Of a stretch of DNA of 64,000 nt, positions 1 to 64,000 are shown piece after piece. Made by a program: the position numbers and the translations under genes. The first letter of the stretch is position 1; each line of letters begins with the position of its first letter. The stretch comes from Desulfobulbus propionicus (GTDB lineage: Bacteria > Desulfobacterota > Desulfobulbia > Desulfobulbales > Desulfobulbaceae). The stretch covers positions 62,001 to 126,000 of the forward strand of contig PDTE01000025.1 of assembly GCA_002747135.1 (NCBI GenBank), written 5' to 3'. A model generated the notes under the pieces. The model did no database searches. It saw nothing but the letters and a program-made list of their open reading frames with translations, and was not told where the DNA came from.

Positions 1-1965
1 TCCAGGGGCACTGTCGTCCAGGACAACGGTCGCCACCTTACCCCTTTTAGCCTTGGAAGCAAAATATTGTTCAAGAACGGCTCCGGCGACAGGGGCGGCT
101 GCGCTGCCGCCATGCAGACCATGTTCAACGACAACGGCAACAACAATCTCGGGATTAACTGCCGGGGCAAAACAAACAAACAAGGCGTGATCACGAAATT
201 TATAGGGTATATCCTCTTCCTTCAGGTGTTTATACTGCTTTACTCTGACCACCTGGGCGGTACCGGTCTTGCCGCCTACAACAATTGATTTATCAGACAC
301 CCTTGCCCTTCTCCCTGTTCCCCGTCTGCCATTCACGGCCTCCACCATACCGTCACGTACCAGTTTAAGATTACGTGACTGACCGGTAAGACGATGCAGA
401 ATGTGTGGCTTGAAAGACTCCAGCACCCTGCCGTCAGGATCTTTGACCTCTTCAATCAGGGTTGGCTTATACAGGGTACCGCCATTTGCAATGGCAGCTG
501 TCATTAAAGCCAGCTGCACAGGGGTGGCCAAATTAAACCCCTGACCAATGGCAACAGAGAGCGTCTCTCCTTCCTGCCATTTTTGGCCATGATGCCTTTT
601 TTTCCAGTCTGCCGTAGGTATCAGGCCTGGTTTTTCGTGCTCCATTTCAATGCCGGTACGCTGCCCGAGCCCAAAAAGCCTGGCATATTTTGCCAATCGA
701 TCCACTCCCAGCCGTTGACCAACCTGATAGAAATACACATCACAGGACTCTGAAAGGGCGCGCTGCAAATTTACCGCCCCATGTCCCCCTCTCTTCCAGC
801 ACCTGTAGGTTCTGTTGCCGACCCGGTAGTATCCCGGACAGTAGAACACTGTTTCAGGAGAAACAACACGCTCTGCCAACCCCGCCAAGGCCGTGACAGG
901 TTTATAGGTGGAACCGGGAGGGTACTGTCCCTGCACCAGTTTGTTCAGGAGAGGATTGTGCGGATTATCCAGCATGGCCTTCCAGGCTTTAATGGAAATA
1001 CCACCGACAAAATCATCCAGATGCAGTGCTGGCGAGCTGGCAAGGACAAGCAACCGTCCGGAATTAGGATCCAATGCCACCACCGCCCCTGCCCTGTCCT
1101 CCTTTTCCATAATATCTTCGGCCGCCTTTTGCAGCTCCATATCAACAGTCAGATACAGATCGTTACCAGGTAACGGTTCGAGTCCCTTAAGGTTTCTCTG
1201 TTCAAAGCCAAGGGAGTTGACCTCCATGGAGTGCAGGCCTTTTTCACCGCGAAGGTCCTTTTCCCTGAGTCGCTCAAGCCCCATTTTACCGATCATATCT
1301 CCGCGCCGGTATATATCGGCTTTATCTGCATCGAGCTCCTTTTGACTTACCTCTCCCAGATATCCAATCATGTGGGAGGCAAGATTTCCCCAGTGGTAGA
1401 CTCTGAGCGGGGCGACTTCAATCTTTATACCGGGCAGCTCCATACGATTGTTCTCAACCCGTGCAACGGTCTCCCAGTCCACATCTGCAGCCAGGCGTAT
1501 CGGGATATGCCCCTGGGTATGCGCCATTTTTCGTATTTTTTCCAGAAGCTCGGAAATATCTATCTTCAAGATACGGGTCACTCTTTTCAACCAGTCATCA
1601 TCAACCTTGTTATCCTCGCGTACCCAGACCACATTAAAAGACGGACGATTGGTCACTATTTCCCTGCCAAACCTGTCGTAAATATTCCCGCGCGGCGCAG
1701 TGACCTTCAGAGAACGAACCCGATTGGTATCAGCCAGCTTTTTATAACACTCACCCTTGTGTATCTGCAGATACCACAAACGACTGACAATGACCGCAAA
1801 AAAGAAAATCAGCACAAAAGAGGCATGCAAGGCTCTTTTCTTGTAGCCGTCTAATTCATAATCATCATGAGGGGTCAGTTTGGTTACCCCGTTTTCTCTG
1901 CTTCTCTCGGAATCAGGGAAAGATTCAGGTCGTCTTCTGTTTTTTTTACGCCGTACGTTTTTCAT
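1..1965 (-). CDS. mrdA: Penicillin-binding protein 2 (peptidoglycan transpeptidase), C-terminus beyond window edge
   Basis: Reverse translation from the ATG at 1965 reads MKNVRRKKNRRRPES...TAPRGNIYDRFGREIVTNRPSFNVV...GQGFNLATPVQLALMTAAIANGG...VGGKTGTAQVV; open to position 1; next to mreDC. Confidence 0.93.
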   Translation of the reverse strand, partial: MKNVRRKKNRRRPESFPDSERSRENGVTKLTPHDDYELDGYKKRALHASFVLIFFFAVIVSRLWYLQIHKGECYKKLADTNRVRSLKVTAPRGNIYDRFGREIVTNRPSFNVVWVREDNKVDDDWLKRVTRILKIDISELLEKIRKMAHTQGHIPIRLAADVDWETVARVENNRMELPGIKIEVAPLRVYHWGNLASHMIGYLGEVSQKELDADKADIYRRGDMIGKMGLERLREKDLRGEKGLHSMEVNSLGFEQRNLKGLEPLPGNDLYLTVDMELQKAAEDIMEKEDRAGAVVALDPNSGRLLVLASSPALHLDDFVGGISIKAWKAMLDNPHNPLLNKLVQGQYPPGSTYKPVTALAGLAERVVSPETVFYCPGYYRVGNRTYRCWKRGGHGAVNLQRALSESCDVYFYQVGQRLGVDRLAKYARLFGLGQRTGIEMEHEKPGLIPTADWKKRHHGQKWQEGETLSVAIGQGFNLATPVQLALMTAAIANGGTLYKPTLIEEVKDPDGRVLESFKPHILHRLTGQSRNLKLVRDGMVEAVNGRRGTGRRARVSDKSIVVGGKTGTAQVVRVKQYKHLKEEDIPYKFRDHALFVCFAPAVNPEIVVAVVVEHGLHGGSAAAPVAGAVLEQYFASKAKRGKVATVVLDDSAPG

Positions 1966-1968
1966 AAA

Positions 1969-2125
1969 CTGTAACTCACAGGGCATGTATCACCCTGGTT
2001 TCACTTGATCTTAATCCTGTAACTGCTTGCAGGATGGCCAGGTTGGCCAGGCACACTGGCCGCTACAGCCCCTTTATGCGGTCAATCGCAAGCGCCTGAA
2101 GACAGGTGAGCCGGGAGCAGTTACC
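1969..2125. repeat. GTAAC repeat (C-type plus tail)
   Basis: Tail module CTCACAGGGCATGTATCACCCTGGTTTCACTTG then GTAACTGC...GAGCAGTTAC. Confidence 0.75.
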
Positions 2126-2143
2126 ATTAACGATGATGCAGGC

Positions 2144-2683
2144 TCACCTGCTCCGATATCTGTTATCTGAATGAACCCGGAGTTTTTTCCAGGAAAAGAC
2201 TCCCTTGCTTATTCTTCGATGGGCAAAATCAAAAAAATGAAAAAGCCAATAGGAAAATACAACAATCAGAAGAGAGCGGACCATCATTTCCCACCATACC
2301 CATGAAAACAGTAAATCCGAATGAAAGGCGGTGATAAGCATATACATTATCCATGAAACAAACAGATAGCTCACGCCAACAAGTGGCACCTGGTATAATG
2401 AATCACTCACCGGCATCTTTCGCGCAATAAGCCGCAAAATGAAAAAAGCGGCGAGACAGAAAACTGAATACATGCCGAGAATTGTTCCTGAAAAGACATC
2501 AAGAATACAGCCAAGAAAAAAAATAACAATCAAGCTGCGGAGGATATCCACACGATAAGCGAGATATGCCACCAGGATATAATAGAGGTCGGGAGCCGCA
2601 ACCCAGACAGGGTTCAACATAAATACCGTTGTCTGAAGCACCACCAGCAACAGGCCGGTTAGAGTAAAAAAAAGGATAAGCAT
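2144..2683 (-). CDS. mreD: Rod shape-determining protein MreD
   Basis: 179 aa polytopic membrane protein between mreC and mrdA. Confidence 0.85.
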   Translation of the reverse strand: MLILFFTLTGLLLVVLQTTVFMLNPVWVAAPDLYYILVAYLAYRVDILRSLIVIFFLGCILDVFSGTILGMYSVFCLAAFFILRLIARKMPVSDSLYQVPLVGVSYLFVSWIMYMLITAFHSDLLFSWVWWEMMVRSLLIVVFSYWLFHFFDFAHRRISKGVFSWKKLRVHSDNRYRSR

Positions 2684-2698
2684 GATCGTTGAATTACA

Positions 2699-3547
2699 TC
2701 AGGGAGCAGCCTCGTCTTTCCTGATGACCAGCAGGTGTTCAAGTGTCTTGAAATCAACAGACGGCGTCACTTCAATTTCATGAAACATGCCCCGCCTCTT
2801 CCGTATCACCCTGGAAACGACCCCCACAGAAAGTCCGGTGGGAAATATGCCGCCATACCCGGCAGTAACGACAACATCTCCCTTCTTTACTTCCACAGTT
2901 TTCAAAACATATTCAAGGGTATATACAAGTGATCCGGTACCTTTCAATATGCCGCGAACTCGAGTTTTCTGCAACAGTACATCTATTGCGCTGGAAGGCG
3001 CGATGGCGAGCAGCACCTTGGAGAAGCTGGGGGAGGCAGAAATAACCTGCCCCACGACTCCGTCTTCATTTGTTACCGGTGAGCCCTTGAAAACATTATC
3101 GTGGGTGCCTCGATCAATAATAAGTGAGCGAAACCACATGGAGGGGTCTTTGCCTGTCACCGTGGCGGCGACAACCGGGCAGTCAAATGAGTCCCGCAAA
3201 TCGAGCAGCCTCGTCAAGCGGGCATTGATCGCCAGAGCCTCTCGACTCTGATGCAAAAGGGCCCGGCTTTCTCTCAGCTCTCTCCACAGTCGCTTGTTCT
3301 CTTCTTTCACGCCAAGAATATCAAGATACTCCTTCTTGAAGGTATGCAGGTATCTCAATCCTGAGGCAACTGTCTCCTGTACGGGGCCGGAGACCTCAAG
3401 AACCATCTTGTGCAGTCCGCCAAACTTCTGGTTTCCCAGAATGGAAACCAGAAAAATAAACGACAGGGTGAGTAACAAGCCAAAAAAAATCACCAACCTG
3501 AAAATACGAAGCCCATTATTTCTTTTCCTTGTGCTTTGTTGTCGCAT
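2699..3547 (-). CDS. mreC: Rod shape-determining protein MreC
   Basis: N-terminal TM, VVAATVTGKDPSMWFRSLIIDRGTHDNV and GDVVVTAGYGGIFPTGLSVG motifs. Confidence 0.92.
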   Translation of the reverse strand: MRQQSTRKRNNGLRIFRLVIFFGLLLTLSFIFLVSILGNQKFGGLHKMVLEVSGPVQETVASGLRYLHTFKKEYLDILGVKEENKRLWRELRESRALLHQSREALAINARLTRLLDLRDSFDCPVVAATVTGKDPSMWFRSLIIDRGTHDNVFKGSPVTNEDGVVGQVISASPSFSKVLLAIAPSSAIDVLLQKTRVRGILKGTGSLVYTLEYVLKTVEVKKGDVVVTAGYGGIFPTGLSVGVVSRVIRKRRGMFHEIEVTPSVDFKTLEHLLVIRKDEAAP

Positions 3548-3618
3548 GGAAATAAATATTACATAAATGATCCGGGATGCTTCATCTTGGCACGATCACA
3601 ATTTCCGGCATACTCCAG

Positions 3619-3758
3619 GGTCATGTCAACGATGAAATGTCAGTATATTGCGCCGGATTTTTTCTGATCTTATACAGCCTTGTCCTGCGTTGCAGAGTAG
3701 TGCTGTGTGATACAGGGCAAGGCTGCATAAGGGCTGAAAAAGACAAGCAGGATACGAC
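3619..3758 (-). repeat. Element A1, truncated (162-bp TIR family)
   Basis: Matches A2-A4 over most of its length; TIR missing at the junction with a GTAAC repeat. Confidence 0.75.
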
Positions 3759-3861
3759 GTAACTACTCACGGGGCATGTAACCTCTTTATTTTACGCCGC
3801 TATAGTCCCTCTATGCGAAAGGTCATGATCACCTGAAGACAGGTGATCTGGGAGCAGTTGC
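3759..3861. repeat. GTAAC repeat (C-type, rearranged), fused to truncated A1
   Basis: GTAACTACTCACGGGGCATGTAACC...CTGGGAGCAGTTGC. Confidence 0.7.
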
Positions 3862-3904
3862 AAATAATGCAGAAATACAGCCCCTGTGACCGGATACAAT
3901 ATTA

Positions 3905-4975
<1,071 letters not shown>

Positions 4976-5024
4976 TTATATTGTAAAAAGTCGCACAGTG
5001 CTTTTTTTTCAAAAAAATACTCTC

Positions 5025-5186
5025 GTGTCATGTCAACGATGAAATGTCAGTATATCGCGCCGGATTTTTCCTGTCCTTGTGCAGTCTTGTCCTGAGTTGC
5101 ATAGCAGTGCTGTGTGACCCGGGGAAAGGCTGTATAAGGGCTGAAAAAGACAGGCAGGATACGACAGGGCAGTGTTGACCGGACAC
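5025..5186 (-). repeat. Element A2 (162 bp)
   Basis: GTGTCATGTCAACGATG...CAGTGTTGACCGGACAC. Confidence 0.82.
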
Positions 5187-5201
5187 AGTTATACATTCAT
5201 T

Positions 5202-5360
5202 GTACCTGCTCACAGGGCATGTGCCACCCTGGCTGCACTTTGCTTCAAGTCTCTGACTGCTTTCAGCCCGCCCGGCTCCGGACAGGCACGACTGGCGGCC
5301 CTGCCGCCTCTATGCTGCCAATCGTGTTTGCCCGAAGAGGGGAGCCTGGAAGCAGGCCAA
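5202..5360. repeat. GTAAC repeat (C-type)
   Basis: GTACCTGCTCACAGGGCATG...CCTGGAAGCAGGCC. Confidence 0.65.
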
Positions 5361-5532
5361 TACATTACATTACCAAGAGAACACGGCGTTGGCAACTGCA
5401 ATGACCAGCAATCAAAAAAGAACTGATAAATCTTGACAGCAAATCGTCTATTATGGTAGGAGAGATAAAGTAACTGATAACAGGGAAGTACAGACTCCGA
5501 GATCGGATTACGAATCACATCTCGTAAAAAAA

Positions 5533-5608
<76 letters not shown>

Positions 5609-5617
5609 AATAAAATC

Positions 5618-5649
5618 AAGGGGTTACGTTAATTCGCAGCCCCTTTTTT
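5618..5649 (+). terminator. Rho-independent terminator after tRNA-Ala
   Basis: GGGGTTACG-ttaatt-CGCAGCCCC followed by TTTTTT. Confidence 0.75.
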
Positions 5650-5756
5650 CACGTTTTTTGGACATACATCGCAAAACGCCTTGTTTTTACGCTGCTCACC
5701 CCTACATGTCCACGCTTTTTCAATAATACACCGGCACAACTCTTGCAACTTTAGTG

Positions 5757-5839
5757 ACTTACTCCTAAATATCTGTCATAAAAAAACAAGAAATTATTTG
5801 AGGTGTAAGGCCTCTTGGCCTGCGGATTTTCCGCGTTAG
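5757..5839 (+). repeat. Element D1 (about 82 bp)
   Basis: CTTACTCCTAAATATCTGTCATAAAAAAACAAGAAATTATTTGAGGTGTAAGGCCTCTTGGCCTGCGGATTTTCCGCGTTAG. Confidence 0.85.
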
Positions 5840-5894
5840 ATTGATGAAGATCAGAAACTATGTGTAAACGATCAATGCAACCTAGAGCTGTGTC

Positions 5895-6104
5895 ATGGCA
5901 ATGATTACCAGTGCCAACAATTCAACTTGGCCTCTTGATTTGGATATAAAAGATATTCAGGAATCGGGTCTACCAGTGCCATCAAAAATACGAATGAAAC
6001 TTTTCACCCTGGATACGCGATTGGTAATAAAAAAAATTGGTGTTCTTTCAACAAGTGACCAAGAGGCTGTACAAGAAAAACTGAAACAATTGCTTTGCAT
6101 TTAA
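5895..6104 (+). pseudogene. C-terminal remnant of a MazF/PemK-family toxin
   Basis: AMITSANNSTWPLDLDIKDIQESGLPVPSKIRMKLFTLDTRLVIKKIGVLSTSDQEAVQEKLKQLL matches the C-terminal half of PemK/MazF proteins; in-frame TAG just upstream; N-terminal half absent. Confidence 0.65.
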
Positions 6105-6237
6105 GTGTATACCGAATACGGTTATTTTCAACATTGCCGACAGATTTGCAACGGGCAACCCAGTTTTTGGGACAGTTTTCTGACAGGTTCAGCCCCAGAG
6201 CAACCAGAGCCTCGAGCATCTTTGCGCGGAAGACCTG

Positions 6238-6399
6238 GTGCCCTGTCAACGCTGCCCTGTCGCATCCTGCTTGTCTTTTTCAGCCCTTATGGAGCCTTGC
6301 CCTGGGTCACCTAGCACTACTATGCAGCGCAGAACAAGGCTCCATAAGGACAAGAAAAATCCGGCGCAATATCCTGACATTTCAGCGTTGACAGGACAC
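6238..6399 (+). repeat. Element A3 (162 bp)
   Basis: GTGCCCTGTCAACGCTG...CAGCGTTGACAGGACAC. Confidence 0.85.
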
Positions 6400-6654
6400 T
6401 AGCCAGTACCCGTTCGTTGAACAGGTACCCGCTCTTTTTCTTCGATAAACCTGTCACGATGTCGATACTCGCCGCCGCTTCCTCCCCGGGGAATACCTCT
6501 GCCGGGAGCCTCCTGGTCCGGAACATTATTTTTGCCAGACACACCAAAAGCGGCTGCCAGCTTGGCTCCGATACGCTCTGCCTGGACAGGGCAAAGAGGG
6601 ACCGAGTGGAAACATTTCTCTTGGTGCGCCTCTTTAAACTTTGCTTATTCTAAA

Positions 6655-6669
6655 AAGATACGTTATCTT
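6655..6669. promoter_or_regulatory. Candidate metalloregulator operator upstream of the metal ABC operon
   Basis: Perfect dyad AAGATA-cgt-TATCTT about 80 bp before the substrate-binding protein start. Confidence 0.35.
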
Positions 6670-6750
6670 GAATAAAATACGATTTCTTGCCGGTTGAATG
6701 TGCCTGTCTCTTCCACCAGATTACCTCTCAAACATTAAACAGGAGTTATT

Positions 6751-7674
6751 ATGAAGCACTATGCCCCTTTCTTTATGATTATGCTGCTTCTCGGTGGATT
6801 CACCTGCCAAAGTAATGCCAAAGAGGGGGATCTTCCTGTAATAGCTGCTTCAACCACCCAGATAGCCGACTTTACCAGACAGATAACGGGTGATCAGGCT
6901 ACCGTGGTTTCTATTCTGGCTCCCGGTGCAGATCCTCACACCTATCAGCCCACCCCTGCAGATGTACAAAAAGTACTTGCCGCCGATCTCTGTATTGAAA
7001 ACGGGCTGCATCTGGAAGGAAAAAACTGGATGGCTACACTGGCAAAGGATGCAGGGAAACCATTGCTCACAGCAACAAATGGAGTTGACCCCATAGCCAT
7101 TGACGAAGAAGGCGCATCTATTCCTGACCCGCATGCCTGGTTTTCGCCAAAAAATGTCGCTGTTTATGTCAATAATATTACCAGAGCGCTGACAAAAATG
7201 TCCCCTGAACATACAGGCCGGTATCAGGCCAGGGCAAAACTCTACCTCCAGCAGCTCAGCGTGCTTGATGGCTGGATACGGGAACAGGTAAGTCAAATAC
7301 CCTTGCATCGCCGTATTCTTGTCACCACTCATGATGCCTTTAACTATTTTTGCAGGGAGTATGCCTTCAACGAAAAAAACAACTTCCTCAGCATTGCTCC
7401 GGTAGGCTGGTCTACAGGGGCGGAAGTTGGTGCCGGCATGACACCTGAACGCCGAAAAAAAGTCGTTGCCTCAATCAAGGCTTCCCAGACCCCGGCAATT
7501 TTCATTGAAACCACCATCAATCCCAAACAGATTCGGGAAATTGCCAGGGAAACCGGGGTGAAAATTGGCGGAGAACTGTACTCGGACTCCATGGGTGCTG
7601 CCGGAACCGCCGGCGAAAGGTATATCGGCATGATGCGGGAAAACGTTTTATTAATTGTTCTGGCGCTGCGCTGA
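6751..7674 (+). CDS. Metal (Zn/Mn-type) ABC transporter substrate-binding protein
   Basis: Signal peptide, GADPHTYQPTPADVQKV, DPHAWFSPKN, TTHDAFNYFCREYAF. Confidence 0.9.
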   Translation: MKHYAPFFMIMLLLGGFTCQSNAKEGDLPVIAASTTQIADFTRQITGDQATVVSILAPGADPHTYQPTPADVQKVLAADLCIENGLHLEGKNWMATLAKDAGKPLLTATNGVDPIAIDEEGASIPDPHAWFSPKNVAVYVNNITRALTKMSPEHTGRYQARAKLYLQQLSVLDGWIREQVSQIPLHRRILVTTHDAFNYFCREYAFNEKNNFLSIAPVGWSTGAEVGAGMTPERRKKVVASIKASQTPAIFIETTINPKQIREIARETGVKIGGELYSDSMGAAGTAGERYIGMMRENVLLIVLALR

Positions 7675-7677
7675 CCG

Positions 7678-8178
7678 ATGCGTATACTCCTGACCCTTGT
7701 TGTCTGGGGAGCCCTGATTGGTGGGCTGTGGCTATATATGAACACACGCCGGGACATGGGGGCGCTTCCAGCAGACAGTCAGGTAATCACCGGACAGGAA
7801 ACAAAAAACCTTACAGTCGTCATAACAACGACATTTACGTTAGCACGCAACCCGTTTGCCTTTACTGCTGACGATGCCCCGCCTCAAAATTTTATCCTGC
7901 GGCTTAACGGGGTGTTCATTACCTTTCCCGGGAAAGAGCTGAAACCAGGGGAACCATATCACCTGTCTCATGTCCCTGTTATGGCTGATAGTCATAACGA
8001 GTTGTTTTTTCAAACATCTTACGCTTACGAGACCAACAGGGAACATGCCGTACGACTCCAGGTTATTCTGGGCGGGAAAACAGTGGCGGAAAAAACATTC
8101 TGGAGTCAGGGAGGGACAACGATTTCAGGCACCATGACCTTCATTCCGGGAAAAGAGGCGAAACATGACCACACATGA
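7678..8178 (+). CDS. Hypothetical membrane-anchored protein in metal ABC operon
   Basis: 166 aa, N-terminal TM, starts 4 bp after the upstream gene and overlaps the downstream one. Confidence 0.7.
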   Translation: MRILLTLVVWGALIGGLWLYMNTRRDMGALPADSQVITGQETKNLTVVITTTFTLARNPFAFTADDAPPQNFILRLNGVFITFPGKELKPGEPYHLSHVPVMADSHNELFFQTSYAYETNREHAVRLQVILGGKTVAEKTFWSQGGTTISGTMTFIPGKEAKHDHT

Positions 8179-8929
8179 TGCCCCTTATGCCATCAAGGTG
8201 GATAACCTCACGGTAACCTACCACTCCAGGCCTGCCCTGCTGGATATCTCCATAGCCATAAAAGGGGATCAACTCGTCGGGATAATCGGTCCAAACGGTG
8301 CGGGGAAATCTACCTTTATCAAGGCCGTGCTCGGTTTTGTCAAACCTGATATAGGCCAGATAGCCATTCATGGAAAAAATGTTCAGCAGGCCCGGGGCCA
8401 GGTAGCCTATGTACCCCAGAGAGGCATGGTTGACTGGGATTTCCCGATCACCGTCTTTGAAGTTGCCCTGATGGGTCGCTATCAGTGCATACCCTGGTAT
8501 GCACCGCCACGGAAAAGAGACAGAAAGCTGGCTATGCAGGCCCTGGAAATGGTGCGTATTGCAGACCTTGCCGAAAGGCAGATCGGAGAACTTTCCGGCG
8601 GACAGCAGCAACGCGTCTTCCTGGCCAGGGCCCTTGCCCAGGGAAGCGATATCCTCTTGCTGGACGAACCCTTTGCCGGCGTCGATGCCGCGACAGAGCG
8701 GGCGATCCTGGAGGTTCTGGAAAGGGCAAAACAATCGGGAAAGACCCTGGTTGTGGTCCATCATGATCTCGCTACCGCTGCAGAATACTTCGACAAACTC
8801 ATACTTATCAAACATCGGCTCTATGCCTATGGGCCACCGGAGGCAGTGCTGCAGGAAGACCTTTTATGCAAGGTATATGAAGGTCGTCTGAAAATTTTTA
8901 GTGACGTCCTCAAGCAAGGGAAAACATAA
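8165..8929 (+). CDS. Metal ABC transporter ATP-binding protein
   Basis: Walker A GPNGAGKST, signature LSGGQQQR, Walker B LLLDEP. Confidence 0.93.
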   Translation: MTTHDAPYAIKVDNLTVTYHSRPALLDISIAIKGDQLVGIIGPNGAGKSTFIKAVLGFVKPDIGQIAIHGKNVQQARGQVAYVPQRGMVDWDFPITVFEVALMGRYQCIPWYAPPRKRDRKLAMQALEMVRIADLAERQIGELSGGQQQRVFLARALAQGSDILLLDEPFAGVDAATERAILEVLERAKQSGKTLVVVHHDLATAAEYFDKLILIKHRLYAYGPPEAVLQEDLLCKVYEGRLKIFSDVLKQGKT

Positions 8930-10215
8930 TGATCCACGATATATTCCTTGCCCCCCTGACTGAAACCTACTTCCAGAAAGCACTCATCGGTGGTTCTGTC
9001 GTTGCCATGGTCTCTGGTGTCATTGGCTGCCTGGTCATTCTCCGCCGCATGGCTTTTTTAGGTGACGCCTTGTCCCATGCCATGATTGCCGGTGTTGCCG
9101 GCGGCTATCTGATAATGAAACTGGTTTTTGGCCTGGAAGCTCACGGGCCGGGCATGCTGCTGGGATCGCTCATTGCTGCGGTCACAACAGTGGCACTCAT
9201 CAGTTTTGTCTCCGGCATCTCCCGCATCAAGGAAGACACGGCCATAGGTATCATGTACACAGGTATTTTTGCCCTTGGAGTCGTATGTGTCTCAATCTTT
9301 CGCCAGTATATCCACATTGATCTTATGCATTTTATCATGGGTGATGTCCTGGGAGTGGCGGACAGCGATTTATGGGTTGCATCCCTTACTGCTGCGGCGG
9401 TGCTGTCTGTCCTGATTCTTTTTTACCGTTCCTTCCAGATAACCACCTTTGATCCTGTTATGGCTGCGTCCATAGGATTGCCAGTGCTGTTTCTTGATTA
9501 TCTGCTCACCACCTGCGTGTCACTGGTAGTGGTAAGTGGTGTCAGCATGGTAGGTGTCATTCTGGTGGTTGGCTTTCTTATAACCCCGGCCGCCACAGCT
9601 TATCTGCTCAGTGACAGGCTTGATCGCATGATGGTGCTTGCCGCTTTTTTTGGCGTAACCAGTGTAATCGGCGGGCTGTACCTTTGCGTCTGGCTTGATT
9701 CCGCCGGAGGGGGCGCGATTATCCTGTTCTGTACACTGCAGTTTCTGACAGTTCTTTTCCTTGCCCCCAAATACGGCCTTCTGGTTCGCTGGTTAAACCT
9801 GCGGAGGATGGTTCCGCCGCAGCTGGTTGAAGACATTCTCACCATTATTCTCCGCCATGACAAGCCGGCTGAACGCAGCATCATTCATCACTATACAGAC
9901 AACCTGAAAGGAGTTGACAAAGCCCTTAAACATATGCTTTGCCAGGGGCTGCTCATGCTGCAAGACGACAACAATACATACGCCCTGACAGAAACAGGTC
10001 AGAAAAAAGCGGAAAAAATCCTGCGAGCCCACCGCCTGTGGGAGACCTATCTCGCCTCAATTGGCACACCTGAAGAGCAGCTGCATTACGAAGCACATCA
10101 GCTGGAGCATGTTCGCGCAGAGGGAACAGTCGAATACCTTGACGAAAAACTGGGGAATCCGACAACATCAATCCACGGAAAAAAAATTGTTACAGTTCGC
10201 CGAAAAACAGCGTGA
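8929..10215 (+). CDS. Metal ABC transporter permease fused to a C-terminal DtxR/MntR-like domain
   Basis: ABC-3 permease core (RRMAFLGDALSHAMIAG...GVILVVGFLITPAATAYLLSDR) followed by LTETGQKKAEKILRAHRLWETYLASIGTPEEQLHYEAHQLEHV...LDEKLGNPTTSIHG. Confidence 0.9.
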   Translation: MIHDIFLAPLTETYFQKALIGGSVVAMVSGVIGCLVILRRMAFLGDALSHAMIAGVAGGYLIMKLVFGLEAHGPGMLLGSLIAAVTTVALISFVSGISRIKEDTAIGIMYTGIFALGVVCVSIFRQYIHIDLMHFIMGDVLGVADSDLWVASLTAAAVLSVLILFYRSFQITTFDPVMAASIGLPVLFLDYLLTTCVSLVVVSGVSMVGVILVVGFLITPAATAYLLSDRLDRMMVLAAFFGVTSVIGGLYLCVWLDSAGGGAIILFCTLQFLTVLFLAPKYGLLVRWLNLRRMVPPQLVEDILTIILRHDKPAERSIIHHYTDNLKGVDKALKHMLCQGLLMLQDDNNTYALTETGQKKAEKILRAHRLWETYLASIGTPEEQLHYEAHQLEHVRAEGTVEYLDEKLGNPTTSIHGKKIVTVRRKTA

Positions 10216-10263
10216 AAGCCCGTCATCTGGTTCGACAAGGGACGAGCCGGGAGCAGTTGCCTT

Positions 10264-12057
10264 TCAGCTTTCAGGCGCGGCATCAAGGTCAACGAGCTGA
10301 CGATAAACCATTCCCTTTTTTATAAGCTCTTCATGGGTTCCCTGCTCAACAATTTCCCCCTGCTCAAGGACAACTATTCGATCCACACGCCTGATGCTGG
10401 AAAGCCTGTGAGCTATAATTATGGATGTATGGTGAGTCGAGCCATTCATAACCGCCTGTTCAAGCATTTTCTCAGATTCTGCGTCAATGGATGCTGTCGC
10501 CTCATCTAAAATGAGAATCCGGGAGTTACGATACATGGCCCGGACAAAAGACAGCATCTGTTTTTCACCAACAGAAAGTTCAAGCCCGCCTTCACCAACA
10601 ACAGTTTTCATCCCCTGAGGCAGTCTTTCAACAAATCGAATCAATCCGGTATCTGCCAGGATCGTTTCCAGCCTTTCAGGATCAGGCTCCAGGTCAAGTA
10701 TAATATTTGCCAGTACTGTATCCGGCAGAATAAAGGTATCCTGCATAATGACCCCTACATGCCGCCGCAGATCGCTCAACGGCACATTTCGAATATCAAT
10801 GCCGCCAATGGTAATGCTGCCGCAGTCAGGGTCATAAAAACGGGAAAGCAGTTTGATCAGGGTGCTTTTTCCCGAACCGGTAGCACCAACTATGGCAACA
10901 CTCTCCCCTTCCCTTACAAGTAACTGTATATTTTTCAGTACTGGAGCATCTTCCGAGTAACAAAAGGATATCGCCTGAAAACAAATGTCGCCCCCCTGAA
11001 GAAAAGAAGGGTGTTCATCATGCACTTCAGGAAGAGACGAGCGGGTATCGAGCAGGTTAAAGATCCGTTCTGCAGAAGCCATGGCTGACTGAACCACAGT
11101 ATACATCTGGGAAAATTCACGCAATGGCTGAAAAAACATGCGCATATAGGTGAGAAAAGCGGTCAGCTCTCCCAGGGTCAAACGCTGTCGGATAACCTCA
11201 CCGCCGCCATACCAAAGTAAAAGAGCCACGGCAAAAGAACTCAACACATCAGTAAGCGGCATGAACACCCCAAAAAGTTTTACCTGGCTCATATTGCGTT
11301 TGAAATACTCACTGGTCATTTTCCGGTGTCGTTCTTCAGCACTCTTCTGCCGGTTAAAAATCTGGATAATATGGACAGCGGCAAAGGTTTCTGTCAGAAA
11401 ACCATTTATCGTGGCAAGCTGGGCCCTTATCAGGCGAAACCTTTTTCTGGAGAGCCGGGAAAAATAAATGGTCATCAAGATGGATACAGGCAGGAACAAT
11501 GACATGATCAGGGCGAGCCGGACATTCATGGCATAAAGAAAACAAAGGATACCCAGCAGTTTCAGGGCCTCATTAAACAGGGTTACCAGCACCATGGTAA
11601 ACATCTCATGGAGATTCTGGATATCATTGGTTACCCTGGTGGCCAGGCGGCCGCTTTGCTGATCATGAAAAAAACGCATATCCAGGGAAAGGATATGACC
11701 AAACAGCTCCTGGCGAAGCAGGTCCATGATGGATTGCCCGGTCCATTCCAGCAGCAAAGTCTGGACGAATCTGCATAAAAAGACGACTCCGGCAAGCAAC
11801 AGATAGAGCAGAGCTGCGTTTCTGACACCTTGTATGCGCTCCTGCCCAGACAAAGTTTCCTGGGTGATAAAGCCGTCAATGCCCAGCTGCACAAGCTTGG
11901 GCAGCAATAATCCGGCTATGGTGACAATGAATGAAAGCAGGACGGCACCAGCCAGAAAATACGCGTACTTCCTGCAATAGCCGGCAATACGGCGCCAGAG
12001 AGAGGCGTCATCGGCGGTTGCGCTCTCCGGCTCTTCAGCGCAGGCGTCCTTATGCAT
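10264..12057 (-). CDS. ABC transporter, fused TMD-NBD (exporter half)
   Basis: ABC TMD plus GATGSGKSTLIKLL, LSVGEKQ, ILDEATASID. Confidence 0.9.
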   Translation of the reverse strand: MHKDACAEEPESATADDASLWRRIAGYCRKYAYFLAGAVLLSFIVTIAGLLLPKLVQLGIDGFITQETLSGQERIQGVRNAALLYLLLAGVVFLCRFVQTLLLEWTGQSIMDLLRQELFGHILSLDMRFFHDQQSGRLATRVTNDIQNLHEMFTMVLVTLFNEALKLLGILCFLYAMNVRLALIMSLFLPVSILMTIYFSRLSRKRFRLIRAQLATINGFLTETFAAVHIIQIFNRQKSAEERHRKMTSEYFKRNMSQVKLFGVFMPLTDVLSSFAVALLLWYGGGEVIRQRLTLGELTAFLTYMRMFFQPLREFSQMYTVVQSAMASAERIFNLLDTRSSLPEVHDEHPSFLQGGDICFQAISFCYSEDAPVLKNIQLLVREGESVAIVGATGSGKSTLIKLLSRFYDPDCGSITIGGIDIRNVPLSDLRRHVGVIMQDTFILPDTVLANIILDLEPDPERLETILADTGLIRFVERLPQGMKTVVGEGGLELSVGEKQMLSFVRAMYRNSRILILDEATASIDAESEKMLEQAVMNGSTHHTSIIIAHRLSSIRRVDRIVVLEQGEIVEQGTHEELIKKGMVYRQLVDLDAAPES

Positions 12058-13798
12058 ACTCCCGCTTCTCCATCATGGTTCGATACAAAGGATGAGCAAG
12101 CAAATCCTCGTGTCTGCCAAAAGCGGCCATCTTTCCCTGCTCCAGGACAAGGATATTATCAGCAAGGCAGAGTACATTGAGCCGGTGCGACACAATGATA
12201 ACAGATGAAAAGGTATCCAGTGCCGCAATTCGTCTTAAGATAGTCTGTTCAGTTTCAACATCAATCCCGGTAAGTCCGTCATCAATAATGAGCATCGGCC
12301 GCCTGCAAAGAAGGGCCCGGGCAAGTGCCATGCGCTGCCTCTGTCCACCGGAAAGTTTAACGCCCCGCTCTCCTATCCGGGCATCATATCCACCAGGCAG
12401 CTGCATGATTTCATCATGAATCGCTGCGTCACAAGCGGCGAGGCGAATTTCCTGTCTGGATGCGTCTGGTCTGCCAAAAGCAATGTTATCGGCAATACTG
12501 CCAGAAAAAAGCACCGGTTCCTGGGAAACATAAGAAATATTTTCCCTCAGGGACGCAACCTTCAGATCATTTACATCAGTATCATTAATACATATCATTC
12601 CGTCTTCAACGGGATAGAGCCGCAAAAGCAGGGAGCACAGGGTGGATTTACCGGAGCCGGTTCTTCCTGCTATACCGGTTATTCCAGGAGAAATCGTACA
12701 GTTTACTGCAGACAGGGCAGGAACTGCAGCGTTATTATAAGAAAATGTCAGCGTATGCAGACGGCAGACAAGCTCCCTTTGTGCCGGAAAAAAAGCCGCG
12801 TTTTTTCTTTCTACAACCGGTCGCTGCTCAAGCAGGTGATGAACACGGACAAGCGAGGTCACCCCGCGCTGAACAAGCATGGCAACCCAGCCAACAGCCA
12901 TCATCGGCCAGATCATCAGATACATATAGGCTATCACAGCGACAAAGTCTCCCAGGGTAATATCTTGCCGGATAACAAGGCTCCCTCCATAATACAACAC
13001 TAATACGAGAGTCAGGTTGCCAACCAGGATTGATAAGGGGTGGAGGATTCCCTGCACCATGGCAACGCGTATATTACTATAAATATAGTCTTTACCAAGC
13101 CGGGCAAAACGCCTCTGCTGCAAACGCTCAAGGGTATACCCCTGTACAAGCTGAATGGAACGCAGGGTATTGAGAGAAAATGCAGTCATAGTTGAAAACT
13201 GCTCCTGAACCTGGGTAAACCGGTAATGTAACCGCGAAGACAAAAAAAAGGTGGCTGCTGCCAGAAACGGCATAGGCGATAATGCTGCCAAGGTGAGTCG
13301 CACATCAATGACCAGGAGAAACATTATGGCCAACACTGTCATTATCAGGGCGTCTGATCCTGCTACAAGCCCCATGCCGCAGGCCATCTGCACGGCATTT
13401 AAATCGTTGCTGGAATGCGCTGTCAAATCACCTGTGGCCCGGCTTTTAAAAAAAGGCTGATCAAGGGAAAGGATGTGAGCATACAGGCGGTCACGTATCT
13501 TGTTTTCAACAATCCGGGAAAAGCCGACAATCAGGTAGCGCCAGGTAAAACGCAAAACGAGCATACAAAAGGAGGCCAGGATAACGAGACTGCCAAGGAA
13601 TAATAAAGAGTGAAGATCTGCGGTTTGGGCAGCAAGGCTGTCAATGCCGTGCTTCAGTATTCTGGGAATATACAGCTGGAGACAGTCAACAAAAACGATA
13701 GCGATGATTCCGCACAACAGTCGATAAGGGTGCTGGCGAAAGAGGGGGCCAACGACCTGGAGGGCCCTTTTAAAGCCGGACTTGCTGGCGTCGTTCAT
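12050..13798 (-). CDS. ABC transporter, fused TMD-NBD (exporter half)
   Basis: GRTGSGKSTLCSLL, LSGGQRQRMALARALL; overlaps the partner ABC gene. Confidence 0.9.
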   Translation of the reverse strand: MNDASKSGFKRALQVVGPLFRQHPYRLLCGIIAIVFVDCLQLYIPRILKHGIDSLAAQTADLHSLLFLGSLVILASFCMLVLRFTWRYLIVGFSRIVENKIRDRLYAHILSLDQPFFKSRATGDLTAHSSNDLNAVQMACGMGLVAGSDALIMTVLAIMFLLVIDVRLTLAALSPMPFLAAATFFLSSRLHYRFTQVQEQFSTMTAFSLNTLRSIQLVQGYTLERLQQRRFARLGKDYIYSNIRVAMVQGILHPLSILVGNLTLVLVLYYGGSLVIRQDITLGDFVAVIAYMYLMIWPMMAVGWVAMLVQRGVTSLVRVHHLLEQRPVVERKNAAFFPAQRELVCRLHTLTFSYNNAAVPALSAVNCTISPGITGIAGRTGSGKSTLCSLLLRLYPVEDGMICINDTDVNDLKVASLRENISYVSQEPVLFSGSIADNIAFGRPDASRQEIRLAACDAAIHDEIMQLPGGYDARIGERGVKLSGGQRQRMALARALLCRRPMLIIDDGLTGIDVETEQTILRRIAALDTFSSVIIVSHRLNVLCLADNILVLEQGKMAAFGRHEDLLAHPLYRTMMEKREYA

Positions 13799-14805
13799 GA
13801 GCGGACTACCCGTCGAAGCTCATTATAGGCCTCATTTAACTGCACAAAATCTTCATGTCTTCCGCCTTTGTCAGGGTGGGCTCTCTGCGCCTTTTTACGA
13901 TACAGGGAAGTGAGTTCCTGTTTTGACATACCTGCAAACTGTTCCCTGCTTACGCCAATAACCGCAACTGCTTCGCTGATGCTCATGTGCCGGGAACCGG
14001 GAGCGGGCGGCCGGTATGCCCTCCTTCTCCGATACCCTCGATTCATTGTATTCCACAGAAAATCATTCCCTTCCAGGGCCAGATCAAAGTACATAAACAG
14101 GTAACGCAGCAGGTAATAAGGAGCTCTGCGGCTTCTTGCAAACCCTTTCCAGAACAATGCATCCCTGTCCAGCCTGCAATATTCTTCAATAAAACGTTCA
14201 TCAACTTCATGCTGATCAAGCGCATCAGCCATCAGGCGGGCAAAACCTGAACTGAAATGGCGCTGAAGATCAAAAATCGTAAAGAGATATCTCCTGTATT
14301 CATGAGGCTGCAATATACCCTCTTGCGCGGTAATATACTGTTCTATCTCGTCACGGGATTTTTCAAGCAGAATTTTATAGAGAGGAGGAGAATTATCCAG
14401 TATTTCAGGGGAACTATGACCAAAACGGAGAAAATGCACCCTGCGCCGGTCAAAAACATGTGTTTTTGCCAGTACTTCTGCCTTGGCATCTTCAGTCATG
14501 GGACGCCAGTTCCTGTAGGCATGACGGTTACGAAAGGGTTCAGTCCTTATCCGGATATATGGATCAAGATAAGGCAGGAACAACTCTTCCAGCTCCGGTG
14601 AATCAGAGCTGATACCCAGGGGCTCAAGAGCATGGAGAATACGTTCATCCAGCTCATAGCTCACATCTCCGGTGTAAAGGATATACCGGGAAGGATCAGG
14701 GCCAAGATCAAGTATATCTTCAGCAACATACCTGTCTCCGCTCCTGACAGAGTGGCGTAAGATATAGTGAATCCGGTCATGTATTATTTGTCTGGCCAGG
14801 TACAT
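13795..14805 (-). CDS. J-domain protein with C-terminal J domain
   Basis: C-terminal LTSLYRKKAQRAHPDKGGRHEDFVQLNEAYNEL with HPD motif. Confidence 0.85.
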   Translation of the reverse strand: MYLARQIIHDRIHYILRHSVRSGDRYVAEDILDLGPDPSRYILYTGDVSYELDERILHALEPLGISSDSPELEELFLPYLDPYIRIRTEPFRNRHAYRNWRPMTEDAKAEVLAKTHVFDRRRVHFLRFGHSSPEILDNSPPLYKILLEKSRDEIEQYITAQEGILQPHEYRRYLFTIFDLQRHFSSGFARLMADALDQHEVDERFIEEYCRLDRDALFWKGFARSRRAPYYLLRYLFMYFDLALEGNDFLWNTMNRGYRRRRAYRPPAPGSRHMSISEAVAVIGVSREQFAGMSKQELTSLYRKKAQRAHPDKGGRHEDFVQLNEAYNELRRVVRS

Positions 14806-14913
14806 GGAATACTTTACAGCAGCTACTCACATAGCACATAACTATATGGTTTCAATTTCTTTTCTCCTAAAGCAACTCCTCACGGGGCATATCACCTCTT
14901 TAGTACCTTACTC

Positions 14914-15071
14914 GTAACTCCTCACCGCTCACCCCTCTTTGAACGATCACGACCCGCCGCCTAGAGGGGCTATAGCTGCCAATCGTGCTTGGCCAAAGAG
15001 GGGCAACCTGAGAGCAGTTACACGTTTGAGGCAGGTAAAACCAGAGAGGTACACACCCTGTGAGCAGTTAC
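14914..15071. repeat. GTAAC repeat (C-type, full with tail)
   Basis: GTAACTCCTCACCGCTCACCCCTCTTTGAACGATCACGACCCGCCGC...GAGAGCAGTTAC + ACGTTTGAGGCAGGTAAAACCAGAGAGGTACACACCCTGTGAGCAGTTAC. Confidence 0.85.
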
Positions 15072-15072
15072 C

Positions 15073-15153
15073 CTTACTCCTCAATTCCTGTCATAAAAAA
15101 CAAGAAATTATTTGAGGCGTAAGGTCTCTTGGGTTGCGGATTTTCCGCTTTAG
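15073..15153 (+). repeat. Element D2
   Basis: Near-identical to D1, D3 and D4. Confidence 0.85.
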
Positions 15154-15171
15154 TGTACTTGCTTTACGTCT

Positions 15172-15282
15172 GTCACAGCTTTCAGCCTGCCCGGATTCGG
15201 GCAGGCGCAACTGGCAGCTCTATAGTCCCTCTATGCGGCCAGTCGTGATCCGCCCGAAAACGGGCAGCCTGAGAGCTGTTAC
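15172..15282. repeat. GTAAC repeat (C-type)
   Basis: GTCACAGCTTTCAG...CTGAGAGCTGTTAC. Confidence 0.78.
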
Positions 15283-17267
15283 AAAAAATCAGGCAAACAG
15301 CTGATCATTTCCTGCACAGCTGCAACGGAAAAAGGGGTAGTCAGGGTAGAGGCAAAACCATGGTCTTTACGTCTCAGCATTTCCTCACATGCGGCGTCTC
15401 CACAGGCTGCGATCAGCACGGCAGCAGGGTTTATCTCAAGAATCTTTTGCGCGGTCTCCAGTCCTTGCTTTTCCCTGTACCTGTCAATGCTCACAAGGAC
15501 AAGGTCAAAACCGCTCTTTTTTTCTTCAGCCTCACAATATTTTTCAATTACCTCAACAGTATTTCTGGCAAGGGTGACGTTATACCTGCACAGCTCAAAG
15601 ACACGCTTGTTGATTGCTCCTATCATGTCATCCTCCTCCATGATCAGGACATTTTTCCTTTCATCAGTTTGAAAAGAAGCATCAACTTCTGACCTTCGGC
15701 CAGAATTATATCCTGCAGAAACAGGAAGATAAATGTTAACCACACAGCCGCACCCGGTCTGGCGATCTATTATGATGGCCCCGTTGTGTTTTTTGATAAT
15801 GGAATGAACAATGGTCAGGCCAAGTCCCATGCCTTTCTGGACGCCTTTCTCCTTGGTAGAAAAATATGGATCAAAGACCTTGTCAACCAGGTCTTTAGGA
15901 ATACCCGGCCCATTATCAGAAAAAATAACCCGCACCAGTTTCCCCTCCGGTACAGGGTGCTGCCTTAGTTCTGCCTCACTTTCTCCGTCAACCAGGTCAA
16001 GGGTAACCTGAACATGTCCCTTACCTTTAATGGCACCAACCACATTGTCTGCAAGGTTACTAAACACCTGTTCAAAAAGAGAAGGATCAAGCCGCAGCAG
16101 AGGGTGGCAGATGTTGTCCTCCACTGCATAGGTGATACTGGTGTCTGCAAGTTTATAGTCCAGGGTCTCGCGGATCAGGGCTGAAAGATCCGTGCGTTTA
16201 TGCTCCGCCAGATGATTGTCGGAAAACGTGCTCAGCTTTCGAACCAGCTTAATACTTAATTCCAGGGCATTTGAGGCTTCTTCCAGGAGATCTGTGACCT
16301 GTTTTTCTCTGGAGAGGTATCTTGACATTTCAATATTGCCGCTGAGTATGGTCAGCAGGTTATTGAAGTCATGGGCAAGGCCAGATATCAAAAGAGACAT
16401 GGCGTCAAATTTTCTTATCCGCTCAAGCTCCTTTTCAAGCATTTTCCGCCGCTTTTCCGTCTGTTTTTGTCTGGTCAGATCTGTAAGGATACCAACGATA
16501 AACAGCTCTTCTTCTTCAGGGACAGGCAGCAGACGCAAGGCTATCTGGCATTTTGAGTGCCTGATAACAGCTGGCTGTTGATACTCAAAGACAAGACCTT
16601 CAAGTTTATTTTTTTTGTTCAGGCCTGCCAGCCATTCCTGGATAACCTCCCTGTCCTTTTCCACAAAATAATCAAAAAAATTGCGGCCAAAAAGCTTTTC
16701 TTCCCCTTCACCCATCAGCTCGATGGCAGCCTTGTTTATCATGACAAGACGACCTTTATCATTTAATTCAACAACGCCATCGCTCATATTGGCTACAATA
16801 ATTTCACTGTGCCGTTTGCTCTCGAGAAGTTCAGCCGTAATTTCCCGATAATAAAGCTTCCCCCCCTCAATGTCCCTGGTTTTCCTGACGCCGGTCTGGT
16901 AGGCTTCAAGTGCTTCCAGGATATGGGTTCTCATGTGACTGAAGGGCCCCTTGGCAATACAGGCATCAGCATTCAGACACAGGGTGTTCTCGTTATCTTC
17001 GACGGCTATTGCTGACAGAATGACCAGAAATATATCGTTATAGTCAGGAGTGTTGCGAAGGATATAGGCAAACTTTTCTCCATCAATCTTCGGCATAACA
17101 AGGTCAGTAAAAATGATATCCGGTTTCAGGATATGTATACTGTCCAGTGCTTCAAGGCCGTTTTCAGCAGTCTTAACGTCCCAGCCTTCCTTTTCCAGAA
17201 CTGATCTTACTATCTTCTGAAAGACCGGGCTATTGTCTACGACCAGGGCATACCCCTTATACGCCAT
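15279..17267 (-). CDS. Hybrid sensor histidine kinase (REC-PAS-HisKA-HATPase-REC)
   Basis: N-terminal receiver, PAS, GLAHDFNNLLTILSGNIEM, FSDNGPGIP, C-terminal receiver-like region. Confidence 0.88.
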   Translation of the reverse strand: MAYKGYALVVDNSPVFQKIVRSVLEKEGWDVKTAENGLEALDSIHILKPDIIFTDLVMPKIDGEKFAYILRNTPDYNDIFLVILSAIAVEDNENTLCLNADACIAKGPFSHMRTHILEALEAYQTGVRKTRDIEGGKLYYREITAELLESKRHSEIIVANMSDGVVELNDKGRLVMINKAAIELMGEGEEKLFGRNFFDYFVEKDREVIQEWLAGLNKKNKLEGLVFEYQQPAVIRHSKCQIALRLLPVPEEEELFIVGILTDLTRQKQTEKRRKMLEKELERIRKFDAMSLLISGLAHDFNNLLTILSGNIEMSRYLSREKQVTDLLEEASNALELSIKLVRKLSTFSDNHLAEHKRTDLSALIRETLDYKLADTSITYAVEDNICHPLLRLDPSLFEQVFSNLADNVVGAIKGKGHVQVTLDLVDGESEAELRQHPVPEGKLVRVIFSDNGPGIPKDLVDKVFDPYFSTKEKGVQKGMGLGLTIVHSIIKKHNGAIIIDRQTGCGCVVNIYLPVSAGYNSGRRSEVDASFQTDERKNVLIMEEDDMIGAINKRVFELCRYNVTLARNTVEVIEKYCEAEEKKSGFDLVLVSIDRYREKQGLETAQKILEINPAAVLIAACGDAACEEMLRRKDHGFASTLTTPFSVAAVQEMISCLPDFL

Positions 17268-17628
17268 AGTTAAAAAGCTCCCTGATTTTATCTGTTACTT
17301 CCTTGATTTCAAAAGGTTTGCTGAATACGCAGTCTGCGCCAAGTTCCTTTGCCGCCGGCAAGTATGCTTCCGGGCCTATACGCCCTCCTCCGGAGATGGC
17401 AATTATTTTCAACGCCGGGTTCTCCTGCTTGAGAAGATGTATTGTCTCCAACCCTTCCTGCTCAGGCATAATCAGATCGGTGATTACCAGATCAACCGGG
17501 TGTTGTCTGGCCATATTCATTCCCTCCCGGCCATCAACAGCTTCAAGTACCTCTCCTCCCACTCGCTCGATCATCTGGCGTAAAAGGGCCCGCATTTGTC
17601 CGTCATCATCAATTACAAGAACTTTCAT
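17257..17628 (-). CDS. Response regulator receiver protein
   Basis: MKVLVIDDDGQMRALLRQ...DLVITDLIMPEQEGLE...VFSKPFEIKEV. Confidence 0.9.
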   Translation of the reverse strand: MKVLVIDDDGQMRALLRQMIERVGGEVLEAVDGREGMNMARQHPVDLVITDLIMPEQEGLETIHLLKQENPALKIIAISGGGRIGPEAYLPAAKELGADCVFSKPFEIKEVTDKIRELFNYGV

Positions 17629-17641
17629 TGCATTTCCTTTA

Positions 17642-19969
17642 TTACAACAAATTTTGTAGAAAAACCCTCTTGCGAAAAAAAGCTATCATGGCTTTTCTCT
17701 TTGCCAAAATTCTTATCTGTTCAGGAATGAGATCAGACAGGTCATGCATCATTATTGACATTTTATAGTCAATGTTTGGTGCAAATCGATTATCAAGGTA
17801 CCAGGCATAAAAAAGACCAAAAAAAAGTCCGGGGGGAGTAAAACCATCCTTACCGTTGATAACCCGATAATACAACCGCTCAACATTTGCAGACAGAGTC
17901 ATTTTGCAAAGCTGAAGATAAGCGGTTATATCCTCAATGGATAAAAAGCTTTTCAGAAGGTGTTTTTCCTGGATGGTAAGCTGATAAACCTGGCCAACCC
18001 GCTCCCCATCGTGAAAAACGTCGGTCATCTTTTTTGACAAAGCGTAGTTTCCCAGCAGCGATTGACCCAGGGCAACAAGAAACACTGCCTCGAAACGTTT
18101 ATCCTGATCAGTCTGATCAAGTCGAATCTTTATCTTTCTGTCCACAGGGTCATAAAAGGAAAACACATTATCCCACTGCTGGCATCTCTTCCATCTTTCC
18201 GGAACAATGAGACTGAAACCTCGGATATAGCGCAGGTGCTCTATCTGAATATCCGGATGCTGCCAGATTATACCTGCCAGTCGCTCAAATAAAGTATCCT
18301 GACGTTTTTTTTGCGCTGCCGCAGATACGGCGGTCTGTTCACCTATAATCTCAAGAGACAGGCTGTTTAACATTCTCTGAATATATTTAAAACGCATACA
18401 GGGAATAATCATCTGCGGACATGATTCTCTCTGAACAAAGGTTGAGGGGTGCATCTCCAGCTTTGGCGTCACTGTTTCAGTGAGGCTGTCAGTGTTTTTC
18501 AATACCCATAACGTCTTGATCGCCCCGGCAATTGCATCCGGGTCGTGCTGAATGATGCCATTGTCACGCAGCAGGGCCTCGGAATATATCCTGGCGATTA
18601 TTGGCCGCAGCCCCATGGATTCGATTTCTTCCCGATCTACATAAATAGGTTCCTTGTCTTCCAGGGCATATCTTTGCAGGATAGAGCCGGGAATATCCCG
18701 CATTTTCAGACATAACACATGTGAAAACAGTGAATGGATACCGCCAGGGATATTACGGTGATACGCCCTGATCAGATCGGATACATGAAATTTTCTCTCC
18801 GGGGAATCCCTGGTTACATCAGTTTCTCCTTTCTGCACCCAGATGTTGGCAACAAGTACTTTTAAAGCTGACCTGTTCCGCCGGACAACCTCAGCTATTT
18901 CAGGGATCTGGAGAATAGGGATAATCGAAGTATACAGACTCCCTGGCGCAAAGACTATAATATCAGCACTGGATATGACCTCAACCACTTCAGGCGGCAA
19001 AAAAGGCTGGCAGCTGAAATCAATAAATATCCGGTCAACCGGATAGCCGCGTTGTGCCTGACCGGATTTGTATTCACTGGAAACAAGCACCCCGTTGTCG
19101 TACAGAACCTGCAGCTGCGACATGGTGGTGGTACAGGGAAGAACGCTGTCAGGACTCGCCCCGATCATACTGGTCAGCTTGCCTAAACCTTTTAAGGTGG
19201 CTGTTCCCATGATGCGGGGAGAGGCCAGCAGATCATCTTCGCTCAAATTTTCATCCAGCTGCTCATAGACGGCAGAGGCAAGAAGAAGATTCCCCAGACA
19301 GTGTTTCCTCTGCAGGACCGGGTTCAACCTTTTATCGTCAAAGAGCCTGCGAATCAACCCTTCCAGAAAACGCCCTAGTTCGGACGGAAGATTCATGACC
19401 CTTGCCCCGCTTTCCTGTATCACTTCGCCGGCTGATTCGGGGGGTGCTGGAAAACGATAATTAAAAAGATCATAAAGTATTCCTGCCACCTCGCAGGCTT
19501 CTTCAGCACCAAGCTGATACCTTCGTATGAGCGTTTGTTTTCGAACGGCTGAAAGCAGGACATGACGCAAGTCACCCAGGGCAATCAGGGGCAAATCCTT
19601 CAGCAGTTCACCTGTTGAGCCTCCATCATCAGTGGTACAGACTATTGAGGATAATTCAGCAAAATATTTCTTCAGGCCTGAAAATGGGCGGTCTCTCCAG
19701 CCTGGTTTTCGTGAATCGCCGCCAATGATAGTTGAAAGCCCGGTGCCGCCGCCAAAGGCTACCACCCTGGTGTTTTGAAAATCAAAGGAAGAAATATACT
19801 CATGGACGCCCCTTAAATACAGCGATACCTTTTCTGTTCTGCTGCAAGCAACCTCCTCCAGCATCAGGCTCGTTACTTTTTCGGCAAGATTCGTTCCGGG
19901 AAGAAAATCAGCTGGAGCGAAGGCACCGGCATAAAGGTCTTTTATCTTACTTTTAATGTCACTACTCAC
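17642..19969 (-). CDS. YvcK/CofD-family protein with long C-terminal extension (775 aa)
   Basis: VVAFGGGTGLSTIIGG, CTTDDGGSTGELL, LGDLRHVLLSA, GNLLLASAV; predicted GTG start lies in a repeat. Confidence 0.82.
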   Translation of the reverse strand: MSSDIKSKIKDLYAGAFAPADFLPGTNLAEKVTSLMLEEVACSRTEKVSLYLRGVHEYISSFDFQNTRVVAFGGGTGLSTIIGGDSRKPGWRDRPFSGLKKYFAELSSIVCTTDDGGSTGELLKDLPLIALGDLRHVLLSAVRKQTLIRRYQLGAEEACEVAGILYDLFNYRFPAPPESAGEVIQESGARVMNLPSELGRFLEGLIRRLFDDKRLNPVLQRKHCLGNLLLASAVYEQLDENLSEDDLLASPRIMGTATLKGLGKLTSMIGASPDSVLPCTTTMSQLQVLYDNGVLVSSEYKSGQAQRGYPVDRIFIDFSCQPFLPPEVVEVISSADIIVFAPGSLYTSIIPILQIPEIAEVVRRNRSALKVLVANIWVQKGETDVTRDSPERKFHVSDLIRAYHRNIPGGIHSLFSHVLCLKMRDIPGSILQRYALEDKEPIYVDREEIESMGLRPIIARIYSEALLRDNGIIQHDPDAIAGAIKTLWVLKNTDSLTETVTPKLEMHPSTFVQRESCPQMIIPCMRFKYIQRMLNSLSLEIIGEQTAVSAAAQKKRQDTLFERLAGIIWQHPDIQIEHLRYIRGFSLIVPERWKRCQQWDNVFSFYDPVDRKIKIRLDQTDQDKRFEAVFLVALGQSLLGNYALSKKMTDVFHDGERVGQVYQLTIQEKHLLKSFLSIEDITAYLQLCKMTLSANVERLYYRVINGKDGFTPPGLFFGLFYAWYLDNRFAPNIDYKMSIMMHDLSDLIPEQIRILAKRKAMIAFFRKRVFLQNLL

Positions 19970-20174
19970 TGGGCACGTACCACCCTGATTTTTCTTGCTA
20001 CAGGTAACCAGTCACGGAGCTTGTACTTCTTCATTATTCTCTTATTCTGGTGTGTAACTGGTCACAGGTGCAACAGAACTGGACAGGCACCATTTCCCGC
20101 AGGCAAGCAGGCGAAGTGAGACGTTTGTGTGCTTCGGTAATTTTCACAAGTTACCTTTTAATATCAGATATATA

Positions 20175-20930
20175 TTATGCTGAAAGTAATTGTTCAACCC
20201 TGAAAATATCTTTTGGGGTATCAACCTCAACGGAGTCATACTCTGTCAGAACAACCCGGATCACATAACCGTACTCCAAAGCACGAAGCTGCTCCAGTTT
20301 CTCAAATTTCTCCCACTCTCCTTCGGGCAGGCCAACAAATGTAATCAAAAATTTTTTCCGGTAGGCATACACCCCCAGATGTTTATAATAGGTCGGCTGG
20401 CATCCATCTTCGGGACTGCGCTGAAACGGGACAGGCGAACGTGAAAAATACAGGGCATTTGCGTGACAGTCAAACACCGTCTTCACATGGTTGGGATCTG
20501 TAATCTCTTCCGGGCGTACAATCCTGTAGATCAGCGTCGACATGGGCAGCGCCGGATCATCAATAAGGGGGCGGGCGACCTGCTCGATAATTTCTCCAGG
20601 GAAAAGCGGCTGATCGCCCTGAATGTTGACGACGACATCATGCTCATCAACGCCAAGTTTTTCCACTGCTTCAGCCAGCCTGTCTGTACCGGTGGAATGA
20701 TCCTGCCGGGTCATGACATATTCTCCACCAAAGCCGGCAACTGCCCGGGCGATACGATCATCATCTGTTGCCACGACAATGCGGTCAAGCAGGTCAACAG
20801 ACCTTGCCCTTTCCACAACATGTTGTATCATAGGCTTTCCAGCAATAAGAGCAAGGGGTTTCCCCTCAAAACGATTTGACTTATATCTAGCTGGAATTAA
20901 AGCGATTACCTTTATATCTTTCTCAGACAT
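20175..20930 (-). CDS. kdsB: 3-deoxy-manno-octulosonate cytidylyltransferase
   Basis: VIALIPARYKSNRFEGKPLALIAGKPMIQHVVERA; GDQPLFPGEII; ORF track extends to 20942 (alternative ATG). Confidence 0.95.
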   Translation of the reverse strand: MSEKDIKVIALIPARYKSNRFEGKPLALIAGKPMIQHVVERARSVDLLDRIVVATDDDRIARAVAGFGGEYVMTRQDHSTGTDRLAEAVEKLGVDEHDVVVNIQGDQPLFPGEIIEQVARPLIDDPALPMSTLIYRIVRPEEITDPNHVKTVFDCHANALYFSRSPVPFQRSPEDGCQPTYYKHLGVYAYRKKFLITFVGLPEGEWEKFEKLEQLRALEYGYVIRVVLTEYDSVEVDTPKDIFRVEQLLSA

Positions 20931-21087
20931 CGTTGACGGCATGTGCAGGTGGACTGCGATTTTTATAACGACTCACAGGGCATGTACCACCCTGGTTTCA
21001 CGTGCTTTGAAGCCTGCCATTGCTTCCAGCCCGCCCGAAGACGGGCCTCCTGAAAGCAGTGACAGATTTTTTAAAATTGCATACTAT

Positions 21088-21246
21088 GTAACTACTCACT
21101 GGGTGTGTACCTCTCTGGTTTTACCTGCCTCAAACGTGTAACTGCTCTCAGGCTGCCCATATTTGGCCAAGCACGATTGGCAGCTATAGCCCCTCTAGGC
21201 GGCGGGTCGTGATCGTTCAAAGAGGGCTGAGCGGTGAGGAGTTACC
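21088..21246. repeat. GTAAC repeat (C-type, full with tail)
   Basis: GTAACTACTCACTGGGTGTGTACCTCTCTGGTTTTACCTGCCTCAAACGTGTAACTGCTCTCAGG...GGTGAGGAGTTAC. Confidence 0.85.
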
Positions 21247-21309
21247 ATACTATTATGTTACCTTGAGACCAATGAAAAGGCAATCAGCAAACGCTGCGAA
21301 ACAAAACCG

Positions 21310-22110
21310 ATGGTGATGTCACCAGCACCACCAATAGCCCTTTATATATCGCCGGATGTCCCCAAAGATATGGTCAGCACAACAAACACCTTGCTGAGCG
21401 ATCTTGTCAAGACAGAGACACTCCAGGGATTTCCCTTTCTTTTATTTCTGGGCCCAGAAAATCTCAGTCTTCTTTCCTTTAACGAAAAGCAGCAGCAAAA
21501 TGGACGGCTGCTTATTGATTTTCTCTCGAATAAATCAAGAAAAAGAATGGCAAGGGCGGGAAAAAGGGAATTGCTCATAAAGGCCGTCTCCATTGGCAAT
21601 CGATTGCCGAAGATGGTTCTTGACGCAACAGCCGGAATGGGTGGAGACGGTTTCCTTTTAGCCGCAGCGGGCTGTACGGTAACACTCTGCGAACAGAACA
21701 GATACATGGCTGCCCTGCTGGAAGATGGACTCAGACGCGCGGCCAGAGATGCGGACATGAAAAAGGTGTGTGAAAACATCAGGTTGCTTCCGGTAGATGC
21801 GAAAAAGTACATACAGAAAGTAAAAGAATCACCGGAAATAATCTATCTTGACCCGATGTTCCCGCCTCGATCAAAGAGCGCCAGGGTGAAGCATGAGCTG
21901 GCCTTGCTGCAAAAACTCGTCGGCCACAGTGAAGATGATACGGCCCGGCTTTTTGCTGCAAGCTGGGCCCGGCTCCCTAAAAAAATAGTGGTCAAACGAC
22001 CGGTAAAATCTCCGCCTCTCTGTTCTGTCAGGCCGGAATACTCGCTGAAAGGAAACACCATTCGTTTTGATGTTTATACTCCTCCCTCCATGGTTCCCCC
22101 TTCATTGTAA
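21310..22110 (+). CDS. rsmJ: 16S rRNA (guanine1516-N2)-methyltransferase
   Basis: LDATAGMGGDGFLLAAAGCTVTLCEQN, IYLDPMFPPRSKSARVK. Confidence 0.88.
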   Translation: MVMSPAPPIALYISPDVPKDMVSTTNTLLSDLVKTETLQGFPFLLFLGPENLSLLSFNEKQQQNGRLLIDFLSNKSRKRMARAGKRELLIKAVSIGNRLPKMVLDATAGMGGDGFLLAAAGCTVTLCEQNRYMAALLEDGLRRAARDADMKKVCENIRLLPVDAKKYIQKVKESPEIIYLDPMFPPRSKSARVKHELALLQKLVGHSEDDTARLFAASWARLPKKIVVKRPVKSPPLCSVRPEYSLKGNTIRFDVYTPPSMVPPSL

Positions 22111-22280
22111 TCTCGTAACTGTTTTCAGGTTGCCCGGATTTGGGCAAGCGCGACCGGCCGGAGATGGGTGAGAGGGGAAGCATGGGAGCTGCAATCAGGG
22201 CCACGATTTTCTCCTCAGCCCTGGTGAACAATAAGAAGAGCACATCCTTTATTGTGGACTGCGATTAAAAAGGATTCCGC

Positions 22281-22462
22281 GTAACTGATCACGGGCACTT
22301 CATCTTTGCCCGATCACTCTTTCCCGCATACTCTTGTACACGAACGTCTCTCTTCGCCTGCTTACCTGCGGAAAATGGTGCCTGCCCGCTGCTACACCCG
22401 TGACCAGTTACACGTTAAAAGCAGAGGGGAACACCTAAAGTGCAGACCCCGTGATTGGTTAC
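22281..22462. repeat. GTAAC repeat (B-type, full with tail)
   Basis: GTAACTGATCACGGGCACTTCATC...CACCCGTGACCAGTTAC + tail ending CCCCGTGATTGGTTAC. Confidence 0.85.
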
Positions 22463-22463
22463 C

Positions 22464-23663
22464 TCAGCTTGCGGCGGCGACGTCCACGGCCTTGCATATC
22501 CGGTCCCTGGCACTGTCTTCCAGGCGAACAGGTACCGGGTAGCACAACGTTCGTTCCAGTATCCCGACAGACTGCGGCAGGGCCTGAGGATCGTAATGAT
22601 AACGGCGTTTTCCATTTTCCTTAAACGGCCAGCCATTATGGCACAGGGTCTTGCTGTCAAGCAGATGCTCCCACCTGGGGTAAAAATGCCAGTTATTTTC
22701 ACCCCAGTTAATGGCACCGGCATTCTGCTCGCGTAACACAGCATTGACCTGATCGGCTCTTTCCCTGGTGGGAAACATGAAGGCTAAAAAAGTAGCACTG
22801 TCGCCCCGCTCATCCAGTATTTCACGAAAACTGACCCCGGGGAGCTTGCTGACAGCTTCCTTAAGAATATTTTTATTTGCCTGCTGGGCAGCAATCATTG
22901 TATCCAGTTTTGCCAGCTGAGCCAGACCAATGGCACCCTGCAGCTCCATCATCCTGTAATTAAACCCGATAAAAGAACGCAGCTCCCCTCCTCTGCCCCC
23001 GGGGTTTGGCAGATGATCATGACCATGATCATGATACTCCGACATGGCCCGCCACAACCGCTCGTCATGGGTGATGCACATACCACCTTCACCGGTGGTC
23101 AGGGTTTTTACTGAATCAAAGGAAAAGGTGCCGCAGGCTCCAAAGGTACCGAGATGCTGTCCGTTCAGCCGACCGCCTGCGGCCTGAGCAGTATCTTCTA
23201 TCAACGCAATACCGTGCCTGTCCGCGATGGCCCTGATTTCTTCAACCCGTGCCTGAGCACCAAGCATATGAACGAGGATGATGGCCCTGGTCTTGTCATT
23301 TATTTTTTGTTCCAGATCGGCCGGGTCCATGTTGAGGGTGGTATCAACTTCAGTAAACACAGGAATGGCCCCAATATCAAGTATTGCTTCCCAGGTGGCG
23401 ACAAAAGTAAAACACTGCGTAATGACTTCATCACCGGCAGCAACACCAAGAGCACTTAAGGCAACTTTCAGTGCTGCTGTCCCTGAAGTAACAGCCTGGG
23501 CGTATCCTGCTCCGGTATACCTGGCAAACGCCTTTTCAAACTCAAGCACCTTATACGTATCGTTTCTTTGCTCCCCGAATTCATACCGGAAAAGCACTCC
23601 GGTATCCAGTACGTCTTGTATTTCCTTTTTCTCCTCTTCGCCAAACATCTCAAAACCCGGCAT
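22464..23663 (-). CDS. DegT/DnrJ/EryC1/StrS-family aminotransferase
   Basis: VTSGTAALKVALSALGVAAGDEVI, DTAQAAGG, FSFDSVKTLTTGEGGM; ATG at 23663 preceded by AAGGAGG; longer ORF to 23759 reads into a repeat. Confidence 0.9.
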   Translation of the reverse strand: MPGFEMFGEEEKKEIQDVLDTGVLFRYEFGEQRNDTYKVLEFEKAFARYTGAGYAQAVTSGTAALKVALSALGVAAGDEVITQCFTFVATWEAILDIGAIPVFTEVDTTLNMDPADLEQKINDKTRAIILVHMLGAQARVEEIRAIADRHGIALIEDTAQAAGGRLNGQHLGTFGACGTFSFDSVKTLTTGEGGMCITHDERLWRAMSEYHDHGHDHLPNPGGRGGELRSFIGFNYRMMELQGAIGLAQLAKLDTMIAAQQANKNILKEAVSKLPGVSFREILDERGDSATFLAFMFPTRERADQVNAVLREQNAGAINWGENNWHFYPRWEHLLDSKTLCHNGWPFKENGKRRYHYDPQALPQSVGILERTLCYPVPVRLEDSARDRICKAVDVAAAS

Positions 23664-23745
23664 AATACCTCCTTCATCGTCAGGCTGTTCAGCAGCAACT
23701 GATTCCAGGCACCATATTGTTGCCTGTAACTGTACCACCCTGGTT

Positions 23746-24438
23746 TCACTTGTTTTCAAGCATTCTAAGCCGCGCTTCTATTATCTCTTTTTCCTGGTCA
23801 GCCTGGCTCCCTTGCCCAGCCTGCTGTACTGTCTCCAGATATTGCCTGTAGCTCCTGACAGCCTGCTCAGTTTTCTTCTGCTGCTCATAGACCCGGCCCA
23901 TGGACTTGTACGCCAGGCTTTCATACCCTTTCTTCTGAGACAGGAGAGTATATTGGCCCAAGGCGTCATCCAGGGCACCCTGCCGTTCATATAACACTGC
24001 TGTCCTGTAGGAAACAAGGGGCACAAGCAGCGAGTCGCCTGGCAGGATTGCGGCCAACTCCCTGAGCGTGTCAACAGCCTTGGCAGGTTCATTGCCTGTT
24101 TCATAGAACGTTGCCAGCTCAACCTGCGCCCATAATGCAGACGGGGTTGAGCCATATTTATCAATGACCTTCTGCAAAAGGACCTCCTTGTCACCTGTAC
24201 TGTGCAGGGCCTGGTCCAGCGCTGATGCCGCCTGCTCAAGCAGACGTGTCCGGTATGAGCCGTAAAGGGATACAGTGACAACAACGACAGTAAGGCAGGC
24301 GATACATATCCAGATCCGCCTTTGGTTTTTCCTGATAAAGGTGATCATTTTTGGCGGAAGACTTAAATGTTCCAGTACCCCGTCAGGTTCTTTTAATACG
24401 TCCATGGATTTTCTGTCCAGGGCATTGTTTTCAGACAT
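23746..24438 (-). CDS. YfgM-like tetratricopeptide protein with N-terminal TM
   Basis: Single TM followed by TPR-like repeats. Confidence 0.7.
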   Translation of the reverse strand: MSENNALDRKSMDVLKEPDGVLEHLSLPPKMITFIRKNQRRIWICIACLTVVVVTVSLYGSYRTRLLEQAASALDQALHSTGDKEVLLQKVIDKYGSTPSALWAQVELATFYETGNEPAKAVDTLRELAAILPGDSLLVPLVSYRTAVLYERQGALDDALGQYTLLSQKKGYESLAYKSMGRVYEQQKKTEQAVRSYRQYLETVQQAGQGSQADQEKEIIEARLRMLENK

Positions 24439-24477
24439 AGTATTGCTCTTTTTTGCAGTCTCTTTTATAAATAAGCT

Positions 24478-24635
24478 GTAACGTTCGCAGGGCACATATC
24501 ACCCTGGGTTGACCTGGCTTGCATCTGTAACAGTTTTCAGGCTGCCCTGATTCTGGGCAGGCGTGAATGGCCGTATACTCCTGTACAAGGTCTGAGCGTG
24601 CCGGCCCAAAGCTGCTGCAGCCCTGACCAGCTACG
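24478..24635. repeat. GTAAC repeat (degenerate or chimeric)
   Basis: CTGTAACGTTCGCAGGGCACATATCACCCTGG...CTGTAACAGTTTTCAGGCTGCCC...CCCTGACCAGCTAC. Confidence 0.6.
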
Positions 24636-24704
24636 CCTCCGCTGACAGAATAAAGGCTTAACTTTTCGATCATACATCAAAAAAATAAATTACACCACCC
24701 TATT

Positions 24705-26033
24705 ATGAAGCCAGAACAGCATATCTATACTGTGGGTAAATTAAACAGGGAGATTCGCACCATTCTTGAAAGAAAATATCCCTTCATCTCGGTATCAGGA
24801 GAAATATCCAATGTAAGCAAACCATTTTCCGGCCACCTCTACTTCACCCTCAAAGATGACTCGTCCCAGATCAAAGCTGTCCTTTTCAAGATGCAGCAGC
24901 GCTATCTCACAGCTCCTCTTGAAGATGGCAGGCAGGTTATCTGCAAGGGCAGAATATCTGTATATGAGCCTCGCGGCAACTACCAGCTTATTATTGACAC
25001 GGTTGATTTCCATGGTTCCGGGGAACTGCAGGCAGCCTATGAACGGCTTAAAAGGCGGCTTGCCGCAGAAGGGCTGTTTGCTGCCTCCCTGAAAAAGAAG
25101 ATGCCTCCCTTGCCCGGGCATATTACGCTTGTTACCTCCCCTCTAGGGGCAGCTGTTCACGATTTCATCCAAATAAGCACACGCCGTTCCAGCCTGACCA
25201 GCATTTCAGTGTATCCCGTGTCTGTACAGGGTAAGCAGGCCCCGGACGAGATTGCTCATGCTGTTGATGAAATCAACAGATTAAACAGGACTGACATCAT
25301 TGTTCTTTGCCGGGGTGGAGGTTCGATAGAGGATCTCTGTGCTTTTAACGATGAGAACCTGGCAAGGACAATCTTCCGGTCAGCAATTCCAGTGGTCAGT
25401 GCTGTTGGCCATGAAACTGACTTTACCATAGCTGATTTTGTTTCTGATCTCAGGGCACCTACCCCCAGTGCCGCAGCTGAGCTGCTCACTCCTGACACAG
25501 AAGAATACCGCAGACAGATCAACGTAATGAAAGGTTCGCTGAATACTGCGTTGAAAAAAGTTCTCACCGGGTATCAATACAGATTACTGTATCAATATCA
25601 ACGTCTCAGCACCATGCCCAGACCTCTTGACACTCTTGTGCTCAGGGTCAGCCAGCTGGCCATGAAACAGGAACGGGTCATCCTGGCGCAGCTGACAGCA
25701 AAAGCAGAAGCTGTGCACAAAGCAGCCAGAATTCTGGAAGGCCATTCGCCCGCGGTCAAACTGCCCCTACAGCAGCAAAAAGTGATATCACTGCAAAAAA
25801 GACTGAAAACTGCCATCAACACTCTTTTGCAGCACAAGCGTCATCAATATACAACCACGGTCTCTGTGCTTGATGCGGTCAGTCCACTGGCAACCCTTTC
25901 CAGAGGATACGCCATTGCCATAAAGGAAAAACCAGCTGGCGGCATTATAACCGACCCAAGGGATGTCTGTGCGGGAGAAAAGTTCAGCCTGCAGGTAAAG
26001 CATGGGACGATCCCGTGCCGGGCAGAAGGGTAA
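24705..26033 (+). CDS. xseA: Exodeoxyribonuclease VII large subunit
   Basis: VSGEISNVSKPFSGHLYFTLKDDSSQIKAVLFK, CRGGGSIEDLCAFNDE, VSAVGHETDFTIADFVSDLRAPTPSAAAEL. Confidence 0.96.
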   Translation: MKPEQHIYTVGKLNREIRTILERKYPFISVSGEISNVSKPFSGHLYFTLKDDSSQIKAVLFKMQQRYLTAPLEDGRQVICKGRISVYEPRGNYQLIIDTVDFHGSGELQAAYERLKRRLAAEGLFAASLKKKMPPLPGHITLVTSPLGAAVHDFIQISTRRSSLTSISVYPVSVQGKQAPDEIAHAVDEINRLNRTDIIVLCRGGGSIEDLCAFNDENLARTIFRSAIPVVSAVGHETDFTIADFVSDLRAPTPSAAAELLTPDTEEYRRQINVMKGSLNTALKKVLTGYQYRLLYQYQRLSTMPRPLDTLVLRVSQLAMKQERVILAQLTAKAEAVHKAARILEGHSPAVKLPLQQQKVISLQKRLKTAINTLLQHKRHQYTTTVSVLDAVSPLATLSRGYAIAIKEKPAGGIITDPRDVCAGEKFSLQVKHGTIPCRAEG

Positions 26034-26194
26034 GTAACTGCTCTCATCTCACCCATCTTCAGGCGATCAAGACAGGTCGCACAGAGGGACTATAGCTGCC
26101 AGTCGTGCTTACCCGGATCCGGGCAGCCTGAAAGCAGCTATAGATTTAAAATCATAAAGAAGTTACACGCCCTGCAAGTAGTTGCAAGGGGTAA
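26034..26194. repeat. GTAAC repeat (C-type with tail)
   Basis: GTAACTGCTCTCATCTCACCCATCTTCAGGCGATC...CAGCCTGAAAGCAGCTA...CCCTGCAAGTAGTTGC. Confidence 0.75.
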
Positions 26195-26198
26195 GTGG

Positions 26199-26672
26199 TC
26201 AATTGATAAGGAGGTTGACCTGCTGGTCAATACGGACAAGTAAAGCGGGCAATTCAACCGGGGCATGCCTTACAGCTTCCTTTATTTCCTTGCCCCAGGC
26301 CCTGAGCATATCAGTGGAGACTTTCCTGGTCGCGTTGCCCTTGCACCATTCCTGGCCAATTTTCCGGCCCAGGCCTCCCAGAAAGGCTCTCTGATCTTCT
26401 CGTTGCTCTGCAGGCGTCTTTGCCAGTATTTCCTGGACAATATCCTGCCAGCCAGTGACAAGCAATGTTCCTTCCTGAAAGGTAATGAACCAGCGTTTTT
26501 CTTCTGCCGTTAAACCGGCAGGTATTATGTAGGCAGGAGTCTCTTCAGGGTGCAGCAATGCAGCCTGCGCATTATCAGCATAGACACTGACGCAGCTGGT
26601 TGTCTCTACAAGGCAGCAGCAGAACAAAATAAAAAGTAAAAATCTCATGGCATTTAACGTATAAACCAGCAT
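26199..26672 (-). CDS. Hypothetical secreted protein
   Basis: 157 aa with N-terminal signal-like segment. Confidence 0.55.
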   Translation of the reverse strand: MLVYTLNAMRFLLFILFCCCLVETTSCVSVYADNAQAALLHPEETPAYIIPAGLTAEEKRWFITFQEGTLLVTGWQDIVQEILAKTPAEQREDQRAFLGGLGRKIGQEWCKGNATRKVSTDMLRAWGKEIKEAVRHAPVELPALLVRIDQQVNLLIN

Positions 26673-26740
26673 GGCTGGACCAGACAGCCTTCAGCCATAA
26701 CAAAGCAGTAAACCGGAACCTCGGAAAACCAACATCTTTT

Positions 26741-26901
26741 TTGCAACTACTCACAGGTCACGCAACCTCTTTATCTGACTTGTTTTTAAGTCTATAGCTG
26801 CTTTCAATCCCGCTCAGATCCGGACAAACGTGACTGGCGGTTGCAGTCCTTCTGTGCAGCCAATCGTGTTTGCCCGCAAACAGTTGATCTGAAAGTATTT
26901 A
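26741..26901. repeat. GTAAC repeat (C-type, diverged)
   Basis: GCAACTACTCACAGGTCACGCAACCTCTTTATC...CTATAGCTGCTTTCAATCCCGCTCAGATCCGGACAAACGTGACTGGCGG. Confidence 0.6.
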
Positions 26902-27034
26902 TCCTTTTTTTACCACTGACGGCGTCCCCTGTCAAGACGGAGCAGCAAAAAAGTACAATTTTTTAAACCGAAGTGTAGTTTTTTTTCATTTTCTGTACAA
27001 TGTCTCCGAACAAGCTCTGCATTAATCAGTTATG

Positions 27035-28114
27035 TCATGACCTGTCGCTTACAGCCGCCTCGGTAAAGGTCTTTACCTCGGTCAGAAGTGCTGCAGCTCC
27101 CTCAAGGGCGTTCATGGCAAAGGCTGCACCAGTTCCTTCTCCCAGTCTGAACTGAAGGTCAAAAAGAGGCTGCAGACGAAGCTTTTCCTGCATGTACCCG
27201 TGTCCAGGCTCAACCGACCGATGGGCGCAAATGATATAATCACGGACAAAGGGTTCCAGAAGACAGGCAATAAGGGCTCCGGCGGTTGAGATAAAGCCGT
27301 CGACTACAACCGGTTTTTTCAGGGCCGCAGCACCAAGAATCAATCCGGCTATGCCGCCAATTTCAAAGCCACCCAGTTTGGCCAGAACATCCAGACCATC
27401 TTCAGCGTCAGGCTTGTTGGTTGCTATGGCCTGTTCTATCACCTGAATCTTGTGGCGCAGCTGATTGTCGTCAATTCCAGTACCTCTGCCCGTTACATCA
27501 GCAACAGATTTCCCGGTAACAACCGCAGCGATGGCACTGCTGGGCGTGGTGTTGCCGATTCCCATTTCACCTGTGCCAAACACATCGACCCTGTCGGCCA
27601 TTTGCTCTGCAACCTGAATACCGGCTTCAACGGTCATGACCGCATGCGTTCTGGTCATGGCGGGTCCAGTCATAATATTCTGCGTTCCCCTGGCGATCTT
27701 TTTTCGGATAAAGCCGGGATGATCCTGCAAGTCAAAAAACTCATCAACCGCCCCCATATCAACCACCACCACCTCTGTGCCTGACTGTTTGGCCAGTGCG
27801 TTGATACCAGCACCTCCCCCCATGATATTATAGACCATCTGCGTGGTCACTTCCGCAGGATAGCCGGAGACCCCCTCTGCATTTACACCGTGATCACCAG
27901 CCATAACAACCACAGTTTTTCTGGCTACAGGCGGCGGCATACAGCGAGTCATCCCAACCAGATCCACCGCCAGATCCATGAAGGAACCTAATGCCCAGTG
28001 CGGCATGGTTAACTGGTCCAGCCTCCTGGTTGCCTCATCACGGCAGGAAGTATCCTGGGGATAAATATTTTTACATGTCTTTTCAAGGTAACCGCTGTTT
28101 TCTTTTCTCTGCAT
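27035..28114 (-). CDS. cobT: Nicotinate-nucleotide--dimethylbenzimidazole phosphoribosyltransferase
   Basis: VVVMAGDHGVNAEGVSGYPAEVTTQMV, GEMGIGNTTPSSAI, VVDGFISTAGAL; ORF track gives longer start at 28153. Confidence 0.95.
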   Translation of the reverse strand: MQRKENSGYLEKTCKNIYPQDTSCRDEATRRLDQLTMPHWALGSFMDLAVDLVGMTRCMPPPVARKTVVVMAGDHGVNAEGVSGYPAEVTTQMVYNIMGGGAGINALAKQSGTEVVVVDMGAVDEFFDLQDHPGFIRKKIARGTQNIMTGPAMTRTHAVMTVEAGIQVAEQMADRVDVFGTGEMGIGNTTPSSAIAAVVTGKSVADVTGRGTGIDDNQLRHKIQVIEQAIATNKPDAEDGLDVLAKLGGFEIGGIAGLILGAAALKKPVVVDGFISTAGALIACLLEPFVRDYIICAHRSVEPGHGYMQEKLRLQPLFDLQFRLGEGTGAAFAMNALEGAAALLTEVKTFTEAAVSDRS

Positions 28115-28259
28115 CCTTTGTCCTCTTGTTGTGTCAGGTATTGTTTCTGTCAATTTTCTGGCCGAATATCTGCTCGGAGAACAGATGTTAACTTCCCGAA
28201 GTTACGATTTTAATTTCCTGTTGTGACTGAAGGCTGCCTGATCCGGCCATGCAGGGTTA

Positions 28260-30017
28260 TCAGTATCCGGTCAGCGTCCGGTCATAGAGCTTGCCGACAC
28301 CATATTCACTGCGACGCTTGAACTTCTCCCAGGGCGGCCCGATGAGCTGCATCTCCGGACAGGTACGCTGAACCTCTATGGCAATCTCCATTTCCTTGGT
28401 GCAACCGGTGGAATACGTGGCATCCTTACCGCTCCATTCAGGCGGCACTTTCTGCTTCATGAGTGAAAACGCGTATTCAATATCATCAACACTCTGAAAA
28501 CGCCAGATATCAATCATGCCTGATCGTTGAAAGATTTCCCACATATACATAATGTCATCGGCGTCCATCCCCTCCTCAAAATGCTCGGCGGGATTAATGA
28601 TGACCACGTCATGCAGGGTTGCCCGCAGATGCTCAACAAACACACTGAGAATATGTTTTGCCGTCTGCAGCTCTCCAGGTATAGAACCAACAATGGCCGA
28701 GTAAAACATGATTTTCTTGCCGCGCTCTCTCTCTTCTCTAGCCATTTTAATAAGCACATCAGCCTTTTTCCGCAAGGCAGATTGCGGGAATCGTATGGTT
28801 GCCGGGTGATGTGGCTTAAGCAGCATATCAATTTTTCCTTCATTTTCAGGGAAAAGGGAAAGGATGTCCCTGGTGAACTGAAAACGGTTGGTAATGATTT
28901 CCCTGCAGCCGGGGCTGCGGCTTATGACAAGATCAGCTTCCTTAAAGGCTCTGGCAAAGGTCACTGAGGTAAGCAAGGGATTGAAGTCCTCCCCGGTTCC
29001 ATCGGAAATGACCAGCAGGCGGTTATCATTGTCAAGCAGACGAAGCAGATCATTTTTTGAAATCTGGCTGTTGTCAATCAGGGCAGCTCCCTGAAGAAGA
29101 GAAACAAGCACCGGGTCTTCCATGATGTCCGCATAGGAAATTCGATGATAGTAAAAATTCTGCTTGACCGCCAGAATAACCCTGACACCAATCTCCATCA
29201 GGTTGCTGATGATAGCCAGGTCAAGGACTATTTCGCCTGAGCGTCCTGCAAGCCAGAGAATACATGGTTTTTTATGGCCCTGAACAACACCGTTTACCCA
29301 CTCACAAAGCCACAGCCATGCTTCATTCTCAATGGGGCAGTTTATGCCTTCGTTTAATACATGCTGATTCGGCAGGCCATCATTTCCCCAGATCGAACGA
29401 CAGGTGGTCAGCAGCAGCAGACGGCGTAATTTTAACAGGTGCAGCTGCAGGTCAATATCAGGTATAGTTGTCGTATCTGTAAGCCTTAGCCCCTCTGGCG
29501 ACAGGTAGGCCTTATGAAAGGGCTCTGATTGCAAGAACTCCCAGGCCCGCTTGTTCTCCTCTTCCCTGACCGAGGCCAAAGGGCGGTCGATTTCGCTGAT
29601 GGTTGTAAAGATCCCCAGAAGACGTTTTTCCAGATGCCCGGGCAGCTGCACCTTGTGTGTTATCTCGTGGTTAAACTTGATGGACAGCAGGCTGAGCAGG
29701 TATTTCTTTTTATAGTCATCGTTAATCACTTCGCTTACCAGCCGTTCCAGTCTGGTCCAGATTTTTGCATAGGCAGTTGTAAGCAGGGTATCTGCCTTTT
29801 TTTCAATGATTGCTTCAAACAGCTTGTCTGAACAGGGATAATACAACTGTTCCGGTTCGAGGCGCACCATAAAGTTGAGCTGTTCCGGGCTTGCTACAAG
29901 ATCTGGAAACGTCTCGTAGGCGATATGATTCTCGGTGAAGAAATTCTTCACCCAGGCATCCTGTTCCGGACTCAGGCCTTTTCTCGGGAAGAAACCACTT
30001 TCCATCAACTGCTCCAT
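28260..30017 (-). CDS. DUF89/ARMT1-like domain protein
   Basis: WLAGRSGEIVLDLAIISNLMEIGVRVILAVK...LLVISDGTGEDFNPLL...ADLVISRSPGCREII resembles the DUF89 core. Confidence 0.55.
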   Translation of the reverse strand: MEQLMESGFFPRKGLSPEQDAWVKNFFTENHIAYETFPDLVASPEQLNFMVRLEPEQLYYPCSDKLFEAIIEKKADTLLTTAYAKIWTRLERLVSEVINDDYKKKYLLSLLSIKFNHEITHKVQLPGHLEKRLLGIFTTISEIDRPLASVREEENKRAWEFLQSEPFHKAYLSPEGLRLTDTTTIPDIDLQLHLLKLRRLLLLTTCRSIWGNDGLPNQHVLNEGINCPIENEAWLWLCEWVNGVVQGHKKPCILWLAGRSGEIVLDLAIISNLMEIGVRVILAVKQNFYYHRISYADIMEDPVLVSLLQGAALIDNSQISKNDLLRLLDNDNRLLVISDGTGEDFNPLLTSVTFARAFKEADLVISRSPGCREIITNRFQFTRDILSLFPENEGKIDMLLKPHHPATIRFPQSALRKKADVLIKMAREERERGKKIMFYSAIVGSIPGELQTAKHILSVFVEHLRATLHDVVIINPAEHFEEGMDADDIMYMWEIFQRSGMIDIWRFQSVDDIEYAFSLMKQKVPPEWSGKDATYSTGCTKEMEIAIEVQRTCPEMQLIGPPWEKFKRRSEYGVGKLYDRTLTGY

Positions 30018-30529
30018 TGATTATCCTGAATCAGTTGCCAGACTTGCCTGGCAATAGTTTCAGGTTCTTTTTCTGCAACGTCTACTTCAAAATCCGCAAC
30101 AGCCCTGTACCTGGGCAACCGTTTTTGAAACAGGTCCCTTGCTTTATCAATATCCTTTAACAGGGGTCTTTTTTTCACTTCTTTCTCTGCCCCGGGATAA
30201 GACAGCAGCCGCTCCAGTATCTGCTCGACTTCAGCGTGCAGATAAACAACTTGCCCCATCCGGCGAATCTGTTCAACCTGAAAAAAACCGCCTCCAGTGG
30301 AAACAATGGTATCTCGTACACACGTTATGATCCACTCTGCCACCCTGCGCTCCATTTCGCGAAATCGGGCTTCTCCCTGCCCGGAGAAAATCTCGCGAAT
30401 CTTCTTTCCTGTCAGTGACTCTATCAGATCATCTGTATCAATGGCAAAACGGCCTGTTACCCTGGACAGGGCTCGAGCGGTTCTCCCCTTACCCACCCCC
30501 ATAAAACCGATCAGGATTATATTGTTCAT
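30005..30529 (-). CDS. aroK: Shikimate kinase
   Basis: IILIGFMGVGKGRTARAL, FAIDTDDLIE, VSTGGGFF. Confidence 0.88.
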   Translation of the reverse strand: MNNIILIGFMGVGKGRTARALSRVTGRFAIDTDDLIESLTGKKIREIFSGQGEARFREMERRVAEWIITCVRDTIVSTGGGFFQVEQIRRMGQVVYLHAEVEQILERLLSYPGAEKEVKKRPLLKDIDKARDLFQKRLPRYRAVADFEVDVAEKEPETIARQVWQLIQDNQWSS

Positions 30530-30716
30530 CTCCTGCGCTCTCTTCTGCCTAGACCTTCCTGATCTCATTTACAAGGCTGCTGTTCACGAAACCACCCCTT
30601 CTTTACTGTACGAACAGCTGCACATCTGGTATTATGTGCTGCAAGAAGGATAGAAACAAAGCAGGCACAGCTTTCTGCTTGCTGATCACCTTTAAAAAAA
30701 TCAGGTAAAAAAGATT

Positions 30717-31712
30717 ATGACTCACTGGTATACTGTAGTGCGAGGTAAATCACAAGGCCCGTTTACAACACAGCAGATTCAGGAAGATCTTGCCCATGGA
30801 CGGCTGACAGGCGATACACTTGTCTGGCGCGATGGTTTCAGCGACTGGACCCTCATAACCGAGGTGCCGGAGCTGCAGCAGATGCCTGCTGTCGCGCCCC
30901 CTCCTCCAGCCTCAGCCAAGCAGGCGCATGAAATCGACTATGAAATTTTTGGCAACGAAATGCAGTTCGTCGAAATTGAGCTTGATCCCCGGGAAAGCGT
31001 GGTCTCCGAAGCCGGGGCAATGATGTACATGCAGGACCATATTGAGATGACCACCGTTTTCGGCGACGGTTCACAAAGCTCTCAATCCGGCAGTTTTTTC
31101 GACAAAATGCTCGGAGCCGGCAAGCGTCTTATTACCGGAGAAGGCCTGTTTATCACCATGTTTACCCATACCGGACCGGGCAAGGCGCGGGTGGCTTTTG
31201 CCGCACCGTATCCAGGTAAAATCATACCTCTTGATCTTTCTCATTACAATCACCGGATCATCTGCCAGAAAGATGCCTTCCTGTGCGCAGCCAAAGGAGT
31301 TTCCCTGGGCATCGCCTTCCAGAAAAAAATCGGAACAGCTCTTTTTGGGGGCGAAGGTTTCATCATGCAGCAGCTTGATGGTGACGGCATGGTCTTTGTC
31401 CATGCCGGCGGCACTATCATTGAAAAGGAACTGCAACAGGGCGAATCATTGCGGGTAGACACAGGCTGCCTGGTTGCCCTTACCCAGTCAGTGCAGTATG
31501 ACATTCAGTTTGTGGGCAATGTTAAATCAGCGCTGTTTGGCGGAGAAGGATTCTTTTTTGCCAGGTTGGAGGGACCCGGGCATGTCTGGATGCAGTCGCT
31601 CCCCTTTTCACGCTTTGCCGGTCGAATTTGGGACGCGGCCTCCCGGCCCACAGGAGGAAGTAAAGGCGAAGGCTCTGTGCTCGGGGGACTTTCAACCATG
31701 TTTGAACGGTAA
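30717..31712 (+). CDS. GYF_2 domain plus TIGR00266/AIM24-family protein
   Basis: N-term [85 protein letters not shown]. Confidence 0.85.
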
Positions 31713-31719
31713 AATACAG

Positions 31720-31745
31720 GTAACTGCTCCCAGGCGAGCAGTTAC
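31720..31745. repeat. Minimal GTAAC repeat (arms only)
   Basis: GTAACTGCTCCCAGGCGAGCAGTTAC. Confidence 0.75.
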
Positions 31746-31933
31746 CATTGTACATGTGCACATGATTCAGCTATACTTGAAGTGTAACCGTTTTCAGCTC
31801 ACCCTTCTCCGGACGGACAGAAAGCTGGCGCAGGCCTGAAGCAGGCTAATTAAACCAAATGAAAACAGGATGATACACACCAAGTGAGTAGTCACCTTGC
31901 AGAAAAATAAACTCATCAACAATACAGGAACCC

Positions 31934-32548
31934 ATGCTATCTGCCCAGGCAACAGTTGTCACCATACCCGCAGGCGTCACCAGTATTAATGCCCTGACGC
32001 CCTGCCCACTGGAGGCTGGCCCAAACAGCCCGAACGATGCAGGTACTGCCTGTGCTCCGGACGAAGACACGGTGACTCTTTCAGCGGAAGGACTTCGCCG
32101 TTCCAGCCAAAAAGAAAATGTTTTTCCTGTTCATCAGACAGGTGTTCTGGAAGATGAGGCTGCTCAATTATCACAGGGAGAAAAACAGAACACTGCCCCC
32201 GGCGAACTGACCAGCGAAGAAAAAAAACAGGTAGAAGAGCTTACCCGGAGAGACAACGAAGTCCGTACCCATGAACAGGCGCACAAAAGTGTCGGCGGTC
32301 AGTACGCAGGAGCTATCACCTACACGTATCAAAGCGGACCGGATGGAAAGCGTTATGCCGTTGGCGGGGAAGTTTCCATTGATGTAAGCGAGGATGACAC
32401 TCCGGAGGAAACAATCAAGAAGATGGAGATAGTGCGCAGGGCGGCACTGGCACCTGCTGAGCCATCAGGCGCCGATCGTCAGGTCGCAGCCAGGGCTTCG
32501 GCCAAAGCCGCCAGGGCCAGACAGGAACTCCAGACGGAAAAAGCGTAA
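31934..32548 (+). CDS. SprA-related / putative metalloprotease CJM1_0395-family protein
   Basis: LTRRDNEVRTHEQAHKSVGGQYAGAITYTYQSGPDGKRYAVGGEVSIDVS. Confidence 0.8.
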   Translation: MLSAQATVVTIPAGVTSINALTPCPLEAGPNSPNDAGTACAPDEDTVTLSAEGLRRSSQKENVFPVHQTGVLEDEAAQLSQGEKQNTAPGELTSEEKKQVEELTRRDNEVRTHEQAHKSVGGQYAGAITYTYQSGPDGKRYAVGGEVSIDVSEDDTPEETIKKMEIVRRAALAPAEPSGADRQVAARASAKAARARQELQTEKA

Positions 32549-32765
32549 CTGACCACAGGCGTTTCATCTTTGCCCGATCACTCTTTCCTGCCCCCCCCTG
32601 CAGAGCGGTAACTGCTCCCAGATCAGCCATCTTCGGGCGATCACGGCTGACCGCACAGAGCGGCTACAGCTGCCAATCGTGCTTGCCCGAATCCGGGCAG
32701 CCTGAAAGCAGTTACAGGCTTAAAGGCATGTGAAACCAGGGCGATACATGCTCCGTGAGGAATCA
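32546..32765. repeat. Truncated B-type joined to full C-type GTAAC repeat
   Basis: GTAACTGACCACAGGCGTTTCATCTTTGCCCGATCACTCTTTCC then GTAACTGCTCCCAGATCAGCC...GAAAGCAGTTAC + tail. Confidence 0.78.
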
Positions 32766-32793
32766 CCATATCTCAAACCAAAAGTAATATCAC

Positions 32794-34101
32794 ATGCCCA
32801 AAACTGCATTTATTGAGGGACTTCTTGAGTATATTCAGTCATCCCCGACCGCCTTTCATGCCACAAAAAACGCATCTGTTCTTCTTGCCCAAAATGGTTT
32901 TATCCGGCTGGATGAAAAAAAAGACTGGGGCAGGATTGCCCCCGGTTCCTACTATGTCATCCGTAACCAGTCAAGCCTCATCGCCTTTCACCTTGGCGGC
33001 GCAGGCAAAAAGAGGCGTTTTCTGCGTATGGCCGGTGCCCATACCGACAGCCCCGGCCTGAAACTCAAGCCACAGCCTGTCACAGTCAATCATTGCTGTC
33101 TCCAGCTGGGCGTTGAGGTTTATGGCGGTGCTCTTCTCAACCCCTGGTTTGACAGGGATCTTTCTCTGGCAGGGCTGGTTGTCTCCAGAACGGCTGAAGG
33201 GGCACTGCAGCAGATTCTGGTAGACGTGAAAAAACCGGTTGCCATTATCCCCAGCCTGGCCATTCATCTTGACCGGGAGGCTAACAATAAAAGAAGCATT
33301 GACAAGCAAAAAGACCTCGCTCCCCTTGTCATGATACGTGACGACAAGGCCGACCCCTCTCTGGAATCACTGCTGAAAAAACACCTGCCAGCCAATTGTT
33401 CTGGCAGCATTCTTGACTTTGATCTGTTTTTCTATGATACCCAGCCGCCTGCAATCATCGGGCTGAAAGAAGATTTTATCACCGGTGCCCGTCTGGACAA
33501 CCTGCTCTCCTGCTACGCACTTCTTCAGGCAGGTATTGCCGCATCTGGAACCAGGGATTTTCTTCTTGTCCTCAATAACCATGAAGAAATCGGGTCTGTT
33601 TCAACCACTGGAGCGCAGGGCACCTTTTTCACCTCTGTTTTGCACAGGCTTTTTCCTGACCAGGAAACCTGCGCCCAGGTAACCGGAAATTCCCTCTTTG
33701 TTTCCGTAGACAACGCCCATGCTGTCCACCCCAGCTTTGCTCACCGACATGAGCCACAGCACCTGCCCCTGCTGAACAAGGGCATAGTTCTGAAAAAAAA
33801 TGCCAATCTGCGATACGCAACTGATGCCTGTAGTGCTGCCCTGTTTAAAATGACCTGCCAGAAAGCAAAAATACCGGTGCAGGAATTTGTCATGCGAAGC
33901 GACATGGCCTGCGGTTCAACCATTGGCCCTGTGACAGCGGCGTCCACCGGGATTTCCACGGTTGATGTCGGTGTTCCTTCCCTGGGCATGCATTCTGTCA
34001 GGGAAACCGCAGGCGTTCAGGATGTCTGGTATCTGTATAAGGCCATGTCATGCTTTTTTCAGGAAGAACAGTCCTCGTTTCGTTTATTGGAACCTGAATG
34101 A
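32794..34101 (+). CDS. M18-family aminopeptidase
   Basis: AHTDSPGLKLKPQPV, NNHEEIGSVSTTGAQG, RSDMACGSTIGPVTAASTGISTVDVGVPSLGMHSVRE. Confidence 0.93.
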   Translation: MPKTAFIEGLLEYIQSSPTAFHATKNASVLLAQNGFIRLDEKKDWGRIAPGSYYVIRNQSSLIAFHLGGAGKKRRFLRMAGAHTDSPGLKLKPQPVTVNHCCLQLGVEVYGGALLNPWFDRDLSLAGLVVSRTAEGALQQILVDVKKPVAIIPSLAIHLDREANNKRSIDKQKDLAPLVMIRDDKADPSLESLLKKHLPANCSGSILDFDLFFYDTQPPAIIGLKEDFITGARLDNLLSCYALLQAGIAASGTRDFLLVLNNHEEIGSVSTTGAQGTFFTSVLHRLFPDQETCAQVTGNSLFVSVDNAHAVHPSFAHRHEPQHLPLLNKGIVLKKNANLRYATDACSAALFKMTCQKAKIPVQEFVMRSDMACGSTIGPVTAASTGISTVDVGVPSLGMHSVRETAGVQDVWYLYKAMSCFFQEEQSSFRLLEPE

Positions 34102-34721
34102 AACAGCTAGCACATTGCAGTATCCTGCCTTTCTTTTGCCTGCTCGTCTTCGGCCCGTACCTCTCCACCTCAGCCTTTGCCGCAAGTCTTTCTTATTATG
34201 TTAATAAATACAGAGGTATTGCAGTTAATTCGGTGCAAGCACACAGGATATCGCGCTACAATCATCTGATCGAACATTTCAGTTCCTTTGCCTATATACA
34301 ATCAGGGCATAAGGTAAACCCGGATTTTATCAGGGCATTGATGCTGGCCGAATCAAACGCAAAACCAAGGGCTGTTTCCAGCAAGGGAGCGCGAGGCCTT
34401 TGCCAGATCATGTTTTCAACAGGAAAAATTGCCGCTCAGGAGCTGGCTAAACTGGATCTGCGTTATCGCTATGTATCCAGGCGGCGACTGGTAAGGCTAA
34501 AAGAAAAAGACCTGTTCAGCCCATCCGTCAATATCCTGTTAACCTGTTACCTGATCGCAAAGTATAATGATCGATTCAGGGGAAGACTGGATCTGGTTGT
34601 CGCCGCCTGGAACGCCGGAGAAAATTCAATACACCGCAGCAGAGTGCCGCAATACAAGGAAACATTGGATCTGATAGGAAAGGTAAACGGATATTTCACC
34701 TATTATCATCTCAGGCACTGA
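34098..34721 (+). CDS. Lytic transglycosylase (SLT domain)
   Basis: VNPDFIRALMLAESNAKPRAVSSKGARGLCQIM, AAWNAGENSI. Confidence 0.88.
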   Translation: MKQLAHCSILPFFCLLVFGPYLSTSAFAASLSYYVNKYRGIAVNSVQAHRISRYNHLIEHFSSFAYIQSGHKVNPDFIRALMLAESNAKPRAVSSKGARGLCQIMFSTGKIAAQELAKLDLRYRYVSRRRLVRLKEKDLFSPSVNILLTCYLIAKYNDRFRGRLDLVVAAWNAGENSIHRSRVPQYKETLDLIGKVNGYFTYYHLRH

Positions 34722-34765
34722 CCCGCTGGCAAAGATTCGCCCCTTGCTCTTGTGCTTTCCAGTGG

Positions 34766-34922
34766 TAACCGCTCCTATCTCACCCGTCTTCGGGCGATCG
34801 CGATCAGCCGCACAGAGGGTCTATAGCGGCCACACGCACTTGTCCAAATCCGGGCCGACCGAAAGCAGCCGGGGACTAAAATTAAGCAAAACCAATTAGT
34901 TACACACTTTGCGAGCAATTAC
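34766..34922. repeat. GTAAC repeat (C-type with tail)
   Basis: GTAACCGCTCCTATCTCACCCGTCTTCGGGCGATCGCGATCAGCCGC...TTGCGAGCAATTAC. Confidence 0.75.
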
Positions 34923-36700
34923 GGATCATCAAGAGCCAGGATTTTCCCCCGTTGATCAAGAACCGAACGTACCTCACAGGCCAGTTCACTCATAAGCGTC
35001 GGCTTATTGAGAAAGCCGTCGACCCCAATAGCCAGAGACCTGGTGTTGCCAAGTTGTTCAGAAAAACCGGTGCAGATGATAACCGGTGTGTCATACCGAA
35101 GCTTCCTGATCCTGGAAAAAAGCTGGAGCCCTGTCATGTGCGGCATGGTCAGGTCGGTTATGACCAGATCAATCTTGTCTTTCAAGTTTCTGAATGCTTC
35201 CAGTGCCTCAAGTGGATTCATCCTGACGTAAACCGTGTAACCAAGCATCTCGAGCATATCTTTTGTAACCTCTGCAACGAAGAACTCGTCGTCTACCAGA
35301 AGAACGTGTTCGTTCCCTCCCGGCAACGGCGTCTCCTCCGGACCTTTCACCTCAGAAACCTGTATTGTCTCTGCCATGGGGAGATAAAGGGTAAATTTCG
35401 TTCCCCTTCCCGGCTCACTGTCCACAGTGATACCACCACCGTAGTTATGCAATATCCCGTGAGCGACAGAAAGCCCCAGGCCACTCCCCTTGCCTGCCGG
35501 TTTGGTACTGAAGTAGGGATTAAATATCTTGTCCATAACTTCCTGTTTCATGCCATGGCCAGTATCTTCGACGATGAGCGTGACATATCGGCCAGGAATT
35601 ATGGTTTCGTTAAAACAGTCGTCAATACCCAGGGTCTTCTCGTCCAGAATAAAACGCAGCTGTCCCCTGCCCTGATCTTCCATGGCATGAAAGGCATTGG
35701 TCGCAAGGTTCATGATTATCTGGTGGAGCTGGGTAGCATCGGCCATGGTAACATAATGCCCGGCCCTGCTTTCCCTCTTTATCTCAATGGAAGCAGGCAA
35801 GGTGGGTCGAACCAGCTGGATAACCTCTTCCAGTATCTTTTCCAGGGAAACCGCTTCAATTACCTGGTCCATTTCATTACTGAAAGCCAGTATCTGTTTA
35901 ATCAGACTCCGTGCTCTTTTTGAACCTTCGATAATTCTGACACAATGTTCATGGACCGTGCTTCCTTGGGGGGCGTCCTGAAGCATTAATTCGGCCCGCC
36001 CCATGATGGGAGAAAGAATGTTATTAAAATCGTGAGCAATCCCGCCAGCAAGGCTGCCAATGGCTTCAAGTTTCTGCGCCTGATGAAGCTGCTTTTCCAT
36101 CTGTTTTTTTTCCTTCTGCAGCTGCACCTGTTCCGTGATATCCACCAGTGATGCATATATTCTTGACCAGTTTTTTTCATGCCCCTCTGCGACAACAGAC
36201 TTGAACTTGACTGCCAGCTCCCGACCGTTCACCATATATTTGTCAATGGTCATTTCGCATCTGCCGTTTTCAAGAAAACCAAGGATTACCTGTTTGGCAA
36301 GCCACTCAGGTTTGTCAGGAAGGATGTCAAAAAAGGTAAGGCCTGATTTTTTTTGTACACCAAACAGGGAGAGGGCCTCGTCATTAACGTTTATAACCCG
36401 TACCCCTTGAGCACAAGCTTGCAGCTCATCAGGATGTGTATCAAGATAGCCGGAAAGATCGGTTACACCTTGCGGGCGTAAGGCGTCAATACGCTGCCTG
36501 ATCGCAGAGAGATCTTCTTCCCAGAGTGGAATAGGGGACTGTTCAAAAAACAAACGATACCTGGCCTCGGCGTTTTCCAGTTCCCCGAAGGTTTTATTAA
36601 TGATCTGTTTTTTGCGGTGATTGGTATAGAGTTGTACCAGCAGCAAACAAAAGACGATCAGGGCAGTTGCGGCAACAATGGGTTCAGAAAATGAAATCAT
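34919..36700 (-). CDS. Hybrid sensor histidine kinase (PAS-HisKA-HATPase-REC)
   Basis: GSLAGGIAHDFNNILSPIMGRAELM, GSGLGLSVAHGI, LVDDEFFVAEV, DLVITDLTMPHMTG. Confidence 0.92.
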   Translation of the reverse strand: MISFSEPIVAATALIVFCLLLVQLYTNHRKKQIINKTFGELENAEARYRLFFEQSPIPLWEEDLSAIRQRIDALRPQGVTDLSGYLDTHPDELQACAQGVRVINVNDEALSLFGVQKKSGLTFFDILPDKPEWLAKQVILGFLENGRCEMTIDKYMVNGRELAVKFKSVVAEGHEKNWSRIYASLVDITEQVQLQKEKKQMEKQLHQAQKLEAIGSLAGGIAHDFNNILSPIMGRAELMLQDAPQGSTVHEHCVRIIEGSKRARSLIKQILAFSNEMDQVIEAVSLEKILEEVIQLVRPTLPASIEIKRESRAGHYVTMADATQLHQIIMNLATNAFHAMEDQGRGQLRFILDEKTLGIDDCFNETIIPGRYVTLIVEDTGHGMKQEVMDKIFNPYFSTKPAGKGSGLGLSVAHGILHNYGGGITVDSEPGRGTKFTLYLPMAETIQVSEVKGPEETPLPGGNEHVLLVDDEFFVAEVTKDMLEMLGYTVYVRMNPLEALEAFRNLKDKIDLVITDLTMPHMTGLQLFSRIRKLRYDTPVIICTGFSEQLGNTRSLAIGVDGFLNKPTLMSELACEVRSVLDQRGKILALDDP

Positions 36701-36707
36701 ATATTAT

Positions 36708-36833
36708 TATATAAGGGTGTTGAAATAATCAATCTATCTCTTTGTAACTGTGCTGTTTTACCAGAAAAACTTTTTTGTCGAGTTTGCGCAGAACTACAAA
36801 AAGTTACGCTGATCTTTTCAACACCCTTTATAT
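36708..36833. mobile_element. MITE-like element E1 (116 bp) with TATAT target duplications
   Basis: TATAT-AAGGGTGTTGAAA...TTTCAACACCCTT-TATAT; element body 36713-36828. Confidence 0.85.
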
Positions 36834-36912
36834 GTACTTTTTCTTCATAATTGCAAACCAGTTACACGCCAGAAACAGAGAATAGCGGGGAAATATGTGT
36901 TTTTTTATCAAC

Positions 36913-37593
36913 TCAGACAAAATGTTTACGATAAATCCGGGCCAGGCCTTCAGGATCAAGCAGATTGATTGTTTTCCCGGAAACCTTGATCAGCCCTTCA
37001 GCAGTCATTTTTGAAAAAATCCGTGACAACGTTTCTGGAGCAGTACCCAGCAAACTCGCCAGCTGCCCCTTGGGAATATCAAGAACAACCAGATCTGTTC
37101 GTCCCTGCTCTTCTGCCAGATACTGCAGATGAGCAACAAGTCTGGCCGGCACCTCTTTTAAGGTCAGACTTTCCACCTGGGCAACAAACCGGCGAAGCCG
37201 TATCGACAGCATAGCCAGAAGAGACAGGGCAAGCTCCGGGTTCTCCGTTACCATCTGAACAAACTCCTTTTTTGGGAAAAACAACACCTCACAGGCTGAC
37301 ATGGTGGAAGCGGATGCAGGAAAAGGTCTGCCATAAAAAACAGCAACCTCGCCAAAGGGTTCTCCCTGACCAAAGACGTGAAGTATCTGTTCTTTCCCTC
37401 CCGGCGACACCTTAAAGACCTTGATCTTCCCTTCAGCTACCATATAAAATCCATCGGCGGGATCACCTTCAAAAAAAATCATTTCTCCCTTGCGATATTT
37501 CCTGCTCACAGCAAGGGAAGAAACTCTCTCCAACTGTCCTTCCTCCAGCCCTCCAAAAAGAAAACTTGCGTTTATAATCTCTTTTTTTTCCAT
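36913..37593 (-). CDS. Crp/Fnr-family transcriptional regulator
   Basis: cNMP-binding fold (FFEGDPADGFYMVAEGKIKVFK), C-terminal HTH (ASLLGTAPETLSRIFSKM). Confidence 0.9.
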   Translation of the reverse strand: MEKKEIINASFLFGGLEEGQLERVSSLAVSRKYRKGEMIFFEGDPADGFYMVAEGKIKVFKVSPGGKEQILHVFGQGEPFGEVAVFYGRPFPASASTMSACEVLFFPKKEFVQMVTENPELALSLLAMLSIRLRRFVAQVESLTLKEVPARLVAHLQYLAEEQGRTDLVVLDIPKGQLASLLGTAPETLSRIFSKMTAEGLIKVSGKTINLLDPEGLARIYRKHFV

Positions 37594-37766
37594 TTTTTTC
37601 TGTCAATCAGCAGCAATTCTTATGACGAAAAACTATCCACGCAAGGTGACTGCTTCCATCTACATCATATCAAAACAATAATAGCAGTGCGACCTGATTT
37701 TTGGTAATAGTTCACCGGCCTAATTTTTCCCGTACGTTCGAAGCGTAAATCGGTCATAGTATCTCT

Positions 37767-38306
37767 ATGCCCAAGCTATTTACTTACCGCAAACGAACCA
37801 TCACTGACGATGATGCTGCTTTTATCCGTGACCTCATTACCCGGCAACCAGACATTGGCCGTTGCGCATTATCCCGAAAAGTCTGTAAAGCCTGGCGATG
37901 GGTCCAGCCCAATGGTCATCTCAAAGATATAGTATGCCGCAGCTTGATGCTCAAACTTGAACGCGAAGGCTACCTGAAACTGCCACCGAGGATTTCAACT
38001 CCAAATAATCCACTTGCCCAAAGACGAACACCTGCAAAAATCAACATAAGCCAAGAGCCAGTCACTCTAACAGTCAAGGCTCTTTCTCCGATACAACTCG
38101 TCCAGGTCAGAAAAAGCAAGGACGAAAAAGTGTTCAATTTTCCTCTGCTCCGTACAGCTTCGCCCTAAGAGATACATACATCGGCTGGGAAAGCACCGCC
38201 AGAGACAAAAAACGTCATCTTCTTGCGTATAACACAAGATTTCTTATACTGCCCTGGGTCACCGTTTCCCACTTGGCCTCACACCTGCTGGGCTTGAGTG
38301 CCAAAA
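37767..38306 (+). pseudogene. Degenerate DUF4338 (DruA-like) gene
   Basis: N-term ALSRKVCKAWRWVQPNGHLKDIVCRSLMLKLEREGYLKLPP (37767-38168), then after a frameshift RDTYIGWESTARDKKRHLLAYNTRFLILPWVTVSHLASHLLGLSAKN; 3' end cut by a GTAAC repeat. Confidence 0.7.
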
Positions 38307-38308
38307 AC

Positions 38309-38416
38309 GTAACTACTCACAGGTCACCCCTCTTTGAACGATCACGACCCGCCGCATAGAGGGGCTATAGCTGCCAATCGTGCTGGTCCCAATATGGGCA
38401 ACCTGAGAGCAGTTAC
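38309..38416. repeat. GTAAC repeat (C-type) truncating the DUF4338 remnant
   Basis: GTAACTACTCACAGGTCACCCCTCTTTGAACGATCACGACCCGCCGC...GAGAGCAGTTAC. Confidence 0.82.
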
Positions 38417-38490
38417 ATGCTGTTTTTCTTTAATGGGGATGTCTTTTTTGACAAGGGGACGTTTAATGGGTGGCCCCTTAATAAATGTAG

Positions 38491-39303
38491 CTATATAGCA
38501 AGAACAAAAATGAAAAAGTTTGTTATTGCAAACAGTAAACACAGAGCGGAGGGGAAAATTTTTACAGGTAGTGGGTACGTGATTTTTTTTCCAAGCGAGA
38601 GAATAAAGACAATAATTGGAGAAAAAATTGATGCCAAAAGACAATTGCCGGTAACCATCATCGTTGAGAACCAAAAATGGTCTATTTCTTTAGCCCCTAT
38701 GCTATCAGAATATTTTATTATAAGCATCAGGAGTATAGGAATAGCAGGGGTTGTCAAAGCAATTAAATAGCCTAAAGATCTGGAGGTTATCAACTTGTAA
38801 TCAAATTGTCTTTTTTCGTAAAAAAACAACAGGAGAGTAAAAACGATATTACAAACACTAACAAGAACAATTTGTTGTGAAACACCGGATAACGAAGAAT
38901 TTATGCCATATACGCCAGATACCACCCCACAAAGGAAAAGGGTGTATATAATTTTGTTATTTTCACTTTGGTTCACTGAAGTCACTTTCAAGCCTCCGTT
39001 TGTTACCAGACAGTACCATTGTTGGAGGTGGAGCAAGATGATCCATTGGCACAATGACTCGATTTCACCAGCATGACCGCTGTGATAGATTCCTCCAGGA
39101 TCGAAAAAAATATGTTTTAGCGGATCTGTTCTTGCGTCATAACTGTTTGCTGTTCCTCGGCAATCATTAGTTGCCAACACACCATTTTCATCATAGTAAC
39201 ATTCTTGCTGCTTGTTTTCAGGGCATGTCTCCTCTTCTTGAATTTCTTGGTACATGAATTTCGGAAACACCTTATCTATTTTTTCGACCCCGTGATTATA
39301 CAA
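38491..39303 (-). CDS. Hypothetical multi-TM protein; 5' end overlaps repeat F3
   Basis: 270 aa ORF with several hydrophobic segments; N-terminal MYNHGVEKIDKVFPKF is encoded by repeat F3. Confidence 0.4.
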   Translation of the reverse strand: MYNHGVEKIDKVFPKFMYQEIQEEETCPENKQQECYYDENGVLATNDCRGTANSYDARTDPLKHIFFDPGGIYHSGHAGEIESLCQWIILLHLQQWYCLVTNGGLKVTSVNQSENNKIIYTLFLCGVVSGVYGINSSLSGVSQQIVLVSVCNIVFTLLLFFYEKRQFDYKLITSRSLGYLIALTTPAIPILLMLIIKYSDSIGAKEIDHFWFSTMMVTGNCLLASIFSPIIVFILSLGKKITYPLPVKIFPSALCLLFAITNFFIFVLAI

Positions 39304-39342
39304 ATGCTTTATCTTCTGTCAATAAACAAGGTGTCCCCTGAA
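39260..39342 (-). repeat. Element F3 (about 83 bp)
   Basis: Reverse complement of F1/F2: TTCGGAAACACCTTATCTATTTTTTCGACCCCGTGATTATAC...AAGGTGTCCCCTGAA. Confidence 0.8.
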
Positions 39343-39612
39343 TTTCCATTCTATCTCTGAAGCGGTGGGGCTTGGTTGTCTTTAAGTGTTATTTGTATCT
39401 TCTATTTTTGGCTATTCCCATGGGAACGTATATTTCATACAAAACGCTGCAATATATGAAGAAAAATCGAACAGATGACACCTATCTGTGAGGAAACCGG
39501 GGACACGATAAACATCGCCAATGAAGAGTTCACCGGATTGTCCGGTGTAACGGCTTATTGAAATCTTCCAAACTCAAACACTGCAGCCTTTGAGTTCAGA
39601 ATTTTGCGGGTA

Positions 39613-39882
39613 TTAAGGGAAAAAACGATAGATTTCTTTGCGGTGGAGTACCCGAACAAAGGTTACCAGATCATCTTCGACAGTGATGCCGATACGGTAA
39701 TCACCGGTTCTTATGCGGTAATACCTGCCCTCAGCCTTGAGTTGCTTGAGGTTGATAATATCTGAGACAACCTCAGACTGTTCAACGGCTTCAATGATCC
39801 CCTGAATCTGCACGAGAAGCTGAGGATTCTTTCGATGCTTTCGGAGATCCTTGGCAAAACTTTTAGTAAACTGCGTCCTCAT
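39613..39882 (-). CDS. RelE/ParE-family toxin
   Basis: MRTQFTKSFAKDLRKHRKNPQLL...LKAEGRYYRIRTGDYRIGITVEDDLVTFVRVLHRKEIYRFFP. Confidence 0.82.
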   Translation of the reverse strand: MRTQFTKSFAKDLRKHRKNPQLLVQIQGIIEAVEQSEVVSDIINLKQLKAEGRYYRIRTGDYRIGITVEDDLVTFVRVLHRKEIYRFFP

Positions 39883-40094
39883 GCGGAACCTTCAGAACCA
39901 CCAAGAATCCCAAAAATCTCATCACGTTCTACAAGGCCGGAATCTTCACCATCTTTAATGGCATGAATCATGGCCACATCTTCCAAGGCCTCGACCAGGA
40001 GTTCCTGGACCATATCCTTCTTTTCTTCAATTGCCTCAATGATAGCCTGCTTCATGAGATTCTTGAGTTTAGTGTCATCAACTGTCGCTTGCAT
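39879..40094 (-). CDS. Antitoxin partner of the RelE-type toxin
   Basis: 71 aa acidic protein overlapping the toxin start by 4 bp. Confidence 0.7.
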   Translation of the reverse strand: MQATVDDTKLKNLMKQAIIEAIEEKKDMVQELLVEALEDVAMIHAIKDGEDSGLVERDEIFGILGGSEGSA

Positions 40095-40117
40095 ATCTAT
40101 ACCCCGTATGCCTTTTT

Positions 40118-40233
40118 AAGGGTGTTGAAACAATCAATCTATCTCCTTGAAACTACGTTGTTTTGCAAGGAAAACCTTTTCGTCGAGTTTGCGCAGAACT
40201 ACAAAGGGTTACGCTGATCTTTTCAACACCCTT
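40118..40233. mobile_element. MITE-like element E2 (116 bp), no target duplication seen
   Basis: AAGGGTGTTGAAAC...TTTTCAACACCCTT, same length and near-identical to E1/E3; flanks ttttt/gtaat. Confidence 0.85.
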
Positions 40234-40361
40234 GTAATATCTTTTCGCCAAGAGTCATTTTAGTCACCTTATTGTATCTAAAATCCGTTCCAGTTGCACT
40301 ATAAGGCATATTTATATCAAATAAAAGTTCTCTTGGCTCAAGAAGAAGATTGACTCGATGT

Positions 40362-40448
40362 TTCGGGGACATCTTACTTATTTATTGACAGAAGATAAAG
40401 CATTTGTATAATCACGGGGTTAAAAAAATAGATAAGATATTTCCGGAA
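40362..40448 (+). repeat. Element F1 (87 bp)
   Basis: TTCGGGGACATCTTACTTATTTATTGACAGAAGATAAAGC...TAAGATATTTCCGGAA. Confidence 0.82.
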
Positions 40449-40861
40449 TTCCCGTATAGTCTTTATTTCTATTGGGCAACTATAGTTCCAGTCATATGAC
40501 TTGATATTTTGGCCAAAATCGTGTAGCTTAATCGCGCTCGAAGTTCATCCAAAAAGTAACAAATTCATTACAATTCCCTTGACAGTTAATTTTGTTCATC
40601 AAAAGCAGCATCGTCTTGCCACAAGGCATCTTCAACCTCACGAGTTTTCATTATTAAACCAGCGCAGGTTTTGGCAGCGGGAAATTCCGAGGACACTTTA
40701 CTTATTACATCTCACGTTGGGGGAAGAACCGCAGCGACAGGGACCACCGCCAGGGGATGGGCTGAAGTCACCACTGGTGAAGCAGGTGCAGACCTGCCAG
40801 GAAAAGCATCAATACGACTTCTTCGATGACGGGTGGTCCGGTTATATGAATTAGTTAGTAC

Positions 40862-40942
40862 CTTACTCTTCATTTCCTGTCATAAAAAACAAGAAATTAT
40901 TTGAGGTGTAATGCCTCTTGGGTTGCGGGTTTTCCGCATTAG
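40862..40942 (+). repeat. Element D3
   Basis: Near-identical to D1, D2 and D4. Confidence 0.85.
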
Positions 40943-41361
40943 GATTTGATCTGACCCCTCTTTTCAATCTGATACCCACCTCTATGCTCCCTTCCGATGG
41001 TGGTCATGCTCATTGCATGATGCTGACAGCCGTACGATACAATGCAATTTCAAATTCATTCAACCTGTCGTTGATTTTTTGCCTGCTACTCTTTAATATT
41101 AAACCTGTTTTACCTGATGATGTTCACCGCTCCGCCAATTGGCTGCGTAGTGCAGGTTGGCTTGGGAGATTTGCTCGAGATAAAGGCGTCGCTGGAGATG
41201 AAAACAGGGTTTGCGGACCTGTTTTTTGTCGCTTATTCAGCTCTTCAAGCATGTCGCGGAAAGCGATTTCCTGTCACTTTTCTGGTGGCCCCGCTGGCCT
41301 ACCACCGGCTGGCAGTCGTCGCGACCCAATAAGCTTCCTCCAAAAGAAAAAAAACACACCC

Positions 41362-41697
41362 ATGAAGCTAGGTCGATCCACTCTTTCCGTTCCCGGCCTC
41401 CTGGCAAAAATGCACACCAGGGCCTCCCAGAGCACGGCCTATGCCATTTTGTTCGATGGCAAAGGTGCCATTCATCCACGTCAAATCGACATCATCAATC
41501 AGACCTTTTCACCAGCCAAAGAGGATGTGGACCGGGTCATGAAAGTGCTATACGCCTGCGAAACCGTCAAGGCCAAGGGCCACGGGGCGGCCGCTGTCGA
41601 GGGTCGTATGATTGATGGCGTCGCAGTACGGATGGTCCGGCAATTGAAGGACCGTGCCGAATATCTGGGACGTTTGAATGCCGGTGAAGATGAATAA
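41362..41697 (+). pseudogene. Internally deleted HpcH/HpaI (CitE-like) aldolase/lyase
   Basis: N-term MKLGRSTLSVPGLLAKMHTRASQSTAYAILFD joined directly to C-term GKGAIHPRQIDIINQTFSPAKEDVDRVMKVLYACETVKAKGHGAAAVEGRMIDGVAVRMVRQLKDRAE; central barrel missing. Confidence 0.72.
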
Positions 41698-41724
41698 AAA
41701 CGTAATTTCAATTATCGAGGCCGC

Positions 41725-41850
41725 ACGTAAAGGGTGTTGAAATAATCAATCTATCTCTTTGAAACTGTGTTGCTTTGCAAGGAAAACCTTTTCGTCGAGT
41801 TTGCGCAGAACTACAAAGAGTTACGCTGATCTTTTCAACACCCTTACGTA
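41725..41850. mobile_element. MITE-like element E3 (116 bp) with ACGTA target duplications
   Basis: ACGTA-AAGGGTGTTGAAA...TTTCAACACCCTT-ACGTA; body 41730-41845. Confidence 0.87.
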
Positions 41851-41932
41851 TGCCGTTCATCTTAAAAAAACATGAAGACTTTGGCGATGTTGATCAACAA
41901 CGGATTATAATGACAATTGAAAGGAGCCTAAA

Positions 41933-42936
41933 ATGAAAAAACTTATTCAGAAATTGAAGGTTGTTTTTCTCTCTTTTTCGCTTGTATCTCTTTTTGCAGG
42001 CACTGTCTTTGCCGGCTGGGACCATAGCAAAGATTTACCGGAGTCAAAAGATATTCCGGGTCTACCGCGCTACGAGGGTAGTATTATTAGTGGCTATCGA
42101 CTCCAAAGATTTGCTCAGGCCGACTTTCCTCTGGGGAAATGGGTGAAACGTAAAGGCTGGGAAAAAACAGTACGAAAAATGGGAAGACGCACACGAATTA
42201 TCTACCTGCCACCCAGGGACAGAAGTGCCCTGGAGGTTATGCTTAACTATAAGCAGGCGCTGAAAGAGTTGGGCTATGAAACCCTCTATGAGTGTTCCGG
42301 TTACAATGAGTGCGGAAAGAAAGTGGAAAAATTCTACCAGGATAGCGAGTATGGTAAAAAACTGACAGACACGCAACTCCAGGAGTATGCCTTTTCCAGC
42401 GTCGAAAACCCCCAGCTTTTTACCGGGAAGGCCTTGATTGATGGCAAAGAGTCCTACATTTTTATTTTTACCGGTTATCAGCAGAATTACTCTGCCTATG
42501 CCTCCGAAGCCGACAAACGGGTGGCTGTTTTTGTTGAAGAGGTCAGGGTCAAGCCAATGGAAAGTAAAATGGAAGTGATCAAGGCGGGGAAGATGGATAG
42601 CACTATCGCCCAAAAGGGTCGGGTCGCTATCTATGGAATTTATTTTGACACGGACAAGGCTGTCATCAAACCGGAATCACAGCCTCAACTTGAAGAAATG
42701 GCCAGTTTTCTGAAACAGAAACCCGATCTCAACGTCTTTATCGTTGGCCATACGGACACAACATGGATCTGTCTTTAAGAAGAGCACAAGCGGTGACAAC
42801 CAAACTGACGACCGATTTCGGCATCTCTTCAAGCCGTCTTTTTCCCAGAGGTGTTGCCAGCTTGGCACCAGTGACATCAAACGATAGCGATGAGGGGCGT
42901 GCTAAAAACCGCCGGGTTGAAATGGTTCAAAAATGA
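41933..42936 (+). pseudogene. DUF4892/OmpA-family outer membrane protein, frameshifted in the OmpA domain
   Basis: ORF to 42778 ends FIVGHTDTTWICL*; the next frame continues MDLSLRRAQAVTTKLTTDFGISSSRLFPRGVASLAPVTSNDSDEGRAKNRRVEMVQK*. Confidence 0.75.
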
Positions 42937-42952
42937 TTATGGTACTAAGAGG

Positions 42953-43039
42953 TTCCAGGGACATCTTACTTATTTATTGACAGAAGATAAGGCATTTGTC
43001 TAATCACGGGGTCGAAAAAATAGATGAGATGTCCCCGAA
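42953..43039 (+). repeat. Element F2 (87 bp)
   Basis: TTCCAGGGACATCTTACTTATTTATTGACAGAAGATAAGGC...GAGATGTCCCCGAA. Confidence 0.82.
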
Positions 43040-43179
43040 ATTTCTCTTCAATATTGCCACTACCCAGCATGGCTGGATCAGGCTTGCCAGCCACAAGCGA
43101 ACCCTGAACGCTCGTCACTTCGGCAAAAGATGCGCATAAACAGAGACGGCTATCCAGACCTGTGTTTTGACGGCATTCA

Positions 43180-43941
43180 TCATTTATTACCAGAGTGCTC
43201 AACCTGCATGATTTTCTGGTACAGGTCAACGGACAGCTCCTGAGCCTGGTTTAATTCTTCCCACGACATGGCTGCCAGTAAGTTATTGCGTTGAATCAGG
43301 GCCATCCTGTTTCCTTGACTGGCCGAAAGTGAATACCATGCATAGCCCTGAGCCAGGTCTGTTTCTGTGCCGATCCCGGCAGAATACATCATGCCCAGGT
43401 TGGCCTGAGCCATATTGTCGCCAAGCATAGCTGCTTTGGTGTACAGCTCAAGCGCACGTTTCAATTGCCTTTTGCCGTCAAGACCATGGTAAAAAATAAA
43501 AGCAAGGTCATTGATTGCCTTCAGGTTTCCTGCTTCTGACGCAGGTACAAGCCATCTTTTGGCCTGGTCATAGCTCTGGGGAACCCCTGTGCCTCTTAAG
43601 TACATACTTCCAAGTATCTGCATGGATTCAGGGGTCGTCTTCCCCTGCTCTGCTGCTTGCAAGAGGTATTTGAAAGAACGCACTGGATCAGGATCAGTGC
43701 CCATTCCCTTGAAAAGCATTCCCCCGGCAATAAATTGAGCTTCAGCGTCACCTCTGTTTGCGGCCAGTAAATAATATTTCAACGCTTTTGCATAATCTAC
43801 CGGAACTTTTCTGCCGTTATAATACTTATATCCCTGCACTTTATAGCGGATAGCCTGTTCATCTAATTCCTTGCTGAAAAGAGGGGTTGGCAAGGTGAAA
43901 AAAAATACGACAAGAAGAAGATATCCTGTACATTTGTGCAT
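43180..43941 (-). CDS. Sel1-repeat (SLR/TPR) secreted protein
   Basis: Signal peptide MHKCTGYLLLVVFFFTLPTPLFS; repeats such as AQANLGMMYSAGIGTETDLAQGYAWYSLSASQGN; ORF track start 44073 is longer. Confidence 0.85.
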   Translation of the reverse strand: MHKCTGYLLLVVFFFTLPTPLFSKELDEQAIRYKVQGYKYYNGRKVPVDYAKALKYYLLAANRGDAEAQFIAGGMLFKGMGTDPDPVRSFKYLLQAAEQGKTTPESMQILGSMYLRGTGVPQSYDQAKRWLVPASEAGNLKAINDLAFIFYHGLDGKRQLKRALELYTKAAMLGDNMAQANLGMMYSAGIGTETDLAQGYAWYSLSASQGNRMALIQRNNLLAAMSWEELNQAQELSVDLYQKIMQVEHSGNK

Positions 43942-44055
43942 TGTAATAACTATCCTGGAATTGTTTTCGGATAAAAAAAATAATCCGCAACCATTGACGA
44001 TAAGAATGATCACCTGATCTGTGCTTCTTCGTGCCTCTCCACTGCCATGCGCCCA

Positions 44056-44240
44056 GTAACTGATCACGGGCACTTCATCCTTGCACGATCACCAGTGCCC
44101 GCATACTCTTGCACACGAAAGTCTTACTTCGCCTGCTTACCTGCTCGAAAGAGTACCTGTCCAAATCTGTTGCACCCGTGACCAGTTACACCTCAGAAAC
44201 AGAGAATAACGCTTAAAGTACAGCCCCCATTATTGGTTAC
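44056..44240. repeat. GTAAC repeat (B-type, full)
   Basis: GTAACTGATCACGGGCACTTCATCC...CACCCGTGACCAGTTAC + tail ending ATTGGTTAC. Confidence 0.85.
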
Positions 44241-44356
44241 TGCACGCACCATCTGTCTATTTGCTCCTTGCGCAAAACAGGCTGCCTGAGTAAGTTTACT
44301 GTAATCTGAAGAATATTGAAAATCATATAAACCTTGTAACGCCTGAATCACTAACC

Positions 44357-45208
44357 ATGTGCATAGATCTACATATGCATTCCATACATTCCGACGGCAC
44401 CCTGGCCCCGACAGAACTTGTTACACTGGCAGCCTCTCAAGGGATCAAGGCCGTCTCCCTGACAGATCACGATACCATGGCTGGGGTGAGCGAAGCAAAA
44501 ATTGCCGGACAAAATCATAATATTCTCGTTATGAACGGGGTAGAGGTCAGTGCCCGGTATGATGATATCAGCGTCCATATCCTCGGTTATGGACAGGAAC
44601 TAGACAATCCTGCTTTCAACAACCTGCTCAAGGCGTTACAGGAAGGACGGGAAGAAAGAAATAAAAAGGTACTGGTATCCCTTGAAAAAACCGGGATACC
44701 CATTACCAGGGAAGAATTGGATGAGGTCTCGTCCACCGGGTTAACCGGAAGACCACATATCGCGACTATCCTCATGAAAAAAGGTGTTGTGAAATCCTTT
44801 CGGGAAGCCTTTGACCGCTACCTGGGAAAAGGAAAAAAAGCGTGGCACAGCCGCTTCTGTTATCCGGCAGAAGAGACCATAGCTGCCATACATGGTGCTG
44901 GGGGGGCCGCAGTCCTTGCTCATCCTGGTCATATAGATCATTCCATGCAGGCGCAGCCGGCGATTATCAGGAAGCTGGCAGAGTATGGCCTGGACGGTCT
45001 TGAAGTCATCTACCCCACACACACCCGGCATATGCAGGCAAAACTAAGTGAACTTGCCAGCAGAAACCATTTACTCGTAACAGGCGGCAGTGATTACCAC
45101 GGCCATACTCGTCCGGCGAACAAAATGGCATGTATCAACAGTTCATTCTGCCCGTCAGAAAAATTACTTTTCCCCCTGATGGAAAGAATCCAAACACACA
45201 GCCAGTAA
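44357..45208 (+). CDS. PHP-domain phosphoesterase
   Basis: DLHMHSIHSDGTLAPTELV, SLTDHDTMAGV, GGSDYHG. Confidence 0.92.
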   Translation: MCIDLHMHSIHSDGTLAPTELVTLAASQGIKAVSLTDHDTMAGVSEAKIAGQNHNILVMNGVEVSARYDDISVHILGYGQELDNPAFNNLLKALQEGREERNKKVLVSLEKTGIPITREELDEVSSTGLTGRPHIATILMKKGVVKSFREAFDRYLGKGKKAWHSRFCYPAEETIAAIHGAGGAAVLAHPGHIDHSMQAQPAIIRKLAEYGLDGLEVIYPTHTRHMQAKLSELASRNHLLVTGGSDYHGHTRPANKMACINSSFCPSEKLLFPLMERIQTHSQ

Positions 45209-45247
45209 TACCTCTGTCAATTCTGTGCAATTTTTTAGTGATGAAAC

Positions 45248-46642
45248 ATGAAAACAATTCTGCTTGTTGATGACGAACCTAATTATCAGATCGTTTTGTC
45301 CGAACTGCTTCGGGACGAAGGGTATGAAATCTATACGGCAGACAGTGGTATATCAGGTCTGCCAATAGTACTCGGCTCCGATATTGACCTGGTTATCACT
45401 GATATGAAAATGCCGGGAATGGATGGCATTGAGTTTCTTGGAAAAATAAAGGAATACAACAAAGAGCTTCCAGTTATACTCCTTACGGCCTTTGCTGAAG
45501 TGGAAAAAGCTGTTGAAGCCATGCGCCTTGGTGCTTTTACCTATCTGGCGAAACCCTTCTCCAACGAACAGCTTCTTGCTGCAATTGCAAAAGCGATTGA
45601 ACACTATAATCTCTTTAAGGAAATACGCCGACTTCGGGATGAAGCGAGTCCACGCACGGGCTTTGAGGGGATGATTGGCAAGAACCCAAAAATGCTGGCA
45701 GTGTATCAGCTTATTGAAAAAGTGTCGCCGACTCCTTCTTCTGTCCTTATTACCGGTGAATCAGGAACAGGAAAAGAACTCGTTGCCAGGGCAATACACA
45801 ACTTGAGCACCAGAAAGGACGCAGCCTTTATCTCGGTAAACTGTGCTGCGCTCTCAGAACATCTCCTTGAAAGTGAACTGTTTGGCCATGAAAAAGGAGC
45901 TTTTACAGATGCGGTTGCCATGCGCAAAGGTCGTTTTGAGATAGCCGACTCAGGAACACTGTTTCTGGACGAGATTGGCGAAATGCCGCCACAACTCCAG
46001 GCTAAACTGCTTCGGGTACTGCAGGAAAAACAATTTGAACGTGTCGGCGGCAACACAACCCTTGTGGCTGATGTCAGAATACTTGCTGCCACCAACAAGG
46101 AACTAAAAGATGAGGTTGAAAAAGGGGTATTTAGAGAAGACCTGTATTATCGTCTCAACGTCATTCATATACACCTCGTTCCCCTGAGAGAAAGGATTGA
46201 CGATATTCCGGCCCTGGTTGGACACTTCATCGACAAGAACAAAAAAAATCTGAACAAGGAGCTGGCTATTTCTCCTGAGGCAATGCGCCTTCTTGTCTCT
46301 CTGCCCTGGGAGGGTAATGTACGCGAGCTTGAAAATACCATTGAGCGGGCCGCCATTCTCTGTTCAGAAGGACTTATCGAGGCTGATGATGTCCAGCCTG
46401 ATTCAAGCACCCTTAATCCGAACCAGGAATGGAGTTCAGGTCTTGATCTGCAGCAGTTTATTCCGGAAAGTCTCAGCCTTGCAGAGATTCTTGGCGGCAT
46501 TGAAGAAACCCTGGTTCGTCAGGCCCTGGAAGAAGCTGGTCACGTTCAGGCGAGAGCTGCTGAGCAATTAGGAATCACCAAGAGTCTTCTTCAATACAAG
46601 ATGAAAAAATACAAAATTCAAAAAAAGAAAAAAGGTAACTGA
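45248..46642 (+). CDS. Sigma-54-dependent NtrC-family response regulator
   Basis: REC, GESGTGKELVARAIH, GAFTDA, C-terminal Fis-like HTH. Confidence 0.96.
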   Translation: MKTILLVDDEPNYQIVLSELLRDEGYEIYTADSGISGLPIVLGSDIDLVITDMKMPGMDGIEFLGKIKEYNKELPVILLTAFAEVEKAVEAMRLGAFTYLAKPFSNEQLLAAIAKAIEHYNLFKEIRRLRDEASPRTGFEGMIGKNPKMLAVYQLIEKVSPTPSSVLITGESGTGKELVARAIHNLSTRKDAAFISVNCAALSEHLLESELFGHEKGAFTDAVAMRKGRFEIADSGTLFLDEIGEMPPQLQAKLLRVLQEKQFERVGGNTTLVADVRILAATNKELKDEVEKGVFREDLYYRLNVIHIHLVPLRERIDDIPALVGHFIDKNKKNLNKELAISPEAMRLLVSLPWEGNVRELENTIERAAILCSEGLIEADDVQPDSSTLNPNQEWSSGLDLQQFIPESLSLAEILGGIEETLVRQALEEAGHVQARAAEQLGITKSLLQYKMKKYKIQKKKKGN

Positions 46643-46819
46643 TCACGGGCAGTTCATCTCTTCCCGAGCACTCTTTTCCGCATACTCTTGTCCACGAAAG
46701 TCTTACTTTGCCAGCTTACCTGCCCGAAAGGGTGCCTGCCCAATTCTGCTGCACCCCTGACCAGCGACAGGTCAGAAACAGAGCATAACGCTTACAGTAC
46801 AGGCCCCGTGACTGGTGAC
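46635..46819. repeat. GTAAC repeat (B-type, full)
   Basis: GTAACTGATCACGGGCAGTTCATCTC...CACCCCTGACCAGCGAC + tail ending CCCCGTGACTGGTGAC. Confidence 0.85.
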
Positions 46820-46853
46820 GAAAAAAAATCCCGGTGAGCCCTGCCCCTTTTGG

Positions 46854-47714
46854 TCAACAATGTCGGCAGACCAGTTCTGGAAGAGGATTGTCCACACTTT
46901 CACCACCCCAGTTCAGCTTGTTTCTAAGTATGGTAAAATAGCTTTTTAATGGAGAGCTTATCAAGAGCAGGGGCTTGCTCGCTTTGCAAACTACTAAATA
47001 ATCATCACCTGACAACCGCCACCGGCACTCTCCATCAATAATTACCTGGACCTCTCCTGCCGGGGCCAGCAGCTGCGAGGTGATTTTTACCTTGGGCGAC
47101 AATAAAACAGGACGCGACTCAAGCATAAAAGGACATATTGGCGTAATGACCATGGTGTCGAGTTCACCGTGTACTACAGGGCCGCCTGCTGAAAGATTAT
47201 AGGCCGTCGATCCGGTCGGGGTGGCAAAAATCAGTCCATCAGCCCTGTAGGTTGCGACATACTCTTTGTCCGCCCAGCATCGTAAACGAACCATGTGTTC
47301 AAAGGTGTCCTTAACGATGACAACTTCATTCAGCCCGTAAACCGGTTCACTCTTTGTTCCATCCTTTCCGTGAACAACAGAAGCGGCCAGCATGATACGC
47401 TCTTCCAGGCGAAACTCTCCTCTGAGTACGGTTTCAAGAGAATAATACAGCTCATCACTTGACACTTCTGTCAAAAATCCCAGATTGCCAAGATTAACAC
47501 CCAGAATCGGTATGCCGGCTGTACTGGCTTCCCTGGCAACATGGAGCAAGGTCCCGTCTCCGCCAAGAACAATAATAATATCCATGTTCCGGTTTATTAC
47601 GCCTAAAGAAGCATCAATGCCTCTTTGCTTCAACCAGTTAAAAAGCTCCAGCCCGATTTGCTGTACATCCGGACTGTCTTTTTTGGTTATAATGCCGACA
47701 TATTGTATATCCAC
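46854..47714 (-). CDS. nadK: NAD kinase
   Basis: VLGGDGTLLHVAREAS, NLGNLGFLTEV, TPTGSTAYNLSAGGPVV. Confidence 0.94.
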   Translation of the reverse strand: MDIQYVGIITKKDSPDVQQIGLELFNWLKQRGIDASLGVINRNMDIIIVLGGDGTLLHVAREASTAGIPILGVNLGNLGFLTEVSSDELYYSLETVLRGEFRLEERIMLAASVVHGKDGTKSEPVYGLNEVVIVKDTFEHMVRLRCWADKEYVATYRADGLIFATPTGSTAYNLSAGGPVVHGELDTMVITPICPFMLESRPVLLSPKVKITSQLLAPAGEVQVIIDGECRWRLSGDDYLVVCKASKPLLLISSPLKSYFTILRNKLNWGGESVDNPLPELVCRHC

Positions 47715-47782
47715 AGTACTCTGTCTCCTTGGCAGCAGCCGATAATGGGGGGCTGTGCCCTCTCCTGCTGAAGTGCCCGTGA

Positions 47783-48595
47783 TCAGTTACCCTTTGCACG
47801 GTGAGTGGCCTGCATAACTGCATCCATCAGCGCTGCCCGTACATTATGTTTCTCCAGCGCATGGATTCCGTGGATTGTTGTCCCGCCGGGAGAAGTAACC
47901 TGCGCTTTCAGTTCAGCTGCACACAATTCACTTTTCATGGCAAGTTTTACTGAACCATACATGGTCTGCAAGACGAGTTTTTCTGCCAGCCCCCTTGGCA
48001 GACCGGCAAGCACGCCGCCATCTGTCAGGGCATCGATTATGGTAAAAATATACCCTGGCCCGCTACCGCTCAGTCCGGTAACGGCGTCGAGTAATTCTTC
48101 CTTGACTTCTATGCACAGCCCTACAGAGGAAAAAATTTTTTGAGCAATGTCCCTGTCCTGCTCCAGGACATCGTTATGTATGCTTATTGCTGAAGCTCCT
48201 TCAAGAATAAGTGCTGGAGTATTGGGCATTACACGTATGAATCGCCTTACCTGTGGGAAATACTCCTCAAGAGCCCCTAAAGCCACGCCAGCCATTATCG
48301 AGATCAAGAGCTTTTTTTTGTCAAAAAATTGGTTAAATAAACCGGAAACATCACCAATAACCTGAGGCTTGACAGCCAGGATAACGTTATTGCAGGTATC
48401 GCTGAAAAAAGCTGGTTCACTGGTTGTCGAAACCGTATATGTTTTGGCTAGATACTGCAATCGTAAAGAATCGACATCATAGACAGTGATATCCTGACTG
48501 GAAAATAACTTTGCTTCAAGTATTCCACGAATAAGTGCTTCAGCCATCTGGCCGCCGCCTAAAAATCCAATTGAGGCTTTTTCGTTAGCAGACAT
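47783..48595 (-). CDS. proC: Pyrroline-5-carboxylate reductase
   Basis: IGFLGGGQMAEALIRGIL, RFIRVMPNTPALI, TGLSGSGPGYIF, TSPGGTTIHGI. Confidence 0.95.
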   Translation of the reverse strand: MSANEKASIGFLGGGQMAEALIRGILEAKLFSSQDITVYDVDSLRLQYLAKTYTVSTTSEPAFFSDTCNNVILAVKPQVIGDVSGLFNQFFDKKKLLISIMAGVALGALEEYFPQVRRFIRVMPNTPALILEGASAISIHNDVLEQDRDIAQKIFSSVGLCIEVKEELLDAVTGLSGSGPGYIFTIIDALTDGGVLAGLPRGLAEKLVLQTMYGSVKLAMKSELCAAELKAQVTSPGGTTIHGIHALEKHNVRAALMDAVMQATHRAKGN

Positions 48596-48720
48596 ATCAG
48601 TTTCACCAAATGTAAGATAATACGTAATTACTCGCAGGGCATGCGCCCGCCTGTAACTGATCGCAGGCTCTTCATGATGTCAGGGAGCAGACTCAAAGTT
48701 TGCCAGAATGTTCAAAAGGT

Positions 48721-48819
48721 CAGCTCAGGCAATACCATCTTTGGCAGTGTTTTGGCAACACATATACGCAAGGATAACACGTTACCAAAAGCTGCCAAAC
48801 CTGGTACCACCTGAGCTGA
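48721..48819. repeat. Element G1 (99-bp hairpin)
   Basis: CAGCTCAGG...CTTTGGCAGTGTTTTGGCAACACATATAC/GATAACACGTTACCAAAAGCTGCCAAA...CCTGAGCTG. Confidence 0.8.
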
Positions 48820-48880
48820 TGGAAAACTCGGGTTAAGGATGCCCCAAGACAGGCGAACCGGGAGCAGGCCCGAAATGAAC

Positions 48881-48913
48881 AAAAAAGCCGTCGGGATGTC
48901 CGACGGCTTTTTT
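48881..48913. terminator. Bidirectional-type rho-independent terminator between lpxC and proC
   Basis: AAAAAAGCCGTCGG-gatgt-CCGACGGCTTTTTT. Confidence 0.9.
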
Positions 48914-49007
48914 GTTAATTTTTCAGCAAACTACTCGTATACATTACAATATTTTGATTTTACATCAAGATATCGATTGCCCAATGCAACTCCTCTCCCT
49001 CGGCCAG

Positions 49008-50009
49008 TTACACGGCACACGCCTGTCGCTGGATAACTGCAGAGCCGCCAGGAGTAAAAAAGGGGGTCAGGCAGTGGCCTGCCGCCTTTGTTGTTTTCAC
49101 AGCTTTTTGCAAAATTGTCTTGCCCTGCTTTTTTTTATACTCAACATACTCCCAGCACTGAGGGTTAGCTGCTATGGTTTGCATTAAACCAAAATGCAAC
49201 CCATGCCCTGATCGATCAGCAATTACATGTCCGAGCAAAGGGGTGCCGAGCAGCATCAAATCACCGACGAGATCAAGAACTTTATGCCGGACGAACTCAT
49301 CATGAAAACGAAGCCCATCCTCGTTTAGGATAGATTTCCTGTCCCAGTGAATAGCAATGGTATTATCAAGGGTTCCACCAAGAGCCAGCCCATTTTCCCA
49401 CAAATACTCAACCTGTTCAACAAAGCCAAACGTTCGGGCAGAAGCGATTTCCCGACAAAACTTTTCAGAGTCAAAGTCCATGGTATAGGTTTGCTCATCA
49501 ATCAACTCATTGTCAAAGTGGATTCGTCCGGTGATCCTGAATCCGTCGCAGGGTTCAACCCTGATACTTTTTCCTTCTTCTGCATAACTTATCGGCCTGG
49601 TTACGCGGAGCATCTTGCGCGGGGCGTCTTGCTTTTGCCTGCCTCCCTTCTTTAAAAGACAGATAAAAGGTTTTGCGCTTCCGTCCATAATTGGCACCTC
49701 ATGCGAATCAATATCTATTTCCGCATTATCAATGCCAACACCGCAGAAGGCCGCCATCAAATGCTCTGTAGTGGAAATCTGGTGCCCGTTATGGCCAATG
49801 GTTGTTGCAAGCCGGGTATCTACCACATTTTCAACGCGAGCAGATATCACGGTACGATCAACAGCGTCTGACCTGAAGAATCTGATACCTGTGTTTATGG
49901 GAGCAGGTCTGATCGTCAGATTAACAGTACGTCCAGTATGCAGCCCGACACCGTAACAGCTAACTGAATGCTTTAAAGTATGTTGATACGCCTCTCCTGA
50001 AGAACCCAT
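49008..50009 (-). CDS. lpxC: UDP-3-O-acyl-N-acetylglucosamine deacetylase
   Basis: GVGLHTGRTVNLTIRPA, TTEHLMAAFCGVGIDNAEIDIDSHEVPIMDGSA, HKVLDLVGDLMLLG. Confidence 0.97.
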   Translation of the reverse strand: MGSSGEAYQHTLKHSVSCYGVGLHTGRTVNLTIRPAPINTGIRFFRSDAVDRTVISARVENVVDTRLATTIGHNGHQISTTEHLMAAFCGVGIDNAEIDIDSHEVPIMDGSAKPFICLLKKGGRQKQDAPRKMLRVTRPISYAEEGKSIRVEPCDGFRITGRIHFDNELIDEQTYTMDFDSEKFCREIASARTFGFVEQVEYLWENGLALGGTLDNTIAIHWDRKSILNEDGLRFHDEFVRHKVLDLVGDLMLLGTPLLGHVIADRSGHGLHFGLMQTIAANPQCWEYVEYKKKQGKTILQKAVKTTKAAGHCLTPFFTPGGSAVIQRQACAV

Positions 50010-50260
50010 ATAATTTTCCTTGTCTCATAAAAAGAGTAAAAAAAAGCACATACAGCGATATATGCAAAAAACAGGCCTTCTTCTGAAAAATCAATGTACT
50101 AAAATTAAATTCCAAAATAATTGAATATAATTAAGCAGGTATCCTGCAGGTACCCACAGGGTGCCCGCAAAAGGACAGGCAGGCGTGTGTGTCAAAAAAA
50201 ACACAGAAAAGCACCTGCCTGAAAAATGTTGAAATTTCGACACAGAAAAAAAGTTCAGGT

Positions 50261-51334
50261 TCAGGAAAAATCCAAAGCAGACAAAGCGTTAAGTATCAAT
50301 TGATCAAAGGCATTATCCGCACTGACTCTCATCTGAATAACGTGCAGGGGAAGCGAAAATGAAAAATGTCGCAATTTAACGAGATCCTTTTCAGTTGTTA
50401 CCAGGCAATCAGCCTCAGCTTGTCCGGCTCTGGCAATGATCCTTGAAATCTCTTTTTCGGTATACTGAACATGGTCTGAAAAGGCACTGAACCCCACAAC
50501 CTTTTTATACACGCCCTTCAGAGTGTCCCTGAAGGAATCAGGGCGGGCTATTCCGCAAAATCCATAACAGGTCATCTGGTTGATACTATCTTTCTCATCT
50601 GGACAGATACCACCTTCATTGTCCACCTGGAAACTGCCGGCAATGTCATACCCTGCAAAGCAGGTATTGTTACCAGGGAATCTGGAATTCAGGAGTTCGG
50701 CAAATTTATGCGCTCTGTCCTGGTTGGCATCGGTAACTCCTGTCAGAAGAAAACACGTTGCTCTATGTAAGGCGGAAACCGGTTCTCGAAGATGTCCACC
50801 AGGAAAGACCCTTGAATTTCCAGCCAGAAAATCAGCATTAAAGAGCACCAGGTCAATATCTCGTTTGAGCTGAAGATGCTGAAAGCCATCATCCAGAAGA
50901 AGAACATCTGCGCCCATAGAAATCGCCTTTCTCGCAGGTACAATTCTTTTTCTCCCGGTTAAAACCGGTACGCCGGCAAGCGTTTCTGCCAGCAGTCGCG
51001 GTTCATCGCCAGCCTCATCAGCATCAAGAAACACTGTTTCTCCGTCAGATACGATATTAACCGGATGAAACGTCTTCCCTCCGTATCCTCTGCTGATGAC
51101 AGCCGGGGTGTATCCTGAAGCCTGCAGCAAACGTGCAAGATACTGCACCACCGGAGTTTTACCTGATCCTCCCAGGGTCAGGTTGCCAACACTTATTACC
51201 GGGACCTGAACCGAAGCCTGAGACCATATTTTCGTTCCATACAATTTTTCCCTTATCTTCATGGCCAGGCTGTATATGGGAGAAAAAGGTCGTCCTGCCG
51301 CAAAGAATACTGACGTACTATTCATCTTTTTCAT
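50261..51334 (-). CDS. lpxK: Tetraacyldisaccharide 4'-kinase
   Basis: VPVISVGNLTLGGSGKTPVVQYLA, ISRGYGGK, GDEPRLLA, LLDDGFQHLQLKRDIDLVLF; ORF track start 51415 extends into a repeat. Confidence 0.93.
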   Translation of the reverse strand: MKKMNSTSVFFAAGRPFSPIYSLAMKIREKLYGTKIWSQASVQVPVISVGNLTLGGSGKTPVVQYLARLLQASGYTPAVISRGYGGKTFHPVNIVSDGETVFLDADEAGDEPRLLAETLAGVPVLTGRKRIVPARKAISMGADVLLLDDGFQHLQLKRDIDLVLFNADFLAGNSRVFPGGHLREPVSALHRATCFLLTGVTDANQDRAHKFAELLNSRFPGNNTCFAGYDIAGSFQVDNEGGICPDEKDSINQMTCYGFCGIARPDSFRDTLKGVYKKVVGFSAFSDHVQYTEKEISRIIARAGQAEADCLVTTEKDLVKLRHFSFSLPLHVIQMRVSADNAFDQLILNALSALDFS

Positions 51335-51341
51335 TGAAGGT

Positions 51342-51450
51342 GGTAACTGCTCACAGCTCGCCCCTCTTTGAACGATCACGACCCGCCGCAGAGAGGGGCT
51401 GTAGCTGCCAATCATGATCGCCCGAAGATGGGTGAGCTAAGAGCACTTAC
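51342..51450. repeat. GTAAC repeat (C-type)
   Basis: GTAACTGCTCACAGCTCGCCCCTCTTTGAACGATCACGACCCGCCGC...GCTAAGAGCACTTAC. Confidence 0.82.
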
Positions 51451-51537
51451 TGTCTGACTTGAGAGCAAACAGATACAAACAGAGGTATGTAATATTCGTG
51501 AGCAGGCTCAAATTTCGCCAGAATGCTCACCAAGGGT

Positions 51538-51636
51538 CAGCTCAGGTAGTACCATTTTTGGCAGCATTCTGGCAACACATATACCGGGGTATAATGTGTT
51601 GCCAGAATGCTGCCAAAAATGGCGCGGCTTGAGCTG
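51538..51636. repeat. Element G2 (99-bp hairpin)
   Basis: CCATTTTTGGCAGCATTCTGGCAACACATATAccggggTATAATGTGTTGCCAGAATGCTGCCAAAAATGG inside CAGCTCAGG/GAGCTG arms. Confidence 0.85.
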
Positions 51637-51678
51637 ATGAGAAATTCGGGCTAAGAGGGAGCAGCAGCATAATCTGGT

Positions 51679-51824
51679 AACTTATCACGGGTACTTCATC
51701 CTTTAATGATCACTCTTTCCCGCCTACTCCTGCACACGAACGTCTCACTTCGCCTGCTTACCTGCCCGAAAGAGTGCCTGCACAATTCTGTTGCACCCGT
51801 GACTGGTTGCATGATGTGTGGTTA
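51679..51824. repeat. GTAAC repeat (B-type)
   Basis: GTAACTTATCACGGGTACTTCATCC...CACCCGTGACTGGTTGC. Confidence 0.78.
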
Positions 51825-51890
51825 CCTGGTAACAAAAAAAAGCCGCTGTCACATCGATGTATTGCCAAGTTTGCATTCAATGAATAAGAT

Positions 51891-51998
51891 TGTAACTGAT
51901 CACGGGTAGTTCATCCCTGCACGATTACAACTCCCCGCATACTCTCTTGTAATGGGGAGCTGTGCCTGCTCAACCCTGTTGCAGCCGTACCCGGTTAC
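51891..51998. repeat. GTAAC repeat (B-type)
   Basis: GTAACTGATCACGGGTAGTTCATCCCTGCACGATTAC...GCCGTACCCGGTTAC. Confidence 0.75.
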
Positions 51999-52106
51999 AT
52001 AAGGTTACATAAGATTAGTGGCTGCGCCAGGTGTGCCAGCCACAAAAAAGCCATGAAAGCTCGCCACTTTTGCCGAGAGACGTTCATATAACAGACAGAT
52101 AGTATC

Positions 52107-53117
52107 GTGAAAAAAATTCGAACAGGCGTTATAGGTGTTGGCTATCTGGGCCGGTTTCATGCTCAAAAATATGCAGGGATGGAGCATGTTGAGCTTATAG
52201 GCGTCGCTGATCCAGACAGCAGGCGAACACAGCTCGTAGCGGAAGAGTGCGGGTGCGCCCAGTTTGATGATTATCATGACCTCCTGCAGGAAGTCGATGC
52301 ATTATCCATTGTAGTTCCGACGATTTTACATCATACAATTGCAAAGGAATGCCTGCAGCATTTTGTAGACATTCTTGTGGAAAAACCATTTACAACAACC
52401 CTTGCCGAAGCTGACGAACTCATTGAGCTGAGCAAAAAACACAACAGGCTCATCCAGGTAGGCCACCTTGAACGCTATAATCCAGCATTGCTTGCAGCGC
52501 GCCCCTTACTGACCTCCCCTCTCTTTATCGAAGCCCATCGCCTCTCTGTTTTTAATCCCAGAGGCACAGATGTTGATGTTGTTTTAGACCTGATGATTCA
52601 CGACATCGACATCATTTTATCTCTTGTCAATTCGCCTGTTAAAACTATTCACGGTGTCGGCGTCCCGGTAATCACCCCTCGCACAGACATAGCCAATGCC
52701 AGGGTGATTTTTGCAAATGGATGTACGGCGAATATCACTGCCAGCAGAGTATCCATGAAAAACATGAGACGCATGAGGATCTTTCAACCGGGGAAATACC
52801 TTGCCGTTGATTTTAATAAAAAAGAAGTATTGGCTACCTCTGTAAAAAGGAGTCAAAGCAGGCAGGATGCGATTTTTGACACGACGACACACGGCCACAA
52901 GGATCAGGATGTCCTGAAAACTGAACTTACTGACTTTATTAACAATGTTAGGCAGAGACGCATCCCTCTTGTTTCCGGAAACGAGGGAAAAAGGGCCCTG
53001 GAAACTGCGCTGGACATACGCAAACACATTGCAGCTTGCCGCTCTCAAGTCCAGGACATCTTCACTCAATGCGGTGAGCCTGATCCATATACGTTGAAGC
53101 ATGAGCTTATCTCCTGA
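52107..53117 (+). CDS. Gfo/Idh/MocA-family oxidoreductase next to lpxB
   Basis: TGVIGVGYLGRFHAQKYAGMEHVELIGVADPD, VEKPFTTTLAEAD. Confidence 0.92.
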   Translation: MKKIRTGVIGVGYLGRFHAQKYAGMEHVELIGVADPDSRRTQLVAEECGCAQFDDYHDLLQEVDALSIVVPTILHHTIAKECLQHFVDILVEKPFTTTLAEADELIELSKKHNRLIQVGHLERYNPALLAARPLLTSPLFIEAHRLSVFNPRGTDVDVVLDLMIHDIDIILSLVNSPVKTIHGVGVPVITPRTDIANARVIFANGCTANITASRVSMKNMRRMRIFQPGKYLAVDFNKKEVLATSVKRSQSRQDAIFDTTTHGHKDQDVLKTELTDFINNVRQRRIPLVSGNEGKRALETALDIRKHIAACRSQVQDIFTQCGEPDPYTLKHELIS

Positions 53118-53129
53118 AGAGTCTTTCCA

Positions 53130-54326
53130 ATGCCTCAGTATCTCAAATCCTTAAAGCAGCCTGGGGCTGCACCGCATATTATGATTAGCGCAGGAGAAGC
53201 CTCAGGAGACATCCATGGCGCAAACCTTTTTCGCTCCATCAAAAAGCTGCTGCCTGACATTACCTGCAGCGGCATGGGCGGCAATGAACTGCAGAGGGCC
53301 GGGGTCAATGTTGTTTTTGATGCCGCTTCAATTGCTGTTGTTGGTGCAAGTGAAATAATAAGCCACCTGAAAAACATCCTCCTTGCCCGCAAGATGATGA
53401 TAAAAGAGATGACCAATAATCGGCCAGCTCTGCTTATCCTTGTTGATTTCCCCGATTTCAACCTGTTGCTTGCGGCCCAGGCAAAAAAAATGGGGGTTCC
53501 GGTTTTCTATTATATCAGTCCGCAGGTCTGGGCCTGGCGGACAGGTCGAATGAAAAAAATTGGCCTGCTCTCCCAAAGGGTGGCCACCATCCTGCCCTTT
53601 GAGCAGGATTTCTACAAACAACACGGTTATACAGTTGATTATGTCGGTCACCCGCTTCTGGATACAGTCATCGCAAGGAAAAACACAAAAGCGGTGTACA
53701 GGCAATACGGGATTCCCGGGCAAAACCGCTGCATAGGACTCCTTCCCGGCAGCAGAAAAAAGGAAATACAGGCACTGCTGCCAACGTTTCTTGAGGTTGC
53801 ATACATGCTCGACAAACGCCATGAGCAACCATACACGTTTCTCCTGCCAAAAGCATCGACCATCGACCTGGAAATACTGGAAGAACTCGGCATACATAAA
53901 GCACGACAGCAGATGGACATAAGAGTGATTAATGACCATCGTTACGACCTTATGGCCGCATGTGATATTGCCATTGCCGCCTCAGGAACTGTCACCCTGG
54001 AACTGGCCATTCTGGAAACCCCAGCCATTGTTGCCTACCGCGTGTCCCCGTTGACCTACCTGACAGGTCGCTTGCTGATCCGCAATATCGATTATTTTTC
54101 TCTTGCCAACCTCATTGTCAAAAAAGAAATTATGCCCGAATTTTTGCAGCATGAGGTCACAGCAGAAAATCTTTATCAGGCCTGTGACCATATTCTCACC
54201 ATTCCAGGAGAACGGGACAGGATTGTTCAGGAATTCAGGAAGGTAAAGAAAATGCTTGGAGAAACCGGTGCCTCAAAAAGAGCGGCAGCAATTGTTATTG
54301 AGATGCTGAAAGCAGTTTCAGGATAA
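53130..54326 (+). CDS. lpxB: Lipid-A-disaccharide synthase
   Basis: ISAGEASGDIHGANL, GMGGNELQRAG, YYISPQVWAWRTGRMKKI, LLPGSRKKEI. Confidence 0.96.
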   Translation: MPQYLKSLKQPGAAPHIMISAGEASGDIHGANLFRSIKKLLPDITCSGMGGNELQRAGVNVVFDAASIAVVGASEIISHLKNILLARKMMIKEMTNNRPALLILVDFPDFNLLLAAQAKKMGVPVFYYISPQVWAWRTGRMKKIGLLSQRVATILPFEQDFYKQHGYTVDYVGHPLLDTVIARKNTKAVYRQYGIPGQNRCIGLLPGSRKKEIQALLPTFLEVAYMLDKRHEQPYTFLLPKASTIDLEILEELGIHKARQQMDIRVINDHRYDLMAACDIAIAASGTVTLELAILETPAIVAYRVSPLTYLTGRLLIRNIDYFSLANLIVKKEIMPEFLQHEVTAENLYQACDHILTIPGERDRIVQEFRKVKKMLGETGASKRAAAIVIEMLKAVSG

Positions 54327-54357
54327 AAGCAAGTGAAACCAAGACGGTACATGCCCA

Positions 54358-54720
54358 ATGAGCAGATACAGTAAAAGCAGGGTTGACAGAGAGGTCAGTG
54401 ATCCAGTTCACATCCCCATCGACGGGACGCTTGACCTGCACACGTTTAACCCGGGAGAGCTGAAACAGCTCATCCCTGATTACCTTCATGAATGCAGGAA
54501 CAATACTATCTATCAGGTTCGTATAATACACGGAAAGGGAACCGGCACATTGCGGCGCTCTGTCCACTCGATCTTGCAACAACAGTCAATGGTTAGTAAC
54601 TACTCACTGGGTGTGTAACTCTCTGGTTTTACATACCTCAAACGTGTAACTGCTCTCAGGTTGCCCATATTTGGACAAGCACGATTGGCAGCTACATGGG
54701 GAGCAACGCTTGTCACCCTC
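54358..54720 (+). pseudogene. Smr-domain gene split by a GTAAC repeat
   Basis: TLDLHTFNPGELKQLIPDYLHECRNNTIYQVRIIHGKGTGTLRRSVHSILQQQSMV, then repeat from about 54597, then in-frame ATWGATLVTLHNEDI*. Confidence 0.72.
54597..54694. repeat. GTAAC repeat (C-type, truncated) inside Smr gene
   Basis: GTAACTACTCACTGGGTGTGTAACTCTCTGGTTTTACATACCTCAAACGTGTAACTGCTCTCAGGTTGCCCATATTTGGACAAGCACGATTGGCAGCTA. Confidence 0.82.
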
Positions 54721-54751
54721 CACAACGAGGATATATAGTTTTGGCCGTGCC

Positions 54752-54906
54752 ACTACTCACACAGCACGTAACATACTTATTTCATTTGATGAAATTTTAA
54801 GCCTGCTTTGAGATTGCTCAGATTTGCCAGGAGCGATTGGCAGCTATAGCCTCTCTGTGCGGCCAATCGTGATCGACCGAAGAGAGGTAAGCGTGGAGCA
54901 GTTACC
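54752..54906. repeat. GTAAC repeat (C-type)
   Basis: ACTACTCACACAGCACGTAAC...GATTGGCAGCTATAGCCTCTCTGTGCGGCCAATCGTGATCGACCGAAGAGAGG...GGAGCAGTTAC. Confidence 0.75.
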
Positions 54907-55402
54907 CGGCAGTTTCAATCAACCCTTTTTCCGCCGCAAGAGTACGGACCGACAGCATGAAAGTCGACGGCATGGGCAGTGCTCTTGTTTCCTGAAGAAT
55001 TCCCAGTTCCCTGGCCATCAGCAGGGAGGGAATGGAATAAATCCCCTCCTGATTGTCACAGATCACCTTCATGCGAAGCGCATCAGTAAGAAAGGGACAC
55101 AAGTCGCTCAGACGAATGGCAACCTGCCTCAGCTCCTGCTCAACAAGATCCCGGTTTTTATTAGCAAAATCAACAATTTTCTGATCAGAGGGCTCTGTGC
55201 CAAAAAGATTGTTGACAACTGCCCCGGCGAGCATTGTCAGGCGATGCTGATCCTCAGGTTCTGTTCTTTTTCCAAGATCATTCTTCAGTGCCTGAAAAAA
55301 GACCATCTGAACCATTGACACCGCTTCCCGCATCACTGGTATGGTTTTACTGTCCCATGACACTCCAGGAACACGCTCTCTTTCTTTTGGGTAACTACTC
55401 AC
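54902..55402 (-). CDS. Conserved hypothetical protein; start and stop both in repeats
   Basis: 166 aa; GTG start MSSYPKERERVPG and TAA stop both fall in GTAAC-repeat ends. Confidence 0.6.
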   Translation of the reverse strand: MSSYPKERERVPGVSWDSKTIPVMREAVSMVQMVFFQALKNDLGKRTEPEDQHRLTMLAGAVVNNLFGTEPSDQKIVDFANKNRDLVEQELRQVAIRLSDLCPFLTDALRMKVICDNQEGIYSIPSLLMARELGILQETRALPMPSTFMLSVRTLAAEKGLIETAG

Positions 55403-55451
55403 AGAGTCTGCAACCTTTTTATTTCACTTCATGTTAAGCCTGTCACTGCTT

Positions 55452-55730
55452 TCACAGGACAAGTTTAACGGCAGCATGTTCGCTAAGCTGCCGATACAAT
55501 GACAGCCTCATCTCTTCTGAGGCAAGTATCAATTCCAGATTCATGCTTATATATTTCCCTTTGGAACTCGAACGGGAATCCGTAAGGATATAGCCGCCTT
55601 CTTCACCTGCGATGGCTGCGACTGCTTTCGTGACAGCTGTTCGATCCCAGCCGATTATCGTGTATTGCCAGGGACAGGGATACGAAATGTCAAGTTTTTG
55701 TCCTTGCAGGTGATTTATAGTTTTTTTCAT
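55452..55730 (-). CDS. DUF493 (YbeD-like) family protein
   Basis: ISYPCPWQYTIIGWDRTAVTKAV...SSSKGKYISMNLELILASEEMRLSLYRQLSEHAAVKLVL. Confidence 0.65.
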   Translation of the reverse strand: MKKTINHLQGQKLDISYPCPWQYTIIGWDRTAVTKAVAAIAGEEGGYILTDSRSSSKGKYISMNLELILASEEMRLSLYRQLSEHAAVKLVL

Positions 55731-55972
55731 AACGGTACATTCAGGGGCGGCAGGATTTTACCGCAATGAGCTACAACTGTCTTTGAAAAAGTTTTGAAAG
55801 TAGTTTTATTGGGAATTGCACCATCAAATAAAAGCCCTTTTTGCAGCTCAACCTGTTTATACAACAAGGTGATGGCTTGAGTTGTAGTCAACCCTAACTG
55901 CTGAAATATCTGCTCAGCTTTACCTTTTAAGTCTGGCTCCATTCGAGCTCTGACTGAGGATGTTTTACTCAC
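55727..55972 (-). CDS. RelB/DinJ-family antitoxin-like protein
   Basis: SVRARMEPDLKGKAEQIFQQLGLTTTQAITLLYKQVELQKGLLF. Confidence 0.8.
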   Translation of the reverse strand: MSKTSSVRARMEPDLKGKAEQIFQQLGLTTTQAITLLYKQVELQKGLLFDGAIPNKTTFKTFSKTVVAHCGKILPPLNVPL

Positions 55973-56199
55973 ATTTTACCTCCCTTTACATAGAGTATAT
56001 TGCAGCTCAAACGAAAAACAGTGTCAAGCTTTGGAAAGTTGGTGCTGAGCCCGGCAGGGGAGATGAAAGACGACGTGATTTCAATCCGGTACCTGGATTT
56101 TTTCTCAGTTGTTTTTCCATGACCAGTTACGGAAAAATTTCAGGGGAAAATACGGGCTCAAAACGCCCAAATCAGCTGACGGCAGGCAGGCATACGCTA

Positions 56200-56619
56200 T
56201 CATGTTATTGGCTTCACCGGCTGCTTTTTAACGACAATCTCCAAAGGGATGACATGTAACTGCCGGCTTTTTTGATGTGTCGCTCCGAGTTTCCACTCTT
56301 CACAGACAAAATCATCTCCCAGCAATTGGTCCACTTCCTCCACAAGCCCGGCAATATTTATTACCGGGTGCCTTGAAAACACCTGGGGTAACCCGTAGGT
56401 GAGATTACAGGCCAGACAGTGCCCCCGTCTTTCGTGGAGTTCCAGCTCAAAGCGGAGAATATCATCATCCACTTCAAAACGATCAAAAGTCAACCGGATA
56501 TCAAATGCCCCCTCCTCTGCATCACCGAGCAATGCTTCGAAAAAAGCATCGGCCCGATCGCCCGGGAAAAGTTGTTCCAACGCTTTCTGGGCAAAGACCT
56601 CTTGAAATGTATCCATCAA
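56200..56619 (-). CDS. Conserved hypothetical protein
   Basis: 139 aa, LFPGDRADAFFEALLGDAEEGAFDIRL...CLACNLTYGLPQVFSRHPVINI. Confidence 0.65.
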   Translation of the reverse strand: MMDTFQEVFAQKALEQLFPGDRADAFFEALLGDAEEGAFDIRLTFDRFEVDDDILRFELELHERRGHCLACNLTYGLPQVFSRHPVINIAGLVEEVDQLLGDDFVCEEWKLGATHQKSRQLHVIPLEIVVKKQPVKPIT

Positions 56620-56698
56620 TTCTTCTCTCCTGTCGATATTTTGTAGCTACCAGAAAGATCTGTACCTCCCCGGTTTCATATGTTGTCTGATCTGCTGT

Positions 56699-56859
56699 AT
56701 AACCAGTCACGGGGCTGTGCCTCCCCGTTATTCTCTGTTTCTGACGTATAACTGGTCGTCACAGGCACCTCAAAATCTGGACAAGCACCATTTCCCGCTG
56801 TACAAGAATGCGGGAGATGGTGATCGTCCAACAATGAAGTGCCTGTGGCGACCAGTTAC
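56699..56859. repeat. GTAAC repeat (B-type, near-perfect hairpin)
   Basis: ATAACTGGTCGTCACAGGCACCTCA...TGAAGTGCCTGTGGCGACCAGTTAC. Confidence 0.82.
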
Positions 56860-56922
56860 GATCTACTCCGTCTGCTTCACCGTGTCAACATGGTTTGCTT
56901 CTGCTCATTTGTATGGTATGAG

Positions 56923-57005
56923 TGACTTACTCCTCAATACCTGTCATAAAAAACAAGAAATTATGTGAGGTGTAAGCCTCTTGGGTTGCGGGTTTTCCGC
57001 ATTAG
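56923..57005 (+). repeat. Element D4
   Basis: Near-identical to D1-D3; overlaps extended uvrD ORF. Confidence 0.85.
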
Positions 57006-57036
57006 AGTATATATTAATCCATCAACATCTCTGTAC

Positions 57037-59199
57037 ATGTATACACAGCCTCCCTCACAGGAAAAGCAGCCACACGCTCTCAACCCGGCGCAAACTCTGG
57101 CGGTAACACACGGAGAAGGGCCAATTCTCGTCATTGCCGGAGCCGGAAGCGGCAAGACCAGAACGCTGGTCCACAGAATGACCTACCTGCTTGACAAGGG
57201 TGTACCTCCAGAATCTATCCTTCTGCTTACCTTTACCAGGAGAGCTGCCCAGGAAATGTTATGGCGGGCCAGCCAGCTCTCGTCTCAGCCGTCCAATAAG
57301 ATTTTCGGAGGTACCTTTCACGCCACTGCTCACCTGCTCTTACGGCGATACGGCCACCATCTTGGCCTTGACTCACGCTTTACCATTATTGACAGAGGTG
57401 ACGCTGAGGGGATCATCAATCTCATTAAATCCTCTCTTGGTTTTTCCGGAGCCGGCAAGCGTTTTCCCTCAAAACGGGTTATCATGAACCTTTTTTCCGG
57501 CTCCATCAACAAATCAACTTCAATTGAAGACCTTGTCATGGATGGGCATTACCATCTCACTGAATTTACAGATGATTTTCTTACCATCTTCGAGCATTAC
57601 AGGCAATTTAAACATGACAATGCCCTGATGGACTACGACGACCTGCTGGTCAACTGGCAGCGGCTGCTTACCGAATCAGACGAAGCAAGAGATGCCATAT
57701 GCAATCGTTTCCATCATATACTGGTAGATGAATATCAGGACACGAACCTGATCCAGGCTCATATTGTCCGCCTGCTGGCCACAAACAGGGACAATGTTAT
57801 GGTGGTGGGAGATGACGCCCAGTCAATCTACAGTTTTCGTGGAGCAGACTTCTACAATATAATACGATTTTCAGAACAGTTTCCAGGAACATCTCTTGTA
57901 AAGCTTGAAGAAAACTATCGTTCCACCCAGCCGATTCTGCAGCTGACCAACGCGATCATCAGCAATGCTGCGGAAAAGTTCACCAAGACTCTTTTTTCTC
58001 AAATACAAAGTGACACCCGCCCTCTTGTTTATGAAGCTCGTGATGAAGGCGGCGAAGCCAGATTTGTGGTGGAGAAAATAAAAACACTGCGTGATCAAGG
58101 GGTTTTGCCCCATGAGATTGCCGTTTTATTTCGTTCTGGATTTCATTCCTATAAACTTGAAATGGAATTATCCAGCCACTTTTTTACTTATGAAAAACGC
58201 GGCGGCATGAAACTCACGGAGACAGCTCATATCAAGGATATACTGTCATTTTTCAGGATACTGGTCAACCCGTGGGACACCCTCTCCTGGCACCGCATTC
58301 TCCTCCAGCTACATAAAGTTGGACCAAAGACAGCCCAGAAAATTATTCGCAGTATATGCGCCACCGAAAACCCGATTCAGGCCCTGCTCTCCTATAAACC
58401 AGGGAAAAACTGGGAATCCGGGTTTACCCTGTTAACCCGGACCCTGGAAAAGATAGCTAACGATGCCCTGAGTCCTTCAACGATTTATGACAGGGTCATA
58501 GACTATTATCTCCCTGTTTTTGAAAAAATTTATTACGACGATTATCCAAAGCGGCGTAAGGAACTCGATCAGGTAAGCGTTCTCATCAATGGTTATGAAG
58601 ATCTGCAGACCTTTGTTGACGACACAGTCCTTGATCCTCCAGAGCCTGATGACGCGTTAATAAAAGATGAAAATGCAACCAACATTGTCTTGTCCACCAT
58701 TCACTCGGCCAAAGGTCTTGAGTGGGATGCGGTTTTTGTCATCGGACTGGCCGAGGGCCGTTTTCCTCACCAGAATTCTTCTCATGGAGAACAATTTGAA
58801 GAAGAGCGAAGGCTGTTGTATGTAGCGGCTACACGAGCCAGAAAACAGTTGTTTCTGACCTATCCATGCAAACTGATGTCAGCTGACCGACAACAGTACA
58901 GCACTACCATGTCTCCATTTCTGCAGGAGATCCCTCCGGGACTGTACGTAAAAGAACAACACACCGCCTTGCCATTGCAACAGCCCCCTGTTTCTCATGC
59001 CGCAACACCCGGGATCACCAGGTTTCACCACAAAAAAATGACCGACCAATCCTTTTCTCCGGGTATGTCAGTTAAACACAGCCATTTCGGAACCGGCCGG
59101 GTCACTGACCTGCCAGGTTCTCGTAAAGTGACCGTTGCCTTTGACCGATACGGCACCAGAACCCTTCATCTGGATTACACCATCCTGGAAATCATATAA
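57037..59199 (+). CDS. UvrD/PcrA-like superfamily 1 DNA helicase
   Basis: LNPAQTLAVTHGEGPILVIAGAGSGKTRTLVHR, VDEYQDTN, GDDAQSIYSFRGAD, TIHSAKGLEWDAVFVIG; ORF track start 56965 lies in repeat D4. Confidence 0.94.
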   Translation: MYTQPPSQEKQPHALNPAQTLAVTHGEGPILVIAGAGSGKTRTLVHRMTYLLDKGVPPESILLLTFTRRAAQEMLWRASQLSSQPSNKIFGGTFHATAHLLLRRYGHHLGLDSRFTIIDRGDAEGIINLIKSSLGFSGAGKRFPSKRVIMNLFSGSINKSTSIEDLVMDGHYHLTEFTDDFLTIFEHYRQFKHDNALMDYDDLLVNWQRLLTESDEARDAICNRFHHILVDEYQDTNLIQAHIVRLLATNRDNVMVVGDDAQSIYSFRGADFYNIIRFSEQFPGTSLVKLEENYRSTQPILQLTNAIISNAAEKFTKTLFSQIQSDTRPLVYEARDEGGEARFVVEKIKTLRDQGVLPHEIAVLFRSGFHSYKLEMELSSHFFTYEKRGGMKLTETAHIKDILSFFRILVNPWDTLSWHRILLQLHKVGPKTAQKIIRSICATENPIQALLSYKPGKNWESGFTLLTRTLEKIANDALSPSTIYDRVIDYYLPVFEKIYYDDYPKRRKELDQVSVLINGYEDLQTFVDDTVLDPPEPDDALIKDENATNIVLSTIHSAKGLEWDAVFVIGLAEGRFPHQNSSHGEQFEEERRLLYVAATRARKQLFLTYPCKLMSADRQQYSTTMSPFLQEIPPGLYVKEQHTALPLQQPPVSHAATPGITRFHHKKMTDQSFSPGMSVKHSHFGTGRVTDLPGSRKVTVAFDRYGTRTLHLDYTILEII

Positions 59200-59219
59200 G
59201 CAGAGACTACCCCGCAACA

Positions 59220-60506
59220 ATGCTGTATTCACAGGCCTGTAGATATCTTGAAGAATTACAGTTCTTCACCATAAAACTTGGTCTTGAAGCCACAGGTGCC
59301 CTTCTGCTCCATCTTGGTTCCCCCCAGAATTGTTATCCTGCCATACATCTGGCAGGAACCAACGGGAAAGGTTCAGCTGGAGCCATGCTTTCCTCGCTAC
59401 TCAGTACCAATGGCTATAAAACAGGCTTTTACTCTTCTCCTCATTTAGGTTCCATACGTGAACGATTTCAGATCAATGGTACCCTTATTTCGCAAAAAGA
59501 ATTTGCTGACACTGCGGCAATAATCATCAATATCCTGCAGAAACGAAAGATTACTTATTTCGAATTTACCACTGCACTGGCATTTCTCTGGTTTAAAAAT
59601 CAGCAGGTGGACATTGCCGTCATCGAGGCGGGTCTTGGCGGAAGACTTGATGCCACCAACGTCATGTTCCCTCTTGTTTCAGTTATCACGAATATTGCCC
59701 TGGACCACCAGCAGTATCTGGGATCGACAATCGAACAGATAACGTATGAAAAAGCAGGCATCATTAAACCTCACACGCCCGTGGTTTCAGGGGTAGAGCA
59801 GCAACCAGCCAAAAATATTATCAAAAAAGCATGTGCTGAAAAAGCCTGTCCATTGTATACCCTCAAAGACGATTTTATTATCGAACAAACCTCTGATACA
59901 TACAGGTATTTGTCCACAACAACAGGGTATGAGCTTGACAGGCTGACAATACCACTGGCAGGAAGACATCAGAAAAAAAATGCCGCTCTTGCCCTGGCTG
60001 CGCTGGAGATGGTCGGGCAAAGCGGCTTTACGTTTACCAAACAGTCTCTGAGAAAAGGGCTCGCAACGGTTCAGTGGCCGGGAAGAATGGAGCGGCTTTA
60101 TACAACAGCAAACGGGCAGAAATACCATTATCTTCTTGACGGGGCTCATAACGAAGCTGGGGTAGCCTGCCTGCTTGACACCCTTAAACAGGATCTCGCC
60201 GAAAAAAGGATTATTCTGCTTTGGGGACAAATGGCTGACAAAAAGACAGGTGTTTATTTCACTGAATTGCTGCAACTGGCAGCCCTTATCATACTTACTC
60301 AGGCGGAAACAGAACGTTCAGCTTCACCTCGTGATATGCTGGAGAGCTTACCAGAACCATTGCCTGCAAAAACCATCTGCCGGGACGAAGTAGAAAGTGC
60401 CCTGCGTTCTGCTGAAAAACATGCAGATACAAGCAGTCTGATCTGCATCGCAGGTTCTCTTTATCTGGTTGGAAAGGCGAGAGAACTTCTAACAAAAAGA
60501 AGGTAA
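59220..60506 (+). CDS. folC: Folylpolyglutamate synthase / dihydrofolate synthase
   Basis: HLAGTNGKGSAGAMLSSLL, FYSSPHLGSIRERFQING, VIEAGLGGRLDATNV. Confidence 0.93.
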   Translation: MLYSQACRYLEELQFFTIKLGLEATGALLLHLGSPQNCYPAIHLAGTNGKGSAGAMLSSLLSTNGYKTGFYSSPHLGSIRERFQINGTLISQKEFADTAAIIINILQKRKITYFEFTTALAFLWFKNQQVDIAVIEAGLGGRLDATNVMFPLVSVITNIALDHQQYLGSTIEQITYEKAGIIKPHTPVVSGVEQQPAKNIIKKACAEKACPLYTLKDDFIIEQTSDTYRYLSTTTGYELDRLTIPLAGRHQKKNAALALAALEMVGQSGFTFTKQSLRKGLATVQWPGRMERLYTTANGQKYHYLLDGAHNEAGVACLLDTLKQDLAEKRIILLWGQMADKKTGVYFTELLQLAALIILTQAETERSASPRDMLESLPEPLPAKTICRDEVESALRSAEKHADTSSLICIAGSLYLVGKARELLTKRR

Positions 60507-60735
60507 CCAATCACAGGGGTTGTATTGTAGGCGTCATTCTCTGCTTCTGACCTGTACCTGGTCACGGGTGCGGCAGCATTGTGCAGGCACTCTTTTTAGC
60601 AGGTAAGCAAGCGAAGTGAGACGTTCGTGTACAGGAGTCTGCGGGAAAGAGTGATCGGGCAAAGATGAACTGCCTGAGAGCAGTTACACGTTTGAGGCAG
60701 GTAAAACCAGAGCGTTACACGCCCAGTGAGTAGTT
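60503..60735. repeat. GTAAC repeat chimera (inverted B-type body, C-type end and tail)
   Basis: GTAACCAATCACAGG...GTACCTGGTCACGGGTGCGGCAGC...GCCTGAGAGCAGTTACACGTTTGAGGCAGGTAAAACCAGAGCGTTACACGCCCAGTGAGTAGTTAC. Confidence 0.82.
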
Positions 60736-61013
60736 ACGACAAGAAAAGAATAAAAAAAGAGCGGGACAAGGCTCGTCAACTCCGCAAAACACGCTGGTGG
60801 CAAAAAAAAACATCATCAGGCAGGTGTTACTATTGCGGCAGGGCAGTCGGGTTCAGCGATCTGACCATGGATCACGTCATACCTCTGTCCCGGGGAGGGA
60901 ACAGCAGCAAGGATAACCTTGTCCCCTGCTGCAAGACATGCAATACCAAAAAAAGATCCTCCCTGCCTGTTGAGTGGAAGGAGTATATGGAGAGGCTGAA
61001 CAAAATAACATGA
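60726..61013 (+). CDS. HNH endonuclease
   Basis: CYYCGRAVGFSDLTMDHVIPLSRGGNSSKDNLVPCCKTCNTKK; only standard start codon upstream of the HNH core is GTG in a repeat. Confidence 0.88.
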   Translation: MSSYDKKRIKKERDKARQLRKTRWWQKKTSSGRCYYCGRAVGFSDLTMDHVIPLSRGGNSSKDNLVPCCKTCNTKKRSSLPVEWKEYMERLNKIT

Positions 61014-61231
61014 TCTGTCCGAAGATACATGTTATTATCTTGTGTTGTACTCGCGCAGGGAGAAGAGGCATGTATATAACAGTCTCCCGGCAAAGGTGAT
61101 CGGGCAAAGATGAAGTGCCCGTGATCAGTTACAGCCCTGCTGGTTAGTTTGCATTGACAAGTACACCTTATCTGGCTAATAGTATTAGCTGAATCTAATC
61201 AGGACTACCTGTAGTTGGTCAACATACACTA

Positions 61232-61540
61232 ATGGAGAAAAAGATGACTCAGGCAATAGCTCTTTATTTCGATGGTGGCATTATCTTCCGTAATGTACGG
61301 CCCCTTGAAATGATACTGGATGAATGCGTCAGTAAAGGTATCGAGCACATACATGTCAACCCGCAGGAAATGAAATACGGAACATGGGATCTGGTGCTTG
61401 TCTTCAACAATAAAGAGACCCGGGAACAGTACCAGGCCGGCGAGGTACAATATACCCCCTCGTGGGCACCCGGAACCAGAAAAGAAAAGCAGCGGATCAA
61501 TCCTTTAAAGGCTGCAAAACGGGCGGCTCGCCGAAGATGA
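61232..61540 (+). CDS. Conserved hypothetical small basic protein
   Basis: 102 aa with basic C-terminus (KAAKRAARRR). Confidence 0.5.
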   Translation: MEKKMTQAIALYFDGGIIFRNVRPLEMILDECVSKGIEHIHVNPQEMKYGTWDLVLVFNNKETREQYQAGEVQYTPSWAPGTRKEKQRINPLKAAKRAARRR

Positions 61541-61621
61541 CAGGTAACACCTCATCGGTGTTTACCCCGGCAGTCTGGCGATAAAGTTTGACAACCTGGC
61601 TTCTTTTTTTGTAGCCTGAAA

Positions 61622-61780
61622 GGTAACTCCTCACCGCTCCCCCCTCTTTGAACGATCACGACCCGCCGCAGAGAGGGGCTATAGCTGCCAATCGTGCTTG
61701 TCCAGATAGGGGCAGCCTGAGAGCAGTTACCCGTTTGAGGCAGGTACAATCAGAGCGTTACCCACCCAGTGAGCAGTTAC
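61622..61780. repeat. GTAAC repeat (C-type, full with tail)
   Basis: GTAACTCCTCACCGCTCCCCCCTCTTTGAACGATCACGACCCGCCGC...GAGAGCAGTTAC + CCGTTTGAGGCAGGTACAATCAGAGCGTTACCCACCCAGTGAGCAGTTAC. Confidence 0.87.
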
Positions 61781-61924
61781 CCTGAAAGCAGTTACAGAGT
61801 TAAAAGCTAACCCGGATTTCTCATGAACATGTTGTCTGATCTAAAAAGAAACACATAAAAACAGATGTATGCGATGTCCGTAAGCAGTCTCAGGTTTCGA
61901 CAAAATGTTCACGAGAAATCCGGG

Positions 61925-62092
61925 CTCGTGTCCTGTCAACGCTGTCCTGTCGTATCCTGCCTGTCTTTTTCAGCCCTTATGCAGCCTTGCCCTGTGTCAC
62001 CCGGCCCTACTATGCAGCGCAGGACAAGGCGGCATAGAAACAAGAAAAATCCGGCGCAATATCCTGACATTTCAGCGTTGACAGGACACGAG
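61925..62092 (+). repeat. Element A4, best-preserved copy
   Basis: CTCGTGTCCTGTCAACGCTG...CAGCGTTGACAGGACACGAG. Confidence 0.88.
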
Positions 62093-62130
62093 TGAAAGCA
62101 AGGTGATACATGCCCAGGTGAGCAGTTACA

Positions 62131-63249
62131 ATGAAAAGTTATTTTGCTCCTGCTGAAAGAGCGAAAAAAGAAGAAATCCAGGAAAAAATCAGGTATGTCA
62201 GCTCCAGTCCACTGATGTCGGCACTGCTCAATTCCGTTGGCGGGCTTCTTGCCGTTCTTGATGAGCACCGGCAGATTCTGGCGGTAAACGAAACCTTTCT
62301 GAAAATGATTGGGGCAAAAGATCCTGAAGCATCACTCGGCCTCAGGATGGGAGAGGTGCTGGATTGTGTTCATGCCCATGAAGAGAAAGGCGGCTGTGGT
62401 ACAGCCCTGGCATGTGCGACCTGTGGCGCAGCAATTGCGACAATGCTCAGTATCAATAAGGGCAAGCCGGCCGAAGAAATATGTGCGCTGACCATTGAAA
62501 AATCAGAAAAACAGGTCGATATGGCCCTGCAGGTCAGAGTACAGCCGGTTTGTGTTGAAGAAAGGATGTTCTACCTGCTTCTTTTACTGGATATTACCGA
62601 ACAACAGCAGCATGCGGCACTGGAGAAGACCTTTTATCACGATATAAACAATATGATGCAGGCACTGGTGGGGGCGAGTGAACTGCTGAGTGTGGAAAAT
62701 CCTTCCAAGACTTCGGAAATGGTGAAACAAGTGGTATTCCGGCTGAACCGGGAGATTGCCATTCAGCGGGCACTATCAACAGAAAGGGAAGGAAAATACC
62801 AGCCATTCTGGCGCAAATACGGTGTCGAGCAGATCATTAAGGAGCTGCTCGATCTGTCCCGGCAGCATCCGGCTGCGACGGGGAAAACGATTGAATATCC
62901 GGATGAAATCCCGCCCCGCTTCTTGAAGACTGATATATCTCTGCTCTTACGAGTTCTCGGTAACATGGTTATCAATGCGCTCGAAGAGACAGCTGAAGGA
63001 GATATCGTCAGGATACAGCTTGAACCGGAAACCGGCTTTTTTTCTTTCTGTGTCTGGAACAACCAGGTAATACCTGATCAGATCGTTCCCCGGATTTTTC
63101 AGCGGCATTTCAGCACCAAAAAAGGGGCTGGAAGAGGGATCGGGACCTACTCGATGAAATTTTTTGGTGAGCAGTTACTTGGAGGCGAGGTTTCGTTCAC
63201 GACCTCAAAAGATAATGGAACCGTTTTCAGACTCAAAATCCCTGCCTGA
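62131..63249 (+). CDS. PAS-domain sensor histidine kinase
   Basis: PAS, YHDINNMMQALVGASELL, HATPase-like LLRVLGNMVINALEE...FSTKKGAGRGIGTYSMK. Confidence 0.82.
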   Translation: MKSYFAPAERAKKEEIQEKIRYVSSSPLMSALLNSVGGLLAVLDEHRQILAVNETFLKMIGAKDPEASLGLRMGEVLDCVHAHEEKGGCGTALACATCGAAIATMLSINKGKPAEEICALTIEKSEKQVDMALQVRVQPVCVEERMFYLLLLLDITEQQQHAALEKTFYHDINNMMQALVGASELLSVENPSKTSEMVKQVVFRLNREIAIQRALSTEREGKYQPFWRKYGVEQIIKELLDLSRQHPAATGKTIEYPDEIPPRFLKTDISLLLRVLGNMVINALEETAEGDIVRIQLEPETGFFSFCVWNNQVIPDQIVPRIFQRHFSTKKGAGRGIGTYSMKFFGEQLLGGEVSFTTSKDNGTVFRLKIPA

Positions 63250-63251
63250 TT

Positions 63252-63410
63252 GTACCTGCTTTCAGCTCACCCATTTTCGGGCGATTACGACCTGCCGCAC
63301 AGAGGGGCTGTAGCGGCCAATCGTGCTTGCCCGTATCTGGGCAAGCTGAAGGCAGGTACAGGCGTCAAGCAAGGGAAACCAGGGTGATACATCCCCTGTG
63401 AGTCGTTACG
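63252..63410. repeat. GTAAC repeat (C-type, GTACCTG variant arms)
   Basis: GTACCTGCTTTCAGCTCACCC...GCAAGCTGAAGGCAGGTAC + tail CCCCTGTGAGTCGTTAC. Confidence 0.82.
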
Positions 63411-63741
63411 GATTTACCTATATCGTTTCAGCTTGTCGCAGATAACTGTTGCCGCACCCCTGGCTTACGATTTTTTCCTGCCCCCTTTCCCTGCCTCATA
63501 GACATCTTCAATACGACCCAGAAAGACCAGAGCTGGGTCGTTGTCATGGCGCATCAGGCAGAGAGCCGGGGGTAGCCTCTTTATTCTGCCTGCCTTGTGC
63601 CTGAAAGCAATTACAGGCTTGAAGCAAGTAAAATAAAGAGGTTACATACCCTGTGAGTAGTTACCGAAAATGTAAATCAGGCTCATATTCGAAAAAATTC
63701 AGCTTCCATACACCCATCATCTTGATCAGGTGACAAGTATA

Positions 63742-64000
63742 ATGCAGACAGAGCAGAATCATAAAAAATCTGTGGAGCAAGGGGGAGGACAGACTGTGGC
63801 AGAGGTTCACGGACAGGAAACCGGAAAGAAGAAAACGAGAAAACCGTTGCCGAAAAAGGTGTTGCTGGGCGGGGCAGGTGTCGTCTTCCTGCTCCTTTTC
63901 ATCTTTGCCCTGCCGCTGGGAGCGAAATATTACGTTATCGACTGGCTGCAAAAGCATGGTGCGGAACAGGCGGTGATTGACCGGCTTGGCTGGAACCCCT
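63742..64000 (+). CDS. DUF748/AsmA-like protein, N-terminus only (runs off window)
   Basis: Single TM then LPLGAKYYVIDWLQKHGAEQAVIDRLGWNP. Confidence 0.6.
   Translation, partial: MQTEQNHKKSVEQGGGQTVAEVHGQETGKKKTRKPLPKKVLLGGAGVVFLLLFIFALPLGAKYYVIDWLQKHGAEQAVIDRLGWNP

Follow-up and report, generated by a model that had tools for sequence, protein, structure and literature searches.

A chimeric MITE-like repeat supplies the stop codon of folC and the only standard start codon of the adjoining HNH endonuclease gene in Desulfobulbus propionicus

The window (the whole 64,000-nucleotide stretch of Desulfobulbus propionicus contig PDTE01000025.1 that was analysed) contains a folC gene followed by a small HNH endonuclease gene, and the two are separated by a repeat. 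The features at and near this locus are the following:

59220-60506, + strand: folC (folylpolyglutamate synthase / Mur-ligase family), the upstream partner of the HNH gene
60503-60687, + strand: full-length B-type MITE, 185 bp, with about 80% identity to window 46635-46819 reversed
60504-60506, + strand: folC stop codon TAA in the left end of the repeat (G-TAA-C)
60672-60737, + strand: A-type MITE (158-bp type), represented by its right-hand 66 bp and joined to the B-type copy
60702-60704, + strand: TAA in frame upstream of the HNH gene, within the repeat
60726-60737, + strand: terminal inverted repeat GTGAGTAGTTAC, Met-Ser-Ser-Tyr if read as the HNH start
60726-60728, + strand: GTG, the sole standard HNH start before the core motif
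60726-61013, + strand: HNH endonuclease gene, 95 aa, with an N-terminus shorter than in orthologues and intact HNH motif residues
61623-61780, + strand: A-type MITE of 158 bp, intact, between two copies of the perfect 8-bp duplication CCTGAAAG

The product of the downstream gene matched the Pfam families HNH_5 (1.4e-14) and HNH (3.3e-14) and carries the conserved Cys and DH...N residues, which identifies it as an HNH endonuclease. Its CYYCGR core begins at codon 34 and the first ATG is found at codon 48, i.e. past the core. When codons 1-40 were scanned for standard and near-cognate starts only GTG 60726 and ATA 60750 were found, in agreement with the claim of an earlier note that the repeat tail holds the only standard start (GTG, 60726-60728), that no ATG, GTG or TTG occurs in frame from there to the core, and that an in-frame TAA at 60702 lies upstream. 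The reading of the tail into the HNH gene also stood, but the end of the tail had been placed at 60735 and it runs two bases further: the sequence ACACGCCCAGTGAGTAGTTAC at the junction terminates at 60737. Everything upstream of HNH codon 5 in the window is repeat.

The repeats are MITE-like mobile elements. Terminal inverted repeats, GTAACTnCTCAC on the left and GTGAGnAGTTAC on the right, bound an abundant family, and the tail is not a chance sequence, since it was matched 61 times in the window with at most 2 mismatches (3.7 expected) and since 194 exact GTGAGnAGTTAC ends (97+97) were present in the 1.3-Mb draft genome compared with 0 for a reversed-pattern control, a copy number as high as that expected of MITEs. 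Elements were surveyed in the window and 20 further stretches (376 kb of stretches, 440 kb in all). As for other MITEs they are short, have inverted ends and lack a transposase gene; the A-type measured mainly 158 bp and the B-type 134 or 184/185 bp, so that most elements fell between 134 and 185 bp, with some of 93-242 bp. Perfect 8-bp target duplications flanked 16 of the 28 copies of 158 bp, and when duplication lengths of 2-11 were tested at these copies the only match at a length other than 8 was a single one of 7 bp. The family thus has the target duplication of fixed length that is typical of MITEs, although the copy at the HNH gene does not. The same ends occur in other genomes of the bacterial family, where several copies had 7/8 or 8/8 flank matches. 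Comparison of the repeat with Rfam gave no convincing RNA family. In one genome of the same order but another family (G048), 51 exact copies of the 12-bp end were seen and no IS66 transposase was found; given these copies the repeat family may extend beyond the genus.

The repeat between folC and the HNH gene (60503-60737, 235 bp) is a chimera that consists of positions 1-185 of a B-type element followed by the final 66 bp of an A-type copy, with 60672-60687 being sequence common to both types at the crossover (about 16 bp). The related B-type copy at 46635-46819 has a 7/8 target duplication. Among the blast matches listed, no other copy spans the B and A parts contiguously. The sequences flanking the chimera, AAAAGAAG and GACAAGAA, did not match, i.e. 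this copy lacks a target duplication. One simple insertion event next to the HNH gene was considered, and it is ruled out by the mismatched flanks and the chimeric structure.

In related genomes folC and the HNH gene are adjacent and commonly overlap by ATGA. Based on 57 loci with both genes (some genomes being counted from two collections), the HNH gene of close relatives mostly starts further upstream, typically by 5-8 codons, and in most cases overlaps or abuts folC. The orthologues therefore have a different N-terminus, approximately M..DYFSLDGIDEA.I[RK]AER, of which the peptide M..DYFSLDGIDEA is missing in the window. Here folC ends with ...ARELLTKRR, the HNH gene resumes with D-K-K-R-I-K-K-E-R and there is only repeat in between, so the native junction is missing on both flanks. 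The HNH protein is 66-74% identical to orthologues, and the cysteine and HNH residues that are invariant in 10 aligned orthologues are all intact. The coupling of a small HNH endonuclease gene to folC is very common across the bacterial order (L032-L122).

The left end of the repeat supplies the TAA of folC and the right end supplies the only standard start, GTG, of the HNH gene. Given that the chimera has no target duplication, a deletion between two insertions has probably removed the native junction. Non-autonomous MITEs, with inverted ends of 12 bp and target duplications of 8 bp, have inserted many times in the genome; according to this scenario a B-type copy would have landed at the 3' end of folC and an A-type copy at the 5' end of the adjoining HNH gene. 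A deletion between the two insertions would then have left the single chimeric repeat of 235 bp, with loss of the native folC stop and the native HNH start. The left end of the chimera (G-TAA-C) would now stop folC, while the right end, GTG AGT AGT TAC in frame with HNH, would provide a new start by which about 11 native residues were exchanged for Met-Ser-Ser-Tyr. We regard two insertions followed by a deletion as the simplest history; the anatomy of the chimera is directly visible, and the order of events is deduced from it. For the account as a whole, i.e. insertions, deletion and a chimera that supplies both the folC stop and the HNH start, we estimate a probability of roughly 0.7.

To find parallel cases, coding frames with a possible start in an outward-reading repeat end were collected and checked against relatives; because an in-frame GTG was required of every candidate, counting them gives no unbiased rate. 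Two of the genes found are in the window:

17642-19969, - strand: YvcK/CofD-like gene (complement, 19969), whose start apparently is the repeat-end GTG
19958-20154, - strand: MITE of 197 bp inserted at the YvcK/CofD-like 5' end and flanked by the perfect 8-bp duplication ATTAAAAG
54902-55402, - strand: fifth candidate gene (complement, 55402), which may start in a repeat end or else at a later GTG

In a HAD phosphatase-like gene (L142, complement, 11063), most relatives begin with ATG CTG AAA and the present gene reads GTGAGTAGTTAC-CTG-AAA (GTG AGT AGT TAC CTG AAA), with the next possible start only beyond the DxD motif. Before this gene two elements stand in tandem (L142, 11052-11385, reverse strand): one of 184 bp, which has the perfect 8-bp duplication GGTCTGGG, is located immediately upstream of another that is truncated at its 5' end. 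A TatD-like gene (L145, complement, 11130) is preceded by an element of 184 bp that lies between two copies of GTTGATGC, again a perfect 8-bp duplication. If the TatD flanks are joined without the element the frame continues upstream through a GTG (VNHSSSSTVTFVDAHIHLQD), i.e. to another start, and with the element in place the upstream stub is stopped by the TAA of the element. For YvcK the joined flanks (TAA TAT ATA TCT GAT ATT) contain no standard start between the stop of the upstream gene and YvcK itself; one might conjecture that the original start was lost by decay once the repeat had provided another, which would fit these startless flanks. In all three genes the homology to relatives generally sets in no more than a few residues from the repeat. 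Judged from these alignments, repeat ends appear to have taken over the start at HAD, TatD and YvcK as well, with TatD and YvcK apparently resulting from clean insertions. A further candidate for a start in a repeat end, at L146 (complement, 1630), has an N-terminus that is strongly diverged from its relatives. Several genes whose frame enters a repeat end in a register other than that of the GTG were also inspected, and most of these apparently have a start of their own downstream. In a related genome (G001) none of 28 inspected ends was clearly the sole start of a gene, nearly all of them being intergenic. With regard to stops, 94 coding frames reached a repeat-like left end and 16 of them stopped at or within its first 12 bases (11/16 at G-TAA), where some of the left ends are not true elements owing to the loose definition used (up to 3 mismatches).

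The earlier note had left two alternatives for the HNH gene, a start inside the repeat or a non-standard start, and the orthologue N-termini together with the parallel genes favour the former. Initiation at the repeat GTG (60726) is the likeliest reading, but it may be inefficient. Predicted Shine-Dalgarno pairing upstream of the repeat GTG was strong for HAD (-9.3 kcal/mol), YvcK (-8.0 kcal/mol) and TatD (-6.9 kcal/mol), and only -2.7 kcal/mol for HNH, which is close to the random median (-2.2 kcal/mol; the median for first ATGs of long frames was -3.2 kcal/mol). The HNH GTG is predicted to be fully paired in the long hairpin of the element (P about 1.0; z = -2.6 for the fold of the whole element), and mostly paired GTGs are likewise predicted for HAD and YvcK. 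No match to a sigma-70-type promoter was found at the HNH gene. The HNH gene may therefore be poorly translated or decaying, and decay is the main rival to initiation at the repeat GTG: the repeat would have cut off the native start and the GTG frame would be a leftover without useful translation, as could be expected from the weak Shine-Dalgarno sequence and the paired start codon, from the approximately 220 nt that now break translational coupling to folC and from the loss of conserved N-terminal residues. We consider this unlikely, since all 95 codons are open, the conserved cysteine and HNH residues are kept, the identity to orthologues is as high as given above, the GTG had one chance in three of being in frame, and the same capture of a start is seen at other genes that have good Shine-Dalgarno sequences.

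Considerably less probable than decay is an assembly error, by which repeat copies from different places were joined and the true sequence between folC and HNH differs. A misjoin at a repeat is conceivable in a fragmented, repeat-rich draft that is 69% complete, and the chimera was absent from the other surveyed copies and has no target duplication; however, adjacency of folC and HNH is the norm in relatives, and the stretch common to both element types at the joint is only about 16 bp long, which is less than the usual assembly overlap. Initiation past the repeat at ATA 60750 is the least probable, because its Shine-Dalgarno pairing is poor (-0.7 kcal/mol) and none of the other cases needs a non-standard start, even though table 11 allows ATA as a rare start and this one coincides with the onset of the well conserved stretch I-K-x-E-R.

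IS66-family insertion sequences generate 8-bp target duplications and have ends that begin with GTAA. As the present family shares both features, IS66 parentage was considered. Unlike what would be expected from IS66 parentage, the IS66 transposase (PF03050) was absent from the 69%-complete draft, and most IS66 loci of relatives (examined up to about 1.3 kb on each side) had no pair of MITE ends, none being seen as an insertion sequence bounded by such ends. One degraded IS66 transposase locus (L193 in genome G004, 713-2278) has one exact MITE end on each side, 1566 bp apart, which is possibly a hint at the parent transposon. Distant end pairs in one relative (2.2, 1.9 and 4.9 kb) were taken as candidate autonomous copies, and those of 2.2 and 1.9 kb contained ordinary genes and no transposase. 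The family was consequently not assigned to IS66, no IS66 transposase clearly bounded by the same ends having been found among these loci, and no clear parent emerged.

The folC-HNH case is well supported as the same kind of event as those described for MITEAba12 and BOX elements. In MITEAba12 of Acinetobacter, an inverted end read outward forms the first four residues (MQQS) of neighbouring genes, as the present end does for Met-Ser-Ser-Tyr, and another copy ends a gene by a premature stop codon (PMC6382973). MITEAba12 differs in its 16-bp inverted repeats, its end sequences and its host group, and in the passages considered the start fusions are given without the orthologue or empty-site evidence presented here (PMC6382973); furthermore, in our case both codons come from a single repeat, at a site where two genes formerly overlapped. 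In pneumococci, BOX elements likewise encode the stop codon of 36 genes, as well as a start codon in some of the transcripts; they are composed of modular units and gave no strong evidence of truncation of conserved proteins (PMC3049150), whereas here a conserved N-terminus has been replaced. Small mobile repeats that enter coding sequences are also seen in Rickettsia (palindromic elements) and in enterobacteria (RU repeats), but mostly as in-frame fusions within genes or at the C-terminus (PMC10969869, PMC2759123), in contrast to the supply of a start codon. To this kind of event the present case adds orthologue and empty-site support and the joint supply of stop and start at a former overlap.

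A mobile repeat that captures the start codons of conserved genes, and that in one case has split an overlapping pair, giving one gene a new stop and the other a new start, offers a concrete way for small repeats to redraw the limits of genes. Starts of this kind would be misplaced by gene callers that mask repeats. As a tentative and rather doubtful generalization, MITE ends could act as portable translation signals, with an inward stop (G-TAA-C), an outward GTG and in some subtypes a Shine-Dalgarno sequence, so that insertions at gene ends would be tolerated because the neighbours receive a working stop or start, while overlapping coupled genes would be broken up.

A different relation between repeat end and gene was observed further downstream in the window:

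62118-62129, + strand: repeat end located 1 nt before the ATG (62131) of a PAS-histidine kinase gene

This arrangement, in which 1 nt separates the repeat end from a following ATG (GTGAGCAGTTACaATG), was found at window 62118-62133, L157 9430 and L144 10905, and in the window AGGTGAG is at Shine-Dalgarno distance from the kinase ATG. Such ends may supply the ribosome-binding site rather than the start. Upstream of the histidine kinase gene there are also two back-to-back inverted repeats (61811-61924 and 61925-62092) with arms of 26 and 27 nt that are about 90% complementary, which apparently belong to another family.
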